The notes under the pieces are model-generated. The model ran no database searches. It was not told where the DNA came from and worked only from the letters and a program-made list of their open reading frames with translations. Of a stretch of DNA of 64,000 nucleotides, positions 1-64,000 are shown piece by piece. Positions within the stretch are counted from its first letter, which is position 1. Each line of letters opens with the position of its first letter. The DNA is from Nitrospirota bacterium. GTDB lineage: Bacteria; Nitrospirota; Nitrospiria; SBBL01; JAADHI01. Position numbers and translations under genes: made by a program. Location: contig JAJDBX010000074.1 of assembly GCA_029261135.1 (NCBI GenBank), positions 1-64,000 on the forward strand. The letters run 5' to 3'.

Positions 1-24
1 AACAATCACTGGGCCTGCGCTTAA

Positions 25-138
25 GTTTCAACTGTTGTTGAGGACGAAGTCATTGAGCCGATGTAGACAAAGCGTTCTCAAATTGATGTCTCGGTCTTTT
101 TTGAAGAACCGGAAGACGACTTTTTCAGCAAGCCCTAA
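25..138 (+). pseudogene. possible decayed coding tail
   Basis: Frame 1 reads an acidic, protein-like stretch (VSTVVEDEVIEPM, stop, then IDVSVFFEEPEDDFFSKP and a stop at 136-138). It is interrupted by one in-frame stop at 64-66 and preceded by another at 22-24. The acidic composition of both halves suggests the degraded 3' end of a gene entering from the left edge. It could equally be chance reading frames; no family is recognised. Confidence 0.2.
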
Positions 139-152
139 GTAGCCACGATAAA

Positions 153-566
153 GTGGCAAAGTTATTTGTGAGCGAAAGCAAAAAAAGTGAAGAAAACGAA
201 ATCATATACAAAGCGCTAAATCAGAGCATAAACGCCATGGTCTACTTTAATCATGAACAAGATGATTCGATAATACCTGAAGCCAGTCAGAGAATGATAA
301 ATATTCTTGCTGCAGCTTCTTATCCGATAATAATCTGCAACAGTTTTAGTAACTTTTACAGCGTAGAAGTCGAATCTACAGGAAAGCCCTCTCCGATAGA
401 CAATCATTTTCAGCTGGAGATAAATTATGCCTACATCGATCCAGGTAAAAAACATCAAAATGAGTATTTTTTAATCGACGTCTTGGATTTCCAAAAAATG
501 GATAGTTTTTTGGATTCTTTGGAAGCTGATGTAAAGGCGATGGAAGTACTTTTGCCAGAATTCTGA
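153..566 (+). CDS. hypothetical protein, 137 aa
   Basis: I do not recognise this family. The predicted start is GTG, without a convincing ribosome-binding site. The product is soluble, with no signal peptide or membrane segment. It has a lysine- and glutamate-rich N-terminus, a central stretch that looks like alternating strands (around residues 55-75 and 85-110), and an acidic C-terminus ending in a probable helix. Its base composition is more AT-rich than the following aldo/keto reductase. The gene lies 48 nt upstream of that reductase, but the reductase has its own strong ribosome-binding site, so cotranscription is possible and not shown. Confidence 0.5.
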   Translation: MAKLFVSESKKSEENEIIYKALNQSINAMVYFNHEQDDSIIPEASQRMINILAAASYPIIICNSFSNFYSVEVESTGKPSPIDNHFQLEINYAYIDPGKKHQNEYFLIDVLDFQKMDSFLDSLEADVKAMEVLLPEF

Positions 567-614
567 CGTAAATTTATCCTGCTGAGAAACTCAAAAACAG
601 AAAAGGAGGCAACC

Positions 615-1478
615 ATGAACCGTCGCAAGCTTGGCAGCTCCGGCATTACCGTCAATTCCATCGGCTTGGGCGGCATGCCGATGTCGATTCAGGGGCGTCC
701 GGATCGGGCGCAATCGATTCAAACCATTTGTGCGGCCTTGGATGCGGGCATCGATTTTATCGATACGGCCGATGTCTATTGTTTGGATCACAGCGACATC
801 GGCCACAATGAAAAGCTCATCGCAGAGGGCATCAAGGCCTGGGGCGGCGCCACGCCGGTGATCGTCGCGACGAAAGGCGGCATGGAGCGGCCCAACGCGG
901 CTTGGACGACCAACGGCGACCCCAAACATTTAAAGCACGCCTGCGAGCTGAGCTTAGTCGCACTCAATACCGACTGCATCGATCTCTACCAGCTCCACGC
1001 TCCAGACGATGAAGTGCCCTTCGCCGACAGCGTTGGGGCCTTGCGCGAACTGAAAGAGATGGGGAAAATCCAGTACGTGGGCTTGTCGAACGTCTCGGTC
1101 GATCAAATTAAAGAGGCCCAAGGGATTGTCGAAATCGTCAGCGTTCAAAACGAATGCAACCTCTACGAACGGGAAGCCTTCGACGAAGGGGTGGTGGCCT
1201 ATTGCGAAAAAGAAGGGATCGCCTTTCTCCCCTACAGCCCCGTCGGCGGCTTCCGCCGACACAAGCGGACAGGACGGGATGCCTTGCTGCAAAACATTGC
1301 CGAGCGCAATAAGATAAGTCCTTACCAAGTCGCGCTCCTTTGGCTACTTGCCAAGTCTTCGGTCATCATTCCCATTCCCGGTGCCAGCCGTCCGGAAAAC
1401 GCCCGAAGCAGCGCCGAGGCCATGACGCTGAGCCTCTCGGCGGGAAACCTTTCCCTGCTTGATCAACACCACACTTAA
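615..1478 (+). CDS. aldo/keto reductase
   Basis: A 287-residue aldo/keto reductase, expected to be a cytosolic NADPH-dependent carbonyl reductase folded as a TIM barrel. The family's catalytic tetrad is visible: Asp in DTADVY, the following Tyr, Lys in VATKGG and His in QLHAPD. The cofactor-binding end carries IPIPGASRPENA, the usual IPG.....N segment. An AGGAGG ribosome-binding site precedes the ATG. The length is slightly short for the family and the C-terminus is degenerate after the last helix. The substrate cannot be inferred. The methionine-salvage genes begin about 300 nt downstream, so a link to that pathway is possible but unsupported. Confidence 0.9.
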   Translation: MNRRKLGSSGITVNSIGLGGMPMSIQGRPDRAQSIQTICAALDAGIDFIDTADVYCLDHSDIGHNEKLIAEGIKAWGGATPVIVATKGGMERPNAAWTTNGDPKHLKHACELSLVALNTDCIDLYQLHAPDDEVPFADSVGALRELKEMGKIQYVGLSNVSVDQIKEAQGIVEIVSVQNECNLYEREAFDEGVVAYCEKEGIAFLPYSPVGGFRRHKRTGRDALLQNIAERNKISPYQVALLWLLAKSSVIIPIPGASRPENARSSAEAMTLSLSAGNLSLLDQHHT

Positions 1479-1510
1479 GTCCAACATTAAGCCCGAAGAA
1501 GGATTAAGGA

Positions 1511-1621
1511 ATGATGGACTTAAACATACTATGCATTGTGTTCACCGCCGCATTCTTTGTGAACATCCACCACAAAGCCCAGCTGGCAACGATGCACTTT
1601 GCGGCGCGGGACAGTGAGTAA
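1511..1621 (+). CDS. possible 36-aa membrane micropeptide
   Basis: A short ORF starting ATGATG with a purine-rich stretch (AAGGATTAAGGA) just upstream and ending TAA. Residues 3-18 are hydrophobic (LNILCIVFTAAFFVNI) and could form one membrane helix. A short polar tail with HHK and a final acidic RDSE follows. It sits between the aldo/keto reductase and mtnB. No family is recognised and it may be a chance ORF. The ribosome-binding site and the clean hydrophobic/polar division are the only support. Confidence 0.3.
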   Translation: MMDLNILCIVFTAAFFVNIHHKAQLATMHFAARDSE

Positions 1622-1772
1622 ATGGACCATCTTTTTCGTTACGTCGATGGACATGGACCCTGTTTAAGACCTCTAGGCCTCTCGATTTTGAACTTTAAAC
1701 CCAAAACACTCGCGTGCTAGGATGGGGGTCTAGGGGAGAAGCCTCAAACCAGGACACATCAGGACAAAAGCG

Positions 1773-2399
1773 ATGAATATTTTTTCGGAGCTCAAATTCA
1801 AGGAAATCGCCAAGGAGATTTCGGCCCTCAGCCAGGAAATCTATCGGAGAGGCTGGGCGCCGGCGACCAGCGGAAACTTTTCGATTCGTATCGATGAAAC
1901 GGCCTGCGGGATTACGCAATCGGGCAAAGACAAAGCGCGATTGAAAGACCACGAGGTCGTGGCGGTGGATTTCGACGGTAAACCTTTAACCAAAGGCAAA
2001 CCCTCGGCCGAAACGGCGCTGCACACCCTACTATATCGGCAATCCGCCGATATCGGGGCCGTGCTCCATGTTCATTCCCATAACAGCACCGTTTTAAGCC
2101 GCCGACTGAAAGGACAATCGCAACTTTGCCTCAAAGGGTACGAATTACTCAAGGCCTTTAACGGAATCTCTAGGCACGATGACGAAATGCGGGTGCCGAT
2201 CTTTGAAAATACGCAAGACATGAAGGCCCTCACCGACACCGTCTCATCTACTTTGAATGAAAAAACCAAGACACCCTGCTGGACCTACTTGATCCGGGGT
2301 CACGGGGTTTATGCTTGGGGAAGAAACCCGCGAGAGGCCATGCAGCACTTGGAGGCGCTTGAGTTTTTACTGGGTTGTGAAATAGAATGCCCTCAATAA
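1773..2399 (+). CDS. mtnB: methylthioribulose-1-phosphate dehydratase
   Basis: A class II aldolase/adducin-fold enzyme of 208 residues. MtnB dehydrates 5-methylthioribulose 1-phosphate in the methionine-salvage pathway, using a Zn centre. Visible features are the N-terminal substrate loop ATSGNFSIR, the metal-binding HVHSHNST segment (two His) and the third His in LIRGHGVYAWG. The length matches bacterial MtnB. It is followed within 45 nt by mtnD and then mtnC, so the assignment rests on both motifs and context. A fuculose-phosphate-aldolase-like function is the main alternative from sequence alone, but the neighbours make MtnB much more likely. Confidence 0.92.
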   Translation: MNIFSELKFKEIAKEISALSQEIYRRGWAPATSGNFSIRIDETACGITQSGKDKARLKDHEVVAVDFDGKPLTKGKPSAETALHTLLYRQSADIGAVLHVHSHNSTVLSRRLKGQSQLCLKGYELLKAFNGISRHDDEMRVPIFENTQDMKALTDTVSSTLNEKTKTPCWTYLIRGHGVYAWGRNPREAMQHLEALEFLLGCEIECPQ

Positions 2400-2442
2400 A
2401 TATCACATTCAATTTCACAACGCTGAAAGAGGAGAAATTAAG

Positions 2443-2988
2443 ATGAGCCGGATTTCGGTATTCGACGATGAAAATCCAAAACAAATCTTAAAACAAACAG
2501 ACAAAAAGGCGGACATTGCCGACACCCTGAAAGGCATCGGCGTGCGCTTCGAGCAGTGGTCGGCGTCCAAGTCCGTTCGCGCCGGAGATCCCCAAGAAAA
2601 GGTTATCGCGGCCTATCAAAAGGACATCGACCGCTTGGTCCGGGAGGAAGGCTATATCACGGTGGACGTCGTCAGCCTCACGCCTGATCACCCCCAAAAA
2701 ACGGCCTTCCGGGAAAAGTTTTTAAGCGAGCACAGCCACAGCGAGAACGAGGTTCGATTCTTTGTCGACGGCGAAGGACTCTTCGCCCTGCACGTAAAAG
2801 ACAAAGTCTACGAAGTGCTATGCACCAAGGGCGATTTGATTAGTGTGCCCGCGAACACCACGCATTGGTTTGATATGGGACCCAACCCCCGCTTTGTCGC
2901 CATCCGCCTCTTTAACAACCCCGATGGCTGGGTGGCGAACTACACGGGCGCCGACATCGCCGAGCGCTTTTCGCGCCTCGAAAATTAA
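2443..2988 (+). CDS. mtnD: acireductone dioxygenase
   Basis: A cupin-fold metal dioxygenase of 181 residues. It cleaves 1,2-dihydroxy-3-keto-5-methylthiopentene to the keto-acid precursor of methionine (Fe form) or to an off-pathway product (Ni form). The metal ligands are seen as HSHSENE (two His and a Glu) and the later His in NTTHWFDMG. The metal identity cannot be told from sequence. AGAGGAG lies before the ATG. It is the middle gene of mtnB-mtnD-mtnC, and the mtnC start is only 5 nt past its stop, so the two are almost certainly cotranscribed. Confidence 0.93.
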   Translation: MSRISVFDDENPKQILKQTDKKADIADTLKGIGVRFEQWSASKSVRAGDPQEKVIAAYQKDIDRLVREEGYITVDVVSLTPDHPQKTAFREKFLSEHSHSENEVRFFVDGEGLFALHVKDKVYEVLCTKGDLISVPANTTHWFDMGPNPRFVAIRLFNNPDGWVANYTGADIAERFSRLEN

Positions 2989-2993
2989 AGCCC

Positions 2994-3698
2994 TTGAACA
3001 TTAAAGTGATCGTCACGGACATCGAAGGCACCACCAGCGACATCGCCTTCGTCAAAGACACCCTCTTCCCCTACGCGGCGGCGGCCCTGCCGGATTTTGT
3101 CCGGCAACAGGCAAAGGATGAAAGCGTTCAACCGCTGATTGCCGAGGCTGCGGCCCTGGCCGGCTTGGAGGCAAAGGATCTCGAAGCAGTCATCGCGCAA
3201 TTCTTGGCCTGGATTGAGACCGACCAAAAAATCACCCCGCTAAAAACCCTGCAAGGCCTGGTTTGGGAGACCGGTTACCGCAGTGGCGTCTTGCAGGCCC
3301 ATGTCTACCCCGATGCCTTCGAGGCGCTCAAGGCCTGGCACACGGCGGGCATTCCGCTCTATGTCTATTCCTCCGGCTCGATCAAGGCCCAGCAACTATT
3401 TTTTGAGCACAGCGTCTTCGGCGATCTACGATATTTGTTCGCGGATTATTTCGATACGACGACCGGCCCAAAAATGGAAGCAAGCGCTTACGAGAAGATT
3501 GCGTCAGAAATCGGCCATGCTCCAGATACGATTCTTTTTTTGTCTGATCAGCTTTCCGAACTGGATGCCGCAAGGACTGCAGGCCTTGAGACTTGCTGGG
3601 TACAGCGGAACAAGACAGTCAAGGGTTCGGAAAAAGACAAACCTTCACCCAATTACCCCTGCGTTCGGAGCTTTTCGGAAATCGCGTTTTCGACCTAA
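2994..3698 (+). CDS. mtnC: enolase-phosphatase E1
   Basis: A HAD-superfamily enzyme of 234 residues. It enolises and dephosphorylates 2,3-diketo-5-methylthiopentyl 1-phosphate to the acireductone used by MtnD. The HAD motif I appears as VTDIEGTTSDIAF (the DxEGTT form typical of MtnC), motif II as YVYSSGS and motif IV around LFLSDQLSELDAA. The start codon is TTG, 5 nt after the mtnD stop; the mtnD end supplies no obvious strong Shine-Dalgarno, suggesting translational coupling. Genes for mtnA and mtnK are not in this window, so the first steps of the pathway must be encoded elsewhere or bypassed. Confidence 0.93.
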   Translation: MNIKVIVTDIEGTTSDIAFVKDTLFPYAAAALPDFVRQQAKDESVQPLIAEAAALAGLEAKDLEAVIAQFLAWIETDQKITPLKTLQGLVWETGYRSGVLQAHVYPDAFEALKAWHTAGIPLYVYSSGSIKAQQLFFEHSVFGDLRYLFADYFDTTTGPKMEASAYEKIASEIGHAPDTILFLSDQLSELDAARTAGLETCWVQRNKTVKGSEKDKPSPNYPCVRSFSEIAFST

Positions 3699-3976
3699 TC
3701 GCGTTTTATAAGCCGCGTCCACTTTCCGCCGCGCTCCCAAAGCAGGATAAAAGGACTAAGAAAGGGCTCTCGCGACCCTATAACATTTCGCCATAAAATC
3801 GCATTTTTGGATTGAAAACCATCTCAAAAATGGCTACATTTCGATATGAATTTCAAATTCAGCTTTGATTAAATACAGAGGCGCAGAGAACAACTTAAAA
3901 TTAAGATCCAGGGTTTTCGCCTTCGCCCTTTTTGAAATTGAAATGAACCCTTAGAACACAACAAGGAGGAACGGCA

Positions 3977-4081
3977 ATGGGAGATAAAGGAAGCAAAGAC
4001 AAAGGCAAACGGGAAGACAAGAAAAAACCCAAACTGACCTTAAAGGAAAAACGGAAACAGAAAAACGAAAAGAAAAAATAA
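3977..4081 (+). CDS. 34-aa lysine-rich small protein
   Basis: A tiny ORF beginning MGDKGSKDKGKR, with more than half Lys/Arg overall and no hydrophobic segment. It is preceded by a near-perfect Shine-Dalgarno (AAGGAGG, 8 nt from the ATG), the strongest evidence that it is translated. Small MGDK... lysine-rich proteins with a KLTLKEKR-like centre are recurrent in bacterial genomes as uncharacterised proteins (from memory). The charge suggests binding to nucleic acid or ribosomes, which is inference only. It stands alone between mtnC and the convergent unknown gene that ends at 4137. Confidence 0.6.
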   Translation: MGDKGSKDKGKREDKKKPKLTLKEKRKQKNEKKK

Positions 4082-4136
4082 TAAAAAACCCCAAGCGAAG
4101 CGGCGCGATACCAAGGAAAGCGACGACCAGCGGCGT

Positions 4137-4886
4137 TTAAGGGGCCGCTGGTTCCTGTAAATAGTCATCCAATTCCGCCCGTTCTTCCGGCAAGAGATCC
4201 GCATTGGGAATAAAATAAACGGCATTTGTATCGAGCGGAATCGTCGCCACGCTCAAGGCACGGTCTAAATCCTGACAATCGATCATGGATGCGGAAAGCC
4301 AGGCCATGCTGTTGCACCAATCGACCAGGCGGCTTCCCAGGCCGGTTCGAATTCGAACGTCAAGGGCCTTCGGCAATGTCAGTGCTTTCAAGTGATAACC
4401 CGCCTCAACCCGCTTCACGCGGACTTCTCCGGCAATCGCCTTCTTCTGCCGCGGTATCCAGAATCGATCGGATAAGCGGGTATTGATTCCTAAGAACGTA
4501 ACATTGGCTAATAAATCTCCCGATCCCTCAAATTCAAATTCCAAGCGGCCCCGATGACGGCCATTGCCAGTCGGCATAAGCGATAAACGATGGCTTCGCA
4601 GTAGGATGACTTGTTTGGGAGAACTAAGGTGGATGACGAGGGGACCTTTTTGAATCTCCGCGATCTTTGGGGCGAGGTCCCGATAGTCGCGATTCAAGCG
4701 CTCGAAGATAAACTGCCTGGGGGAAAGATCCTCCGCAGGTCGCTCCGCCGCGCTTAACGCATTGACGGCAAAGCGCGCTGTCCCAAAGGTCGGAAATAAA
4801 ATAATCAAAAAGGAGATCAGGGCGGATCTGATCGCATTTTGGCCCTTATCGATTTGGCTTCGCTCAGGGCTTTGCGTGTTTTTCAT
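4137..4886 (-). CDS. hypothetical exported or membrane-anchored protein, 249 aa
   Basis: Not recognised. The N-terminus is polar up to about residue 20, then has one hydrophobic segment (ALISFLIILFPTFGTARFAV), consistent with a signal anchor, followed by a periplasmic domain. The body appears beta-rich: LVIHLSSPKQVILL, GRLEFEFEGSGDLLANVTFLG and paired VRVKRVEAGYHLKALTL strands. The C-terminus is acidic and proline-containing. The gene lies 69 nt downstream of the SH3-domain gene on the same strand, so the two probably form a transcription unit. No catalytic motif is visible. Confidence 0.6.
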   Translation of the reverse strand: MKNTQSPERSQIDKGQNAIRSALISFLIILFPTFGTARFAVNALSAAERPAEDLSPRQFIFERLNRDYRDLAPKIAEIQKGPLVIHLSSPKQVILLRSHRLSLMPTGNGRHRGRLEFEFEGSGDLLANVTFLGINTRLSDRFWIPRQKKAIAGEVRVKRVEAGYHLKALTLPKALDVRIRTGLGSRLVDWCNSMAWLSASMIDCQDLDRALSVATIPLDTNAVYFIPNADLLPEERAELDDYLQEPAAP

Positions 4887-4955
4887 CGGGAGCTGAGGAG
4901 TGAAAGGCCCAAGGCGGGACAGGATTTCCTTCGCTTTGCATCGGCCATTTTTGGC

Positions 4956-5987
4956 TTATTCAATTTCCGAAACAAAGCGGCGGGTCACCCAACCTTGCTT
5001 GCCTTCGGCCGTTTTGACTTCGAGCCAGGCATTGTTTTCCTGAATTTTCTGGACAAAGCTGCCCCGGGGAAGACGGGAAACAAGCACCGCAGAAGGGCTA
5101 GGCATTGAGCGGACATTGAGCATGTCCGCCGTGGTGATCTTGTATTTCTTTTTCGCTTCTTTTGAAAAGGGGCTCTCCAAGATCAAGCTTTTAAAAACCT
5201 CATCTTCTTGGATGACGTCTTTCGGTCGAACAAAAATTTTAAGCCAAATATTGCGCAGGCCCAAGGGATTGCTGATGACGGCGGGAACAGCAAGGATCGG
5301 ATTTCCCGGAAGGCGCAGCGTGCGCTCAAAAAAACCTTGAACCGGACCTTCGAAAAGGGGATAACGCTTGTCGCCCAGTTCCAATTGAAGCATTTGGAGA
5401 TCAAGCGCTGAGGCATTTTCAATGAACGTTGCGAAATAAAATTGGTCCCCGCCCACGAGCACCATCTGATCCCGAAAACGCGATGGAATTGGAATCGTGT
5501 CGCGGCCATCGATTTGGACGATCGCCTCGTCCTTGTCTCGAGAAGGCTTAAAGGTCAACATAAAAGCCGCCTGCATGGCCAAGAGGTGATGAGCCTCAAT
5601 TTCCTCATTAATGCCCGATAGGGTTTGATTCGCCCTCCCACTTTCTTTTTGGAGCACTAAGATATTCTCGATATGCTTCGTAATTTGCTCTCGGAGAATT
5701 GTATTTTCTCCTTCCACTTTAATCCGGGTTGCGACTTCGTCCAGGTCCATTTGCTCTTTAAGGGCCTGCTTACCCACGACCAAACCAATTACAGCCAGCA
5801 GACAGAGAATGGAAAACCAGCCCCGTGCGGTAATTCGCTTAAAGAAGGGGGCCCCTTCATCCGTTGTCCATCGATCCCCACCAAAAAGAAGCGTCGATTC
5901 GCCTATCGTTGTTCCACTAAAGGCAAGCAGAAAGGCACAGAGCCCAAAGAAGGCGATGGCACTGTCTATAAGCAGTAGTATGTTCAT
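4956..5987 (-). CDS. membrane-anchored coiled-coil protein with C-terminal SH3 domain
   Basis: A 343-residue protein in four parts. Two hydrophobic segments come first (about residues 3-23 and 55-72). A helical region with coiled-coil character follows (about 75-135). The middle domain, probably beta-rich, carries no known motif. The C-terminal 60 residues match a bacterial SH3 domain (TADMLNVRSMPSPSAVLVS then LPRGSFVQ and WLEVKTAEGKQGWV). Such SH3 domains often bind peptidoglycan or peptides in the periplasm, so a cell-envelope role is inferred. It is probably cotranscribed with the unknown exported protein downstream. No enzymatic residues are seen. Confidence 0.7.
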   Translation of the reverse strand: MNILLLIDSAIAFFGLCAFLLAFSGTTIGESTLLFGGDRWTTDEGAPFFKRITARGWFSILCLLAVIGLVVGKQALKEQMDLDEVATRIKVEGENTILREQITKHIENILVLQKESGRANQTLSGINEEIEAHHLLAMQAAFMLTFKPSRDKDEAIVQIDGRDTIPIPSRFRDQMVLVGGDQFYFATFIENASALDLQMLQLELGDKRYPLFEGPVQGFFERTLRLPGNPILAVPAVISNPLGLRNIWLKIFVRPKDVIQEDEVFKSLILESPFSKEAKKKYKITTADMLNVRSMPSPSAVLVSRLPRGSFVQKIQENNAWLEVKTAEGKQGWVTRRFVSEIE

Positions 5988-6159
5988 GTCTCCATCAATC
6001 GCGTTGTATCGAAACCCTCGCGCCGAGCCAGCGGCAAAGGATCGATTCTGAGTAATTTTATTCGTCTGTATATTCTATTTTTTCGCTCGACTTGCTTCAG
6101 GTCTGCCCAAGAATACACTTTTCACTTACAAGACCAGGCCACATGAAACCGCCTTGGGT

Positions 6160-6552
6160 TTAGAGAAAGGCCTCGGGATCGCCTTCAAGCAACTCAATTT
6201 CGTAACCGTCGGGATCGTCTATAAAGGCCATCTTTCGACCCGAGGTAAATTTTTCTCGCCAATCTTCCGGCCAAATCGAAATGCCTGCTTTTTCGAATCG
6301 GGCACAAGCGGCCATTAAATCCTCCACCCCGAAAGCCAGGTGTATTAAATCTTCCGGGACTTTTACTTTATAGTCCGCCGACCAACACAACTCGAGCTGA
6401 TGTGGATTGCCTGGAAGGGACAAGAGAACGATCCGATTCCCGGAGGGCGAGTTGTCGCTTCGCCTTTCGATCTGAAACCCAAAATGCTCAGTGTAAAAAG
6501 AGAGGGATCGCGCCAAGTCGCTTACACGAATGCGGGTATGGAGTAGTTTCAT
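6160..6552 (-). CDS. VOC-family metalloenzyme, glyoxalase I-like
   Basis: A 130-residue vicinal-oxygen-chelate protein resembling lactoylglutathione lyase. The four metal-ligand positions of glyoxalase I can be placed: His in LLHTRIRV, Glu in HQLELCWS, His in LIHLAFGV and Glu in GYEIELLE. The paired beta-alpha-beta-beta-beta modules are evident (first from residue 1, second from about 68). Glyoxalase I isomerises the hemithioacetal of methylglyoxal and glutathione. The length and ligand set fit, but other VOC enzymes share them, so I give no gene symbol. It is a single minus-strand gene with no obvious operon partner. Confidence 0.85.
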   Translation of the reverse strand: MKLLHTRIRVSDLARSLSFYTEHFGFQIERRSDNSPSGNRIVLLSLPGNPHQLELCWSADYKVKVPEDLIHLAFGVEDLMAACARFEKAGISIWPEDWREKFTSGRKMAFIDDPDGYEIELLEGDPEAFL

Positions 6553-6990
6553 CTGAAGCTGTTCTTTCTTTCTAAAAATCGAAACGGAACCATTCGACGC
6601 TGCATCCCGCGTCCAAGCCGATTTGAAGGTTTGAGCTAAGGCCGATCGGCAGTTCTCTAGGCCGAGTGTTTTTCCTATGCGGTTAGTGGAGGCCGATGAA
6701 ATCGAAATGGCGCATAAGCGTGCGTTAGTGTAACAAAAGAACCGGCTGGCTTAAAGCCTTTTTTAGAACCACAAGAACTGTTGAATTACACGGCGCTGCT
6801 TCATCCTCTTCATCCGAGGCCCCAGACCGGGCTGTCACAACCTAAATGAGTGGGGGCAAAGATAGGCCGATCATCGGTTTTTAGGCTTAGATCTAAGGCA
6901 TCCTTGTCTCGTGCGTGTTTTTTAGAGCCGAACTTGTCAGTCTGGGAAAAGAGATGTTATGATGGCTTCCTTTTGATCGGAAGGATAGAA
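6553..6990. other. 438-nt intergenic region with repeated AGGCCGAT octamers
   Basis: No convincing gene. The octamer AGGCCGAT occurs on the plus strand at 6639-6646, 6690-6697 and 6864-6871. One-base variants lie at 6615-6622 (AAGCCGAT) and 6659-6666 (AGGCCGAG). The first exact copy lies within the perfect palindrome GCCGATCGGC (6641-6650). A weak terminator-like hairpin lies at 6748-6764. The region separates the VOC gene (minus) from the small membrane protein (plus), so it must hold both promoters. Confidence 0.4.
6748..6764 (+). terminator. weak terminator-like hairpin
   Basis: GGCT-TAA-AGCC followed directly by six T residues on the plus strand. The stem is only four GC-rich pairs. No plus-strand gene ends here, so if real it would terminate a short untranslated transcript from the 6.56-6.75 kb segment. 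Confidence 0.25.
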
Positions 6991-7452
6991 ATGTCTCCAA
7001 GGATTCAACGCTTTCTTATCGTATCGGGCTGGGTACTCTTCGGTGTGGGGAGTATTCGTGTCTACCGTTTGCTCAGGAACCATGCAGAGGATCCGCGTTT
7101 TGCGCCCCATCTCTTGGTGGCCGTGCTCTCTCTATGGATCGCCTCATCCATCATAAGAGTCGGGCTGCGCAAGAAAGCCCTGAATAAACGGAGCGCGATC
7201 TCCCTTATTCGCTCCGGCTCCATTCTCATGATGATCTGGAGCTATCGCCTTGTCCTCCAACTCAGAAATATCGACGAGGCAGGTTTAAAGCTCCAAGCCT
7301 ATCTTGCCCCCTTTTATATCGTCTTTGGCACGGTGGTCATGTGTGTGGGCTTGAAGATCAGCCGGATTCTTAGAAAAAATAACCCGCCAGAAACGGCAAA
7401 AGCGGCAGCGTCCCTAAATCTTCCCCCGATTGAAGAACCGCTAAAAAAATAA
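6991..7452 (+). CDS. small integral membrane protein, 153 aa
   Basis: Not recognised. The start is placed at ATG 6991 (MSPRIQRF) because GGAAGGA lies 5 nt upstream; the longer frame from 6850 has no ribosome-binding site and a poorly protein-like extension. The product has four hydrophobic stretches (about residues 7-22, 36-52, 70-88 and 100-122), separated by arginine- and lysine-rich loops, and a polar, alanine- and proline-rich cytoplasmic tail. It appears to be an inner-membrane protein. A function cannot be assigned, and the next gene downstream is 248 nt away with its own ribosome-binding site. Confidence 0.6.
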   Translation: MSPRIQRFLIVSGWVLFGVGSIRVYRLLRNHAEDPRFAPHLLVAVLSLWIASSIIRVGLRKKALNKRSAISLIRSGSILMMIWSYRLVLQLRNIDEAGLKLQAYLAPFYIVFGTVVMCVGLKISRILRKNNPPETAKAAASLNLPPIEEPLKK

Positions 7453-7699
7453 AAATCAGGATCCGTCTTTTAGAACAGCGCGTCGCAGGGAGCAAGCCGC
7501 CACTGCGGAACGCTCCGACAAGATGAATTCAGTAGAATAAAGACAAAAAACGAGGCGCTTTTGAAAAGGCATGCCTAAGATGGCCTGAAATGTGATAAAA
7601 TCACAAAGAAATTCAGCCCCATACAGCTTAGAATTAGGGCTCATGTTACGACCTTTGCAGCCCTTAAGAAACGTTAAAACGCGTTAAAATAGGAGCGCC

Positions 7700-9124
7700 G
7701 TGGACGCCTCACCCCCACCCGAAACGACCCAAACTGCAGACGACCGGATTGAACCGCTTTCAGCCCTACCCAAGCTGCTCATCGTCGATGACGATGAAGT
7801 CATTTTAAATCAAATGAAATGGGGCCTTTCAAACGACTATTCCGTTTTTCTTGCTGGGGATGGGGTGCAAGCGCTGGAGCAGTTTAAACAAGAGCGGCCG
7901 CCCTTGGTCGCCCTAGACTTAGGTCTTCCGCCTTACCCGCGCGACGAAGTCGAAGGACTCCGAGTCCTCAAAGAAATCTTGGATGAAGAGCCTAAGACCA
8001 AAGTGGTTATCATTTCTGGAAATATCGAACGGGCAAATGCAATCAAGGCCATCACCCAAGGCGCCTACGACTTCTTTTCGAAACCGGTGGACTTGGAAGA
8101 GCTTCAAACCATTTTAAAACGGGCCTTGCACCTATATGAGATGGAGCGGGAAAATCTCGCCCTTCAAACCCAAGTAGGCGAAAACACCATGGGCCGATTG
8201 GAAGGCCAATCGACCGCCATGCAAACCATATTCAGTGCGATGAAACGGGTTGCCAGTACCGATGCGCCGGTCTTGATCTTAGGCGAAAGCGGCACAGGGA
8301 AAGAACTCATCGCCCAATCGGTACACCAGCTTAGCCCTCGGAAGGACAAGCCCTTCGTCGCAATAAACTGTGGGTCCATTCCGGCAGAACTCCTAGAAGC
8401 CGAGCTATTCGGACACGAAAAAGGATCCTTTACGGGGGCACACCAGCAACGGAAAGGGAAAATCGAATTTGCCGAAGGTGGCACGCTTTTCCTGGACGAA
8501 ATAGGAGAAATGCCCCTACCGCTCCAAGTTAAACTGCTTCGCTTCCTCCAAGATTTTTGCCTCGTCCGCGTTGGAGGGCGTCATGAAATACGGGTCGACG
8601 TACGGATTGTCGCCGCGACCAATACCGACATTAAAAAAGACGTCGAAGACGGTCGCTTTCGGTCCGACCTCTATTTTCGCCTCAATGTCGTTCCCCTACA
8701 AGTCCCGCCCTTGCGGGAACGGGAAGGCGATATCGAGCTTTTGGCCAACCTTTTTTTTCTACGTTTTACGAAAGAATATAAAAAACAACTCAAAGGATTC
8801 CGCCGTGAGGCGATCGACTTGCTCCGCGCCTATCCTTGGCCTGGAAACGTTCGCGAACTCGAAAACAAGATCAAGGGTGCCATCATCATGGCCAACGGGC
8901 GCTTCCTTACGCCAAGCGATTTCGACCTTCCTCCTTTATTGAAAGAAGCAAAAATACGGACCTTAAAATCGGTGCGCGAAGCTGCAGAACGGGAATGGAT
9001 CAAAAAAGTCCTTGCCTGGAACAAAGGCAACATCAGCCGAAGCGCCACCGACCTCGACATCAGCCGCCCCTCCCTCTACGAAGCCCTCGAAAGGCTGGGT
9101 ATTAATAAAGAAGATTTTCACTAA
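7700..9124 (+). CDS. prsR: sigma-54-dependent response regulator, PrsR-like (PEP-CTERM box)
   Basis: A 474-residue NtrC-family regulator. The receiver domain (about 24-145) has the acidic triad DDD, phosphoacceptor Asp73 in ALDLGLPP and Lys in FSKPVD. The AAA+ domain (about 168-400) has Walker A GESGTGKE, a GSFTGA loop (Ser in place of the usual Ala) for sigma-54 contact, Walker B GGTLFLDEIGE and the R-finger region ELENKIKGAIIM. A Fis-type helix-turn-helix lies at the C-terminus. The LGLPPYPRD...G linker of the receiver and overall similarity point to the PrsR family, which is tied to exopolysaccharide and PEP-CTERM/exosortase systems. The start is GTG with AGGAGC upstream. The partner kinase PrsK is not adjacent. 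Confidence 0.88.
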   Translation: MDASPPPETTQTADDRIEPLSALPKLLIVDDDEVILNQMKWGLSNDYSVFLAGDGVQALEQFKQERPPLVALDLGLPPYPRDEVEGLRVLKEILDEEPKTKVVIISGNIERANAIKAITQGAYDFFSKPVDLEELQTILKRALHLYEMERENLALQTQVGENTMGRLEGQSTAMQTIFSAMKRVASTDAPVLILGESGTGKELIAQSVHQLSPRKDKPFVAINCGSIPAELLEAELFGHEKGSFTGAHQQRKGKIEFAEGGTLFLDEIGEMPLPLQVKLLRFLQDFCLVRVGGRHEIRVDVRIVAATNTDIKKDVEDGRFRSDLYFRLNVVPLQVPPLREREGDIELLANLFFLRFTKEYKKQLKGFRREAIDLLRAYPWPGNVRELENKIKGAIIMANGRFLTPSDFDLPPLLKEAKIRTLKSVREAAEREWIKKVLAWNKGNISRSATDLDISRPSLYEALERLGINKEDFH

Positions 9125-9353
9125 AACATCCTAAGATCAGGACTTTGATTTTTTTATCTTTCTCGTATTAACCCCTACCCAGACAAAGCCTCGCATAAAT
9201 TTCTTTTCGATGGAAAAATTAGATGTAACAAGAATTCATATCCAGCAATAAAACTCATCAAATGCGGATTGAACTGGGCAACCTACCCAGATCGGAAAGG
9301 GAGAATTCCTGAAATACGTCGTGACTTAGATAGGAAAATCTAACAAAGGGGAA

Positions 9354-10805
9354 TTACAGAAAAATCTTAACGGAGGTAAGGGCGGCCTTGATGAGTGGTT
9401 CTGGAAAGAGACCCAGAAAAAGGGTGACAAAAGCGGTAAAACCGACAGCCACCTTCATGCCTGGCGAAAAAGACAACTTGAGGTCGTCGGGGGGATCTTC
9501 CATATACATGGCTTTCACCACCTTAAAATAATAATAAAGTGAGATGGCGCTGTTGAGTATGCCGATAATCGAAAGCCAATAAAAACCACCCTGGATGGCC
9601 GCGTTAAACAAAAATAACTTCCCGACAAAACCTGCTGTGGGAGGGATGCCGACCAACGAAAGTGCAAATAAAATAAATGTGGCGGCGATCAGGGGATTCG
9701 TCCGTGCCAGACCTCTAAAATCGCTGATTTGATCTCCCCGATGGTTGGTTCTACACAAAAGGATCACCAGGGTGAAGGCCCCCAAGGTCATGAAGGCGTA
9801 GCCCACCAGGTAGATGAGGATGGCGGCGAAACCCAATTGGGTGGCGGCGATAAGCCCCATAAGAATATAGCCCGCATGGGCGATAGAAGAATAAGCGAGC
9901 AGGCGTTTCATGTTGGTCTGGGTCATGGCAATAAGATTACCAAGGGTCATGGTGAGCACGGCGACGATCCATAAGATCGGCCACCAGCTTCCAGTGCTGA
10001 GGCCGAAGCCATTGATGAGGACACGGAGCATTACGGAAAAGGCCGCGGCCTTGGAACCCGCTGAAAGGAAAGCTGTGATCGGTGTGGGTGAACCTTCATA
10101 GACATCGGGCGCCCACATATGAAAAGGCACCGCCGCGATCTTAAATCCAAAGCCAGTAATCAAAAGAACAAAGGACATGATCAATGAAGGGCTTTTTCCA
10201 ATCTCTTGTGTGGCGATAAAGGTCGCGATCTCATTTAAGTTGGTCGTTCCGGAGGCCCCATAGAGAAAGGCAATACCGTAAAGGATCACGCCGGAGGCGA
10301 AAACACCGGTTAAAAAATACTTAATACCGGCCTCAACTGATTTGGGATCCTTTCGCATAAAGGCGACCAAAACATAAAAAGACATGGACATCAATTCCAG
10401 TGAGAGATAAAAGGACAGCAGGTCGGTGGCCGAAGGCATAAACATCATCCCGACGGTTGCGAAGAGAATCAGGCCGTAATACTCACCCATGTTGATGCGT
10501 TCAATCTCAATGTATCGGCCTGAAATCAGAATAATAATTGTCGAAATCGCTAGGAAAACAACCTTAAAGAAGAGGGCGTAAAAATCCAGAGACACCATGC
10601 CGCTGAATGTGGAGATCTCTTGGCCCCAGAGGGGAATCGTAGAGAGCCCTGAAAGGACCAAGGCGCCGATGGCGAAATAGCCGACCTGTCTTTTGTTCTC
10701 TTTCGGCACAAAGGAATCCGCCGCGAAGAGGGCACAGGCCAAGAAGGCGAGGATCATCTCCGGCAAAATGGCAATCAGTTGAATATCGGGTAAGGTGGGC
10801 TCCAT
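9354..10805 (-). CDS. nuoN: NADH-quinone oxidoreductase subunit N
   Basis: A 483-residue proton-channel subunit of complex I with about 14 transmembrane helices, next to the Q-module in the membrane arm. Key family residues are visible: Glu in the TM5 stretch LSLELMSMSFY, Lys in the TM7 segment GFGFKIAAVPFHMWAPD, Lys in AGSKAAAFSV (TM8) and Lys in TAGFVGKLFLF (TM12). It is the last gene of the nuo operon. Its ATG immediately follows the nuoM stop codon without a spacer, so the two are translationally coupled. Confidence 0.96.
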   Translation of the reverse strand: MEPTLPDIQLIAILPEMILAFLACALFAADSFVPKENKRQVGYFAIGALVLSGLSTIPLWGQEISTFSGMVSLDFYALFFKVVFLAISTIIILISGRYIEIERINMGEYYGLILFATVGMMFMPSATDLLSFYLSLELMSMSFYVLVAFMRKDPKSVEAGIKYFLTGVFASGVILYGIAFLYGASGTTNLNEIATFIATQEIGKSPSLIMSFVLLITGFGFKIAAVPFHMWAPDVYEGSPTPITAFLSAGSKAAAFSVMLRVLINGFGLSTGSWWPILWIVAVLTMTLGNLIAMTQTNMKRLLAYSSIAHAGYILMGLIAATQLGFAAILIYLVGYAFMTLGAFTLVILLCRTNHRGDQISDFRGLARTNPLIAATFILFALSLVGIPPTAGFVGKLFLFNAAIQGGFYWLSIIGILNSAISLYYYFKVVKAMYMEDPPDDLKLSFSPGMKVAVGFTAFVTLFLGLFPEPLIKAALTSVKIFL

Positions 10806-12425
10806 CTAGTCTTCTAACTTTTGGGCAGCATCGAGGCGCGCCGCGAGCTTTTGTGATTTGAAATCGGACTTAACCTCTTCGACGGGAGAAATCTCGCCGC
10901 GTTCGAGGGCCACCTTGCCGGCATCCAAGCGTTGGATGATTTTTGCGACTGCGGGTTCCATCACGCGGATAAAGGGTCTGGGAAACAACCCGATCCAAAA
11001 CATGAAGAGGACCAAGGGCGCCATGTACGCAATTTCTCGTCGATTCATATCCTTTAGTTTTTGATTTTCAGGATTATCGAGGGGGCCAAACATCATCCGT
11101 TGAAAAAGCCACAGCATGTAGGCTGCACCCAAGATAATGCCGATGACCGCGATCCCGGCATAGATTTTATTAAACTCAAAGGCACCCACCAAGATAAGGA
11201 ACTCCCCTACAAAACCGTTGAGTCCGGGAAGCCCCATGGAGGAAAACATGGAGACGGCAAAAAAGGCGGCAAAGATGGGCATACGGTTGGACAGGCCTCC
11301 GAAGTCGGCAATTAAACGCGTATGGCGGCGCTCGTAAATCATGCCCACAATCAAAAAGAGCGCGCCGGTCGAAATGCCGTGGTTAACCATTTGAAGAATT
11401 GAACCGGTAATCCCATGGGTATTCAGCGAAAAAATCCCAAGCATGACAAAACCGAGATGGCTCACCGAAGAATAAGCGACCAGTCGCTTCACGTCCTTTT
11501 GCGCCAGCGCCACCAGCGCGCCGTAAACAATGCCGACCAAGGCCAGCCCCGCCATGAGGGGCACGAAGTAATGACTCGCCGCCGGGAACATGGGCAGGCA
11601 GAAACGCACAAAGCCGTAGGTCCCCATCTTCAACAAGACGCCGGCCAGGATCACGCTCCCCGCCGTAGGCGCGTCGGTATGGGCATCGGGCAACCAGGTA
11701 TGAAAAGGAAACATCGGCACCTTGATCGCAAAACCCAAAAAGAAGGCCAGGAAAAGCCAATATTGATAGGGGTGCATCGGGAGGTTGATCTTCTGGAGTT
11801 CTAGGATGCTAAAGGTGTATTGCCCTGTTCCAATGGCCGGATCGGCATTTAAAAAGTACACCGCCAGAATACCCAGCAACATAAAGAGCGAGCCAAAAAG
11901 GGTATAGAGAAAAAACTTAATTGCCGAGTAAAGCCGCCGACCGCCGCCCCAGATGCCGATCAAAAAATACATGGGCACCAGCATAATCTCCCAAAAGATG
12001 TAAAAGAGGAAGAAGTCGAGCGAAATGAAGACGCCGATCATGCCCGTCTCTAAAAAGAGAATGGCGACATAATATTCCTTAATCCGATCTGAGATAGCCG
12101 TAAAGGAACTCACGATGGCAATCGAAGAGATGATTGTGGTCAGAATAATCAAGAGGAGGCTGATCCCGTCGATGCCCGTGGCATAGCTGACCCCGATACT
12201 CGGTATCCATTCGGCCTTTTCCATAAACTGCATGTCCGCTTTGCCCGAATCGAAGCCTGGAATAAGCAAGAATGACACGAGCATGGTGACGATCGAGACG
12301 CCGAAGGCGGCCTGCATGATCGCCTTCTTGTCCTCATTTTTCATAAAGAGAATGGCAATCGCCCCCAGCAAGGGTAAGTAAGCGATCAACGAGAGGAGCG
12401 GAAAACCGTATGCGTTTGTTTCCAT
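10806..12425 (-). CDS. nuoM: NADH-quinone oxidoreductase subunit M
   Basis: A 539-residue antiporter-like membrane subunit of complex I. The TM5 Glu is in IFWEIMLVPMYF, the TM7 Lys in GFAIKVPMFPFHTWLPDAH, the TM8 Lys in VLLKMGTYGFVRF and the TM12 Glu in GLNGFVGEFLIL, which is the NuoM signature (Glu rather than Lys). It has a hydrophilic C-terminal tail of about 55 residues, longer than usual, rich in Lys and Glu and predicted cytoplasmic. An 87-nt spacer separates it from the preceding antiporter-like gene, and the ATG has AGGAGA upstream. Confidence 0.96.
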   Translation of the reverse strand: METNAYGFPLLSLIAYLPLLGAIAILFMKNEDKKAIMQAAFGVSIVTMLVSFLLIPGFDSGKADMQFMEKAEWIPSIGVSYATGIDGISLLLIILTTIISSIAIVSSFTAISDRIKEYYVAILFLETGMIGVFISLDFFLFYIFWEIMLVPMYFLIGIWGGGRRLYSAIKFFLYTLFGSLFMLLGILAVYFLNADPAIGTGQYTFSILELQKINLPMHPYQYWLFLAFFLGFAIKVPMFPFHTWLPDAHTDAPTAGSVILAGVLLKMGTYGFVRFCLPMFPAASHYFVPLMAGLALVGIVYGALVALAQKDVKRLVAYSSVSHLGFVMLGIFSLNTHGITGSILQMVNHGISTGALFLIVGMIYERRHTRLIADFGGLSNRMPIFAAFFAVSMFSSMGLPGLNGFVGEFLILVGAFEFNKIYAGIAVIGIILGAAYMLWLFQRMMFGPLDNPENQKLKDMNRREIAYMAPLVLFMFWIGLFPRPFIRVMEPAVAKIIQRLDAGKVALERGEISPVEEVKSDFKSQKLAARLDAAQKLED

Positions 12426-12512
12426 GAAATCTCCTAATTAAAAAACCCGTGCAATCCAAGAAAGAGGGCGCCGATTGACCTTAAGCCAACCCTCTTTGAA
12501 CAACAATAGGCG

Positions 12513-14345
12513 CTAAGCGAATAAAATGAATGAAGCGAGTCCCAAGACCACGACACCAACAACCATTGCCAAGATATAGTTTTGGATCAGTCCAGTTTGT
12601 ATCTTCCGAAGCCGCTTTGCGCTGCCGCCCAACAAGGCCGGCACCCCGTTGACCGTGCCGTCGATAATATGGATATCAAACATTTCGGCGATCTTACTTT
12701 CCAACAAGGTCGCCCAGCCCGAGGCGTTGACCAGGCCGTCGAAGACCCAGGTATCAACCGTCCATCCGATTCGGGACAATTTTTTCACGGGTTCAATGAG
12801 GCCTTTTTTGTAAACCTCTGTAATAAACCCTTCGTAACGGGCGATCGGCTTATTCGCAAACCACATAAAACCGGGAGCCGCTTTACGGTAAAGCCAATCC
12901 GTATCGACACTGATCGTATCTTCCGGATGCAACTTGTACAAAAAAAGCAAAAAGCCAACCAAGGTTACGAGCAAAATTTGAAACGCGCCCAGCAAATGCT
13001 CCGCCGTATACGGATGGTAATCCACAGGAAAAGGCAGCTGGTTATAGAGCAAGCTGGGCATAACCCCTAAAAGGATGCACACAAATGCGGCCAAGCCCAT
13101 GCCGATGAGCATATTCTTCGGGGGATCCGAGGCCTTGATTCCTTTGTCTTCGCCCAAGAAGACGGCATAGGGCAGCTTAAGCGTAGTCGATAAAAAAGTA
13201 CCGGAAGCCGCCAAGGTCAAAAGCAAGGCGGCATAGGCATTGTGTGCCGCTGCCGCGCCGGAAATCACCATTGACTTACTGATAAAGCCCGATAGAAAGG
13301 GCACGCCCGAGATTGAGAAACCACCGATCATAAAGAGCCCGAAGGTTAGGGGCATGGTTTTTATTAGTCCGCCCAACTCGGTCCCTTTCCGGATGCCGGT
13401 CATATAGATAACTGATCCCATACCCATCATGAGAAGGGCTTTATAAAGGATATGTGCAAAGGCATGGGCAACTGCACCATTTAAGGCCAGTTCCGTCCCA
13501 ATACCGATTCCGGTTACCATGAAGCCGACCTGACTGATAATGTGGTAGGCCAATAGCCTGCGGATGTTGTTTTCCAACATGGCATAGACAACGCCGTAGA
13601 GGGCCATGATGATGCCGACCCAGATTAAGATTTCAGTGCCGGGAAAACCTCGGGCCAGGACATAGACTGCGGTCTTGGTGGTGTAAGACGATAAAAAGAT
13701 GGTGCCGGTAATGGTTCCTTCGGGATAGGCATCCGGTAGCCAAGCGTGTAGGGGTGGCGCTCCGGCATTCACAAGAAAGCCGAGCAGGATCAACCATCCA
13801 CCCCATCCGGCCGCAGGAATCGCGTTAAAGGCAAAGCTGCCGGTTTCTGCACCAAAGAGGACGATGCCGCCCAAGAGACAAACCCCACCGAAGGTGTGAA
13901 CGAGTAAATAACGCTTGCCCGGTCCGGCCGATTTCTCTCCGCCATACCAAATTAAAAAAACGGAAGAGAAGGCCATGACCTCCCAGAAAACGAATAGAAC
14001 AATCAGGTCACCCGCAAAGACCGAACCGAGGGCGCCTCCGGCGTAGATCAGTGCTGCGATATGCTGTCCATTCTGCTTCACGTGAAGGGCATAGACCATG
14101 CCGATAGAACCCATCAGGGTAAAGACATAGCCGAAGACTCGGCTCATTTTATCGACTCGGCCAAAAACGACTTCAAAACCACCAATATTAAAAACGCCGT
14201 GATTTCCCTCTGGGATGAACATGAGGGAAATAAAGGCGATGGCCGGCATGCCGATTAAGAGCGCGGCGCGCGCCTTGCCTTTTAGAAAAGGGACCAAGGC
14301 CGCCGCGAGAAAAAATAAGAGGGCCGGGTGAACGAAACTAATCAT
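12513..14345 (-). CDS. antiporter-like complex I subunit, MrpD-like body with NuoL-type tail
   Basis: A 610-residue membrane protein in the nuoL position. The N-terminal ~480 residues resemble MrpD/Na+/H+ antiporter subunit D (TM5 Glu in FVFWEVMAFSS; PPLHAWLPDAYPEG; Lys in SSYTTKTAVYVL; TM12 Lys in SGFISKSMVI). The TM7 Lys expected just before PLHAWLPDA is absent; the local sequence reads VNAGAPPLH. The C-terminal ~110 residues resemble the NuoL lateral helix and final TM (IIDGTVNG...RKIQTGLIQNYILAMVVG). I infer that it takes the distal NuoL place, with the lateral helix along the membrane arm. Its ATG overlaps the end of the small 85-aa gene by 8 nt. Confidence 0.85.
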   Translation of the reverse strand: MISFVHPALLFFLAAALVPFLKGKARAALLIGMPAIAFISLMFIPEGNHGVFNIGGFEVVFGRVDKMSRVFGYVFTLMGSIGMVYALHVKQNGQHIAALIYAGGALGSVFAGDLIVLFVFWEVMAFSSVFLIWYGGEKSAGPGKRYLLVHTFGGVCLLGGIVLFGAETGSFAFNAIPAAGWGGWLILLGFLVNAGAPPLHAWLPDAYPEGTITGTIFLSSYTTKTAVYVLARGFPGTEILIWVGIIMALYGVVYAMLENNIRRLLAYHIISQVGFMVTGIGIGTELALNGAVAHAFAHILYKALLMMGMGSVIYMTGIRKGTELGGLIKTMPLTFGLFMIGGFSISGVPFLSGFISKSMVISGAAAAHNAYAALLLTLAASGTFLSTTLKLPYAVFLGEDKGIKASDPPKNMLIGMGLAAFVCILLGVMPSLLYNQLPFPVDYHPYTAEHLLGAFQILLVTLVGFLLFLYKLHPEDTISVDTDWLYRKAAPGFMWFANKPIARYEGFITEVYKKGLIEPVKKLSRIGWTVDTWVFDGLVNASGWATLLESKIAEMFDIHIIDGTVNGVPALLGGSAKRLRKIQTGLIQNYILAMVVGVVVLGLASFILFA

Positions 14346-14595
14346 TGTAGTAATCTTTCCGTTTCATCAGAAAAGCATGTCCGATGCCCTTAGAAAAGAA
14401 GATTAGGATCAAACAGGAAATAAAACCGAATAGGCTCGAAAAACCGGGGATCTTGTCCCAAAAAAAGTAAGGATGGTGTCTGGGCGCGAAGATGTCGAGG
14501 ACAACCATCAGCCCAATCACCGCATACAAGATTTTCATTCTTTGCAGCTTCTTTGCTTGCCCTTCTTTACTCTCCGTTTTTTCTTCCGTACTCAT
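14338..14595 (-). CDS. 85-aa two-TM protein in the complex I operon
   Basis: A small protein with a charged N-terminus (about residues 1-20), one hydrophobic segment (IKILYAVIGLMVVLDIFA region), a central loop with HHPYFFWDKIPGF, a second membrane helix (LFGFISCLILIFFS) and a C-terminus ending MKRKDYYND. It overlaps the MrpD-like gene upstream by 4 nt (ATGA) and the 610-aa antiporter-like gene downstream by 8 nt, so all three are translationally coupled. Small proteins with such a DYY ending occur beside paired MrpD-like genes in other bacteria (from memory). I infer an accessory subunit that helps assemble the two antiporter-like proteins. Confidence 0.75.
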   Translation of the reverse strand: MSTEEKTESKEGQAKKLQRMKILYAVIGLMVVLDIFAPRHHPYFFWDKIPGFSSLFGFISCLILIFFSKGIGHAFLMKRKDYYND

Positions 14596-16091
14596 CCTGT
14601 CACCAATCGGACCAAGGATAAAAAGATGTCGGGAAAAATACCCAGCACCAAAGAGATCACCGCAGTCAGCATTAAAGGCCCCACGATAAAGGGGCTCACT
14701 TCTTTTACTTCATGCGCCTCGTCACCGTGGCCATCTTTATCGCCGGCCAGGGCATGTGCGAGCTCATCTGGTGGCTTAAAGAAGGCATTGTAGACGATGG
14801 GGACAAAGTAAACGGCGTTTAGAAGCGTACTGGTCAATAGAACGAACAGGATCGCAAGTTTATCGGCCTCAATCGTTCCGATCGCCAAATACCACTTGCT
14901 GATAAAACCGGCGGAAGGTGGAACCCCGATCATGCTAAGCGTGCCAATGGCAAAAGCGGTCATCGTCCAGGGCAGCTGCCGACCGATACCGTTCATCTGA
15001 GAAATATTGGTTTTATGCGAAGCGACATAGATTGAACCTGCCGCAAAAAAGAGGGTGATCTTCGAAAAGGCATGGTTTGCGATATGAATCACGCCCCCCG
15101 TCATACCGCTCGTAGAAAGGAGGGCTCCACCCAAAATAATATAGGACAATTGGCTCACCGTCGAATAGGCGAGCCTCGCCTTCAAATTGTCGCGTGTAAT
15201 GGCATACATCGAAGCCATGAGGATAGTGAAGGAAGCGAGAATCGCAGTCGCCGTGCCGAGGTGAAGCGATCGCATAAGATCGACGCCGAAGACATGGAAT
15301 ATAATGCGAAGTACTGAAAAGACACCCGTGTTCACAACAGCGACGGCATGAAGGAGGGCACTGACAGGCGTTGGCGCCACCATCGCAGCCGGCAACCAAG
15401 CATGCAAGGGCATAATTGCCGCCTTGCCGACGCCGGCCAAGAACAGAAAAAAGGCAATCACAAGGACCGTGGTATCCGCATTCGCGGGAAAAAGACCACC
15501 CGGTTGAAATTCAAGGGTACCCGCAATGGAATAGGTGATCAGCATGGCCGCCAAGAGGAATGCCTTCGAAGTTCCCAAAAGATAAAAAAGGTATTTATTG
15601 GCACCGGCATAGGCCGTCTCGTCTTGATTGTGGGAGACGAGCGGATAGGTAATGAGGGTCAGCATTTCGTAAAAAAGATAAAGCGTTACCAGGTTTGCCG
15701 AAAAGGCTACGCCCATTGTCATCGAAAGGGTAACGGCAAAGCAGGAATAGTAACGGGTCTGATTTTTCTCTTTGTGCGCCCGCATATATCCGATGGAATA
15801 AACGGTTGTAATCAGCCAGAGGGCAGAGGCCACCGTGGCAAAGATACTTCCCATTGCATCCACATTGAGCGAAAACGTGACTTCTTCTAGAAAAGTAAAG
15901 AGCGTATAGCGAAAGGTATTCCCTTCCAACACGGAAGGCAGCATGGAAAGCACCGTCAGAAACATCAAGGTCGCCGCAGCAAGCGAACAGGCTTCGCGCT
16001 TATTCTCATCCCCGCGATTTAAAATAATAAAGGGAACCCCAACGAGTGGAATGAGCAGCACGATTAGAGGTCTAAATGATTCAATTTCCAT
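14592..16091 (-). CDS. MrpD-like antiporter subunit inserted in complex I operon
   Basis: A 499-residue protein of the proton-conducting transporter family, closer to MrpD than to NuoL/M/N. The residues used for ion transfer are intact: TM5 Glu in LFYEMLTLITYP, TM7 Lys in AGVGKAAIMPLHAWLP, His in SALLHAVAVVNTG and TM12 Lys in PPSAGFISKWYLA. A His/Asp-rich cytoplasmic loop (about residues 445-465, DKDGHGDEAHEV) precedes the last helix; it may bind metal or be a flexible linker. There is no NuoL-type lateral helix. It lies between nuoK and the 85-aa gene and would add a fourth antiporter-like unit to the membrane arm. Confidence 0.88.
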   Translation of the reverse strand: MEIESFRPLIVLLIPLVGVPFIILNRGDENKREACSLAAATLMFLTVLSMLPSVLEGNTFRYTLFTFLEEVTFSLNVDAMGSIFATVASALWLITTVYSIGYMRAHKEKNQTRYYSCFAVTLSMTMGVAFSANLVTLYLFYEMLTLITYPLVSHNQDETAYAGANKYLFYLLGTSKAFLLAAMLITYSIAGTLEFQPGGLFPANADTTVLVIAFFLFLAGVGKAAIMPLHAWLPAAMVAPTPVSALLHAVAVVNTGVFSVLRIIFHVFGVDLMRSLHLGTATAILASFTILMASMYAITRDNLKARLAYSTVSQLSYIILGGALLSTSGMTGGVIHIANHAFSKITLFFAAGSIYVASHKTNISQMNGIGRQLPWTMTAFAIGTLSMIGVPPSAGFISKWYLAIGTIEADKLAILFVLLTSTLLNAVYFVPIVYNAFFKPPDELAHALAGDKDGHGDEAHEVKEVSPFIVGPLMLTAVISLVLGIFPDIFLSLVRLVTG

Positions 16092-16142
16092 ACAATAATC
16101 CTTGTTCCATGAATACGAAATATTCCATTAGGGTAACCACAC

Positions 16143-16448
16143 TTACCATTTAAGCATGTTGATTTCATCGACGTTCAAAGTCGAACGCACCCGATATAGC
16201 GCAATCACCAAGGCCAGGCCTAGAGCCACCTCCGCCGCCGCCATCGTCAATATAAAAAAAACCATCATCTGGCCCGAGATGGATTGATGATAGTTGGAAT
16301 AGGCAACAAAGGTAATATTGGCGGAATTCAAGATCAGCTCGATCGAGAGCAAGACCATAATGATGTTACGACGAACCAAGACCCCACCGACGCCGATCGA
16401 AAACAGAAAAAAACCGAGGGTGAGATACCAATCTAAAGGGATCGTCAT
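16143..16448 (-). CDS. nuoK: NADH-quinone oxidoreductase subunit K
   Basis: A 101-residue, three-helix membrane subunit of complex I at the junction of the Q-module and the antiporter-like subunits. The two conserved membrane glutamates are present: one in LLSIELILNSANITF and one in MAAAEVALGLAL. The length is exactly typical. Its ATG overlaps the nuoJ stop by 4 nt. There is only one copy, which matters when comparing with expanded complex I types. Confidence 0.96.
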   Translation of the reverse strand: MTIPLDWYLTLGFFLFSIGVGGVLVRRNIIMVLLSIELILNSANITFVAYSNYHQSISGQMMVFFILTMAAAEVALGLALVIALYRVRSTLNVDEINMLKW

Positions 16449-17023
16449 GGGCGAACCAGCACCTTTGTCGCTTCGTCCCTTTTAGAGAGATCGACCCGTC
16501 CGGCCGGCCCCTTAATCCTACGTTGGCCGCGGCCTGCCAATAATATTGCGCCGAACATGGCCACCAATAGGATTAAAGATGCAATCTCGAAGGGAAAAAT
16601 ATAATCCGTATAGAGGGCATTTCCGATCACCCGTGTATGGCCCATAGCGCGAACAGACTCGACGGTCACTGGGCCGCCCAAGCTCAGGATTTCCGTTTTA
16701 TAACCTGCAAAAACCATGAGAAACATCACCACAAGCGCCAGAAAGATGCCCGCCTTATATTGCTTATGGATATAATGGCGTTCCTGTTTCGGATTAAAAA
16801 GCATCAGGACAAAAAGATAAAGCACGAGGATGGCACCTGCATAGACGATGATCTGCACGGCGGCGATAAATTCGGCGTTGAGCAAGATATAAATTCCGGC
16901 GATGTGGATAAAGGTAAGGAGCAAGGCGAGGGCGCTATACACCAGATTGGGCGCGCTCACCGCAACGATGGCCCCGGCCACCGTCATACCGCCGAAATAG
17001 AAAAAGAGCAGTTGCGCGGTCAT
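16445..17023 (-). CDS. nuoJ: NADH-quinone oxidoreductase subunit J
   Basis: A 192-residue, five-helix membrane subunit of complex I, near the quinone-channel/antiporter junction. The conserved TM3 segment IVYAGAILVLYLFVLMLF is clear, including the Tyr and Gly that form the pi-bulge region. The C-terminal tail of about 30 residues is cytoplasmic and basic. Its ATG shares one base with the nuoI stop and it overlaps nuoK downstream by 4 nt, consistent with tightly coupled translation. Confidence 0.96.
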   Translation of the reverse strand: MTAQLLFFYFGGMTVAGAIVAVSAPNLVYSALALLLTFIHIAGIYILLNAEFIAAVQIIVYAGAILVLYLFVLMLFNPKQERHYIHKQYKAGIFLALVVMFLMVFAGYKTEILSLGGPVTVESVRAMGHTRVIGNALYTDYIFPFEIASLILLVAMFGAILLAGRGQRRIKGPAGRVDLSKRDEATKVLVRP

Positions 17024-17577
17024 CAGCTAGATCCTTTCTTGGCTAAAGGAAACCCGACTTCTTTCATCTGCTTAAATAGGCTGAAGCGATCCTCCGAATA
17101 CTGCGGACGCTTTTGCCGAATGGGGAAATACTGGTCGCCCAAGGTCAGCATCGCCTCCTTGTCCATCATTAAGGTCCGCTTGTCCGTGGTTGCCATTTCG
17201 TATTCCTTGCTCGATGCGAGCGCATCCACCGGACAGGCCTGCACGCAAAATCCGCAGAAGACGCACTTGGTGACATCGAGGATGTAGCGCTTGGCATAAC
17301 GTTTTTGCGGAAAATCTTCGCGTTCGGCGCTCTCGACGGTGATGCAATGGGAAGGACAGGCCGCCTCGCAAAGAGAGCAGCCAACACAAATCTCTGCACC
17401 ATCATCGTAACGTAAATGAACAATCACCCCCCGGTAGCCATCAGGGAGTGTCGGTTTTTGATGGGGATATTGCTGGGTGATCACCTTTCCCTTCAAGAGA
17501 TGCTTAAAGGTCAGCTGAAGACCTTTCAGGATCTCGGAAAAGATAATCGTTTTAAAGAGGCTCTGTTTTAATTTCAT
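17023..17577 (-). CDS. nuoI: NADH-quinone oxidoreductase subunit I
   Basis: A 184-residue ferredoxin-type subunit carrying clusters N6a and N6b, linking the NADH module to N2. Two [4Fe-4S] motifs are visible: CVGCSLCEAACPSHCI (about residues 61-76) and CVFCGFCVQACPVDAL (about 101-116), each with the CxxCxxCxxxCP pattern. The N-terminal amphipathic helix (LKQSLFKTIIFSEILKGL) would dock on the membrane arm. It starts 12 nt after the nuoH stop codon. Confidence 0.97.
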   Translation of the reverse strand: MKLKQSLFKTIIFSEILKGLQLTFKHLLKGKVITQQYPHQKPTLPDGYRGVIVHLRYDDGAEICVGCSLCEAACPSHCITVESAEREDFPQKRYAKRYILDVTKCVFCGFCVQACPVDALASSKEYEMATTDKRTLMMDKEAMLTLGDQYFPIRQKRPQYSEDRFSLFKQMKEVGFPLAKKGSS

Positions 17578-17589
17578 AAAAACTCAGTA

Positions 17590-18612
17590 TTAGTGTGTAA
17601 GGATATACTTTGCGACCGAAATAACTAAAACCATCACCAAGGACAAGGGCAACATAATTTTCCAGCCGAAGGCCATCAGCTGATCAAAACGTAATCTCGG
17701 GACTGTCGCTCGAAGCCAGATATAGAAAAAAAGCAGAAAATAGACCTTCGCCAAGAACCAAACAATCGGCGGAATGAACTCCAGGAAGGCAAAGGGCGCT
17801 TGCCAGCCCCCCAAAAAGGCGACAACCCCAATACAGGAAACGAGGATCATATTGGCATATTCGGCCAAGAAAAAGAAGGAAAAACGCATGCCGGAGTATT
17901 CGGTAAAGAAGCCAGCAACCAATTCGCTCTCCGCCTCCGGAAGGTCAAAGGGTAAGCGATTGGTTTCGGCGATGGCGCAAATCATATAGATCACAAATGG
18001 AATAGGCGTGGTTTTCACAACATACCAATTCCAAAACCCGCCAGCTTGCGCATGGGTCATTGTCATCATCGAAAGAGATTCCGAAAGCAGAATGGGACCG
18101 ACCAAGGACAAGCCCAAGGGCAACTCGTAACTGATGACCTGGGCGGCGGAACGCAACCCGCCCAGCAAGGCATACTTGCTGTTGGAGGCCCAACCTCCGA
18201 GTAAAATGCCATAGGCACCCAAAGACGAAAAGGCGAGAATGTAGAGGATGCCAATGTTAATATCGGTGATATAGGGCGTAATTTCGACATCGCCAATATG
18301 GAGGCTGTCGCGACCGAAAGGCACCACGGCAAAACCAATGAGCGCCGGAACCAGCACGAGGATGGGCGAGGCCGAGAAGATAATCTTGTTCGCCCCGGCT
18401 GGAATAATGTCTTCCTTAAAAAAAAGCTTTAAGCCATCGGCAATGGGCTGGAGCAGACCGTGCGGACCAACCTCCATCGGGCCGAGGCGGTCCTGCATGT
18501 CGCTTAAGACCTTACGTTCCGCATAGGTAAGATACGCGACGTGAAGAAGCACAACCCCCATCACGGCGGCAATTTGAATGAGGATAACGAGAAGTTGGGC
18601 TGCAAGTTCCAT
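17590..18612 (-). CDS. nuoH: NADH-quinone oxidoreductase subunit H
   Basis: A 340-residue membrane subunit with eight or more helices that forms the quinone-binding chamber with NuoB and NuoD. The family landmarks are present: AYLTYAERKVLSDMQDRLGPMEVGPHGLLQP after TM1, the acidic loop around CAIAETNRLPFDLPEAESELVAGFFTEYSGMRF, and RATVPRLRFDQLMAFGWK near the C-terminus (each quoted by its core only). The length is typical. It starts 5 nt after the nuoG stop. Confidence 0.96.
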   Translation of the reverse strand: MELAAQLLVILIQIAAVMGVVLLHVAYLTYAERKVLSDMQDRLGPMEVGPHGLLQPIADGLKLFFKEDIIPAGANKIIFSASPILVLVPALIGFAVVPFGRDSLHIGDVEITPYITDINIGILYILAFSSLGAYGILLGGWASNSKYALLGGLRSAAQVISYELPLGLSLVGPILLSESLSMMTMTHAQAGGFWNWYVVKTTPIPFVIYMICAIAETNRLPFDLPEAESELVAGFFTEYSGMRFSFFFLAEYANMILVSCIGVVAFLGGWQAPFAFLEFIPPIVWFLAKVYFLLFFYIWLRATVPRLRFDQLMAFGWKIMLPLSLVMVLVISVAKYILTH

Positions 18613-18617
18613 TGAGA

Positions 18618-21218
18618 TTATCCGGCTGAACGTTTCGAAAGTTTAACCACGCCGCGCTCCCCATAAGGCACTTGCGTGGTTGCATCTATTGTTAAGGGAA
18701 GTAAGGCCTTCGCAGCTGTTCCAAAATGTTCCGGGACGAAGAGTGTGCCGCGCCCGAGCTTCTTGCTTAATTTTACGGGCAATTCTAGAGCCGCCGCGCC
18801 CTCTCCGTTCGACAAGGAAACGACTTCTCCTTCTTCGATCCCCAAGGTTTCTGCATCCTCAGGGTGAATTAAGACCATTTCTTGGTCAAGTAGCTTTAGA
18901 AGACCTTCCGAATAGGTCGATAACTTTCCGGCATGGAAGAGATGCTGCCCCACATGAAGATAAAAATGGCCGTTGGCATCAAGCGGCTTTTTTATGCTCA
19001 GCGAAATCTCGGCCCGATCGGCATAGGCCGCTGTGGCGCTGGAAAGATCTCCTCCTGCCCCCTGCGACCAAGTTGAGGGCATCGACATCACAATCTCTTT
19101 CCAAACTGCATCGGGAGAATCGTAGCCAATGAGCCGACTGTAGGGCTGATCACTTTTTTGTTTCATCTTGTTTGTAATAATAGAGAAGATTTGCCAATCC
19201 GGTTTCGCATTGCCCACGGGCTCAATCGCCATGCGCACCTTTTGAATTTCGCCTTCATGGTTGGTAAAGCGGCCTGATTTTTCGGCATAACTTGCCGCTG
19301 GCAAGATAATATGGGCCATGGCCGTTGCTTGGGAGGGAAAAAGATCCTGACAAATAAGTAGCTCCACCTTTTGAAGCGCCTCGGCGACTTTCTTTTGGGG
19401 CAAGCTCCGAAAAGGGTCTTCTCCCACCAAGTAAAGGGCCTTGATTTCCCCGCGTGCGGCGGCTTCAAGCATTTCTGGAAAAGTGTGGCCCTTCTTGTCT
19501 CCTTCGTTGAGCTGAAATCCGGGACTGAATTCAGGTACGCCGCCCATCTCCACTGCGCCAAAAGCATTATTCTCCATTGCCATGGCCAGGATGCCCGCGC
19601 CTTCTTCTCCGACCTGCCCGGAGAGCAGGGCCAACTCGGCCAAGCGGAGCATGTTTTGATAGCCGTCTTTATTGCGAAGCACGCCCCGACCGACAATCAT
19701 TACGCCGCGCTTTGCTCCGGCGTAGGCCTTCGCGGCTTTACGATAATCCGCTTCCGAAAGACCCGTTGCCGCTTCTACCTCCTGAAAGGAAATCGCCGTA
19801 AGCGCCTTTTTCACTTTATCGACCAAGGCCGGCGGCGCCGTATCGGAAGCGCCCGCTTCGATCACGGCCTTCATCAAACCGCAAATCGCAGCGCCTTCAC
19901 TTTCGGGCCGAACCTGGAGATGCTGGGTCGCCAAATTAGGGAGATGACTGATATAAGTTTCCCGCTGGCGAGACGCCGTATCGAGGGTAATTAACTGTGT
20001 GCCTTTTTTCGAAAGCGCCTGCTTTACCTTTAGGCCTGTAATCGGGTTGGATTCCGTCAGCGCTGCCCCAATCACTAGCAAGACGTCCGCCGCAACGACA
20101 TCCTCATACTTCACCAGGCGGGCAGTTCCGAAGACTGAATTTAGGGCCGCCACGGCATTGATATAACCGTAGCGCGCCGAACTATCGACATGCGGTGTTC
20201 CAATTTGCTCCCGCATCAGTTTTTGAAAAAGGTAGATCTCTTCATTGGTGCAATGTGCGCTGATCATGCCCGCGATGGCCTGCGGTCCATATTTTTCTTT
20301 AATCGATTCGAGGCCATCGACCGCCTTATTGAAGGCCCACTCCCAAGTCACTTCTAATTCTTTTTCGTTCGTCCGAATAAGCGGACGCGAGAGTCGCGCT
20401 TTGTGATTGACCGCGCCGTAGCCAAAGAAGCCTTTGGCGCAAAGATCGCCACCGTTACGGCCGGTCCCCATCTCGGAGCTGGCGCGCGTCAAATCGTCTT
20501 TGACCGCTTCAAGGGTCTGGGAGCAACCGTCGCCGCAGTAATTGCAAACGGTTTCGGTTTTTTTCAACTGCCAGGTGCGATTCTCGTACATCGACAGCCG
20601 CGACGTCAGTGCCCCAACTGGACAAATTTGGATGCAACCGCCGCAATATTCGCACTCCAGTTCTTGACGGGCAAAGGCGCCAATCTCGTGATGCGAGCCG
20701 CGATTCATCGAGCCCAAGGCATAGGCGCCAATCACCTCGTCGCAATATCGGACGCAGCGTAAACAGCTGACGCAACGGTTCATCTCTTTTTCGATGAGCG
20801 GCCCAAAATATTCTTTGGGAAAAACGCGTTTGGTTTCTTCAAAGGTACCGACTTGCGGCGAATACTGATGGCCGAAATCTTGGAGCTGGCATTCGCCGCC
20901 TTGGTCGCATTCCGGGCAATCGAGGGGATGGTTCCCGAGCAGGAATTCCATGACGCCGTGCTGTGCCTCCTCCACCGTTTTCGAATCGGTGCGAACCACC
21001 ATGCCTTCGGTGGCCGGGGTACTGCAGGAAGTCTGAAGCTTCGGCACCTTTTCGATCTCGACCAAGCACATGCGGCAGTTGGCATCGGGCTTAAGTCTTG
21101 GGTGATAACAAAAATGCGGAATCTCCGCGCCCGCCAACTTGGCGGCTTCGATCAGGAGCGTTCCCTTTTCGACCGCGATTTCCTTGTCGTTAATTTTTAG
21201 TTTGATTAATTCACTCAT
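18618..21218 (-). CDS. nuoG: NADH-quinone oxidoreductase subunit G
   Basis: The largest peripheral subunit, about 866 residues from the chosen start. In order it has an N-terminal [2Fe-2S] domain (HFCYHPRL...CRMCLVEIE), the His/Cys [4Fe-4S] site (HPLDCPECDQGGECQLQD), two ferredoxin-type clusters (CVSCLRCVRYC and CEYCGGCIQICP), the CNYCGDGC site with its fourth Cys in DLCAKG (the N7-type cluster found in some bacteria), then a molybdopterin-oxidoreductase-like domain without evident Mo function. The start is set at ATG 21218 (MSELIKLKI) because GGGATG lies upstream and the longer frame runs back into nuoF. Confidence 0.95.
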   Translation of the reverse strand: MSELIKLKINDKEIAVEKGTLLIEAAKLAGAEIPHFCYHPRLKPDANCRMCLVEIEKVPKLQTSCSTPATEGMVVRTDSKTVEEAQHGVMEFLLGNHPLDCPECDQGGECQLQDFGHQYSPQVGTFEETKRVFPKEYFGPLIEKEMNRCVSCLRCVRYCDEVIGAYALGSMNRGSHHEIGAFARQELECEYCGGCIQICPVGALTSRLSMYENRTWQLKKTETVCNYCGDGCSQTLEAVKDDLTRASSEMGTGRNGGDLCAKGFFGYGAVNHKARLSRPLIRTNEKELEVTWEWAFNKAVDGLESIKEKYGPQAIAGMISAHCTNEEIYLFQKLMREQIGTPHVDSSARYGYINAVAALNSVFGTARLVKYEDVVAADVLLVIGAALTESNPITGLKVKQALSKKGTQLITLDTASRQRETYISHLPNLATQHLQVRPESEGAAICGLMKAVIEAGASDTAPPALVDKVKKALTAISFQEVEAATGLSEADYRKAAKAYAGAKRGVMIVGRGVLRNKDGYQNMLRLAELALLSGQVGEEGAGILAMAMENNAFGAVEMGGVPEFSPGFQLNEGDKKGHTFPEMLEAAARGEIKALYLVGEDPFRSLPQKKVAEALQKVELLICQDLFPSQATAMAHIILPAASYAEKSGRFTNHEGEIQKVRMAIEPVGNAKPDWQIFSIITNKMKQKSDQPYSRLIGYDSPDAVWKEIVMSMPSTWSQGAGGDLSSATAAYADRAEISLSIKKPLDANGHFYLHVGQHLFHAGKLSTYSEGLLKLLDQEMVLIHPEDAETLGIEEGEVVSLSNGEGAAALELPVKLSKKLGRGTLFVPEHFGTAAKALLPLTIDATTQVPYGERGVVKLSKRSAG

Positions 21219-21232
21219 CGGACAAGCATCCC

Positions 21233-22534
21233 TTAATGGGCCATGACCAGTTTCGCGTTCGGCCGAAATGGACAATGTTTTTCTCGAATATGTTGTTCGT
21301 ACTCTTCCCTAAAGTGCTTAATGGTCGACAAAATCGGGCCGACTTCCGCCTCGCCAAAGGCGCATACTGTTTTGCCTTCAATACGGCCGCAAAGCATAAT
21401 GAGCTGATCAATATCTTCCGGACGGCCCAGCCCACCCTCGATACGTCGCAGAATTTGAAGAATCCAAGCACTGCCTTCTCGACAAGGGGTACATTTCCCG
21501 CAGGATTCGTGATGAAAAAATTCCATAAGGTTCGTCGCCGCCCAAACGATGCAAACGCTTTCGTCCATTACGGTAACGCCGCCCGAGCCCAGCATTGAAC
21601 CCACTTCTTTGATCGCCTCGAAATCCATGGGCGTATCGAGATGCTCCGGCTTCAGAAAGGGAGCCGAGGCACCGCCCGGGATCACGGCCTTCAACTGCTT
21701 ATCGCCTCGAATGCCTCCTGCGATATCGTAGATCATCTCGCGAAGCGAAATGCCCATGGGGACTTCATAATTGCCCGGCCGCTTCACATGGCCGCCGACA
21801 CAAAAGACGCGCGTCCCTGTACTTTTCGGCGTCCCGATGGCGGCATACCAATCCGCGCCTCGGTTGATAATATATGGAAGATTCGCGAGGGTTTCGACAT
21901 TATTGACCACCGTCGGCTCTTGATAAAGTCCATGAATAGCCGGAAATGGCGGCTTCGTGCGGGGCTTACCCCGTTTGCCTTCGATGGACTCCAAGAGAGC
22001 GGTTTCCTCTCCACAGATATAGGCGCCGGCGCCACGGTGAAGCACAACCTCCAGATCAAAACCGGTTCCAAAGATATTTTTCCCGAAATATTTTGCGGCA
22101 TAGGCTTCGTTCAAGGCGCGTTGGATAATTTCTGCACCCAGATCGAATTCGCCTCGAATATATATATAAGCCTGATGCGAACCAATGGCGTGACAGGCGA
22201 TGCCGATGCCTTCGAGCATTTGATGGGGATCGCGTTCGATCAACTGTCGGTCCTTGAAGGTTCCGGGCTCGCTTTCGTCGGCATTGCAGCACAGGTAGCG
22301 CGGACCGGGGTAATCCTTGGGAATAAAACTCCACTTGAGGCCCGTTGGAAAACCGGCACCGCCTCGGCCCCGAAGGCCCGACTTTTTGACGATTTCAATA
22401 ACTTCTGCGGGAGAAATCTCCTTGAGCACCTTTTCGAAAGCGGTGTAACCGCCGACGGCGCGATACTCTTCGAGTAAGCCGCGATATCCGGGCTGTAACA
22501 TATTCTTCAATAAGATGGGTTCGTACTTCGCCAT
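21233..22534 (-). CDS. nuoF: NADH-quinone oxidoreductase subunit F
   Basis: A 433-residue flavoprotein of the NADH module that oxidises NADH through FMN and cluster N3. The NADH/FMN glycine-rich loop is seen as GLRGRGGAGFPTGLKW (about residues 53-68). A second FMN-region segment reads YICGEETALLESIEGKRG. The [4Fe-4S] motif is ESCGKCTPCREG near residue 350, with the fourth Cys in GKTVCAFGE. The length is typical for NuoF. It starts 5 nt after nuoE and is followed 14 nt later by nuoG. Confidence 0.97.
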   Translation of the reverse strand: MAKYEPILLKNMLQPGYRGLLEEYRAVGGYTAFEKVLKEISPAEVIEIVKKSGLRGRGGAGFPTGLKWSFIPKDYPGPRYLCCNADESEPGTFKDRQLIERDPHQMLEGIGIACHAIGSHQAYIYIRGEFDLGAEIIQRALNEAYAAKYFGKNIFGTGFDLEVVLHRGAGAYICGEETALLESIEGKRGKPRTKPPFPAIHGLYQEPTVVNNVETLANLPYIINRGADWYAAIGTPKSTGTRVFCVGGHVKRPGNYEVPMGISLREMIYDIAGGIRGDKQLKAVIPGGASAPFLKPEHLDTPMDFEAIKEVGSMLGSGGVTVMDESVCIVWAATNLMEFFHHESCGKCTPCREGSAWILQILRRIEGGLGRPEDIDQLIMLCGRIEGKTVCAFGEAEVGPILSTIKHFREEYEQHIREKHCPFRPNAKLVMAH

Positions 22535-22539
22535 AATAT

Positions 22540-23073
22540 TTATCCTTGCAATACCGGCAGCATGAAGGGCCCGGTCGCCAATTTGCTCTGACCTTCTCGC
22601 TTCAAGTCACCCAGTATTGTCTCTATTTTTTCCGGAGTAAGCTGTTCGTAGTAGCGATCGTTAATTTGCATCATCGGGCCGCTGCCACAGGCGGCTAGGC
22701 ACTCCACCACCTTCAGCGTAAAAAGACCGTCCTTCGTGGTTTCCCCTATAGCGATACCCAAGGTATTTTCAAGATGGGAGATCACCGATTCGGCGCCGAC
22801 AAGTGCACAGGAGAGCGTTTTACAGACTTGGATCAGAAATTTACCGATGGGCTTCAAATTGTATAGCGTGTAGAAGGTTGCGACCTCGTAAACCTGAACC
22901 GGTGTCAACTCGAGCAACTCGGCAATATCAATCATGGCGGGTTCGGAAACATGGCCCAATTCTTCTTGTGCGATCCGTAGCGCAGCCAAACACACGGACC
23001 GTTTATCCGGGTATTTAGGGAATTGCGCTTCAATTTTTTCTCTTGCGGCTTCCGATAAAACTTTTAACTTCAT
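22540..23073 (-). CDS. nuoE: NADH-quinone oxidoreductase subunit E
   Basis: A 177-residue thioredoxin-fold subunit that binds the off-path [2Fe-2S] cluster N1a. The four Cys ligands are visible as CKTLSC (C-x4-C) and VECLAACGSGP (C-x3-C). The N-terminal helical region (EAQFPKYPDKRSVCLAALR) is typical of the family. It lies between nuoD and nuoF, with a 70-nt spacer after nuoD that contains no evident gene or strong hairpin. Confidence 0.96.
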   Translation of the reverse strand: MKLKVLSEAAREKIEAQFPKYPDKRSVCLAALRIAQEELGHVSEPAMIDIAELLELTPVQVYEVATFYTLYNLKPIGKFLIQVCKTLSCALVGAESVISHLENTLGIAIGETTKDGLFTLKVVECLAACGSGPMMQINDRYYEQLTPEKIETILGDLKREGQSKLATGPFMLPVLQG

Positions 23074-23143
23074 ATCGCCTTCTTTAACCTTCTTAAATCA
23101 AAATTAGGATCAAATCGTTTCGATTCAACTTCTGCCATCTGGA

Positions 23144-24400
23144 CTAGCGGTCGCATTCCCCCATCACAATATCGTAGGTCCCAAAAATAGTAACGATGTC
23201 GGCGATCATATAACCCTTGGCCATATGGTCGAAGGCCCCCATGTGAATAAACGAGGGCGGACGAATGCGCATACGATAGGGCCGGTTCCCGCCCTGGCTT
23301 AAAATATAAAAACCCAACTCCCCCTTTGGGGCCTCTGTTCCGCAATAGACCTCGCCTTCCGGTACTTTAAACCCTTGAGTCGCGATCATGAAGTGATGGA
23401 TAAGGGACTCCATATCGGTCTGTATCTTGTCGCGCGGCGGATAAGCAATTTGCGGGAGATCCGAAATAATCGGACCCTTCGGCAGGCGATCTAGACATTG
23501 CTTAATTATCGAAGCGCTTTGGCGCATTTCTTCGATGCGAATCCAATAGCGATCATAGGTATCGCAATTCTTTCCGAGGGGCACTTCCCATTCGACTTTG
23601 TCGTAAACGCCATAGGGCTCAGCTTTTCTGACATCGTAATTCACACCCGAACCGCGAAGGGGCGGACCCGTCAACCCGAAGTTAACGGCATCTTCGGCTG
23701 AAATAATGGCGACGTCCCTCGTTCGACCGATCCAGATCCGATTTGTTTCGAGCAGGGTATTGTATTCCGTTACCTTCTCTGGAAAAGTCTCTAAAAATGC
23801 GTAGAGGCGATCGATAATTTCTTGTGTCAGCTCCCGGTCGACGCCGCCAACGCGGTAGTAGCTCATGGTTAATCGTGCACCGCAAAGGAGCTCAAAGAGA
23901 TCGAGTAAGACCTCGCGCTCTCGAAAGGTGTAGAAGAAAACGGTCATCGCACCAATGTCGAGGGCCTGAGTCCCCAACCAGAAGAGGTGACCGGCTAGCC
24001 GCTGCATCTCAGCAACAAGGGTTCGGATATATTCCGCCCGTTCGGGAATTTCGATCTGAAGCAGTTTTTCGACCGTGCGCACAAAGGCATAGTTATTCGT
24101 CATGGAGGAGGTATAGTCGAGTCGATCTGTCAGTGGAATAATTTGTGTGTATGTGGAGTTTTCGGCAAGTTTTTCGACACCGCGATGAAGGTAGCCTAAG
24201 TGCGGTGTGGCCTTGACGATGGTTTCGCCTTCGAGGTCGAGCACGATCCGGAGCACCCCATGTGTCGAAGGGTGTTGCGGCCCCATGTTCAGCAGCAAGT
24301 CCTCGACCCGCTTGAGCGGCTTGCCCTCCGCTAGACCGGCTTCGAAATCGTCATTGCCGTAATGGTCCAGGCCGACGGCATCTTCCTTAAGATCAGCCAT
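23144..24400 (-). CDS. nuoD: NADH-quinone oxidoreductase subunit D
   Basis: A 418-residue Q-module subunit homologous to the large subunit of [NiFe] hydrogenases but without metal-ligating Cys. Quinone-site residues lie in NMGPQHPSTHGVLR near residues 38-51, including the conserved His, and in the SMTNNYAF/Tyr region further on. The C-terminus GTYDIVMGECDR is typical of the family. It is a separate gene, not fused to nuoC, and starts 5 nt after the nuoC stop. Confidence 0.97.
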   Translation of the reverse strand: MADLKEDAVGLDHYGNDDFEAGLAEGKPLKRVEDLLLNMGPQHPSTHGVLRIVLDLEGETIVKATPHLGYLHRGVEKLAENSTYTQIIPLTDRLDYTSSMTNNYAFVRTVEKLLQIEIPERAEYIRTLVAEMQRLAGHLFWLGTQALDIGAMTVFFYTFREREVLLDLFELLCGARLTMSYYRVGGVDRELTQEIIDRLYAFLETFPEKVTEYNTLLETNRIWIGRTRDVAIISAEDAVNFGLTGPPLRGSGVNYDVRKAEPYGVYDKVEWEVPLGKNCDTYDRYWIRIEEMRQSASIIKQCLDRLPKGPIISDLPQIAYPPRDKIQTDMESLIHHFMIATQGFKVPEGEVYCGTEAPKGELGFYILSQGGNRPYRMRIRPPSFIHMGAFDHMAKGYMIADIVTIFGTYDIVMGECDR

Positions 24401-24405
24401 TCGTA

Positions 24406-24897
24406 TTAATCTTCCGATAGGTTTTCAAATTGATCCCTCCAACCCCGGCCTTCCACCGGGAAATCTTTTCGCAGTGGGAAACCCTCGTCGTAGTCTTCCG
24501 GCATGAGAATTCTTCTTAAATCGGGGTGGTTATTAAAGTGGATCCCCATCATGTCATAGACTTCTCGTTCTAAAAAATTTGCCCCCTGCCATAACTTGAC
24601 AACGGAATCGATCCGACAATCGTCTTCAGAAACACGCGCCTTCAAACGAATCCGCCGGTTATTTTCAATGGAATAAAGCTGATAGATCACTTCAAAACGC
24701 AGCGTTTCATTTGGAAAATCAACGGAGCAAATATCGGTCATCATGTCAAAACGGAGCGAAGATTCGTCGCGTATAAGCTTGCAAATATCGAAGATCTTTG
24801 CTTTCTCAATCTCTACCGTCGTCTCGCCGAAAGCCGTTTTCTCCGAAAGAAAAGCGTCCGGATAGGCTTCCTTAATTTTTTGGACAGTTTGGTTCAT
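24406..24897 (-). CDS. nuoC: NADH-quinone oxidoreductase subunit C
   Basis: A 163-residue subunit of the Q-module (30-kDa type). The family signature is seen in the second half: LEREVYDMMGIHFNNHPDLRRILMPEDY then EGFPLRKDFPVEGR (core motifs only). It stabilises the NuoB/NuoD interface and has no cofactor. It lies 73 nt downstream of nuoB and 5 nt upstream of nuoD. Confidence 0.96.
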   Translation of the reverse strand: MNQTVQKIKEAYPDAFLSEKTAFGETTVEIEKAKIFDICKLIRDESSLRFDMMTDICSVDFPNETLRFEVIYQLYSIENNRRIRLKARVSEDDCRIDSVVKLWQGANFLEREVYDMMGIHFNNHPDLRRILMPEDYDEGFPLRKDFPVEGRGWRDQFENLSED

Positions 24898-24970
24898 CTT
24901 TTATTTAACCCAAAACGACAAGGAACACTTGGGGCTGCAATGTTTCCTAAACTGGATCAACATAGGCCGC

Positions 24971-25450
24971 TTACTTGGCGAAGACCTTTTGACCCATGAT
25001 TTTTTCCTGAAGTGTTATGATTCCGGCAAGAAGGGCCTCAGGACGAGGCGGACAACCTGGAACATAAACATCGACCGGAAGGAAACGATCGACGCCCTGC
25101 ACAACACTGTAGCTGTTATAGATATTCCCTGAGGTGGCGCAGGAACCCATTGAGAGCACATAACGTGGCTCGGCCATTTGATCGTAGATGCGGCGGATGA
25201 CCGGGGCCATTTTTCGGCAAACCGTTCCGGCGACGATCATCAGGTCGGCCTGCCGAGGCGAGGCGCGAAAGACGCCCGCGCCGAAGCGATCAAGATCGTA
25301 GCGAGATGACACGACGGCAATCATTTCGATGGCGCAACAGGCCAAACCAAATGTCATGGGCCACAAGGCGGACTTACGCGCCCAATTCACCGCCGAATCG
25401 ACTGTCGTGGTAATAATGTTTGCGTCAAACTGTCGATCAATCAGTCCCAT
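24971..25450 (-). CDS. nuoB: NADH-quinone oxidoreductase subunit B
   Basis: A 159-residue subunit that binds cluster N2, the direct electron donor to quinone. The unusual tandem-Cys ligand pair is present in GLACCAIEM, and the remaining ligands in [10 protein letters not shown] and [12 protein letters not shown]. The arginine-containing segment [15 protein letters not shown] is also conserved. Its ATG lies inside the 3' end of nuoA, overlapping by 10 nt. Confidence 0.97.
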
Positions 25451-25818
25451 TCAAGCGCCCCTTTCCGCCATGCATAAAAATATCCAACAAATAAGATCAG
25501 TAAGAACAGTATCATTTCGACCAAAGCAAAGAGGCCCAGTTGGTTAAAACTGACAGCCCAAGGATAGAGAAAAATAATTTCGATATCAAAAAGCACAAAG
25601 AGCATGGCAATAAGATAATACCGAAACGGAAACTGGTGCCGCGCATCCGTATCGGGAAGAATGCCACTTTCGTAAGGGTAGAGCTTTTCCTTATAGGGCT
25701 GGCTCGGACGCACCAAGTAACCGGCAATAATGGTCACGAGTCCAAAGCCCAAGGCAATGAAAAAAAAGACCAAAATTGGCAGATAATTCGAAGGTAAAAC
25801 ACCTGTCGCTACAGACAA
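25441..25818 (-). CDS. nuoA: NADH-quinone oxidoreductase subunit A
   Basis: A 125-residue, three-helix membrane subunit near the quinone channel. Conserved features are [41 protein letters not shown] (core PYESG and [12 protein letters not shown]), including the acidic membrane residues. The start codon appears to be TTG at 25818, with the G-rich site GGGGGGA 4 nt upstream. It is the first gene of the operon and lies just downstream of a good promoter. Confidence 0.95.
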
Positions 25819-25847
25819 TTATCCCCCCATCGCTCAAAGAGCGTCAA

Positions 25848-25876
25848 ATAATATGATATAAAAAAATGAAAGTCAA
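25848..25876 (-). promoter_or_regulatory. sigma-70 promoter of the nuo operon
   Basis: On the minus strand, TTGACT (25876-25871) and TATTAT (25853-25848) are separated by exactly 17 nt. Transcription would start near 25841, leaving a leader of only about 20 nt that contains the small hairpin GCTC-TTT-GAGC before the nuoA ribosome-binding site. This is the only strong promoter I see between nuoA and the divergent chagasin-like gene. Confidence 0.65.
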
Positions 25877-26140
25877 GCAATGAAGAACAAAGCACAATCA
25901 TGCGATATCCGTGCGAATTATAGAAACAAAAACAACCAAAGCACTAACGAAATTTAGTCGTTCGCACTCTGTTTTTTGCACAGCCTATATCCCCCGCTTA
26001 ATTGATGATCAGCATTGGAATTCCACGCGTCATGAAGAGCCATAAAATCACTCCTTTGTTTACGAAACCTATCGACAATACTCCGTTGACAAATTAGGGG
26101 AACTTTATTAAGGTACTGTCAACGAATACGAGGCACAGGG
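25877..26140. other. divergent intergenic region, nuoA to chagasin-like gene
   Basis: With the nuo promoter beside it, this makes 322 nt without a gene. It is AT-rich and contains no ORF or RNA gene that I recognise. The right end carries an 8-bp inverted repeat (26084-26124) in the leader of the chagasin-like gene. Confidence 0.5.
26084..26124. repeat. 8-bp inverted repeat in the leader of the protease-inhibitor gene
   Basis: CGTTGACA (26084-26091) and TGTCAACG (26117-26124) are perfect inverted copies 25 nt apart, ending 16 nt before the ATG of the chagasin-like gene. The left arm contains TTGACA, which resembles a -35 box, but no good -10 lies at 16-18 nt. It could be an operator pair or a leader hairpin. 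Confidence 0.4.
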
Positions 26141-26449
26141 ATGGTCGATAACACAAGCGAGTCCATTAAGATCAAGGCCCAAGTGGGCGATCCGTTTAAA
26201 ATTCGAATATGGGAAGACCGCACGAAAGGGGGATGCCGTTGGGTTCCGACCCACGACACCTCCGCCATCCGCTTGTTGGGAGATGAATACGAACGAACTC
26301 GAAACATCCGAGTCAGTGACATCGGGATGCGTTATTTTGAATTCGTCGCCATCAAACCCGGCACCAGCATCATTACCTTCGAAGCACGTTATGGTTGGAA
26401 GTTTTCCGCCGAGAGCCATCTCACATATGAAGTTTCAATTTCCGAATAG
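26141..26449 (+). CDS. chagasin-like cysteine protease inhibitor (I42 family)
   Basis: A 102-residue beta-sandwich protein of the chagasin/I42 family, which blocks papain-like cysteine proteases with three loops. The loops can be placed: GCRWVPTHD (the NPTTGY-type loop, about residues 32-40), a middle segment around RYFEFVAIKPGTS, and EARYGWKFSAES (the RPW-type loop near the C-terminus). There is no signal peptide, so it is probably cytoplasmic, whereas many bacterial homologues are exported. GAGG lies 7 nt upstream of the ATG. tRNA-Glu follows 21 nt after its stop. No papain-like target is visible in the window. Confidence 0.75.
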   Translation: MVDNTSESIKIKAQVGDPFKIRIWEDRTKGGCRWVPTHDTSAIRLLGDEYERTRNIRVSDIGMRYFEFVAIKPGTSIITFEARYGWKFSAESHLTYEVSISE

Positions 26450-26470
26450 CCGCTCGCTTCAATCCTTCAA

Positions 26471-26548
26471 GGTCCCATCGTCTAGCCTGGCCTAGGACGG
26501 CGCCCTCTCAAGGCACAAACACGGGTTCGAATCCCGTTGGGACCACCA
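26471..26548 (+). tRNA. tRNA-Glu (CTC)
   Basis: The cloverleaf can be folded by hand. The acceptor stem is GGTCCCA/TGGGACC, with an A discriminator and a genomically encoded CCA. The D arm has a long loop. The anticodon loop is CTCTCAA with anticodon CTC, which reads GAG. The T arm is ACGGG-TTCGAAT-CCCGT. The anticodon stem GCGCC/GGCAC holds one C-A mismatch at its second pair, which is unusual for a functional tRNA and worth checking against the read data. Confidence 0.95.
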
Positions 26549-26685
26549 AATAAATCTACAGGAACATCAGACCAACACACAGAATAATTGCGATTGGTAG
26601 GATGTCAAAACACGGTTTTATTTTCGCTTAATCGGGATTGAACGAAAGGCGTGTTTTTTGATAAATTGCGCTCGACAGACCGGAG

Positions 26686-27342
26686 CTAGGCCCTAAGGGA
26701 AAGAAAGGTGCCGCGGGAGCGATGAAATTTAACCTTAAGGAAATGCGCGCCATTTAAATAGCTGCGTTGATTCTTTGATGTTGTTTCGAAACAATGCCGA
26801 ATGCTCGCGCTCCCAGACCAGTCCGGGCTCTCAATTCGAATCGTGGTTAAGGGGGCAATCTGTTCCCTTGAAATAAATCGCAGGCCCGCCAAAGAAAGAT
26901 CGATCAGTTCGCCTTGATACAGGTCTTCACTACGCTTGCTTGCATAACGTAGCATTCCCTTCTTTTGGACTCTGAGCCCATGCCGACGATCTTGTCTGGC
27001 GGAAATCGACACCGGGACGCGAACCTCCTCTTGCCTCCCATGATCGGGCCATTGGGGATTCATTGGATCGGCTCGACCCTTCATCTGGAATTTTCGTGAG
27101 CCGATTGGCAGACTGTGTCGCCCCTTCCTAATGATCAGGCGTAAATCGTATTCGGCCCGTTTTTGGGGATCACGAAGCGTTTCAAAAGCGGAATTAACTA
27201 AGGTCGCCAAAGCGTGGCTTCCACCCAAATCCGGGTGAACCTTCAACCTTCCCATCAAGGTTCGGTAGCTCGCCTTAATTACCTCCGCCGAGGCATCCGG
27301 CTGAATTTGGAGAATACGATAAAAATTCCGTCTATTTTCCAA
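26686..27342 (-). CDS. DnaJ-PilZ fusion protein
   Basis: A 218-residue two-domain protein. An N-terminal J-domain (about residues 5-70) carries the essential HPD tripeptide (residues 36-38) and the helix III/IV segment NSAFETLRDPQKRAEYD. It is joined by a linker of about 40 residues to a C-terminal PilZ domain. The PilZ domain has both parts of the c-di-GMP site: RHGLR (R120-x3-R124) and DLSLAG (D148-x-S150-x2-G153). I infer that c-di-GMP controls recruitment of DnaK. It lies 292 nt downstream of a riboswitch-controlled lytic transglycosylase on the same strand. There is no signal peptide, so it is cytosolic. Confidence 0.88.
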   Translation of the reverse strand: MENRRNFYRILQIQPDASAEVIKASYRTLMGRLKVHPDLGGSHALATLVNSAFETLRDPQKRAEYDLRLIIRKGRHSLPIGSRKFQMKGRADPMNPQWPDHGRQEEVRVPVSISARQDRRHGLRVQKKGMLRYASKRSEDLYQGELIDLSLAGLRFISREQIAPLTTIRIESPDWSGSASIRHCFETTSKNQRSYLNGAHFLKVKFHRSRGTFLSLRA

Positions 27343-27634
27343 GTCTTAATTCCGCACTTTATTTAGAAAACCCCATCACAGCCGCCTCTTGTCCTGCTGG
27401 CATACACATTCAGCACTTCGTGTGTCAGCAAAAACTTGCCCTTGCTTAACACAGCGGACTATCGGCTTTCAAGGTATTCACCCTCGAAATAGAGAGGATA
27501 CGTCTCAGGACTGAGCATCAATCGGCAGGAAATTCGTATCAACAAATACGCAATGATCATTACTTGAATCGGAGATTAATGAAGAGAGATTAGGGCACTC
27601 TTTTTTCTCACATCGGCCGGGGACGCGCCTGCCT

Positions 27635-28333
27635 TTAGGCTGAGGTCGCGTCTTCGTCCCCTGGGTTTGGCGGTGAAGCCGGGGCTTCCGGCCCGGAGTC
27701 GAATGCCATGAATTGCTTGTAGGTGCTGAGGATGCGAGATGCATACTTTTTGGGCATGACGCGACGCCGTGCCTGAATTTTGGAGACCCGCGAAGGCCCA
27801 TAGTTATATGCGGTGAGTGCGATTTCGAGTTGACCAAAACGCTTATGAAGCTTCGATAGGTAGTGCGTCCCAAGCTTGATATTCGAATGGGGGTCGAACA
27901 AGGTTTCTTTGCCCTGCCATGGAATATTAATCGCTGCAGCCAGAGCTTGCCCTGTCGCCGGGAGAATCTGCATCAGGCCCAGCGCGCCTTTTCTCGATTT
28001 TGACCAGTTGTAAAAGGAGCTCTCTTTAGCCATCAGGGCGAGGATCAATTCAGGATCGTAATCGTAGGCCACACTCTCTTCGTAGATCAGGTGCGCCAGC
28101 TGGACTTGCGTTTCTTTCGACAAGCCGGTGTGATACTTTTTCAAAATTGCCATAATTTTCCGATGCTTTAAATCCTGTAAGGCCTGTTGATGCTGATCAT
28201 AGTGTGTCTGAAGCGCAATTAGCCTTTGATCCGCACTTTGACCGGTTCCCGAAACGGAAAGAAAGAGCACAGAAATTAAAACGAATAAAGTGATCAGATA
28301 AGCCCTACATTTTTTTATCGCTCGATTGTTCAT
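27635..28333 (-). CDS. lytic transglycosylase, SLT (Slt70) type
   Basis: A 232-residue exported peptidoglycan lyase. It has a signal peptide (ITLFVLISVLFLSVSGTGQ, residues 13-31), a helical linker, and then a goose-lysozyme-like SLT domain (about residues 85-210). The catalytic Glu is in LMAKESSFYN. Typical family motifs follow: SRKGALGLMQILPATG, NIKLGTHYLSKL and TAYNYGPSRV. It would cleave glycan strands in the periplasm, leaving anhydro-muropeptides. The start is set at ATG 28333, because an in-frame extension to 28444 runs through the terminator and riboswitch. The tail is proline- and acid-rich. Confidence 0.93.
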   Translation of the reverse strand: MNNRAIKKCRAYLITLFVLISVLFLSVSGTGQSADQRLIALQTHYDQHQQALQDLKHRKIMAILKKYHTGLSKETQVQLAHLIYEESVAYDYDPELILALMAKESSFYNWSKSRKGALGLMQILPATGQALAAAINIPWQGKETLFDPHSNIKLGTHYLSKLHKRFGQLEIALTAYNYGPSRVSKIQARRRVMPKKYASRILSTYKQFMAFDSGPEAPASPPNPGDEDATSA

Positions 28334-28349
28334 GATATCGCCTCTAGTC

Positions 28350-28388
28350 AAAAAAATGCCCATTTTCACGCGATAAGAGAAAATGGGC
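28350..28388 (-). terminator. riboswitch-controlled intrinsic terminator
   Basis: On the minus strand, GCCCATTTTC (28388-28379) pairs perfectly with GAAAATGGGC (28367-28358) around an 11-nt loop. ATTTTTTT (28357-28350) follows, only 16 nt before the transglycosylase ATG. The left arm and loop (28384-28371) are also complementary to the 5' end of the riboswitch, so terminator and antiterminator are mutually exclusive. Confidence 0.9.
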
Positions 28389-28397
28389 AAAAAAATA

Positions 28398-28500
28398 ACC
28401 ATTTCGGCAGCCCCGCTGTCCTTATTCGGCATTTGTTCCGCCAACTTAAGGACCGGTCGCTTTGCGTCATCACCATACGGTGATTTTGCTCTTATCGATT
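28398..28500 (-). promoter_or_regulatory. c-di-GMP-I (GEMM-I) riboswitch
   Basis: The aptamer core matches the class-I cyclic di-GMP riboswitch: AGAGCAAAATC, then ATGACGCAAAGCGACCGG, then ACAGCGGGGCTGCCGAA. The P2-type hairpin is ATCACC-GTAT-GGTGAT, and the P3 stem pairs GTCCTTA with TAAGGAC. The GTAT loop is not the usual GNRA tetraloop, so tertiary docking may differ. An in-frame extension of the transglycosylase ORF covers this sequence, which could cause a wrong start call. The unit is promoter-aptamer-terminator-gene. Confidence 0.93.
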
Positions 28501-28528
28501 AGCTGTATGTAAATATTCTTTGTTGATA

Positions 28529-28556
28529 ATCATATCATGGGGTCTGGATTTGTCAA
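28529..28556 (-). promoter_or_regulatory. sigma-70 promoter of the riboswitch transcript
   Basis: On the minus strand, a consensus TTGACA (28556-28551) and TATGAT (28534-28529; five of six consensus bases) are separated by 16 nt. Transcription would begin around 28522, about 20 nt before the riboswitch. Confidence 0.75.
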
Positions 28557-29044
28557 ATCTCATTTTATGTGCAGATGAAAATTTCAGAGTCTTTAAAATA
28601 GCAAGATGAACGCGTTTTTGTTGAAAGAGAGAAGAGTTTTTAAAGTCAGCGAGTTATATTCAATCACAGATTCTACAAGGAGGAGCAATAGATGGGTTTG
28701 AGTTGTTAATAGGCTTACGGATTTCCATGTGAAACCTGCTACTTTTCAACAGGCTCATATCTTATCGCCTTTCTGGAAGAACTCTTGGTTATTCAGTGCC
28801 AATTCTAATGTGAGTGTTACAGGAAGAGCCCTCAGCATTGAATCCAAACCCAAAGCAGTTAGAAAACTCAAGAATAAAATCGATCCCCCGGGTGCTGAGA
28901 TATCGGGTAAAGTGGATCTCATTATTTAGAGATGGGATATATTGCACTGTGCAACCACAGTGCAACGAGGGCATGAATCTTGGTACCTTTTGATGTCCAT
29001 CAGTGTCCTTTAACTGACGATGCAAAATTCTGAAAATTGTCCTT
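28557..29044. other. 488-nt region without a recognised gene
   Basis: It contains a very strong plus-strand Shine-Dalgarno (AAGGAGGAG, 28677-28685) followed by ATG at 28692, which opens only a five-codon ORF, MGLSC. A 66-aa ORF at 28729-28929 has no ribosome-binding site and resembles nothing I know. The combination suggests either a leader peptide or a decayed gene start. Confidence 0.35.
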
Positions 29045-30049
29045 CTATTGTATTTTCTTCAAATCCTCTTTCAAGCCTTTCATTAATGTCTTTATTTCCA
29101 ATTTAATAATGGATTCTTTTTGACCCTCTTTATCGATCCCATGCACCATTTTCCTGATGACGTCAATAATACGATCATGTTCCATGGCACGTTCCATTCC
29201 AAGTTCTTCCGTAATGGCTTCTTGAAGTCCAGATGTTACATAGAATTTCGCCTGAACAAGCATGACTTTTGCTGCCGCAGAAGTCATCCGTTTATTCTTC
29301 CACCGACCAAGTGCTTGATTGAGCCCGAGTTCAATTTCATTCACAAAGCTGGCCCAATCTGGTTTTTCCTCACCAGAGTCTTCTTTGACATCGGTCTTTG
29401 ATTTGATTTCTAGATCACGCGTTTTCATTCTTCCTCCGAATGAAACCACGATTCTATTCTTCATAATCTCCTCTTCGGTCAGATCCGGATGCCATGTCTC
29501 CAGCCGATACTGACCTGCCGGAATATCAGAGATTTCATAGTCGCCATTTTTATCCGTCACCGCAGCCAACTGAGTAGGAGAAACATATATCGACATCGTC
29601 ATTTCAGGATGAAACTCACATTCCAATTTTACGTGGCCGGGATTTTTAAGCGTCACCTCGATAGAGGTGCTTGGAAAATGCTGGCCAATATCAAAAATAT
29701 TCGACTTACTCTTTGATCGCACATTGTGGGTGATCTCATCTTTGTTCTCAAATGAAATAATAGAACCCGCGGTCACCACAAGAAAAGTGGGATCGAACTC
29801 GTTGTTTTTCTGTACGATGACATTCTTGGTGACCTCAATAGTAAGGGCTTTATCCTTAGACTGTAAAAACACCACGGCAGTTATCGCCTTTTTTCCATTA
29901 ATGCTCACCGTGCCATTCAGTGCGCCTGTCTTCTCAGCGAGAGAAAAGGAAGGCCAGGTAATGATGAATACAACAAATAAAAAGACAACATATTTTTTAT
30001 TCATATGGGGAGTAAAACGATCCGATAAAAATAATGTCACTCTTTTCAC
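29045..30049 (-). CDS. exported cupredoxin-domain protein with carboxypeptidase-regulatory-like domain
   Basis: An exported protein. The hydrophobic segment MNKKYVVFLFVVFIITW gives a signal peptide. Next comes a beta-rich N-terminal module, then a cupredoxin domain with a complete type-1 copper set (numbered from MNKK): His93 in ITHNVR, Cys129, His132 and Met135 in CEFHPEM. A carboxypeptidase-regulatory-like module follows (DKNGDYEISDIPAGQYRLETWHP), then a basic helical C-terminus of about 130 residues. The start is set at GTG 30049, with AGAAGGAG 8 nt upstream; ATG 30004 is the alternative. The copper site suggests electron transfer or redox sensing in the periplasm; the partner is unknown. 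Confidence 0.75.
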   Translation of the reverse strand: MKRVTLFLSDRFTPHMNKKYVVFLFVVFIITWPSFSLAEKTGALNGTVSINGKKAITAVVFLQSKDKALTIEVTKNVIVQKNNEFDPTFLVVTAGSIISFENKDEITHNVRSKSKSNIFDIGQHFPSTSIEVTLKNPGHVKLECEFHPEMTMSIYVSPTQLAAVTDKNGDYEISDIPAGQYRLETWHPDLTEEEIMKNRIVVSFGGRMKTRDLEIKSKTDVKEDSGEEKPDWASFVNEIELGLNQALGRWKNKRMTSAAAKVMLVQAKFYVTSGLQEAITEELGMERAMEHDRIIDVIRKMVHGIDKEGQKESIIKLEIKTLMKGLKEDLKKIQ

Positions 30050-30427
30050 TTTCCAATCTCCTTCTAGCAACCGCGAGTTCAAGTTCCAAATGCAACATCT
30101 ACTGCATGATACAAATAGGTCCACCGGACACAGCCCAGAATAATTTCACCATAAAAATGTCGCCATTTGAAATCAGACATCAATGACTCTCCATTGAAAA
30201 AAATCGATTCTGCTCATATCTTTATATTTTTTGCAACGGTCAGCTCTTCCGGACTGAAGTAATAACCGAGAAAGTTAAACCCTCTGCAATTGTTCAATAA
30301 GGATTTCCATTTGCAAAATCGCACAGATGGGTCCATAGCTACTATCAACAGTTCTGGAAGAAACTTAGGCTCAGAAGATATGACTCCACTGTTTTTTTAA
30401 TCAAAAAATTTTCCACACCTTCTTCAA
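30050..30427. other. 378-nt region without a recognised gene
   Basis: It lies between the TPR gene stop (30428) and the start of the cupredoxin gene, both on the minus strand. I see no ORF with a ribosome-binding site, no RNA gene and no clear terminator. It presumably holds the cupredoxin gene promoter. Confidence 0.4.
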
Positions 30428-31207
30428 TCACTCTTGATAGATAATGGTAAGCCTCCTAAGCAAGGCATCTGCGACTCTTTCGTCGATGTTTGCACTGACT
30501 TTGTCCGTGGGCTCTTTGATTTCAAACATCCTTTTTAGGGCTTCAATGGCTTCTTGATGTTGTTTGTGTTTTAGGTAACTTTGAGCCAACTCCAAATGGT
30601 GCATTGTTCGATTTGGATTAATTTTAATGGCTTCTTTTAGAAGATCAATGGATTGTTCAATTGATCCGCCCATCCACCCCGGTACTTTCCGATATAATAC
30701 GGCCAAAATATGGCGGGCGATATCGTTTTCTGGATCAAGCGCCAAAACCGTGGACATCTCTTTTTTAATGGGAGAGATCAAGAATAAGGATTTTAAAACT
30801 CCCTGCGTTTCTCCCTTGCGGCCATAGGCAATGCCCAGCATCAAATGCCCACCGACGCTCTTTGAATTGATAGCAATCGCTTGATTCGCATAATCTTCCG
30901 CGATTTGGTAGGCAAGCAAACGTTCTTTTTTTTGGGTGAGTTGGTCTCCCCGCCAACGATAAGAACGGGAAAGTTTCCAGAGCGCGATATCATCTTCGGG
31001 ATTATTTTTTATAATTTTCGCGTAGAGTGCGATGGCACGCTCTGCATTTCCGGATCGATTTCGTGTTGAATAAATCTGCTCAGCTTCTTTGTAGAGATCC
31101 GCCTTGTCTTGGGCATATCCTGGTTCAATGCAGAAAAACACAATCAGAAGGGCACTTAAGGTTCTTCGCGTGAAGGAAGTGCGGATTGTGGCTGAGGTCT
31201 CTACCAT
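30428..31207 (-). CDS. exported TPR protein
   Basis: A 259-residue protein with an N-terminal signal peptide (TLSALLIVFFCIEPGYAQ), probably periplasmic or lipid-bound. It has about four to five tetratricopeptide-like helical repeats: GNAERAIALYAKIIKNNPEDD, the AEDYANQAIAINSKSVGGH region, a PGWMGGSIEQSIDLLKEAIKINP unit, and the HQEAIEALKRMFEI unit. The arrangement, including the KVPGWMGGS insert, resembles the RMD/TatT-like TPR proteins. TPRs mediate protein contacts, so I infer a scaffold. Its ATG shares its A with the stop of the MltB gene (TAATG), so both are translationally coupled. Confidence 0.8.
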   Translation of the reverse strand: MVETSATIRTSFTRRTLSALLIVFFCIEPGYAQDKADLYKEAEQIYSTRNRSGNAERAIALYAKIIKNNPEDDIALWKLSRSYRWRGDQLTQKKERLLAYQIAEDYANQAIAINSKSVGGHLMLGIAYGRKGETQGVLKSLFLISPIKKEMSTVLALDPENDIARHILAVLYRKVPGWMGGSIEQSIDLLKEAIKINPNRTMHHLELAQSYLKHKQHQEAIEALKRMFEIKEPTDKVSANIDERVADALLRRLTIIYQE

Positions 31208-32241
31208 TACATACTGATCCGCCTCGAAAGATGGACAATAACCAGTGCGTAATGCACGGAGGTATTGTACCGTGTGATGGCGCGAAAATTTTCAAAAAGC
31301 CCGAGCAGTTCTTTTTCTTTGGGGTTGGGTTCAAAATAAGCGAAAGACACCAACTCGTCCAATTTTGCGGGCGGTGGCACTTCAATACCCATATTGAGTG
31401 CTTGTGCGACGGTGAGGGTTTTACGGAAACTGCGTTTGAGTGTTTTTTTGATTTCTGGAGAGTCTTTATAGACTTGAGCCGGGAGATAGAGCAAGCCTCC
31501 CTTGACCCATCCAAATGATCTGAGGTAGTTTGCGACGCTGGCAAAGATATCCTTTTTAGAGGTCCATAAGTTCACTTTTCCATCTTTGTCAAAATCGACG
31601 GCAAACCTTAAAAAGCTGGAGGGAATAAACTGAGGCACGCCAAAAGCACCCGCATAAGAGCTCTTGATTGAGAAGGGATCGAGTCCTTCTTTTCGGCAAA
31701 GTTTAAGAAAGGCGATGATCTCACCGCGATAAAACTTCTCTCGCCGAGGATAAAGGAAATAAGCCGTATTTAAAATATCAAAGGCCCGGTATTTTTCGAT
31801 GCCGGGTTTTCCAAAGCGTGTTTCAACACCCAAGATACTGGCAATGATTTCTTTTTCGACGCCATAGGCCGCTTCAACTTCCGAGAGGAGCTTGTCATTT
31901 TCTTTAAGATAGGCCCGTCCTTTTGTGATCATGTCTTTTTTGATGAAGATTTTTCTGTATTTATGGAAGGGAAGGTGTTCCGCAGGGCGATTAAATTTGT
32001 CAATGATATCTTTTTGAAAAACCACTTTGGAAAATAAGGCTTTTAAGTCATCCGGCTTGAATCCATTTTTTTCGCTCAGCTCTTTCAATAAACCCTGGTA
32101 CTTTGGATGCGCCAAGGGAATCTGCTCAGCTTGAGTCTCCGAATGAGCAGGAAGGAGAGATCCGATCATAAAAAAAGAAACCAGGACAAATAAAAACAAG
32201 TATCGGGTGAAAGGATTTAAAGCAGTTTTTCGGTTTACCAT
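31207..32241 (-). CDS. mltB: membrane-bound lytic murein transglycosylase B
   Basis: An exported lytic transglycosylase (about 344 residues) of the MltB family. It has a signal peptide near residues 15-35 (hydrophobic LFLFVLVSFFMIGSLLP) and then the domain with the catalytic Glu in ILGVETRFGK. Family motifs include SYAGAFGVPQFIPSS and an EF-hand-like VDFDKDGKVNLWTS calcium site. There is no lipobox Cys, so it is probably soluble periplasmic. The start is set at ATG 32241 with AGGAG 7 nt upstream; the TTG just before is less likely. It is coupled to the TPR gene, which may guide it. Confidence 0.92.
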   Translation of the reverse strand: MVNRKTALNPFTRYLFLFVLVSFFMIGSLLPAHSETQAEQIPLAHPKYQGLLKELSEKNGFKPDDLKALFSKVVFQKDIIDKFNRPAEHLPFHKYRKIFIKKDMITKGRAYLKENDKLLSEVEAAYGVEKEIIASILGVETRFGKPGIEKYRAFDILNTAYFLYPRREKFYRGEIIAFLKLCRKEGLDPFSIKSSYAGAFGVPQFIPSSFLRFAVDFDKDGKVNLWTSKKDIFASVANYLRSFGWVKGGLLYLPAQVYKDSPEIKKTLKRSFRKTLTVAQALNMGIEVPPPAKLDELVSFAYFEPNPKEKELLGLFENFRAITRYNTSVHYALVIVHLSRRISM

Positions 32242-32392
32242 CAATAGACTCCTTTTGGGTGTTTTGCTCCGAAGAGTACAATCATACAGGAAGGGCCCGC
32301 GATACGTCTTCCCTGATTCTAGGCATCATAAAACCTGTACGGGGGGACGAAGAGGGCTATTTCTATTCCTAAACCCGAGCGCAATGCCATCG

Positions 32393-32839
32393 TCATGAAA
32401 TCGATCCTGCTTTGCCTTCAGTTGAGGTCTGTGTTTTTTGAATACTGGCTTGGGTATATTGTGAGCAGGCACTGTTTTCTTTTGAGATCAGGTTCTCAAT
32501 TCTTTGCACAAATAAATGGAAAGTGTTTTCCTCATGATAAGGCTCCGCTTTTGTTAAGAAAAGGAATTTTTCATGCCTTAAGGATTCACAGGTGCTGCGA
32601 TACTCTGTCCAATTTTCTTGATACTGATTTAGACCAATGATGACTGATGTGATGGTGATAGACGAACCCAGGACACCAACAGGCACTTGAGCAAAGCCTG
32701 CAATCAGAGGGATGGCGGCAGCGGACACAATTTCAAATCCACATAAACGTTTAAAGCATCGCTGCGCTTTCTGACTTTTTCTGCCGTACCAGTCAATCTG
32801 ATTTTCTACTCTTTCAGAGAGATAACTTTCCTCATTCAT
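32393..32839 (-). CDS. DUF4231 (SLATT-type) two-TM protein
   Basis: A 148-residue protein of the DUF4231 family. Features are an N-terminal helix with QIDWYGRKSQKAQR, two hydrophobic segments (about residues 36-52 and 56-70), and a C-terminal helix with WTEYRSTCESLRHEKFLFLTKAEPY and a final RIENLISKEN. DUF4231 is related to the SLATT two-TM proteins that act as predicted membrane effectors beside SMODS/SLOG genes, but most genomic copies have no known role. It starts 42 nt after the HD-phosphohydrolase on the same strand, so cotranscription is likely. No CD-NTase or SLOG gene is present here. Confidence 0.8.
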   Translation of the reverse strand: MNEESYLSERVENQIDWYGRKSQKAQRCFKRLCGFEIVSAAAIPLIAGFAQVPVGVLGSSITITSVIIGLNQYQENWTEYRSTCESLRHEKFLFLTKAEPYHEENTFHLFVQRIENLISKENSACSQYTQASIQKTQTSTEGKAGSIS

Positions 32840-32881
32840 GTGCCGTATTCCTTTAGTGCAGACAGAGGAATGTTTAATGAC

Positions 32882-34291
32882 TCACTGGCTTAAGGCCTCT
32901 TCAGCCGCATTCGATAAAGCGGCATCGTGGTCGTGGTTTAAGGTAAAAATCCGGCATTGCGAAATATATGCGGGTAAGGGATTCACATATTCTGTAAGCG
33001 CTTCTTTTGAGACATCGCCCGTCGAAGGGTTGTAGACATAAAGTTGCCGTTCGCCCATGCCAATGGGATCGCTAGGTCTCGGATCCTGGCTGGCAATATC
33101 CACGCGAAACTCAATTTGTTTTAATGAAGAAGGAAGTAAGGCTTGTATTTTTCGTTTGAGCAGGTCTTGATCAATCACGTGGCTGCGCTCCATCCCTTCA
33201 TCGGACGAGAGGGTTCTGTGATATGCCATCTTCCATTTCACTTTTCGAAGTAGAATTTTTTCCCATTCGTGATACAACAAACGCTTTTGTTTGGAACGCG
33301 TGTTTTGCCAGGATTTCACTTTCAGTAAAAGTGCCCAATCGGTTAAATCGGCATAGTCCTTTAAATGCGCTACCGGATTATGTGGAAAAATTGCTTTAAT
33401 TGTATTCTTGAAAATATCTTTCATGTGAATGTCGAGCGCGCGAGTGGTCCGGTGATGATAGACATTGGAATAAAGATAAGACCTTGCATTTAAAAACATG
33501 CTGAGTGCCGGAAGCCCCGATTTGTGCAATGTAAGACCTTGATTCGTGAAGAAGGTATAGTGAATGAGGCGATTCAGATCGACTGGGCCAATAGACACAC
33601 CACACATGAAAGAATCGCGCAGGACGTAATCGAGGTTGTCCGCCGTAAAAATACCAGACAACAAGGGTTTTAGGATGACCAGCCAACGCGGATAATGTTT
33701 TGGCGTTTGATAATCACTGTCTTTATGGATGAGATAGGCAACGTGTTCGGGATCAAGCGTCTCTCCGGGTAGAAAATCACCACTGGGACTTCGTTTGATT
33801 TTTTTGATAATCGGCCCCAATTCCAGGCGAATGATCGTTTGTCCGAGTTTTTCATGGCTCAGGCCAAAGGCATGAAGGACATTATGATCAAAAAAATGAC
33901 AAAAAGGGCCATGGCCGATATCGTGTAATAAAACCGAAATCCGAAGAAGGGCTTCGATAAAAGATCCAGAGGGGACATCGTGAACAACATCTTTTAGAGA
34001 CGGATAAAGATGGGTTGCAAAGCGTCCGGCCACATGCATCGCACCAATTGAATGGACAAAGCGGGTGTGTTCTGCAGAGGGGTAAACCCAGCGGGCAGAT
34101 TGGAGTTGAAAAATGTAACGAAGCCGCTGCATCCATTTTGAATCAATCAGGTCTTTTTCGGTTGTTTCTGTTCTACCGTCGAAGGGAACGGTAAAGGGGA
34201 TGTAATTGTGGATGGGGTCGGCCAGCAAAGCCTGACCCTCGAACAGTGTTTCCTGGCTGGTTTGTAATAGACTTTTTTCTGTATGGTTCAT
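32882..34291 (-). CDS. HD-domain phosphohydrolase (dGTPase/SAMHD1-like)
   Basis: A 469-residue member of the COG1078-type HD phosphohydrolases. The HD site is clear: His in HTRFVHSIGAMHV, the HD pair in LLHDIGHGPFCHFFDH, and the later Asp in TADNLDYVLRDSFM. Relatives hydrolyse dNTPs to nucleosides and triphosphate, some under allosteric control by dGTP. The C-terminal 130 residues (from about 340) are basic and include a beta-rich section. The direct neighbour is a DUF4231 membrane protein, which could be its partner. An alternative is a role in nucleotide-pool cleaning without any link to defence. Confidence 0.88.
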   Translation of the reverse strand: MNHTEKSLLQTSQETLFEGQALLADPIHNYIPFTVPFDGRTETTEKDLIDSKWMQRLRYIFQLQSARWVYPSAEHTRFVHSIGAMHVAGRFATHLYPSLKDVVHDVPSGSFIEALLRISVLLHDIGHGPFCHFFDHNVLHAFGLSHEKLGQTIIRLELGPIIKKIKRSPSGDFLPGETLDPEHVAYLIHKDSDYQTPKHYPRWLVILKPLLSGIFTADNLDYVLRDSFMCGVSIGPVDLNRLIHYTFFTNQGLTLHKSGLPALSMFLNARSYLYSNVYHHRTTRALDIHMKDIFKNTIKAIFPHNPVAHLKDYADLTDWALLLKVKSWQNTRSKQKRLLYHEWEKILLRKVKWKMAYHRTLSSDEGMERSHVIDQDLLKRKIQALLPSSLKQIEFRVDIASQDPRPSDPIGMGERQLYVYNPSTGDVSKEALTEYVNPLPAYISQCRIFTLNHDHDAALSNAAEEALSQ

Positions 34292-34552
34292 GAAGGCCTG
34301 ATATGCAAACGATGAAAAAGATCATAAACGATTTTAAGTCCCCCCGCAAGCAAGGTGCTTGATGAAGAACACTGAAGAGATGGTGACAAAAATGACAGTG
34401 AAGGGCTTGGGCAAGACAGAATAATCTATTTTATAGATTGTTGATCGCATCGGGTCTTGTAAAACACCCGATATGACTTAGCCGTTGTTCCTTTATCGGT
34501 CTTTAAACATTCATAGGGTGGCTTAATCCCCGAGGATTCTCAGAATTCTGGT
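34292..34552. other. boundary region before the polysaccharide genes
   Basis: A 261-nt gap with two hairpins: AATCTA-TTTTA-TAGATT and CGGGT-CTTGTAAAAC-ACCCG. Neither is followed by a clear T-run on the minus strand. Base composition becomes visibly AT-rich to the right, so this looks like the left end of the polysaccharide region. Confidence 0.35.
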
Positions 34553-35674
34553 CTAAAAATAGTTCTTTGCAAGAGACTTTTTGTCGTTAAATAAAGCAGC
34601 TTTCTCATATATAATTTCGACAATTTTCTTTTTGAAGATTTCTTTGTCGAATTGCTCGGCATGCTGACGAATCACCTGAGGGTTAAACGTTATATTCGTA
34701 AATAAATTGACTGCATCCATAAGGGATTCTGGGGTTTGTTCTTTAAAGAAGATACCAGTAACCGTATCTAAAACGGTTTCAAGCGCCCCTCCATCGGCAT
34801 ACGCAATGACAGGTCGGCCCGAGGCCATGGCCTCCACTGGGGCTATTCCAAAATCCTCAACACCTGGGAAAACTAAAGCACGACACTCACTCATATACTG
34901 AGCCACTTCTGCTTGAGAAACGCTTCCCAAAAATTTTATGTTTTGCTTTGCCATTTTCTTGAGAATCATTTCGTGCGATCCTGTACCGATAATAATCAGC
35001 GGCAAAGAAAGACGGTTAAATGCCTCAATGACAAGATCGATTCTTTTGTAGGCATTTTGTCTCGAAAGGACTAAAAAGTAATCTTTCTGTTTTTTAGAGA
35101 TGGAGAACGAAGTCAGATCTACTGGAGGGTAAATGACATCACAATTACGATTGTATGTCTTCTTGATCTTTTTCTGGATATATTTTGATATCCCAATAAA
35201 AAATCTAACTTGAGACGCAGTTTTTAGGTCCCACCTTCTTAAGCGAGAGAGGGCAAAGGGCAATAAAACCCTATAAACACGATCTATTTTTTCCTGTGAA
35301 AGGTAATAGTCAGTCTCCCAGGCAAACCGCATAGGAGAATAACAATAAGAGATATGGCAGGTATTATTTAAAACACGAATTCCTTTAGCAAACGCACTAC
35401 TACTACTAAGAACCACGTCAAATTCTTTCAAATCGAAGCTTTCCATCGCATATGGATATAGAAGGAGATATTTTTTAAAATGTCGCTGAAGAAGGGGTAG
35501 GTTTTGCATAAAAGAGGGACGAATATCAAATGAGGAAAAATATGGTGGGAGGTTTTTGGATAGAAAAAATGATGTAAACATAGGGGCTTTTGGAAAAGCC
35601 TCATGAAGTGCTTCAAGAACTTTTTCTGCACCACCATATTGATTTAAGTAGTCATGGACGATCGCGATTTTCAC
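34553..35674 (-). CDS. glycosyltransferase, GT4 family
   Basis: A 373-residue GT-B fold enzyme. The N-terminal domain has an acceptor-binding opening VKIAIVHDYLNQYGGAEKVLE. The donor-binding domain includes FLVLSRQNAYKRIDLVIEAF and the EX7E-like motif around FGIAPVEAMASGRPVIAYADGG, typical of family 4. The start is set at GTG 35674, because GGAGGGAG lies 10 nt upstream; an ATG at 35716 would make a 14-residue extension without support. It is the leftmost gene of the polysaccharide region. Its sugar and linkage are not predictable. Confidence 0.88.
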   Translation of the reverse strand: MKIAIVHDYLNQYGGAEKVLEALHEAFPKAPMFTSFFLSKNLPPYFSSFDIRPSFMQNLPLLQRHFKKYLLLYPYAMESFDLKEFDVVLSSSSAFAKGIRVLNNTCHISYCYSPMRFAWETDYYLSQEKIDRVYRVLLPFALSRLRRWDLKTASQVRFFIGISKYIQKKIKKTYNRNCDVIYPPVDLTSFSISKKQKDYFLVLSRQNAYKRIDLVIEAFNRLSLPLIIIGTGSHEMILKKMAKQNIKFLGSVSQAEVAQYMSECRALVFPGVEDFGIAPVEAMASGRPVIAYADGGALETVLDTVTGIFFKEQTPESLMDAVNLFTNITFNPQVIRQHAEQFDKEIFKKKIVEIIYEKAALFNDKKSLAKNYF

Positions 35675-35762
35675 TTCAGAATACTCCCTCCAATACATCT
35701 CTTTTGAACATTTCATTATGATATAAACAACTTACATTTATTGACTTAGCACATACGATTGA

Positions 35763-36887
35763 TCAAGTTACAATACTCGAACAAACTTCCAGTACCTCCC
35801 TCGCCGTCTTTTCCCAACTAAATCTTTTAGCTCTTTTAAACCCCTTTTTTTTAAAAAAATCTCTCTGTTGTGGATTTGTTACCATACTGCTGATTCCAGC
35901 AGCAATGCTTTTACTACTATAAGCATCCACATAGAGGGCACTATCTCCAGAGACTTCTGGTAAGCTCGATAAATTAGATGTAATAACTGGGCAACCACAT
36001 GCCATCGCTTCTAGTAACGGCAACCCAAAACCTTCGTACAGGGAAGGGAAAACAAGCGCAGTTGATTCTGAATAAAAACTCGGCAAATCTTCATCAGAAA
36101 TATATCCCATAAATATAACTTTATCTCTTAAAAAAAGGGCATCTACTTTTTTTTGAAGTGCTGGATAAAACCTTTCATCTTTTTTTCCAATAATAATAAA
36201 TTTAAAATCCTTTAACCTTAAGAGGCTAAAAGCTTCAATACTTCTTTCGAGGTTCTTATAAGGTCTTAAATCTCCCACATAAAGTAGGTAGTTTCTGAAA
36301 CCATACTTCTCCTCAATTATCCCACTCACCTGCGGATGAAATTTTTTTTGAGAAAGTCCAGCATGAATCACATAAGTTGGTTTATCACTAAGATCATAAA
36401 TTTCGCCAACATCTTTCTTCGTATTCTCAGAATCACAGATCACTGCCTGTGAATATTTCAAGAGACGAGGCAAGTTGTAATGGTAGTGATATTTTAGCTT
36501 CGGGAAAAGCTTCGGAAATTTCAAAGGAATTAAATCATGAATTGTTATGACTTGTTTCGCACAAGGCAACATAATTCCTTCAGGAACTGAAGAATATATT
36601 AAAGGAATTTTTTGCTGTTTGAGTTTAATCGGAAGTACTGTCTGTTGCCATAAAAGCCTCATTAAGTGACCTTTAAGGCCCAAATTAGGGGAAGTTCTAT
36701 TACTAACAAGACATACTTCATCCGGATAGCTATTTTTTAGACTTTTCAAACCTGAAAACACTTTAAAATCAATTTCCGATGAATTCTTTAACAATTCAAC
36801 AATCAACTCGTAAGTATAGACACCAAGCCCACTTGGTTTATCGTGCAAAATAGTTGCATTAATTGCAATTTTTCTATTTATTTTCAT
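35763..36887 (-). CDS. glycosyltransferase, GT4 family
   Basis: A 374-residue GT-B enzyme with a typical family-4 layout. The N-terminal Gly-rich loop is [13 protein letters not shown], and [20 protein letters not shown] follows as often seen in mannosyltransferase-like enzymes. The donor half has [21 protein letters not shown] and the EX7E motif in [21 protein letters not shown]. It ends [13 protein letters not shown], a common tail for mannosyltransferases. It is coded on the same strand as the preceding gene, 88 nt upstream of it, and is strongly AT-rich. Confidence 0.88.
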
Positions 36888-37207
36888 ATCATCTTCACGT
36901 GGATTATATTCGGTTAATCAAAAAGTTAAAAAAAATGGAGATCGAAGTTAGAGTCATACCTCATTTCTAGACTCCTAGTACGAGAAAAACATATTGAAAC
37001 AAATAAATTATGACACGTTCTCAACTTATGACAAAGAAAAGAATTCCTTTTCTTTGTCAATACCATTATTAAATAACTAAAAGAAAAAACAACAGGAATA
37101 TTTAACTTCTTTAGGTCATTTTCTATCTTGTACTTTGAATTCAACCCATTTAAAAAATGTAAAAACTGCAATGTAAAGCGGGTGAGATCAGAATAAAACT
37201 TCTTTTT
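36888..37207. other. AT-rich gap without a recognised gene
   Basis: A 320-nt gap between the transaldolase-like gene and the glycosyltransferase. The only frame of length (minus strand 36926-37171, 81 codons) has no ribosome-binding site and looks random. I see no RNA or repeat. Confidence 0.4.
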
Positions 37208-37924
37208 TCATAACTTAAATCCAGCATCCTGAGCATCATTATAAAACATCTTTACAGTGTCTAGAGAGAACTCATTTAAATCATGATTTACAAGCTTTAG
37301 CTTTTTCAAAATATCATTTGTAACCGTTATAATATGGCAGCCAACCATATCTGCATGAAAGATATTTAGTAACTCGCGGGGGCTGGCCCATATCAATTCC
37401 GCATTTGGATAAGGCTTTAGAGTTTCTACTGCAGCTGACATTAATGGGATCGGATCTCTTCCTGTATCCGCAACCCGCCCAGCAAAAACAGAAATACAAC
37501 AAGGCGTATCTTGAGAAATATGTTTTGAAACATCTCTAACCTGCTCTAAGGTCATTAGAGCAGTTACATTTAATTTGACCCCTGCATGAGATAGTTTACT
37601 AATCAGATCAGTTGCGATCTCTTGTCGTGTATTCGTCACAGGAATTTTGACATACACATGTTCACCCCAATCGGCAATCTCCATAGCCTGCCGCTCCATT
37701 TCATCAAAATCATCTGAAAACACTTCAAATGAAATGGGACGATCTGGGATTGCCTGTAAGATATCTTTTGCAAAGGCACGATAATCTGAAATACCTGCTT
37801 TACGCATCAAAGTCGGGTTTGTCGTAAATCCTTTGATGTGGGGCTTAGCATACATATCCAACATGCCAGCCTTATCAGCACCATCAGCAAATATCTTCAC
37901 TTTTAAATTATCTACTGTCTCCAT
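37208..37924 (-). CDS. transaldolase-family protein
   Basis: A 238-residue TIM-barrel protein of the transaldolase / fructose-6-phosphate aldolase family. The Schiff-base Lys is in HVYVKIPVT. Other family segments are IFADGADKAGM, KGFTTNPTLMRKAG, CCISVFAGRVADTGRDP and IWASPRELLNI. The length is closer to short transaldolases than to the classical 320-residue form. The start is ATG 37924, with AGGAGG 4 nt upstream; it overlaps the end of the GmhB-like gene (TAATG). Its place at the end of the heptose block suggests it supplies or removes sedoheptulose 7-phosphate, the GmhA substrate. That link is inferred. Confidence 0.82.
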   Translation of the reverse strand: METVDNLKVKIFADGADKAGMLDMYAKPHIKGFTTNPTLMRKAGISDYRAFAKDILQAIPDRPISFEVFSDDFDEMERQAMEIADWGEHVYVKIPVTNTRQEIATDLISKLSHAGVKLNVTALMTLEQVRDVSKHISQDTPCCISVFAGRVADTGRDPIPLMSAAVETLKPYPNAELIWASPRELLNIFHADMVGCHIITVTNDILKKLKLVNHDLNEFSLDTVKMFYNDAQDAGFKL

Positions 37925-38466
37925 TAAACCTCCTTTAATTCGTTTGATAAAATCCACTCTGATGCTTCAAGGAGAGACTTCACTTTTGCATGAACCCGCT
38001 CTGGCTGGGCTTCATCATATCCATAATCTATAAATATCGTCGTACAACCCGCACGTTCTCCTGCTTCAACGTCACGCCAGCGATCCCCAATCATAAAACA
38101 AGATGCAATATCCAATTCAAATTCACGAGCAGCATCAATCAACATCCCCGGCGAAGGTTTTCTGCAAGAACATTGATCATCGTCATCATGAAAACAAACA
38201 GAAATTTTATCTAAAGGAAGCTTCGCCTGAAGGATTTGATGAATGGATTCAACCGCTTCACGCGTTTGTTTTCCACGTGCTACATCCGGTTGGTTCGTCA
38301 CAACGATTAAATAAAATCCCGCATCATGAAGACGACAAAGCGCCTCAGAAACACCGGGCAATATTTCCAATTCAGAAATATCTGATGGAGGATAGGGCTT
38401 TCCATTGAGAACCTTTGCACGATTAATCACACCATCTCGATCAAGAAAAATTGCCTTACGCATCAT
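37924..38466 (-). CDS. gmhB: heptose bisphosphate phosphatase, GmhB-like
   Basis: A 180-residue HAD phosphatase. GmhB removes the C7 phosphate of D-glycero-D-manno-heptose 1,7-bisphosphate. Motif I is AIFLDRDGVIN, motif II is VVTNQPDVARG, motif III lies in CSCRKPSPGM and motif IV in MIGDRWRDVEAG. The zinc-finger-type Cys/His set in FHDDDDQCSCRKP (CxC) is typical of GmhB, although its His position is not certain. Its ATG overlaps the stop of the GmhA-like gene. Its stop shares the A of the transaldolase start, so the block is translationally coupled. Confidence 0.88.
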   Translation of the reverse strand: MMRKAIFLDRDGVINRAKVLNGKPYPPSDISELEILPGVSEALCRLHDAGFYLIVVTNQPDVARGKQTREAVESIHQILQAKLPLDKISVCFHDDDDQCSCRKPSPGMLIDAAREFELDIASCFMIGDRWRDVEAGERAGCTTIFIDYGYDEAQPERVHAKVKSLLEASEWILSNELKEV

Positions 38467-39062
38467 CGTGCTGCAGACTCCCACTTCGTTTGACTTGCTT
38501 TAAGAAGCGGATGTGAAACCAGCAAATGCCAGATAACAGCTTGGAACGCTTCAGAATGTGGCGTAATCGTATCAGGGTTGACAGTCGGAACAATCACACA
38601 GGCATCCGCCACTTGGGCGGTGTACCCCCCATCTCGTCCAACAATACCTACAATATGAGCCCCGACTTCCTTGGTGTATTGAAGCGCAGTGACGATGTTT
38701 GGACTAATATTTTTCTCTAGATTTCCCCCTCCAACAGAGAAAACAAATACCATGTCTTCAGGCCGAAGTCGACTGACTTTCAACCACTCGACAAATACAG
38801 TGACCCAACCTTCATCATTTGTACGTGCCGTTAATTCAGAAACATTATCAGTCGGCGCATAAGACTCAATATTCACTATTTTTCTAAAATCATTCACCGC
38901 ATGAGAACAATTACCCGCACTTCCTCCAGCCCCTAAAAAAAACAACCGGCCTCCGCGATCTCGAAGTGTTGCTAATAATTTTGCCATCTTCTCAATGACA
39001 GTTGTGTCTAATTGAGAAAGAACCTTACTGGCCTCATCCAGGTGTTGTTGCGCATAACTCAT
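38463..39062 (-). CDS. gmhA: SIS-domain phosphoheptose isomerase, GmhA-like
   Basis: A 199-residue SIS protein. GmhA isomerises sedoheptulose 7-phosphate to D-glycero-D-manno-heptose 7-phosphate. The substrate loop is FFLGAGGSAGNCSHAVNDF, the SIS core is FVFSVGGGNLEKN, and the C-terminal His is in QAVIWHLLVSH. In canonical GmhA the motif after the loop is HxxxE, with a catalytic Glu. Here the matching position reads HAVND, so an Asp replaces the Glu. It is therefore a GmhA-like isomerase that may work with altered kinetics or on a related sugar phosphate. Context supports the heptose assignment. Confidence 0.75.
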   Translation of the reverse strand: MSYAQQHLDEASKVLSQLDTTVIEKMAKLLATLRDRGGRLFFLGAGGSAGNCSHAVNDFRKIVNIESYAPTDNVSELTARTNDEGWVTVFVEWLKVSRLRPEDMVFVFSVGGGNLEKNISPNIVTALQYTKEVGAHIVGIVGRDGGYTAQVADACVIVPTVNPDTITPHSEAFQAVIWHLLVSHPLLKASQTKWESAAR

Positions 39063-39769
39063 ACCAATTTCTCCTTCATTGAAAAATATTGTTTCATTTC
39101 ATCTAATCCAGCCGGAGACCCTACCTCATAAAACCGCTGATCTACCTCTAAACCAGCCAATTCATCGCGAGCAACTAAGTCTTGGTAAATGTTTGCCAAA
39201 TCAATAACTGTTTCTAAGGGGTAAGCCTCCAAAACTTTCGAACTTAACACCCCTAAACCATAATCAATATATTCCATATCTGAAGTGGGAGATTGCTTGT
39301 CGTAACGCAGAATTCTCTTGTCTCTAAAAAGAATATTACTACCATCCCATTGATTTTTATTTCGAAATACGGTCATGAGCCCCAGCTTTCCACTATCAAC
39401 AAATGCTTTTTCTATTGCCAAATAATCACAGTCCAAATAAGAATCTCCGTAAAGCACAAAAAACTTTTCACCGAGAAACGGCATAGCCTTGAGTAGTGCC
39501 CCACCCGTCCCTAATAGGCTTTTTCCATCGTAGACATAACTGATATCCATTCCCCAACGTTGACCATTCCCCAAGGCAGCTTCAATCATTTCCCCGAGAA
39601 AACCGACACAAAGCACCACGCGCTGGCAACCATACTGCTGTAATAATTCCAATTGATGTTCAATAAAAGGTTTCCCTGCGACCTCAATCAATGCCTTTGG
39701 AATATCTTCAGTCATTGGCCGAAGTCGGGTGGCTAACCCTCCGGCTAATATTGCAACAGGGAACATCAT
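39059..39769 (-). CDS. hddC: heptose-1-phosphate nucleotidyltransferase, HddC-like
   Basis: A 236-residue nucleotidyltransferase with the canonical N-terminal ILAGGLATRLRPMTEDIPKAL loop that binds the nucleotide (core GGxxTRL.P). Other motifs are VVLCVGFLGEMIE, GTGGALLKAMP and FFVLYGDSYLD, a divalent-metal Asp site. HddC makes GDP-D-glycero-D-manno-heptose from heptose 1-phosphate and GTP. The family includes glucose-1-phosphate thymidylyltransferases, so the nucleotide used is inferred from the adjacent hddA-like and gmhA-like genes. Overlaps by 4 nt with both neighbours show coupled translation. Confidence 0.82.
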   Translation of the reverse strand: MMFPVAILAGGLATRLRPMTEDIPKALIEVAGKPFIEHQLELLQQYGCQRVVLCVGFLGEMIEAALGNGQRWGMDISYVYDGKSLLGTGGALLKAMPFLGEKFFVLYGDSYLDCDYLAIEKAFVDSGKLGLMTVFRNKNQWDGSNILFRDKRILRYDKQSPTSDMEYIDYGLGVLSSKVLEAYPLETVIDLANIYQDLVARDELAGLEVDQRFYEVGSPAGLDEMKQYFSMKEKLV

Positions 39770-40746
39770 CCGACCAAGACCTTTGTTCCTTCAAAATCAA
39801 AACGAAAGCGGACCTCTTCTAATCCAGCACTGGTCATGGCATGTCGGAGACGACTTCGATCCGCAGCATAAAACATTAAAAAGCCGCCGCCACCTGCTCC
39901 CACTAATTTTCCACCGATCGCACCATTAGCTCGTCCAAGTGCATACCATTCATCTATTTCGGGATTAGACATCCCACCAGATCGCTTTTTCTTATGTTCC
40001 CAATGTTCATGCATTATTTCGCCAAACTGCACTGTCTTCCCGTTTTCAAGCGCCTCCTTACTACGTAAGCCAAGTTCTTTAACGTAGTGTAAGTTTTTGA
40101 GCATGTCATGGTCTGATCGTTGCGTTTGTGTTTTCTGGTGTTTTAAGATACTCCCGGCACTTCGAGAATAACCCGTAAAGAACAACAATAAATTGTCTTC
40201 AAGATCAAACAAGGTCTCTACCGTAGCATTCAGAGGAACTGCTTGAACTGAATCATCCGGATTAAAGGTAAAACAGGTCACGCCACCATAAGAGGCGATG
40301 TATTGATCTTGTTTTCCGATCGGTTCCTGAAGTCGATTAATTTCGATCTCACAAGCCAGTTCTGCAAGTTCATCTGGATGTAATAATTTACGACGATGGG
40401 CATATAAGGCTTTTAGAAGTGCTGTAGTAAAGCTTCCAGAAGAGCCCAGACCTGTGCCAGCAGGAATATCAGCCAGTGTTGTGATTTCGAGCTGAGGGGT
40501 TTTGAAATTGAGCATTTGAATTGCTTCGCGGATAATCGGATGCTCAACATCATCTCTCTGTTCTACATGCTCTAGCTTGGAATATTTTAGAAAAATACCA
40601 GGAGTAAAAGGCCGCATCACGGTGATAAAAACATACTTATCAATTGCGGCTGAAATGAGAAACCCACCATGATCTCTGTAGTATGACGGGAGATCAGTTC
40701 CTCCCCCACCCAATGAAACCCGTAAGGGACTACGTGTGATGATCAT
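39766..40746 (-). CDS. hddA: heptose 7-phosphate kinase, HddA-like (GHMP)
   Basis: A 326-residue GHMP-family kinase. HddA phosphorylates D-glycero-D-manno-heptose 7-phosphate at C1. The N-terminus has ITRSPLRVSLGGGGTDLPSYY, the ATP loop is PAGTGLGSSGSFTTALLKAL and the C-terminal GHMP glycine-rich site is GGKLVGAGGGGFLMFY. The GGGTDLP motif is typical of this heptose- and fucose-kinase branch. The start is set at ATG 40746, with AAGGAG 7 nt upstream, overlapping the preceding oxidoreductase by 17 nt. The reading frame is continuous and free of unusual features. Confidence 0.88.
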   Translation of the reverse strand: MIITRSPLRVSLGGGGTDLPSYYRDHGGFLISAAIDKYVFITVMRPFTPGIFLKYSKLEHVEQRDDVEHPIIREAIQMLNFKTPQLEITTLADIPAGTGLGSSGSFTTALLKALYAHRRKLLHPDELAELACEIEINRLQEPIGKQDQYIASYGGVTCFTFNPDDSVQAVPLNATVETLFDLEDNLLLFFTGYSRSAGSILKHQKTQTQRSDHDMLKNLHYVKELGLRSKEALENGKTVQFGEIMHEHWEHKKKRSGGMSNPEIDEWYALGRANGAIGGKLVGAGGGGFLMFYAADRSRLRHAMTSAGLEEVRFRFDFEGTKVLVG

Positions 40747-41719
40747 AACCAGACTCCTTATAAATATTTTGGACAATTTTTAGTACGGCGTGGGCATCAT
40801 CCAAATTTGCTGCTGGCTTGCGTTGAAGTTTGATATCTTCAATAAATTCGGAAAACTCGATCTCCCAAGAGTTATCGGCCATGGGGTATTCCCAAATTGT
40901 CGTCTCCGGAGGGCCCATTTGTGGCAGCATTTTATAATGGGATAAGCGCTCTACACCATAACTACCTCCAAGACCTTCAATATGGAGTTTCCCTTTCTGT
41001 CCATAAATCTCAAAAGAGAATAAGTTCTTCCACTCGCTACAACTTACATGTAAAAAAGCAACCTGATTTTTGTCCGTTTTAAGTGTCATGAAGGCATTGT
41101 CATCAACTGGCATGTCCCAATAATAGGTGTGAGCAAAACCATTCGTTTGGACGAAATCTCCAAGAAACCATCTTGATAAATCGATTAAATGGACCCCCTG
41201 ATCGATTAATTCGCCTCCTCCTGATAAACCAGGATTTGAACGCCACTCTTTATCATAACCAATACGGCCCCCATGACCATAGCGTGCACGTAAAAACATC
41301 AAATCGCCTAATGCACCAGATTCAAAAATCTCACGTGCTTTTCGAAAAGCACGATGATAACGATGATTAAACCCCACTCTAATCAGTGAACGACCTTCAT
41401 TTGCAGCCGCGACAACAGGAGTTAGCTCTTCCACATGCCGCGCAGCAGGTTTTTCTACCAAGACGTGTTTTCCAAAAGATATGGCGTCTAAGGTAATCTC
41501 AGCAAGAGATTCATGAGTAACGGCAATGATGACTATATCTACATCATCTCGCTCGACGACATGTTTCCAGTGGGTTTCGACATCACAACCTGGCCATTGG
41601 CTGGCAAGTGCTTTCGCCCGATCTGGCTGAAGATCGGCACAAGCCACTAAACGACTCCCAGCAAGTGCTTTAGCGCGTTTTTGCCCGATAAGACCACAAC
41701 CGACAATCGCAACATTCAT
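40730..41719 (-). CDS. Gfo/Idh/MocA-family oxidoreductase
   Basis: A 329-residue NAD(P)-dependent oxidoreductase. The Rossmann opening is VAIVGCGLIGQKRAKAL, and the catalytic motif is VLVEKPAARHVEE (EKP). The C-terminal beta-sheet domain starts around residue 125 and contains the typical GGGELIDQGVHLIDLSRWFLG with His. The family oxidises or reduces sugar hydroxyls, often at C3 or C4 of nucleotide sugars. The substrate here is unknown but probably a nucleotide sugar of the heptose or rhamnose type. It is closely coupled to the HddA-like gene. Confidence 0.88.
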   Translation of the reverse strand: MNVAIVGCGLIGQKRAKALAGSRLVACADLQPDRAKALASQWPGCDVETHWKHVVERDDVDIVIIAVTHESLAEITLDAISFGKHVLVEKPAARHVEELTPVVAAANEGRSLIRVGFNHRYHRAFRKAREIFESGALGDLMFLRARYGHGGRIGYDKEWRSNPGLSGGGELIDQGVHLIDLSRWFLGDFVQTNGFAHTYYWDMPVDDNAFMTLKTDKNQVAFLHVSCSEWKNLFSFEIYGQKGKLHIEGLGGSYGVERLSHYKMLPQMGPPETTIWEYPMADNSWEIEFSEFIEDIKLQRKPAANLDDAHAVLKIVQNIYKESGYDHHT

Positions 41720-42595
41720 TTACCGATCTCCCCAATCCATCCCACGATCCTTTGGCACAATACGTCGTAGAGTATAAATATCTGTTTTTTTAAGCTCCGG
41801 TAAATGTTCTGGAAGCGTCTCCCAAGGATCCCATATCGCGCTAAAAAGCTTGCCTGTAATGCCATCACTTTCCGATGACGCTAAAAAAGTTGACAGTTCC
41901 ACCCCTTTTTCAAGAGGGGCTCCGCCCTCCATTTTTTGTTTAAGAGAACGGTCATAAAAAGAAGAACCCACTTTATCTGGACCAGCTTCTAAGACTTCGT
42001 CCAACAATCGTGTATTTAAAGCGCCAGGGGCAATTGCATTGACATCGATATGGTCTTCTCGCACTTCCTCCGCTAAAGTTTCGGCAAAACGAATCACCGC
42101 TGCCTTAGAAGCTGCATACGCACTAAGGTTTGGTAATGGATTCGTAGCCCCTCCACCAGATAATTGAATAATTTTTCCATAGTGAACTGACTTAAAGTGT
42201 GGAATGACTGCGCGACACATCAGAACAGAACCCATTAGATTGATTTCAATTGCTTTGACCCACTCGGACCAATCTATTGATTCAATAGGCCCCTTAGGTC
42301 CATAAATACCTGCATTATTTACCAAAATATCCAATCTGGGAAAAACGTCCAGAGTCTTTTTCATCAGCATTTTCACATCAGAAAGATTAGAAACATCTGC
42401 AGTATGCGCAATAACCGTCTGTTCAGGAGCCGCAAGTGCTGAAACCTCTTCACGTGCTTTATCGAGAATATCTCGATTACGCCCACACATTACAATATTT
42501 GCCCCAGCCTTTGCGTAACCTCTCGCAATTTCCAACCCCAATCCTTGGCTTGCGCCAGTAATTAACGAAGTTCGACCTTCTAAAATCCTTGTCAT
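41720..42595 (-). CDS. short-chain dehydrogenase/reductase
   Basis: A 291-residue SDR with the glycine-rich NAD(P) site TGASQGLGLEIARGY, the NNAGIYGPKG segment and the active site with Tyr and Lys in LSAYAASKAAV. It has a C-terminal extension of about 45 residues with a conserved-looking WDPWETLPEHLPEL section. The start is ATG 42595, with AAGG 6 nt upstream; a GTG two codons earlier is the alternative. It sits between two sugar-modifying genes, so it probably acts on a nucleotide sugar. It starts right after the UDP-glucose-dehydrogenase-like gene, with only 11 nt between. Confidence 0.85.
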   Translation of the reverse strand: MTRILEGRTSLITGASQGLGLEIARGYAKAGANIVMCGRNRDILDKAREEVSALAAPEQTVIAHTADVSNLSDVKMLMKKTLDVFPRLDILVNNAGIYGPKGPIESIDWSEWVKAIEINLMGSVLMCRAVIPHFKSVHYGKIIQLSGGGATNPLPNLSAYAASKAAVIRFAETLAEEVREDHIDVNAIAPGALNTRLLDEVLEAGPDKVGSSFYDRSLKQKMEGGAPLEKGVELSTFLASSESDGITGKLFSAIWDPWETLPEHLPELKKTDIYTLRRIVPKDRGMDWGDR

Positions 42596-42606
42596 GAACA
42601 CCCTTG

Positions 42607-43908
42607 CTAATGTTTAGATGAAATACCACCGACAACAATATAACTGAATCGTGGGTCATTTCCGACCGTTTTCACCAAAAACCGATTCACATCAATAATG
42701 ACCGGCTTTTCTAAGTGACTGTCAATATTGTCTGCAGTAATGGTTTGGAATTCTGGCCATTCTGTTGAAACAACCAGTATTGAAGCTTTAGATAGCGCAT
42801 CTAATGCTGTTTTAGAAAGTGATATTTTTTGAGCCAAATCATTCGGGAGACGATCTATTGATGGATCATAAGCCTGAACAACAGCGTTCTGTTCTGCAAG
42901 CCAAAGACATAACTCCACCGAATTGGAACGGCGCAAGGTATTCGTACCGGCTTTATATGTCAGTCCCCATATCGCAACGCGTTTCCCATTTAAGCTTCCC
43001 ATTGATTGTAGCTTTCGCTGCACCCATTGTTTATGGACATTATTACTCGTCCTAACAGAGGACAACAAATGGGTTTCTTGTCCGTACTCCTTACCAATAT
43101 TAGACAAGAAGCTGATATCTCTTGCTAAAGTACCTCCGGCGAATGCACCCCCCGGAGACAAATATGCCTTTGGGCCAATTCGTGCTTCAGATTTAAGTCC
43201 ACGTTCTACCTCTTTTGCATCAGCATCCACCTGTTCGCAAAGGGTCGCAATTTCATTCGCAAAGGTCACGGAAACGGCCAAAAATGAATTCAGGGCATGT
43301 TTCGTCATTTCAGCCGATTCTACCGACATTAATTCAATACGATCAGTAAATGGGGCAAGCAACTCTGTCACACGATCCCTATCTTTATCTGATCGGGTGC
43401 CTACAACCACTCGGTCCGGTTGAGTAAATACGCTTATTGACTTCCCTAGCCTCAGGTTTTCTGGTGAATAGGCAAAGGTAATCGGTTTATTTGGGTAAAG
43501 CTCACTGTAGTTTTTTTCCAAACGACTTGTTGTGCCCACTGGCAATTGAGACGAAATAAGGACCAATGCCCCACCCATAATGTCTGGTAATAATCGTTCT
43601 ATCCGTTGAACAACAAAATCGACATCAGCACGATCCTCATCATCTACTGGGGTATCATAAGTCACCCAAATAATTTCTGCTTCGCTTAATGCCGTTTTTA
43701 TGTCCGTTGTAAACTGAAGCTGACCTTCCTTGAGCTGGGATTGAATCATATCATCTAATCCAGGCTCGGAAATCGGAGCTTTGCCATCCTGTAAATTATG
43801 GATTGTTTCAATATCAAAATCGAGCCCAACAACTTGGTGCCCTCCAGAAGCCAAACAGGCTGCCGTCACACTTCCTAAATGCCAGAGACCCACAACACAT
43901 ACATTCAT
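42607..43908 (-). CDS. nucleotide-sugar dehydrogenase homologue lacking catalytic Cys
   Basis: A 433-residue member of the UDP-glucose/GDP-mannose dehydrogenase family. The fold is complete: Rossmann opening MNVCVVGLWHLGSVTAA, a conserved YSPENLRLG, Lys203 and Asn207 in EMTKHALNSFLA, and the C-terminal nucleotide-binding domain from about residue 315. In functional four-electron dehydrogenases the motif GFGGSCFPKD holds the nucleophilic Cys. Here the equivalent is GAFAGGTLARD, with Thr260 in its place. Thus it cannot form the thioester intermediate and probably does not make an acid. A two-electron oxidation or a non-redox role is inferred. Start ATG 43908 overlaps the epimerase end by 4 nt. 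Confidence 0.85.
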   Translation of the reverse strand: MNVCVVGLWHLGSVTAACLASGGHQVVGLDFDIETIHNLQDGKAPISEPGLDDMIQSQLKEGQLQFTTDIKTALSEAEIIWVTYDTPVDDEDRADVDFVVQRIERLLPDIMGGALVLISSQLPVGTTSRLEKNYSELYPNKPITFAYSPENLRLGKSISVFTQPDRVVVGTRSDKDRDRVTELLAPFTDRIELMSVESAEMTKHALNSFLAVSVTFANEIATLCEQVDADAKEVERGLKSEARIGPKAYLSPGGAFAGGTLARDISFLSNIGKEYGQETHLLSSVRTSNNVHKQWVQRKLQSMGSLNGKRVAIWGLTYKAGTNTLRRSNSVELCLWLAEQNAVVQAYDPSIDRLPNDLAQKISLSKTALDALSKASILVVSTEWPEFQTITADNIDSHLEKPVIIDVNRFLVKTVGNDPRFSYIVVGGISSKH

Positions 43909-44861
43909 TCTCTCACCTTTATTACCCAAGGGGTTGCTTGAAGAAATTCTAAAGTCTTGATCACACCCTCCCGAATAGAAAGTTTCTCCTTCCATCCCAA
44001 CGATCGCATCTTGCTGCAATCAAGAAATATGAAAGGACTATCTCCTATCCACCCGCGTTCACCTCCAGAATAGATGAGCTTTGGGCTCAATCCAAGATGT
44101 TGAGTAATCCAGCCAATCGAATCATTCACTTGGCAATATTCATCTGCGCCGAGGTTAAAAACATTCACCTTCTCTTTGGCGGCCTCTATCGCCAAGAGCA
44201 TGGCATCAATACAATCCTGAACATGGAGATAAGACTTCCGTTGAAGTCCATTTCCTAGGACATGCAGCTCATCAGGATTTTCGCACAATCGCTTATAAAA
44301 ATCGAATACATGCCCATGTGTATAGCGTTCCCCTAGTATCGAGACAAATCTAAAGATATAGCCCTGAAACCCAAAACCCTCACAATAGGCCTGAATCAAA
44401 CCTTCGCCTGCAAGCTTTGATGCGCCATATAAAGATGTTTGTGTAGGAAAGGAAGAACTCTCTGGAGTAGGAAACTTATCCGGCTCACCGTAAATTGAAC
44501 CTGTGGAAGAGAAAGCAACACGATTTACATCATTAGCACGCATCGATTCCAAGACATTGAAGGTAGCAATCGTATTTTGCTCCAAATCCTTTCTGGGGTG
44601 ATCTGTTCCGAAGCGAACATCGGCATTGGCCGCAAGATGAAAAACAAAATCACAACCGTGCATAGATTGAGTCAAGAGCTCAAGATCCAACGTGTCTCCC
44701 TCTATAAATGTAAAAGAGGACGACTTATTAGCCTTCTCCAGAAATTCCTTACATCCTGTAGAAAAGTTATCATAGCCAACGACATTGTGACCAAGCGATA
44801 GTAATCGATCAGTAAGATTGCTCGCTATAAATCCTGCACAGCCTGTGATAAAAAATCGCAA
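43905..44861 (-). CDS. NAD-dependent nucleotide-sugar epimerase/dehydratase
   Basis: A 318-residue extended SDR. The NAD loop is FITGCAGFIASNLTDRLL (GxxGxxA), followed by the acidic end YDNFSTG. The catalytic Ser/Thr is in AFSSTGSIYGEP and the YxxxK pair in SLYGASKLAGEG. It resembles UDP-glucose 4-epimerases; the substrate may differ, since the gene neighbours are heptose and sugar-dehydrogenase types. Its overlap with the dehydrogenase-like gene (ATGA) suggests that the two act in sequence. Confidence 0.85.
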   Translation of the reverse strand: MRFFITGCAGFIASNLTDRLLSLGHNVVGYDNFSTGCKEFLEKANKSSSFTFIEGDTLDLELLTQSMHGCDFVFHLAANADVRFGTDHPRKDLEQNTIATFNVLESMRANDVNRVAFSSTGSIYGEPDKFPTPESSSFPTQTSLYGASKLAGEGLIQAYCEGFGFQGYIFRFVSILGERYTHGHVFDFYKRLCENPDELHVLGNGLQRKSYLHVQDCIDAMLLAIEAAKEKVNVFNLGADEYCQVNDSIGWITQHLGLSPKLIYSGGERGWIGDSPFIFLDCSKMRSLGWKEKLSIREGVIKTLEFLQATPWVIKVRE

Positions 44862-44943
44862 TAAAACTCCTTTATTAAATGTTATTTCAAAAAAATTATT
44901 TTTTTAAAATAAGTTCTTAATCATAAATCTCCGCATACCTCCC

Positions 44944-45975
44944 TTATATGGGGACAACTGGAGAACCAACAGGTTCATTTTTATGAGAAGTCCTAAAGGT
45001 AAGGTAGACTAATCCGCCAAGCAAACTCCATCCTAAAAAAAGTGTGAAAAAAATTATTGAAAAAAGAATTGCTGGTTCTTGTCCCATACTTGTTGTGTTA
45101 TCAATATTTATAATTCCATATATTGCAAACATAAGAACAAAAACACCCTCTCGAATTCCATGCCCTCCAACACTAATAGGCAAGCTAGTGATACAAACCA
45201 CAAAAGCAAGAACAGTTACCATCTGAATATATGTTGCTTCAAGGTGAATAGCCAGTGAAATACAATAACCAGCGGTAAACACGAAAAAAGAAGCGACAAC
45301 ACTGCACACCATTGCTTCAAAAGTCAGGCGTCTCGAACGGCCATGCTCTCGAAAACCAACTAAAAATGACTCTAAAATATCTCGTCTTGGGATTTTTTCC
45401 CAAACTTGGTGAAATAAAAGAGGTAATCGGTGAAATGGGATGAAAAACAGGAATAATGCTAGCCCTGAAATTATAACGAATACAACGATTAACGCATAAA
45501 CAATGGATTGAGTCTCTTCACGCTGCATAAGAAAACGTATCTGCCAAGGTAGAGTTATGAGAGCACAACAGAGAAAAACAAATAAACCCATCACACGGTC
45601 CAAAATTATCGAGAGTGTCGCACGCGCTTTTTGGTTTGGAGTATATTTCAAAATAAATAGTGTCTTAATGATATCCCCTCCAGTAGTACCAAGGAGAAAA
45701 GAGTTAAAAAATTGGCCTATCAATGTTAACGAAGTGACAACTTTAAGTGGGACGATTATCTCCTGAACTTTCAGAAGGATCCACCAACGAATACTGCCCA
45801 TCAGAAAAGCTACACCCATAAGGAAAAATGCAAAAATCAGCCATGTCGGCTCACTTCGAAGTAGTTGTTTTCCGATTTCTGCCCAGCGTACGTTGAACCC
45901 AATATAAATTAAAATTGAGACCGTCATTCCAACACGACCAATAAACATCCATTTATTGCGGCCTTTTTCCTTCAA
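44944..45975 (-). CDS. polytopic membrane protein, lysylphosphatidylglycerol-synthase TM-domain family
   Basis: A 343-residue protein with about eight membrane helices and a largely hydrophobic sequence, of the LPG-synthase TM-domain (UPF0104/AglD-like) family. Visible family segments are FFNSFLLGTTGGDIIKTLFI and LPISVGGHGIREGVFVLMF. The family has been proposed to act as lipid flippases or in polysaccharide and lipid transfer, but function is known for only a few members. It lacks the cytoplasmic synthase domain. It lies between the sugar-modification block and glycosyltransferases, fitting a role with a lipid-linked sugar. Confidence 0.8.
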   Translation of the reverse strand: MKEKGRNKWMFIGRVGMTVSILIYIGFNVRWAEIGKQLLRSEPTWLIFAFFLMGVAFLMGSIRWWILLKVQEIIVPLKVVTSLTLIGQFFNSFLLGTTGGDIIKTLFILKYTPNQKARATLSIILDRVMGLFVFLCCALITLPWQIRFLMQREETQSIVYALIVVFVIISGLALFLFFIPFHRLPLLFHQVWEKIPRRDILESFLVGFREHGRSRRLTFEAMVCSVVASFFVFTAGYCISLAIHLEATYIQMVTVLAFVVCITSLPISVGGHGIREGVFVLMFAIYGIINIDNTTSMGQEPAILFSIIFFTLFLGWSLLGGLVYLTFRTSHKNEPVGSPVVPI

Positions 45976-46061
45976 TCGGATACACCTATCCCCTTATTAA
46001 GCTTGATCTATTGGTAGCAATTATTTCTGATAGAATTAGTTTTCAATTTCCCTATCAGCAC

Positions 46062-47648
46062 TTAAAAGTTCCCATTTTTTCTATCCTTCTCTGCCACTGA
46101 CAACAAGTCCACTTTATAAAACCGAAATTGAACCAACGCCCGCAACCATGTCAATGGGTCACGTAGGGTGGATACTTTTTTCCCTTCAGTGAATGATCTA
46201 GCCTTATAATTAACTGGAACCTCTAAGGGTTTATATCCTTTCAGGATTAGTTTAATCACTATCTCGAAATCAAAATCAAAACGATTGCATTGAAAATCCA
46301 ACCCGTACTGACAATCAGTACGGAATACCTTGTACATTGTAAATGGGTCTTTTAGTGATTGGCCATAAATGATATTGAGTAAACCGCGAAAAATTAAGTG
46401 ACCGAAATTAAAAAGAGAAGCCAATACCGGTTGGTCATTAAACTCTCGCATTTTCCAGCGTCCACTATGTCTTGATCCCAATACAAACAAAGCCTTGTGG
46501 TTTAGAATTGGATTTAAAAGTGCATCATAGTCATCGACATCATATTCAAGATCTGCATCTTGAATTAACACGATATCTCCTCTAGCGACTTGGAGACCGG
46601 CACGAACTGCATACCCTTTTCCTCTAGCATTATCTTGAGAAACAACTGAGACATTATCCTGTACACAAATCTCTTGGACTAATTCTCGGGTTCCATCTGT
46701 TGAGTTACTCTCCACAACAATGATTTCTTTATTAATACCCTTGATTTCTTTATACAATACCTTATTAAAACATTCTTCAAAAGTATTTACCTCGTTGTAG
46801 ACTGGCATTACGATGCTCAGCAGTTTTTCTTCGTGTGGTTTAACTTTCGTTGCTGTAATAATATAAGCAGAAGATGGCACACGGACTCTTATTTTACGCA
46901 AAATATTTTCAGGTATAAACTTAAGAAACCGACGTAATAACCTTGTCAATCGCGTTCGCGGGTAAATACATGCACGAGAATAAATATGTTGTAGCGTATA
47001 ACGTGGCCGGTTTGGAAATAAACCGATACGATGAAATCCAGTTTCTAACAACACGGATTGGATGTTTTGAGTTGAAAAAAAGAAAAGATTTTCTGGCCTC
47101 AGCTCTATCCACGCGTCTCGAAAAAAATGAGCTGGCCAACTGTCCAACATCGGAGATGCAATGACAAATATCCCTCCTGGCTTCATTGCCTCATGAACAA
47201 AGCCTAATACTTCAATCGGATTCTCCATCTTTTCCAAAGCGAGTATCATTAAAGCAGCATCAAAAATAGAATCAGACATAGACTCTAAAGTTTCTTCAGA
47301 ATAAATATTTTTAAAACCCATCTCTTCGCCAACCTCGACTACAGACCGAGATTCATGAGAAATGACAAGTATTTTACTTTTTTCAGGGTCTATATTCGAA
47401 GATTCTTTAAGCTTTTCCCAATAGACCTCTGCCCTTTCTATGATTGTGTCGGAGGGTTCTCCAATATCAGAATCGTTAAAAGCTGTACCTTTGTAAATAT
47501 GCTTAACTTTCTTCTCTGATGGGCGGGGATGTAACTTTGAAAGTAAACAAGTGTCGCAGGAAAAATAGGCCAAACCGTGTGCGTTCATTGCGTAGGTCCA
47601 ATCGTCACCACCACACACCGGACAAGTATTTTTTTTATCAAAATCCAT
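46062..47648 (-). CDS. degenerate methyltransferase-GT2 glycosyltransferase fusion
   Basis: A 528-residue two-domain protein. The N-terminal part (about 1-270) is a class-I methyltransferase-like domain with a four-Cys zinc ribbon (C9/C12 and C31/C34) and the later MKPGGIFVIASP strand. Its SAM motif I is degenerate: KILVISHESRSVVEVG, with no DxGxG. The C-terminal part (about 275-528) is a family-2 glycosyltransferase with VMPVYNEVNTFEEC and DADLEYD (the metal-binding DAD). It resembles dolichol-phosphate-mannose-like synthases. I infer an active glycosyltransferase with a binding or pseudoenzyme partner domain. Confidence 0.82.
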   Translation of the reverse strand: MDFDKKNTCPVCGGDDWTYAMNAHGLAYFSCDTCLLSKLHPRPSEKKVKHIYKGTAFNDSDIGEPSDTIIERAEVYWEKLKESSNIDPEKSKILVISHESRSVVEVGEEMGFKNIYSEETLESMSDSIFDAALMILALEKMENPIEVLGFVHEAMKPGGIFVIASPMLDSWPAHFFRDAWIELRPENLFFFSTQNIQSVLLETGFHRIGLFPNRPRYTLQHIYSRACIYPRTRLTRLLRRFLKFIPENILRKIRVRVPSSAYIITATKVKPHEEKLLSIVMPVYNEVNTFEECFNKVLYKEIKGINKEIIVVESNSTDGTRELVQEICVQDNVSVVSQDNARGKGYAVRAGLQVARGDIVLIQDADLEYDVDDYDALLNPILNHKALFVLGSRHSGRWKMREFNDQPVLASLFNFGHLIFRGLLNIIYGQSLKDPFTMYKVFRTDCQYGLDFQCNRFDFDFEIVIKLILKGYKPLEVPVNYKARSFTEGKKVSTLRDPLTWLRALVQFRFYKVDLLSVAEKDRKNGNF

Positions 47649-47709
47649 ATTCGTTTATAGCGTTTCCTTCTGAGACCAATAAGCAATCCAAGGGCACTCA
47701 ATCACTTCG

Positions 47710-48573
47710 TCATGTTCTCTTTTGTCCGACAACTAGCATTTCGCCAATATTAACCGAAAAAGGTTGATTGCATATAAAACCAGGTAAAAAGGGTGATAGG
47801 ATCTTATAAAACCTGGTGAGCAATGGATTATAGAGACTGATTTGTCCTGCTAAATATTCAAGTGTTAGCGTCTTGTAAGAGTTCTGAACTTGAAGAATAT
47901 TGTATCCAGAAAGATCTAGCGCTTTTTGCATCGCTTGTTTTGAAAAAAGGAATGTGTGCTGTAGTGGCTGTAACATTGGCCATCGGCTTCCCATCAAATA
48001 TCTAAGAAAATGCCCAGTATCAGGGGTTGACAAAATAAGCCATCCACCTGGAGACAACACTTCTTGTAAATCTATTAAAAACCTTACTGGATCATGCGTG
48101 TGCTCAATAACATCAAATGCCACGATGATATCAAATTCCCCTTTTCCACTTTCCCTGATCAAATTAATATCGCCATTAGTGATACGATCTTGGATTTCTG
48201 GTTTTGCTTGTTTGATGGCCTGTTTTGAAAATTCCATACCATAAGCATCAAAACCATGTTTAATGGCCGTCTCAATAAAAAACCCACTTGAGCATCCGAC
48301 GTCTAACAATCGTCCACCACTTACGTATTTTTTTATTAACTCTATACGTTTTTCAAAAGTTTTATACTTTAAATCAGCAGCTAAGACATAGTTTTTATAT
48401 AACCCGGATTCATACTCATTGTCAGCATATGCCACCATTTCTTCTGGAGTCGGAATTTCTCTTTGAAATATCAGACCGTTTCTCTTCGAGATATAATAAT
48501 CTACAGGTGGTTTATTACAATAAAAATTGGCGGGCCCACCACTAATAGGACATTTCACATTATCCATAATCAT
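47710..48573 (-). CDS. class I SAM-dependent methyltransferase
   Basis: A 287-residue methyltransferase with a complete SAM site: motif I is RLLDVGCSSGFFIETAIKHG, then YGMEFSKQAIKQA and FDIIVAFDVIEHTHDP. The short N-terminal part looks like a zinc-ribbon remnant (CPISGG...C), with fewer Cys than the neighbouring fusion. It is probably an O- or C-methyltransferase for a sugar in the polymer. It lies 61 nt upstream of the fusion gene on the same strand, in an AT-rich segment. Confidence 0.88.
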   Translation of the reverse strand: MIMDNVKCPISGGPANFYCNKPPVDYYISKRNGLIFQREIPTPEEMVAYADNEYESGLYKNYVLAADLKYKTFEKRIELIKKYVSGGRLLDVGCSSGFFIETAIKHGFDAYGMEFSKQAIKQAKPEIQDRITNGDINLIRESGKGEFDIIVAFDVIEHTHDPVRFLIDLQEVLSPGGWLILSTPDTGHFLRYLMGSRWPMLQPLQHTFLFSKQAMQKALDLSGYNILQVQNSYKTLTLEYLAGQISLYNPLLTRFYKILSPFLPGFICNQPFSVNIGEMLVVGQKRT

Positions 48574-48597
48574 ATTACTTTAGTTCCTCGCTTTCTT

Positions 48598-49425
48598 TTA
48601 TTCATAAATAGATTTGATACGACTGTGCATGAGCTTTTGGTAAATAGGATTAATAATAAATGGGAAGGCACTCTTAACCCAAGATAAAAACCCAAGAGTC
48701 TTAGGCATATAGGTTATAAATCGATTTTTCATAATTGCATTCAATGTTCCTTCTACAACTACTGCTAGCGGTAATGTAGAACTCGTTTCTGGACGGGCCG
48801 ATCTTAACTGAAAGGTCTCGTGGTCAAAAAAAGGCGTCAACACTCTTCCGGGACAAATAACGTTCACATTTATATTAAAGCGTGAGATTTCATATCTTAG
48901 ACATTCAGACCAAGCGACCAATGCATGTTTTGCTGAACAATACGTCCCATTCGGAGTGATCGCCATTGTACCAGCAATGGATGCCATGTTGACAATAGTA
49001 CCACTTCTCCGCCGGATAAATTCTGGCAAAAAATACCTTGTCAGACTCATTGCGCCTAACAAATTCACCTGAATTAATCTCTCAATTTCACCTGGCGAAC
49101 TTTGTTCGAATGTCCTATATACAGCGTACCCCGCATTGTTGATTATTATGTCAGGAATATTATCATCACTGGATACACGGTCAAAGAGATTTGATATCTC
49201 TTGGCTATTAGCCAAATCACATTGAAGAGTATTCACATGTAGACTATCCGCCTTAAATTCTTCAGATGTAAGCCTCAAACTATCTGCCCTATCACTTACA
49301 ATAGTTACCTCAGCCTCAATCTTGAGCAATCCATGCGCAATAGCTTTTCCTATTCCAGATGACCCCCCGGTAACAATCACCTTTTTATTTTTAAAATAGT
49401 TTAAAGGCGATCCTACTGATTTCAT
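48598..49425 (-). CDS. short-chain dehydrogenase/reductase
   Basis: A 275-residue SDR. The NAD(P) loop is VIVTGGSSGIGKAIAHGLL, with the NNAG segment IIINNAGYAVYRTF. The catalytic Ser is in NMASIAGTM and Tyr/Lys are in TYCSAKHALVAW (YCSAK). A C-terminal hydrophobic segment (FLSWVKSAFPFIINPIY) may bind the membrane. It is a classical SDR likely to reduce a sugar or lipid keto group. It overlaps the upstream methyltransferase by 4 nt, so the two are coupled. Confidence 0.85.
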   Translation of the reverse strand: MKSVGSPLNYFKNKKVIVTGGSSGIGKAIAHGLLKIEAEVTIVSDRADSLRLTSEEFKADSLHVNTLQCDLANSQEISNLFDRVSSDDNIPDIIINNAGYAVYRTFEQSSPGEIERLIQVNLLGAMSLTRYFLPEFIRRRSGTIVNMASIAGTMAITPNGTYCSAKHALVAWSECLRYEISRFNINVNVICPGRVLTPFFDHETFQLRSARPETSSTLPLAVVVEGTLNAIMKNRFITYMPKTLGFLSWVKSAFPFIINPIYQKLMHSRIKSIYE

Positions 49426-50162
49426 TGACTAAATTTTTCTTTCATTGACTCCGTATTGTAAACACAAATATTTGACCTAAATACACCAAAACCAACTCCA
49501 GTGAAAACAAGCTTCGGAGTCATATCTTCTGGGAAGAAGCCTAATATTTTCCAGGGATAAAATAAGTTAAGGTTTGCTTCTTTTGACCAAAAGTCCATAC
49601 CAAGAAGCTTTGCTGTTGCTCGGAAACCAGAATTTGGCAAATAATGGACAAATGGAAGTGCCGTGTGGTGCTCAATAGGAAACAAGCGGTTGGGCGCTGA
49701 AATAAAGACTTTTTTCCCAACCCTACATAATTCTTTTACAAAAGCCGCTTGTTCTATTCTTGTTCCAGCATGCTCTAGTACAGCGTTGCTATATGCAATA
49801 TCAAATTGTTTATCTTTAAATGGTAATTTTTCATGCGGTTTTATTTTTTGAAATTGAACACCAGGATAAATACTTTCTAAATGATGGGCATCTTCAACTC
49901 CGGCACAAGTTATCTGTTTTTTATAGGAGTAGCAATATTCAAGCATATTTGAGGCTGGATGTTCTTCATCACATGTTACCCCAACATCCAAAATGGTAGT
50001 TGTATGAAGCGGTTTCATAACACTCATAAAAAGCTCGAACATTTTTTGCCGCGCTTTCACACTGAGCCTTCCGGCAAGAGGCACATTCTTAGTCGTTTGA
50101 TAAAAATCACTGGTCTGTTTCATGATATCCTTCGATATTGAATCAATTGATTTTACCTTCAT
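49422..50162 (-). CDS. class I SAM-dependent methyltransferase
   Basis: A 246-residue methyltransferase-like protein. Motif I is TTILDVGVTCDEEHPASNML, rather modified: the glycine-rich loop is DVGVTCD and not DxGxGxG. The later FDIAYSNAVLEHAGTR and LCRVGKKVFISAP are typical. The C-terminus is longer than in the simplest members and includes a hydrophobic region. It is coupled with the short-chain reductase downstream. The altered SAM loop lowers confidence in activity. Confidence 0.75.
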   Translation of the reverse strand: MKVKSIDSISKDIMKQTSDFYQTTKNVPLAGRLSVKARQKMFELFMSVMKPLHTTTILDVGVTCDEEHPASNMLEYCYSYKKQITCAGVEDAHHLESIYPGVQFQKIKPHEKLPFKDKQFDIAYSNAVLEHAGTRIEQAAFVKELCRVGKKVFISAPNRLFPIEHHTALPFVHYLPNSGFRATAKLLGMDFWSKEANLNLFYPWKILGFFPEDMTPKLVFTGVGFGVFRSNICVYNTESMKEKFSQ

Positions 50163-50283
50163 TCAACACCTTGAGGCAATATAATAGACTTTCAAAGAAA
50201 TTCAAATAATCTCTCATTTTTCCCTAAAATTCACGATATCAAACTACCAGTTTGGTCCATTGATAATAGCAAGGCCGTATTTC

Positions 50284-52770
50284 TTATTGTTCGCTAGGAG
50301 TTATTTTTATCCTCTCTATAAATATTCCGAGCTTCCTTGTATCTTCGTTAAAACCAATTTCTTTTGGTGAAATAGCGAACGGGATATCCAATTCAATTTT
50401 ATCGACGGTAGTTGAAGGGGCTATATTAAATTCAAATTCATAGTTTTTTTGTTGATCTGACAATCCAAATTTACGTTGTAATTTTCCAATCGTTATTGTA
50501 ACCATTTTATCGACGTTGGGAGGTAAGGTTGCTCCCCTCAACGACAGAATAAAAGAATCAGGGAGGTTATTTGCAAAAGTTAATTGTGACTTTACCCCTT
50601 CGGTCCACATTCCAGACGGCTCTTGGATTGAAAAACCTGAGGTTTCCTTTAAAACTGTCTGCGAACTAATATCGCTAAAGTCGATTTTTTTTGCCCAAGG
50701 AGATCCAATTTCCAATGATTGAATAAAAATTCCCAATTTTCGAAGATCTCCACTTTTTCTATCAAGATCCGATGGAGAAGTAGGATGAGGAATCTCAAAA
50801 CGAATCGATGATCCAGGTTGAATTCCATTTTCAAATACATAAGGGATTGTAACTTTTTTCATCATGCTACCAAAAGAAATTCTCTTCTTTTTATCACCGA
50901 CGATGATATCAATTCCAGTCTCTGAATTCTTAGCAAAAGTATATGCAGTTAAAACTAAATTAAACTGGGAGGGTAAACTTCCAAGCAAGTTAATCTTTGC
51001 AGTAGGTCCAACTGACCAGGATCCTGTTGGTTCTGGCCCCCAAAATCCTTCACTACTTAAAACACCATGCATGTGTATTTTATTAAAATCTATATGCAAA
51101 AAATCTGGCATCGCGAATGGTGCCAGATCCTCCGATATTTTCTGTACGCTGCATGTTGCATATTGAGCCCAAGCCACCTCAAAATATTCACAATCATAAG
51201 GGTTACGCCTTACTGAAAGCATTTTTAATTTAGCATCGTCAAGAGGAGTCCAGCGGTATGTTGTTAAGGTTCTCAATGGCAAAGATTTTTGCTTAATCTC
51301 ATTCTTAACCAATGCGGTGAATTCGTCTGTTGGATCCAGGTACATATATCCAAAAAATCGAGACTTTTCAGGAAAAAAAGGAAGTACAAAAGATAGACCA
51401 TTATTAAAATAAATAGCCGGCTCAGCCGAGATCGCTTCCGGCAATTTAGCAGGATACCAAGTTTGATCCCAGGACAGACGACCATAAGGCGGAATTCTAA
51501 TTATCGTCGAACAAAGCATCAATATAACTATAAAAACTCCAAGAATCTTGTTTTTCTCAATAATAAAATTACTGAGCAAAAAAAGAATCACTAAACCAGT
51601 TAACAATGTAACGGGCATTAAGTACCTAAGTGCACCAAATTGATTAATCCAAAACAGAAAAGAAAATCCAGACCAAATCAATATAAATCCCCATCTATTA
51701 ACAATGTATAGAGGCGTTCGAAGTTTAATCGGCGTTATTTCAATCAGTTTAAACTTTAAAAAAAGTGCACTACGATAAAAAACAAATAGGAATAGAAGTG
51801 CATAGATGACAGCAAAACGAAGATCCCTAAAAGACCATTCTGTCTCCGGGGGAATTCCAAGTGCCCACTCAAATGGGTAGGTAATGTAATCCCATATATT
51901 TTGTGCTGCAGCAAGAGCAGGAACATTTGTCCATATTTCAACTATCTTTTTAGACTTAAAAACATCATTGTAAAATGGGAATAGTGGACTTTGAAAATGA
52001 GTCCACAAACTCCACATCCATTGACCATTTACAATTAAAAATCCAACTCCGATCCCTCCAAACATAAAAATAAGTTCTTTTAAGGCGTTTTTAACAAACG
52101 ATTTTCTTTGATCAAATTGAAAACCAACCATCCATGCTGGAATAAGTCCAATCACAAATGCAACATTTGTCAACTTAAATCCGACGCTAAATCCGATTAA
52201 AAGGCCTGAAAACAACAGCAATATGTATTTATCACTAATGACTTCGTGGATCTTGTTTGAATTATCAACATTAGAAAATTTAGCGAAAATTACTATTGCG
52301 AGTGCAGGTAAAATTAAAATAGGAGTTACATTATCAGACCAAGATGCACCAAGCATCGACAGATAAAATGGGTTTATCAACCCAAATACGGCACACAACA
52401 ATGAGGCCAATCTAGCCTTATGTAGAGGCCAATGATCCAACGAAACACGAGCCACCAAGTAGACACTCACAAAACAAAGGCCGTGAACCCCACCAACAAT
52501 GGCACCCACAATTTTGGGTGGGAATATTTTATATAAAATAAAATAAATAGAGTAGATATACGGGTTCAAATAACCTTGAATATTTGTCGGGACTACATCT
52601 GTAAGTAATCGATCTTTATTGAAAGATAAATTACCGGAATAGAAATGATAGTTTACCAAATCTGGATTTATATCCTGTCCCAAATATACTGCGAAAAGCG
52701 CGGCAGAAATGACACCTATAAGTGTAACGCAAACATACTCACAGATGAACCACGTTCTTTTTTTATCCAT
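50284..52770 (-). CDS. polytopic membrane protein with two tandem C-terminal beta domains
   Basis: An 828-residue protein. About residues 10-420 hold ten or more membrane helices, with DxN near the end of TM1 (GQDINPDLVNYHFYSG), as in GT-C glycosyltransferases. A soluble part of about 170 residues follows. Two related beta-rich modules come last: the first about 590-705 (FWGPEPTGSWSVGPTAKI...LRKLGIFIQSLEI), the second about 715-825 (FSIQEPSGMWTEGVKSQL...TRKLGIFIERIKI). The repeated pattern E.SG.W..G and RKLGIFI shows an internal duplication. I infer a polyprenyl-phosphate-sugar-dependent glycosyltransferase; the modules may bind carbohydrate. Confidence 0.75.
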   Translation of the reverse strand: MDKKRTWFICEYVCVTLIGVISAALFAVYLGQDINPDLVNYHFYSGNLSFNKDRLLTDVVPTNIQGYLNPYIYSIYFILYKIFPPKIVGAIVGGVHGLCFVSVYLVARVSLDHWPLHKARLASLLCAVFGLINPFYLSMLGASWSDNVTPILILPALAIVIFAKFSNVDNSNKIHEVISDKYILLLFSGLLIGFSVGFKLTNVAFVIGLIPAWMVGFQFDQRKSFVKNALKELIFMFGGIGVGFLIVNGQWMWSLWTHFQSPLFPFYNDVFKSKKIVEIWTNVPALAAAQNIWDYITYPFEWALGIPPETEWSFRDLRFAVIYALLFLFVFYRSALFLKFKLIEITPIKLRTPLYIVNRWGFILIWSGFSFLFWINQFGALRYLMPVTLLTGLVILFLLSNFIIEKNKILGVFIVILMLCSTIIRIPPYGRLSWDQTWYPAKLPEAISAEPAIYFNNGLSFVLPFFPEKSRFFGYMYLDPTDEFTALVKNEIKQKSLPLRTLTTYRWTPLDDAKLKMLSVRRNPYDCEYFEVAWAQYATCSVQKISEDLAPFAMPDFLHIDFNKIHMHGVLSSEGFWGPEPTGSWSVGPTAKINLLGSLPSQFNLVLTAYTFAKNSETGIDIIVGDKKKRISFGSMMKKVTIPYVFENGIQPGSSIRFEIPHPTSPSDLDRKSGDLRKLGIFIQSLEIGSPWAKKIDFSDISSQTVLKETSGFSIQEPSGMWTEGVKSQLTFANNLPDSFILSLRGATLPPNVDKMVTITIGKLQRKFGLSDQQKNYEFEFNIAPSTTVDKIELDIPFAISPKEIGFNEDTRKLGIFIERIKITPSEQ

Positions 52771-52852
52771 AAAACCTAATATGAGAAAAGTTTCAGTTAG
52801 TAAAAAACTCTGTTCTCATGAAATTCTAGATCCTTAAAAACTTCACAAAAAC

Positions 52853-53680
52853 CTAACTAACTAGATAATCCTTATTGGATACAAACAAATCATCCACGCA
52901 CCCATGGGCAATAAGATTGTCATGTAAAAACCGAATCCGATCTTCGTTTGTTTCTAGCCTTGTCAGCGTTGCGTCTCTGTTACATCGATGGATGAAAGAA
53001 AAGTTTTCCCCAAGATAATCCAAGAAATTCCTTGGATTTATATTTTTTAAGGCCATAAGCGCCCGCGCATTGAATTCTAGATAAATTAGAGGTGAGAACT
53101 TTTTTATTGATTCTGCTCCTCCTTCAAGCACATCCAATTCGAAACCCTCGACATCAATTTTTATGAGATCTATTTGATTTATGGAATGAGCTTTAACCTG
53201 AGAATCCAATGTGGAGACTAATATGTTAATACCAAAATCAGTATCTCTCCAATGAGAATCATTCATAAGATGAGCACCGGCGCTACGCTTCTGATTTATC
53301 GGTCCTCCCGGGTGAAAGAGCATCTCACCATCAGAAGAACCGAGCGCAAAATTATTCGCAATTATGTTTCCATACATTCCTTTGGTATTTTCAACGAGGG
53401 AACTGTAAGCATCTGGATGTGGTTCATAACAATAAATTTTAGCAAAGGGAAATTCTACAGATCCACCAAGCGTAAAGAGTCCAAGGTTTGCTCCAACATC
53501 AAGAATTACATGAGGACGAAAACCATACCGCTTAAGTATTAAAAAAAGAGGTTGGTGGTCAGAAAATACTTCTGGAAGAGTATTAAAGTATTGACATTCG
53601 ATATTTCCATGAATGTGGAAATCTTTTCCAGAAATAGATATATCCTTTTCTGAAAAAGCGACAGGAGAATTGACTTCCAT
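52853..53680 (-). CDS. FkbM-family methyltransferase
   Basis: A 275-residue methyltransferase of the FkbM family, which often methylates sugar or polyketide hydroxyls. SAM motif I is VILDVGANLGLFTLGG, motif II CYEPHPDAYSSLVENT, and IDLIKIDVEGFELDVLEGG is the characteristic FkbM segment. It has an N-terminal section of about 50 residues and ends with a basic tail. It starts with ATG and is a single gene with no overlap on either side. Confidence 0.9.
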   Translation of the reverse strand: MEVNSPVAFSEKDISISGKDFHIHGNIECQYFNTLPEVFSDHQPLFLILKRYGFRPHVILDVGANLGLFTLGGSVEFPFAKIYCYEPHPDAYSSLVENTKGMYGNIIANNFALGSSDGEMLFHPGGPINQKRSAGAHLMNDSHWRDTDFGINILVSTLDSQVKAHSINQIDLIKIDVEGFELDVLEGGAESIKKFSPLIYLEFNARALMALKNINPRNFLDYLGENFSFIHRCNRDATLTRLETNEDRIRFLHDNLIAHGCVDDLFVSNKDYLVS

Positions 53681-53753
53681 CCTGAACTATCCTCCTTTTG
53701 CCATGTGTACAAGAATAATCGCCTATTTCAGTACGCTACATACGACAGATAGA

Positions 53754-53788
53754 ATTTAACCTACACTATGTGTGTACGAAGGTTAAAT
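53754..53788. repeat. 35-nt inverted repeat between methyltransferase genes
   Basis: ATTTAACCT at the left pairs with AGGTTAAAT at the right, and inside ACAC pairs with GTGT around a short loop, with three unpaired bases (CGA-type) on the right arm. No T-run follows on either strand, so it is not a typical terminator. It lies in a 216-nt gap that probably contains the FkbM-gene promoter. Confidence 0.35.
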
Positions 53789-53896
53789 AAATGTCAGGCT
53801 GAAATTGACCTGCATACTACCAAACTTTACAGATGTTTCTATTAGAACAAAAAAAATTTATTACACATCACCTCAGGAGTATCTTTCATCACTTGT

Positions 53897-55135
53897 CTAG
53901 ATAATCTCAATTTCAGGAAATGGGAAAATCATTTTCCCCCCACCCGTCAGGAACTCTTTCTCTCTTTTCAATATCCCTTCCTTAAAGTGCCAAGGTAAGA
54001 CGAGAAAGTAATCTGGCTTCATTGCTCTAGCTTCTTCTTCAGAAATAATTGGTATATGTGTTCCCGGGGTAAAACATCCGAACTTATCTGGATTGACTTC
54101 CGCAACTGCCAGAATATCCTTAGAAGTCAGCCCACAGAACTGAAGTACGACATTTCCTTTCGTAGAAGCACCATAGCACAGAATCTTTTTCCCGTCAGCA
54201 TTAAGGGTTCGAATTAAACGGCTCAGATCATCTCTATGCCGAAAAACCCGTTCTTCAAAACTTCTATAGGGGCGTGGTGTATTTAAGCCCATACGCTCTT
54301 CTTGTTCAATCAGCCAGTTAATAACAGGGAGGTTCTCCTTAATCTTCTTGTTGCCCAGTTTTGCGGCAGTTACCGCAAAACTCCCTCCATTCACAGCATT
54401 CATTACAACATCAACTACTTTAAGACCCGCCTGTTCTAAGATTTTTTTTACCACGCCAAGAGAATAATATTCTAAATGTTCATGGCAAATCGTATCGTAG
54501 GAGTTCAAGCGTAACATTGAAGGCATATAGCTTTGCTCAAAATGCCATACTCCATTGTCTGCTAATATTGATTCAATCTGTTTGGCAAATTCCACTGGTG
54601 CGTTGAGATCATAAAACATAGCAATAGATGTAACAATTTGAGCCGGGCGTTTCTCAACTGAATAATAGGCTACATCGGAAAAAAAATCAGGAACAAGTTT
54701 GATATCATCAGTGTAATACTGAGTAAATTTTTTACCTGTCGGATCAATCCCAATCCGTTGAATTCCTTTTGCCGTGTATGACTTTAAAGTCGTTGCATCA
54801 TTACTTCCGATATCCAGAACTACGTCACCTGGGGTCAATGACACCATGGATTCTAATCGGCGAACTTTTTCAATTAAATGGTCAACCATGGATTGGTTAA
54901 GACCTGATCGATAACCGTAGTTATCTCCATACATTTCACCTGCATCATATGAGTGCCGTAGCTGTAAAAGCCCACTACTCGGACACCAAACAAGTTCTAA
55001 AGGCCCAGACGTTATCAGATCCGACTCATTCTTTGGAAATACACCTGTCAAAACTTGGTGTCCTAGATTTAACACAGACACCAGATGGCTACTACCATTG
55101 ACACGACATCCCGTAATTTCTTTGTAAGCGGCCAT
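53897..55135 (-). CDS. sugar C-methyltransferase (NovU/TylC3-like)
   Basis: A 412-residue enzyme with three parts: an N-terminal domain with scattered Cys (about 1-80), the SAM domain with motif I VVLDIGSNDATTLKSYT and WHFEQSYMPSM, and a C-terminal domain typical of the sugar C-methyltransferase family (FEERVFRHRDDL; ILCYGASTKGNVVLQF). The N-terminal zinc-binding Cys pattern is partial here. Family members methylate C3 of keto-deoxysugars as dTDP or GDP derivatives. The start is ATG 55135, with GAGGTGA directly upstream. Context suggests a methylated deoxyheptose or deoxyhexose branch. Confidence 0.88.
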   Translation of the reverse strand: MAAYKEITGCRVNGSSHLVSVLNLGHQVLTGVFPKNESDLITSGPLELVWCPSSGLLQLRHSYDAGEMYGDNYGYRSGLNQSMVDHLIEKVRRLESMVSLTPGDVVLDIGSNDATTLKSYTAKGIQRIGIDPTGKKFTQYYTDDIKLVPDFFSDVAYYSVEKRPAQIVTSIAMFYDLNAPVEFAKQIESILADNGVWHFEQSYMPSMLRLNSYDTICHEHLEYYSLGVVKKILEQAGLKVVDVVMNAVNGGSFAVTAAKLGNKKIKENLPVINWLIEQEERMGLNTPRPYRSFEERVFRHRDDLSRLIRTLNADGKKILCYGASTKGNVVLQFCGLTSKDILAVAEVNPDKFGCFTPGTHIPIISEEEARAMKPDYFLVLPWHFKEGILKREKEFLTGGGKMIFPFPEIEII

Positions 55136-55253
55136 ATTCACCTCAATTAAGATATTATGTGATCTACCTGTACAACCCAAAAATACCGAGTTTCGACTTT
55201 CTACACCCCCAATATAATTTCAATTACATAAATTAAAGAAGTTAAGTACACGC

Positions 55254-57878
55254 CTACCCAAAATATCCGGGATGCTTTTTCCCCGGCATTGATTGTTTAG
55301 AAGCTTCAGAGAGAACTGTGTTCTTTTTTAAACTAGAAGTTTCATTAATCATTTTTTCATCTAAATCTAGGATATTGCCTATAAATACCTCAAAAGATTT
55401 CGATTCTCTGAGATACTCCAAGACAATTTTTTGATCTTTTAAAACGATAGTTCTATTTTCAGCGGCATAGATTACATATTCAGAAAATGTTTCGATATCC
55501 GCAAATGGTGCGACAAGCAACTTCTTTGATAGACCTCCCAGTTCATTTCCAAGTAAAGGGTTCTCCATGGCAACAACTGGACACTGATATTCTAATGCTT
55601 CAAACACTTGAGTTGGAAAATTCCCTTCAAATTCAGAAGTAAATGTTAAACAAGTTGCATGATGATAAAGCCACGAAAGAGTGCTGTCACTTATCGCAGG
55701 AGCCAAGTGAAGAAAGGAATCCATTTTTTCTTTCCTTATCAAATCCGATAGTGAACTTGGAATACTCCCAGATGTTAATAGTAATTGAATGTGAAGATCA
55801 GGACGCATCTTCCTGATAAGAATCCATGACCGTATAAGTAGGTCAAGCCGTTTATTTGGATGGGGCTGTGTTGGATAAAATATAAAATTTTTATTGAAAA
55901 GTTTACTGACTACACTCTGATCTGCCTTATCTTTGTGTCTCTCTTTACTCATACTTAGAAAGGGCATCGGAAACATAACAATTTTTTCTTTGGCTATTGC
56001 TAAACTACAATCGGGCAAATACTCAGCTGTATATCTTGAGTTAGTCAGAACAGCAGTAGCTATTGCTGCCAGTCTGTGCCCTAATTTGACGTGCAAATCA
56101 TTTTCTGGAAAATAATCTCTGCCTTTGAACAAATGAGGCATATAGTCAGGAATATATGCCAAAATTCTCTCAAAATTAGCTGAGAGTACTTCAGGAAAAA
56201 GATAATAATGTGGCACAACAACATATCTCCATCCTACCCATCTCTTTCCTGGTTCAAGAGGGGAGTTTTTTGTCCAAACAAACTTGGAAATCAACTTCAC
56301 GCACTTAACCTTCAAATGAGTTCCAGCAACAACAAGCCTGTTCTGAGTAGTCAGGATAACTTTATATAATCTAGTAATGAATCGCTCAAATAAACTTAAT
56401 GATGATGAATTATGGACATATCGACTATGAATATTCTGAAGTATTGATGACTTTCTAATGAAAAACCTTAAGGACCTTAAAACCACACCATTATGAACTC
56501 TTATCGAACCTGAAGGCTGGCTAGTAAGCCCCAACCCTAAATCTTCAACGGAAATCACGGATACAAAATTAGGATTATCACAATGCGAAGCATAAAATCC
56601 GTGTGTATTGTTTAAATCATCAGGCCAAGCCGTAACAACAACAGGAATATCTGAACGCGTTAAAGCTTTAACGAGCTGGCGCATAACACGGGGGATTCCG
56701 TGCATTGTACTATATTCACCATTTGAGAATATATACGCTCCACGAAAGTGTGCAAATAAAAGAACAGGATTTTTTTCAGAAGACATAACTTTTATAGACG
56801 CAGAAGATACCAGAGGACTCCTAGAATTATCTGATTCGTCTAAAATCTCATGGATTATGCTAGAAAATATAGGTAATCCATACGATTTCGAATACCGTTC
56901 TGCAACATCTTTTTGACTAGCCACTATTTCTTCTACAAATTTGACATCCCCTTTTATTAACATCTTTGATTTTCTGAGAGCCTCATCTTCATCCGAAACT
57001 AACCCAGGAGAAGAAAAATTAAAATACCTATGTAATAATGATCCAGGGAAGTACAATACAGGACCACCAAGCATCATCATTTCAATAGGTGGTAAGTAAC
57101 AAACATTACGTTCTCGATAAGTGTAAAGGTACCCAGAAAGAGAGAGAAAGCCATCCAGATAGCAATTCCTCGGTAATGTGCCAACAAGATTTGGATCAAA
57201 ACTTTCCTCAATCTGAGCTCCGTAATAACGAAAACAACGTTGCTCGAAATAAGACTTAAGATAAATAAAATGCTGTTTGTAATATGCGTTTGATATGTTT
57301 GGACAAGTCAACCCTATTTCGGGCTTCTTGGGCTGCTCCTCCTGCCAATGATTACGTAAGGATAATACATCATCTGTTATCCAGTATGGAGCAATCTTTC
57401 CCCTATTCATCAGCCAATACTGCTCGTCAGAAGCCGTTTCAACGCAATGGGGGAGAAACCAAAAATTGTCATGCTCTTGAATAAGTCGGTCGCCTCCATT
57501 ATACGAAAGGCTCTCACTTAAGGTTCCAATCTGCCCAAAGGTCCTGTAAATTACAGTTTTTTTAAATACCTTCAATATGGAAACCAGCCAATCAGGATTA
57601 ATGGTTACAATCACAGCGTCAAAATATTCATTCAATATTTTAGAGGTTTCATTATTGATTGAGTTATAAAAAAAATTATATGTTGATAGCTTCTGGTGAA
57701 TTTCTTCAGGCAATGTAGTTTTGCTTGCTTTCCAATCTAGCTCAGCAGATTGGTCTTGAATATTACTCAGATATGGGGGATTAAATACCTCATACTCCAA
57801 ATCACGCAGTGTGGCCAATTCAGTACAAACTAAAACCTTATGCATACCTAACCAAAATATTCGCTTCTTTTCTCTCAT
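55254..57878 (-). CDS. large two-part glycosyltransferase
   Basis: An 874-residue protein. The N-terminal half (about 1-345) is a glycosyltransferase-like GT-B fold with RERNVCYLPPIEMMMLGGPVLYF, a family-4-type donor region in modified form. The C-terminal half (about 370-850) has MHGIPRVMRQLV, then FIFYPTQPHPNKRLDLLIRSW, and EGNFPTQVFEALEYQCPVVAMENPLLGNELGG, a clear GT4 donor site. The result is a tandem fusion of two glycosyltransferases, as seen in bifunctional polymer synthases. The N-terminal half is less certain. Confidence 0.78.
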   Translation of the reverse strand: MREKKRIFWLGMHKVLVCTELATLRDLEYEVFNPPYLSNIQDQSAELDWKASKTTLPEEIHQKLSTYNFFYNSINNETSKILNEYFDAVIVTINPDWLVSILKVFKKTVIYRTFGQIGTLSESLSYNGGDRLIQEHDNFWFLPHCVETASDEQYWLMNRGKIAPYWITDDVLSLRNHWQEEQPKKPEIGLTCPNISNAYYKQHFIYLKSYFEQRCFRYYGAQIEESFDPNLVGTLPRNCYLDGFLSLSGYLYTYRERNVCYLPPIEMMMLGGPVLYFPGSLLHRYFNFSSPGLVSDEDEALRKSKMLIKGDVKFVEEIVASQKDVAERYSKSYGLPIFSSIIHEILDESDNSRSPLVSSASIKVMSSEKNPVLLFAHFRGAYIFSNGEYSTMHGIPRVMRQLVKALTRSDIPVVVTAWPDDLNNTHGFYASHCDNPNFVSVISVEDLGLGLTSQPSGSIRVHNGVVLRSLRFFIRKSSILQNIHSRYVHNSSSLSLFERFITRLYKVILTTQNRLVVAGTHLKVKCVKLISKFVWTKNSPLEPGKRWVGWRYVVVPHYYLFPEVLSANFERILAYIPDYMPHLFKGRDYFPENDLHVKLGHRLAAIATAVLTNSRYTAEYLPDCSLAIAKEKIVMFPMPFLSMSKERHKDKADQSVVSKLFNKNFIFYPTQPHPNKRLDLLIRSWILIRKMRPDLHIQLLLTSGSIPSSLSDLIRKEKMDSFLHLAPAISDSTLSWLYHHATCLTFTSEFEGNFPTQVFEALEYQCPVVAMENPLLGNELGGLSKKLLVAPFADIETFSEYVIYAAENRTIVLKDQKIVLEYLRESKSFEVFIGNILDLDEKMINETSSLKKNTVLSEASKQSMPGKKHPGYFG

Positions 57879-57990
57879 ATATTACCTGTTAGAATAGAGA
57901 TCTGAATCCCTTAAAGTAATTTCTAAAATTTTCCTTCGGATTTTTCCAACAACAAACCTCAAAAACACACGATCCGATAATGGATATTCT

Positions 57991-59364
57991 TTAGAATTTT
58001 CCAAAACACTCTTGAATGTTAGTTGCAATCAAACAGATAAATTTCTTAAGAATAATGTTAATTTCTCGAAATACCCTTGTTAACCTCCAGGATCGGCTCT
58101 GATATATCATATCGAGCTGCTGTTCTCGTTCTACTAGCGTCTCCGCAAGCTGAAAAGCTTCATGCTGACTAACCTTTAACTTATTACCGAGCTGTCGTTC
58201 TCGCTCTTTTAACTTATTACCGAGCTGTTGCCCTTGTTCCGCCAACCGCAATACTTCGTCTTCTTTCCCCTGAATTTGGATCAACATCTTATGATTAATA
58301 AAGGCTCCAGAAGACTCTAAACGTCTCGCTAACCCCCTGGCTCTAACAGCATCAATTACAGACTTTTTTGGAGCCAGTTCATTTTGCGGCACATTCCAAA
58401 TGTTTGGCTCGTGCTCCTGACGCAAGGAAAGCAATGTATCAAGTTGCGATTGACAATAGCCATTTAGTAAAAGATCTTTATGCACTTGATCTTCAAGTTT
58501 CTGAAAAAAGGCAGTGTCTTCTTTACCGTAACGCGCTTGACTGACCTCACAATCCGAGAAATCAAGCCCATCAATTCCTAAGTCAGCCAAACACTTGAGC
58601 GTCTTCTCACGGGAGGTCATTGAATCGCTTAAGACATCAATATTGATAAGCGTGTCAGCATGCTCCATGCCATTCAAGAGCCCCAAACACCAAAGCGTAT
58701 AAAAGACAAGATAACTGTGTTCAGCTGATAGTTTTCTCTCACCAAAATGGGTAAATTCAATTTGGATGTCTTCACTATGAAACTCCTTAAAACCGACCTT
58801 CAGCTTCAGTGAAGCGATCACTTTGGGGGAACCCGGAGCGTTCAGTATCAGCTGATTAACAATATCGAAATAATCCGTGACTTTGTAAGACCACCACTGA
58901 TCCCAAGGATTGCGCCAAAGGTAAAGATGGACACCACCAAGGTCTTGTTGAATTGCTGCTATACGTAAAGCCGTCCGGCATTCTTGTATCACCGGCCGCC
59001 CCTGTGCCCCATCGACAAGGGCACAAAGGTATTTAGATCGCTGGCTATGTGCATACATTCCATAATAGTCATCATAAATGATTTCTTTAGTTATACTTTC
59101 TCGCCAATGTTTCACCGTATTATGGAGTTCATAGAAATGAGGTCTTTCCAATATAGGATGCCGAAGACTTCTCACGTTTTCCCCAGTGCAGTTTAGCATG
59201 TCATCTGGATTATCCTTTGACAAAAGTGCTATTTCATGAATCGGCTCTTGATAACACCAATACCCCACGGGAGAGCGACGAAAAACGTTAAATAAATACG
59301 TGCTACCCGATCGAAAGAGGGAATGAATAAAAATCGGCGATACCTTATTTTGAGAGTCCATCAT
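57991..59364 (-). CDS. sulfotransferase-like protein with coiled-coil tail
   Basis: A 457-residue protein. The N-terminus has the PAPS-binding phosphate loop IHSLFRSGSTYLFNVFRRS (P-loop-like, near residues 14-30) and the Arg-rich YLWRNPWDQWWSY. From about residue 365 the sequence is a coiled coil with an 11-residue duplication (LGNKLKERERQ twice in modified form). It ends YQSRSWRLTRVFREI, a short motif found at the ends of glycosyltransferases and methyltransferases of polymer loci. I infer sulfation of the polymer; PAPS synthesis genes are not in the window. Confidence 0.8.
   Translation of the reverse strand: MMDSQNKVSPIFIHSLFRSGSTYLFNVFRRSPVGYWCYQEPIHEIALLSKDNPDDMLNCTGENVRSLRHPILERPHFYELHNTVKHWRESITKEIIYDDYYGMYAHSQRSKYLCALVDGAQGRPVIQECRTALRIAAIQQDLGGVHLYLWRNPWDQWWSYKVTDYFDIVNQLILNAPGSPKVIASLKLKVGFKEFHSEDIQIEFTHFGERKLSAEHSYLVFYTLWCLGLLNGMEHADTLINIDVLSDSMTSREKTLKCLADLGIDGLDFSDCEVSQARYGKEDTAFFQKLEDQVHKDLLLNGYCQSQLDTLLSLRQEHEPNIWNVPQNELAPKKSVIDAVRARGLARRLESSGAFINHKMLIQIQGKEDEVLRLAEQGQQLGNKLKERERQLGNKLKVSQHEAFQLAETLVEREQQLDMIYQSRSWRLTRVFREINIILKKFICLIATNIQECFGKF
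58175..58228 (-). repeat. 21-nt direct repeat, 33-nt period, in the coiled-coil tail
   Basis: The 21-nt unit at 58175-58195 recurs exactly at 58208-58228. The 33-nt period equals 11 residues, so the reading frame is kept (LGNKLK unit). It is a recent in-frame duplication in a hendecad coiled coil and a site where repeat number may vary. Confidence 0.7.
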
Positions 59365-59380
59365 CTATACATGATCTGTT

Positions 59381-60616
59381 TCAATCTAATTCTATTTCAA
59401 AATTCGCATCAAGCCACGAACTTCCAATAAAAAATGTCTTGTCTGAGTTCATCACTTCAAAAACAATGGCGTTATCCGTCTTATGGAAACATTTGTCAAA
59501 ATGAGTATCAGTGTTTGTTAGTCCAAAACATATTGAGTATGAGCCAGGGCCTAAATTACAGTCAAAAACAAGCCGAAATGATACTTTTTGACCTGAAGCG
59601 AGATCCTCTAATACTTGCTTTGTATGCCATGTGTTAGCGCCCCAGATGATATGACCGGTACGATCTGTTATTCTGTGACCAAGTACAAGTTTTTTGAGTT
59701 TAGATTGGACAATGACCTGAGATTCAATCAACAGTTTTTGGCCAACACACACCTTTTGTATCGGCAACCCGGTGTTTGCATCCTTCAATTCAAGTGATTC
59801 CAGGTAAGCCTCCTTTGTCCCAAATTCTGTAACCAACCAACCATTTTTTTTACGCCTTTGCTCAATGCCAAGCTTAGTATTTTCTTTTTCAGCAATTAGA
59901 GCATTGTAGTAGTCAACTACTTCGTCAGGCATAGCATCCTTTAGGATTCTGCCCTTATCTAATAATATTACTCTTTCGCATAATGCTCGTACATCCTCCA
60001 TGCCGTGGGTAACAAATAGTAGAGACGTCCCCTGCTCTTTGAATTGTCGTATACGATCAAAACTTTTATGCTGGAAATACATATCACCCACCGAAAGAGC
60101 CTCATCGATAATCAAAATTTCTGGTCTGAATGCAGTTGCTACGGAAAATGCGACACGCATCTGCATTCCAGTAGAATACGTCTGTATCGCTTGATCAAAA
60201 TATTCTCCAATCTCAGCAAATGCCTCAATTTCCGGCATCATAGCGTCGACTTCTGATTGGGTAAACCCCATCAAACCTGCCGAATGAAGAACATTTTGCC
60301 TGCCAGTCAGTTGGACATTGAAACCCATGCCCAACTCCAAAATAGCAGAAACGCGGCCACTAATTTGGACAGTTCCTTCAGTAGGTCTAAGTGTACCAGT
60401 AATAAGTTTGAGGAGGGTACTCTTACCTGCCCCGTTCTGCCCAACAATACCCACCGCTTCTCCTGGCTCAATTGCAAACGAAATTTGTCGGAGCACCCAT
60501 TGCTCCGACAAAGAGTGAATTGGGAATCCGAACCAAGATAAAACACGACGCCATTCACTTGAATAACCAATAAATGCTTTTCCCAAATTGTTAACACAAA
60601 GTCGTCCCTGGCTCAC
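59381..60616 (-). CDS. wzt: ABC exporter ATPase, Wzt-like, with C-terminal binding domain
   Basis: A 411-residue ATP-binding protein of the O-antigen ABC exporter. The Walker A is GQNGAGKST, the signature is YSTGMQMRVAF and the Walker B is ILIIDEALSVGD, with the H-loop in LFVTHGMEDV. The ATPase part ends near residue 245. The remaining 165 residues form a beta-rich C-terminal domain (LVTEFGTKEAYLESLEL...) like that of Wzt proteins, which recognise a modified chain end. This suggests that chain length and export depend on a terminal modification, possibly a methyl or sulfate made here. The start is GTG, overlapping the Wzm stop. Confidence 0.92.
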   Translation of the reverse strand: MSQGRLCVNNLGKAFIGYSSEWRRVLSWFGFPIHSLSEQWVLRQISFAIEPGEAVGIVGQNGAGKSTLLKLITGTLRPTEGTVQISGRVSAILELGMGFNVQLTGRQNVLHSAGLMGFTQSEVDAMMPEIEAFAEIGEYFDQAIQTYSTGMQMRVAFSVATAFRPEILIIDEALSVGDMYFQHKSFDRIRQFKEQGTSLLFVTHGMEDVRALCERVILLDKGRILKDAMPDEVVDYYNALIAEKENTKLGIEQRRKKNGWLVTEFGTKEAYLESLELKDANTGLPIQKVCVGQKLLIESQVIVQSKLKKLVLGHRITDRTGHIIWGANTWHTKQVLEDLASGQKVSFRLVFDCNLGPGSYSICFGLTNTDTHFDKCFHKTDNAIVFEVMNSDKTFFIGSSWLDANFEIELD

Positions 60617-61407
60617 AGCACATCCACCATTTCAGCACTGGCTCTACGGAACAGGAATAAAGCCCCAAGTATCAACAATGCTGAAACTACCGACACCCCC
60701 ACTAGCCCTTTCCATGGTGGCGCCGTCCCAAAGACTAGAACATTCTGATAGGCTGTTACAATATGTGATAATGGATTCAGAACAAGCCAACCCTTAAAGC
60801 GCCCTGGAATAATGCTCTTCATATAAACGATTGGGGTAAACCAAAACAAAAACTGAAAAACAACAGGAGTGATCTGTCCCACATCTCGAATAAACACATT
60901 AAGCACTCCTAAAATCAAACCAAGACCAATCGCCAATACCATATTTAAAATAACCAGAACAGGAAGCCAAAGAATCATAATGCCGGGCGTATGGCCTAAC
61001 AATGAGAACACGACAAGAGAAGCTAAAAAAAGTGCAGAATTACTGACAAGTGCACTGCCTGACACAATTAAGGGTAAACAAATTTTTGGGAATACAAGTT
61101 TCTTAAGTATATTGCTATTTTCTAAAAATATATTCAAACAACGCATTACAATTTCTAAAAATAAAGACCATGCTAGCATCCCAGCCATCAAATAAATTGC
61201 ATAGGCGTAGGTATTTGTGATCCCAGGGAGCTTCGCTGACATTATTAATGATAAAACAAATGCATAAATTACCACCTGTGCAAGAGGATGGAGAATCATC
61301 CAAATCACGCCTAATTTGCTTCGAGCAAATCGAGTTAAGAACTCCATTTTAATTGAGGATATAATAAAATGCCTATACTTCCAAGCTCCTTTGAACATCT
61401 CTGTCAT
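60613..61407 (-). CDS. wzm: ABC exporter permease, Wzm-like
   Basis: A 264-residue permease with six membrane helices (about residues 35-55, 62-82, 115-135, 143-163, 175-195 and 230-250). The N-terminal RYLIWLMVR-like segment is FKGAWKYRHFIISSIKMEFLTRFARSKLGVIW (core only), typical of ABC-2 polysaccharide exporters. It forms the channel with Wzt. GTGA overlap with wzt makes the pair translationally coupled. About 237 nt separate it from gmd. Confidence 0.92.
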   Translation of the reverse strand: MTEMFKGAWKYRHFIISSIKMEFLTRFARSKLGVIWMILHPLAQVVIYAFVLSLIMSAKLPGITNTYAYAIYLMAGMLAWSLFLEIVMRCLNIFLENSNILKKLVFPKICLPLIVSGSALVSNSALFLASLVVFSLLGHTPGIMILWLPVLVILNMVLAIGLGLILGVLNVFIRDVGQITPVVFQFLFWFTPIVYMKSIIPGRFKGWLVLNPLSHIVTAYQNVLVFGTAPPWKGLVGVSVVSALLILGALFLFRRASAEMVDVL

Positions 61408-61644
61408 ACTTAGTCCTGCGGTGAAAAATTTCGTTGATTTAGTCTCTAACTAGGTACGGGGAGACCCTGTGGAACAACGTTCCCTATTCAACTAAACAAT
61501 GCTTATGTTAGGATATGTCGGGAACAGATATCAATATTTATAAAACAACAACGAAATCTTTGAGGAACATTTGCCGTTTTTCCAGAACAAGTTTTTTTGC
61601 CTAAACAACACGCGACAAACGCTTCAGACAATTCAATCACATTG

Positions 61645-62622
<978 letters not shown>

Positions 62623-62731
62623 TTAAGCAGAGGACAACGTGAGGTCTCACATCACCTGTTCTATCATAAAAAAATACAATCTACCTTAATATTACAAATT
62701 GTGAATTGAGTTATCAAAACTGGCCTACATC

Positions 62732-62751
62732 TTAAAGAACGTATTCTTTAA
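62732..62751. repeat. 20-nt perfect inverted repeat
   Basis: TTAAAGAA-CGTA-TTCTTTAA, an 8-bp stem with a 4-nt loop, in the 211-nt gap between the RmlC-like gene and gmd. An A-run lies on its right on the plus strand, so on the minus strand the T-run precedes the hairpin and it is not a standard terminator for the genes here. It may be an operator or pausing hairpin. Confidence 0.35.
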
Positions 62752-62815
62752 AAAAAATAACCCCCAATAAAAGCTTAAGAGCATCAGCTGTTTATACCAG
62801 ATATAGTATGCTCAT

Positions 62816-63307
62816 TCAAGCAGAAAGCTCCGCTAAATCCAATACAAAAGGTGATTCAGAATCATCTTCATGCCTAATCTCATCAATTTTTTCTTTCTTC
62901 CTCTGGCCCATAAAAAGACGGTTAGGACAGTTGATCACAACACCATCTTTTTCACCCACGTTTTGATAGGCATGAACCACCCCCTCAGGGACAATAACAA
63001 CTGCGCGCGCGTCTTCACCAACGACAACCTGAGTTTTATTTTGATATGTTGGGCTGCTCTTCCTATTATCCCAGAGCGTCACCTTAAAATTTGATGGCCC
63101 AACAAAACAAAAATAATCTGTCTGCTCAATATGCTCATGTGGCCCTCGCATGATGCCAGGATAGGACAGAGAAATATAAGACATGACCGGGAAGACCGAT
63201 TTTTCCACTTCATCTTCTCTAAAAAGTTCTGCAAGCCATCCTCGCTCATCCACATATTTTTTAATGGGGCGGATTTCGACCCCGACAATATCTCCTTTTT
63301 TAAACAT
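62816..63307 (-). CDS. RmlC-like (dTDP-4-dehydrorhamnose 3,5-epimerase family) protein
   Basis: A 163-residue cupin-fold protein. RmlC epimerises C3 and C5 of dTDP-4-keto-6-deoxyglucose. The active-site His is seen in MRGPHEHIEQTDYF, which differs from the usual RGLHyQ motif, and a second segment is VPEGVVHAYQNVG. The altered motif suggests a relative acting on another keto sugar, or a 3-epimerase only. The start is ATG 63307, overlapping the reductase stop (TGATG); the longer ORF to 63328 runs into the reductase. Confidence 0.78.
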   Translation of the reverse strand: MFKKGDIVGVEIRPIKKYVDERGWLAELFREDEVEKSVFPVMSYISLSYPGIMRGPHEHIEQTDYFCFVGPSNFKVTLWDNRKSSPTYQNKTQVVVGEDARAVVIVPEGVVHAYQNVGEKDGVVINCPNRLFMGQRKKEKIDEIRHEDDSESPFVLDLAELSA

Positions 63308-64000
63308 CACGGCTCCGACCCAGAACAAATAAATTGTTTAAGGGCTATCTCCCAATGGGGGAGAGAGCTTTTTATCTTTTCTTTTGCCTTTTCTACTGAA
63401 AGGGCTGAGTACAAAGGACGGCTGGCGGCACGTGGAAATTCAGCACTCGAACATGGAAGCAATTCTACTCTCAACCCTGCCTCTTCAACGATCTTACAGG
63501 CAAATTCATACCAGCTACAACATCCACTGTTAGTCAAATGATAAGTACCGGTAACCTTTTGCTTGATCAATTCTAATGTCGCTTTTGAAAGATCTTCAGT
63601 CCATGTCGGGGAACCCACTTGATCATGAACCATCTTTAGAACCCTGTTTGTTTTCGCGAGATTAAGGACTGTATCGACAAAATGATTTCCGCCACTCCCG
63701 TAAAGCCACTGGGTACGAATAATGAGATGATCTTGGAGGCGAGTTCGAATTTGACACTCCCCTTCCCACTTTGATGCACCATAAACATTGATTGGATGAA
63801 TAGGATCTTCCTCTTGATACGGGGTATTGGACGAGCCATCAAAAACATAATCCGTGCTAAAGTGAACTAGAAAAGCCCCGATTTGACGGGCAGCGTCTGC
63901 GATGTTCCCTGGCCCTGCCCCATTGACTAAAAAAGCCCGTTCTTTTTCTTGTTCACAAAGATCAACCTGCGCAAAAGCTGCACAGTTCACAATCAACTCG
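63307..64000 (-). CDS. rmlD: RmlD-like dTDP-4-dehydrorhamnose reductase, 5' partial
   Basis: The 5' end lies beyond the right edge, so only about 230 C-terminal residues are visible and the NAD-binding loop is missing. What remains is typical: LIVNCAAFAQVDLCE, FLVHFSTDYVFDGSS, catalytic Tyr/Lys in NVYGASKWEGE, WLYGSGGNHFVDTV and DQVGSPTW. RmlD reduces the 4-keto group to give dTDP-L-rhamnose; with Gmd it could instead act as a GDP-4-keto-6-deoxymannose reductase. The TTG near 63996 is not a start: the ORF is open to the edge. Confidence 0.85.
   Translation of the reverse strand, partial: ELIVNCAAFAQVDLCEQEKERAFLVNGAGPGNIADAARQIGAFLVHFSTDYVFDGSSNTPYQEEDPIHPINVYGASKWEGECQIRTRLQDHLIIRTQWLYGSGGNHFVDTVLNLAKTNRVLKMVHDQVGSPTWTEDLSKATLELIKQKVTGTYHLTNSGCCSWYEFACKIVEEAGLRVELLPCSSAEFPRAASRPLYSALSVEKAKEKIKSSLPHWEIALKQFICSGSEP

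Follow-up and report, generated by a model that had tools for sequence, protein, structure and literature searches.

The leader of a lytic transglycosylase gene in the genome of an uncultured Nitrospirota bacterium raises the question of which signal it responds to, and in which direction that signal switches the gene. The locus lies on the minus strand of the window, as we call the 64,000-nt stretch of DNA analyzed here, and belongs to a host assembly of 3.2 Mb that comprises 77 contigs and is 95% complete. The explanation we lean toward, with modest confidence, is an A20 (GEMM-Ib-like) transcription-terminating riboswitch, which most likely binds 3',3'-cGAMP, possibly also some c-di-GMP, and turns the lytic transglycosylase off upon ligand binding.

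The order promoter, aptamer, terminator and ATG had been proposed by a sequence-only reading of this region, and every listed element is present on the minus strand. Sequence inspection and a promoter scan gave a -35 element TTGACA (28551–28556) and a -10 element TATGAT (28529–28534) that is preceded by TG. With 11 of 12 consensus bases and a spacer of 16 nt, this promoter ranks at the top of five promoter-like sites in the 3-kb region, where 4.3 are expected by chance. The paralogous elements L002, L003, and L005 are likewise preceded by TTGACA at a comparable distance. The aptamer (28403–28500) is followed by an intrinsic terminator (28350–28388), recognized from sequence and folding, with a 10-bp stem, an 11-nt loop and 7 U. 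Its stem GCCCATTTTC-loop-GAAAATGGGC corresponds to 28388–28358, while the 7 T of the U tract occupy 28356–28350. A ribosome binding site, AGAGG (28341–28345), is located 8 nt upstream of the ATG (28333–28331) of the gene itself (27635–28333), which encodes an SLT lytic transglycosylase of 232 aa.

That the aptamer is of the GEMM-I type was to be checked, according to the same reading, by a covariance search against Rfam. This search delivered a match to RF01051 at 28500–28403 with 60.0 bits (E 3.1e-9), above the gathering score of 35, and the match spans all 87 model positions. The window aptamer shares sequence and structure with RF01051 GEMM-I, yet differs from it by A20 in place of G20 and by a GUAU loop in place of GNRA. 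The GTAT sequence of the P2 loop had been noticed correctly; it is private to the window copy, while the other group members carry GTAA. Thus the GNRA tetraloop of P2, which docks in P3, is replaced by GUAU in the window and present as GUAA in the other members. From comparison, the P1 helix appears to be formed by AGCUA (28500–28504) and UGGUU (28397–28401) with two G-U pairs. In paralogs its 5' strand reads AACCA or AACUA, and its 3' strand overlaps the second of the two antiterminator helices discussed below. Since GUAU replaces GUAA and P1 holds two G-U pairs, the affinity of the window aptamer may be low.

Position 20 in Vc2 numbering is the ligand-specificity nucleotide. In the cmscan alignment, the RF01051 consensus GGCAAA holds the Vc2 G20, whereas the window reads AGCAAA, hence an A at 28490. 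The window aptamer consequently lacks the G20 of the c-di-GMP type and carries the A20 of GEMM-Ib. In Geobacter, an A20G exchange makes a GEMM-Ib riboswitch selective for c-di-GMP instead of cGAMP (PMC6456294). The Vc2 G20 position was described as one that influences selectivity without acting as an absolute filter, and cGAMP riboswitches as capable of binding c-di-GMP (PMC9262584). Our statements on ligand specificity rest on these two publications. The host genome contains nine RF01051 matches, the window element included, and reading position 20 off the RF01051 alignments divides them into five A20 and four G20 aptamers. The A20 aptamers are those of the window SLT gene (L004), an HDOD gene (L002), a second SLT gene (L003), a cytochrome c and porin-like locus (L005) and an FN3 protein (L007), where the labels porin-like and FN3 are our reading of the sequence and not a Pfam result. 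The G20 aptamers are L001, L006, L008, and L009.

A possible source of cGAMP is encoded in the same genome. Among its 33 GGDEF matches, three show GHxxGS in place of GHxxGD. One of these, the GAF-GGDEF protein L026 (862–2010, plus strand; contig C41:86079–87227 of G000), adjoins secA and combines GHLMGS, and thereby the Ser348 equivalent, with GGDEF; its cross-dimer site is Leu, where canonical enzymes carry Arg. The top PDB match of L026 is 6d9m, a Geobacter GAF-type cyclase fusion (E 4.5e-49), followed by PleD (7e-29). We take 6d9m to be GacA on the strength of its entry title and of the paper on the GacA structure, in which entry 5VS9 is quoted. We therefore regard this GacA-like Hypr GGDEF protein as a candidate cGAMP synthase of the GacA type. 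Next to secA it is conserved across many Nitrospiria families, and all GacA-like loci examined in relatives (31 of 31) possess Ser, GGDEF and a non-Arg residue. A second GHxxGS protein, L037, likewise has Ser and GGDEF. In the FHA-GGDEF protein L031 (1075–1989, plus strand; G000 contig C72:89429–89899), the base-recognition site holds Ser but the motif is GGEEF, a combination that was reported to be inactive for GacA (PMC6456294). If a GacA ortholog is defined by E below 1e-75, 21 of the 37 class genomes that possess one also contain A20 aptamers, compared to 9 of the 230 without, all nine from one family; these counts were tallied from tables and the species are not independent. By family, the association (6/9 vs. 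1/6) is not significant (p 0.12).

Because of A20 at 28490 and the GacA-like Hypr cyclase encoded in the genome, 3',3'-cGAMP appears to be the likelier ligand, possibly together with c-di-GMP. Binding may be dual rather than restricted to cGAMP, since the rest of the pocket and the lower P2 (G21-C22) look canonical. For the same two reasons the ligand originally suggested, c-di-GMP, is probably wrong or at least incomplete.

How ligand binding could control the terminator depends on the antiterminator, for which about 14 pairs with one bulge had been proposed between the 5' strand of the aptamer and the terminator. Of this helix, 9 bp were supported. The strand CGAUAAGAG (28489–28497), which is the ligand pocket strand in the bound state, pairs with CUCUUAUCG (28371–28379), which comprises the terminator loop and the last base of the 5' arm. 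This helix 1 was identified by folding and alignment, and in shuffles the 9/9 pairs between CGATAAGAG (28497–28489) and CTCTTATCG (28379–28371) were equalled by 0.35% of the shuffled terminators. In folds of transcripts of growing length, helix 1 emerges around nucleotide 150 (P 0.64) and reaches P 0.95–0.96 until the 3' arm of the terminator is made; then it falls to zero and the terminator takes over. The AAAAT/ATTTT extension that would complete a single 14-bp antiterminator exists as letters, but was rejected because P2 and a second helix win, leaving it a P of about 0.05 in the nascent ensemble. This helix 2 pairs in the same ensemble as helix 1 and consists of GAAAUGG at the 3' end of the aptamer (28399–28405) and CCAUUUU in the 5' arm of the terminator (28380–28386), where it abuts helix 1. 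The notion that the aptamer 5' strand serves as antiterminator thus agrees with the folding of helix 1, while the second helix comes from the aptamer 3' end.

The terminator starts about 15 nt past the aptamer and both coexist in the MFE structure. At full length, it is favored over the antiterminator by about 4–6 kcal/mol in the window and by 3–15 kcal/mol across the group. Consequently, read-through would have to be kinetic. Folding predicts the layout of an OFF attenuator, with a terminator that is compatible with the bound aptamer and an antiterminator that is exclusive with it; the gene should be OFF with ligand because both antiterminator strands would be claimed by P1 and the pocket of the ligand-bound aptamer. 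Blocking the pocket strand alone fails to eliminate helix 2 in the window fold, so the exclusion of helix 2 by the ligand would rest on P1. One might thus envision that, without ligand, the 5' strand of the aptamer pairs with the emerging terminator loop and its 3' end with the 5' arm of the terminator, and that both helices jointly hold back the terminator until the RNA polymerase has moved past. Once ligand is bound, the binding pocket would sequester the 5' strand and P1 the 3' end, so that neither antiterminator helix could form, the terminator would fold and the lytic transglycosylase would be switched off. The OFF sign suggested earlier for this locus is hence backed, as a prediction, by folding and by related elements.

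Since a search for the same arrangement in related genomes had been recommended as a check, we compared elements of the same platform and found it in at least 11, four of them in the host genome and the rest in G001, G003, G006, G007, and G024. The nine aptamers of the host genome together with these 11 related elements from six genomes, counted before pattern-selected elements were added, rule out a unique or chance arrangement. Before synthesis of the 3' arm, the probability of helix 1 is 0.64–0.97 in 10 of the 11 elements, but 0.01 in G006_b. Folding did not give helix 1 in G006_b and G317, nor helix 2 in G001_PilZ, G006_a, and G006_b. G317 was first counted as a group member by its TTATC loop and was dropped on account of this folding result. 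Both G019 and G317 had been retrieved with a pattern that included TTATC, and their loops are therefore not independent evidence. In an alignment of ten sequences, 91% of the helix 1 cells are paired, compared to 49–70% after sliding by 1–3 columns. At two pairs both partners have changed, among them the pair of position 20 (A-U, G-U, G-C). However, this covariation is only suggestive, as it was equalled by 64 of 500 shuffles, and by 97–118 of 500 with two more elements. Shuffles of single elements other than G317 gave p 0.002–0.15. The terminator-loop columns 149–156 vary less than the stem columns 143–146, which is unusual for a terminator loop. A natural control is provided by 22 further aptamers of the class whose 5' strand is likewise of the GATAA type but which do not belong to the window's family; by inspection, their platforms differ and lack this loop. 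The platform group includes G20 members as well (L070, L085, and L086). One of these, L070, is the element that the PilZ gene of G001 has of its own.

Three other readings of the locus have to be weighed against an A20 riboswitch that is turned off by cGAMP. If A20 is simply tolerated and about 30 GGDEF proteins supply c-di-GMP, the element could be a c-di-GMP riboswitch that is likewise OFF on binding. The RF01051 family is annotated as c-di-GMP-I, canonical GGDEF and EAL domains are numerous in the genome, and the G20 members of the group indicate that the platform works with either base; moreover, the G20 position of Vc2 was described as modulating selectivity rather than strictly excluding ligands, and cGAMP riboswitches as able to bind c-di-GMP as well (PMC9262584). 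This reading has to accommodate that the window and four other aptamers of the genome carry A20 beside G20 ones, in the presence of a GacA-like Hypr cyclase, and we consider it unlikely, though worth keeping in mind. A decayed or weak copy is a further option, in which useful binding is lost owing to the GUAU loop and to a short P1 containing two G-U pairs, and the leader acts as a constitutive attenuator. Indeed, the window copy is the sole group member without GNRA, the paralog L003 of the gene has an intact element, and mutating the tetraloop region of the Clostridioides difficile riboswitch Cd1 abolished binding (PMC9262584). Nevertheless, the window copy has retained the terminator, the two antiterminator helices and every other conserved position, and the aptamer scores 60 bits; decay seems very improbable to us.

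The sign could also be reversed. Then a pseudoknot between the 5' strand and the terminator loop would leave or even strengthen the terminator, and the ligand would release it. Most of the complement of the 5' strand lies in the loop and could pair while the stem stays closed, the completed terminator is in every case more stable than the alternative fold, and the characterized GEMM-Ib switches of Geobacter are ON switches (PMC6456294, PMC9262584). In Geobacter sulfurreducens, deletion of the cGAMP synthase gene gacA lowers the expression of every gene behind a GEMM-Ib riboswitch, and the cGAMP riboswitches there are therefore ON (PMC6456294). With the Geobacter elements of pilM, pgcA/GSU1761, and Gmet_0970 (PMC6456294, PMC9262584), the window locus shares A20, the GEMM-I fold and a GacA-like Hypr GGDEF protein. 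However, it belongs to the phylum Nitrospirota instead of the Desulfuromonadales, and the Geobacter ON platform, in which a terminator arm shares bases with the 3' strand of the aptamer, was not found in the window element: here the terminator is separate, coexists with the aptamer in the MFE structure, and OFF is predicted. Such an arrangement matches the OFF switch Cd1 and not the ON layout of pilM (PMC9262584). Cd1 and the window element have in common that aptamer and terminator coexist and that the antiterminator excludes the aptamer. They differ in that the Cd1 antiterminator was described as the aptamer 3' strand (A strand), whereas the main helix of the window uses the 5' strand that holds nucleotide 20. 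In addition, in most members the 5' arm of the terminator itself pairs with another partner in the nascent fold without ligand. A reversed sign is thus improbable in our view.

Under the favored reading of an OFF switch, the regulated gene would be a cell-wall lytic enzyme. The SLT domain PF01464 of the 232-aa protein scores 95.4 bits against a cut-off of 21.3 (E 2.2e-27), and its PDB relatives are Slt70 and MltC. With these it shares an SLT domain with the ESS motif, while the window protein is short, secreted or anchored, and lacks the long superhelical N-terminal domain of the Slt70/MltC type. The closest named matches of the gene come from metagenome-assembled genomes of Nitrospirota, one of them named as Nitrospiria. 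A20 elements with the window platform were found upstream of SLT orthologs in G001, G003, and G019 and of the host's own paralog L003. In a tree with six SLTs of the order that lack a riboswitch, the five that bear one group together in a single clade of their own (100/100). In G019, which represents another family of the class, the position of the element ahead of the SLT gene is independent of the TTATC pattern. Thus, the association between riboswitch and cell-wall lytic enzyme is conserved. At the scanned loci of more distant SLT paralogs (40–48% identity), no GEMM-I core was found. The target had been called less usual for this riboswitch class; it is not a one-off, and wall enzymes are not without precedent, since a Geobacter GEMM-Ib riboswitch is located upstream of lipoprotein transpeptidases (PMC6456294). 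Several other genes lie close by. Some 3 kb upstream of the riboswitch lies a second gene of the lytic transglycosylase type (31207–32244, minus strand; SLT_2 PF13406, E 1.7e-78). The SLT gene is closely followed by one for a DnaJ-domain protein with a PilZ-resembling C-terminal part (26686–27342, minus strand), and the paralogous SLT gene L003 likewise precedes a PilZ-like protein. A tRNA gene (26471–26545, plus strand; RF00005, 52.6 bits) is located near the locus.

On a broader scale, one might speculate that Nitrospiria possess a complete 3',3'-cGAMP network, made up of a GacA-like Hypr cyclase together with A20 riboswitches, some on ON and some on OFF platforms. In the OFF switch, the ligand-pocket strand itself would be the antiterminator, and cGAMP would thereby repress peptidoglycan lytic transglycosylases as well as an HDOD regulator and an operon for cytochrome c and porin. 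We put this forward tentatively, as a possibility that falls somewhat short of even. If true, riboswitch-based cGAMP signaling would be extended to Nitrospirota, for which we found no such paper in the open-access literature. An A20 aptamer on an OFF platform would then allow the same signal to repress genes, here for wall remodeling and a cytochrome, with a predicted sign opposite to that of the Geobacter cGAMP switches characterized to date. The design of such a switch would be simple, as the terminator loop would compete directly with the ligand for the pocket strand, and the Rfam label c-di-GMP-I would hide a ligand difference that is set by one base. One signal could even act in both directions in this class, because the A20 elements of family f5 have an ON-looking platform. 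These elements (L107, L108, and L101) are tandem A20 riboswitches before fibronectin-type-III-like proteins, and the 5' arm of their terminator is the aptamer 3' strand (GCCGCCA...TGGCGGC TTTTTT).

Aptamers of the GATAAAGGC type in families f6, f14, and f15 (L131–L148, L153–L157) precede mostly FN3-like proteins and are mostly without an obvious terminator. A few of those in f15 are A20, though a GacA ortholog was not found in this family. Finally, the G20 riboswitches L001, L069, L074, L076, L079, L081, and L088 precede lipoprotein-like genes and have a different, OFF-looking platform, where the terminator arm contains GTGGCCC, the complement of GGGCCAC at the 3' end of the aptamer.
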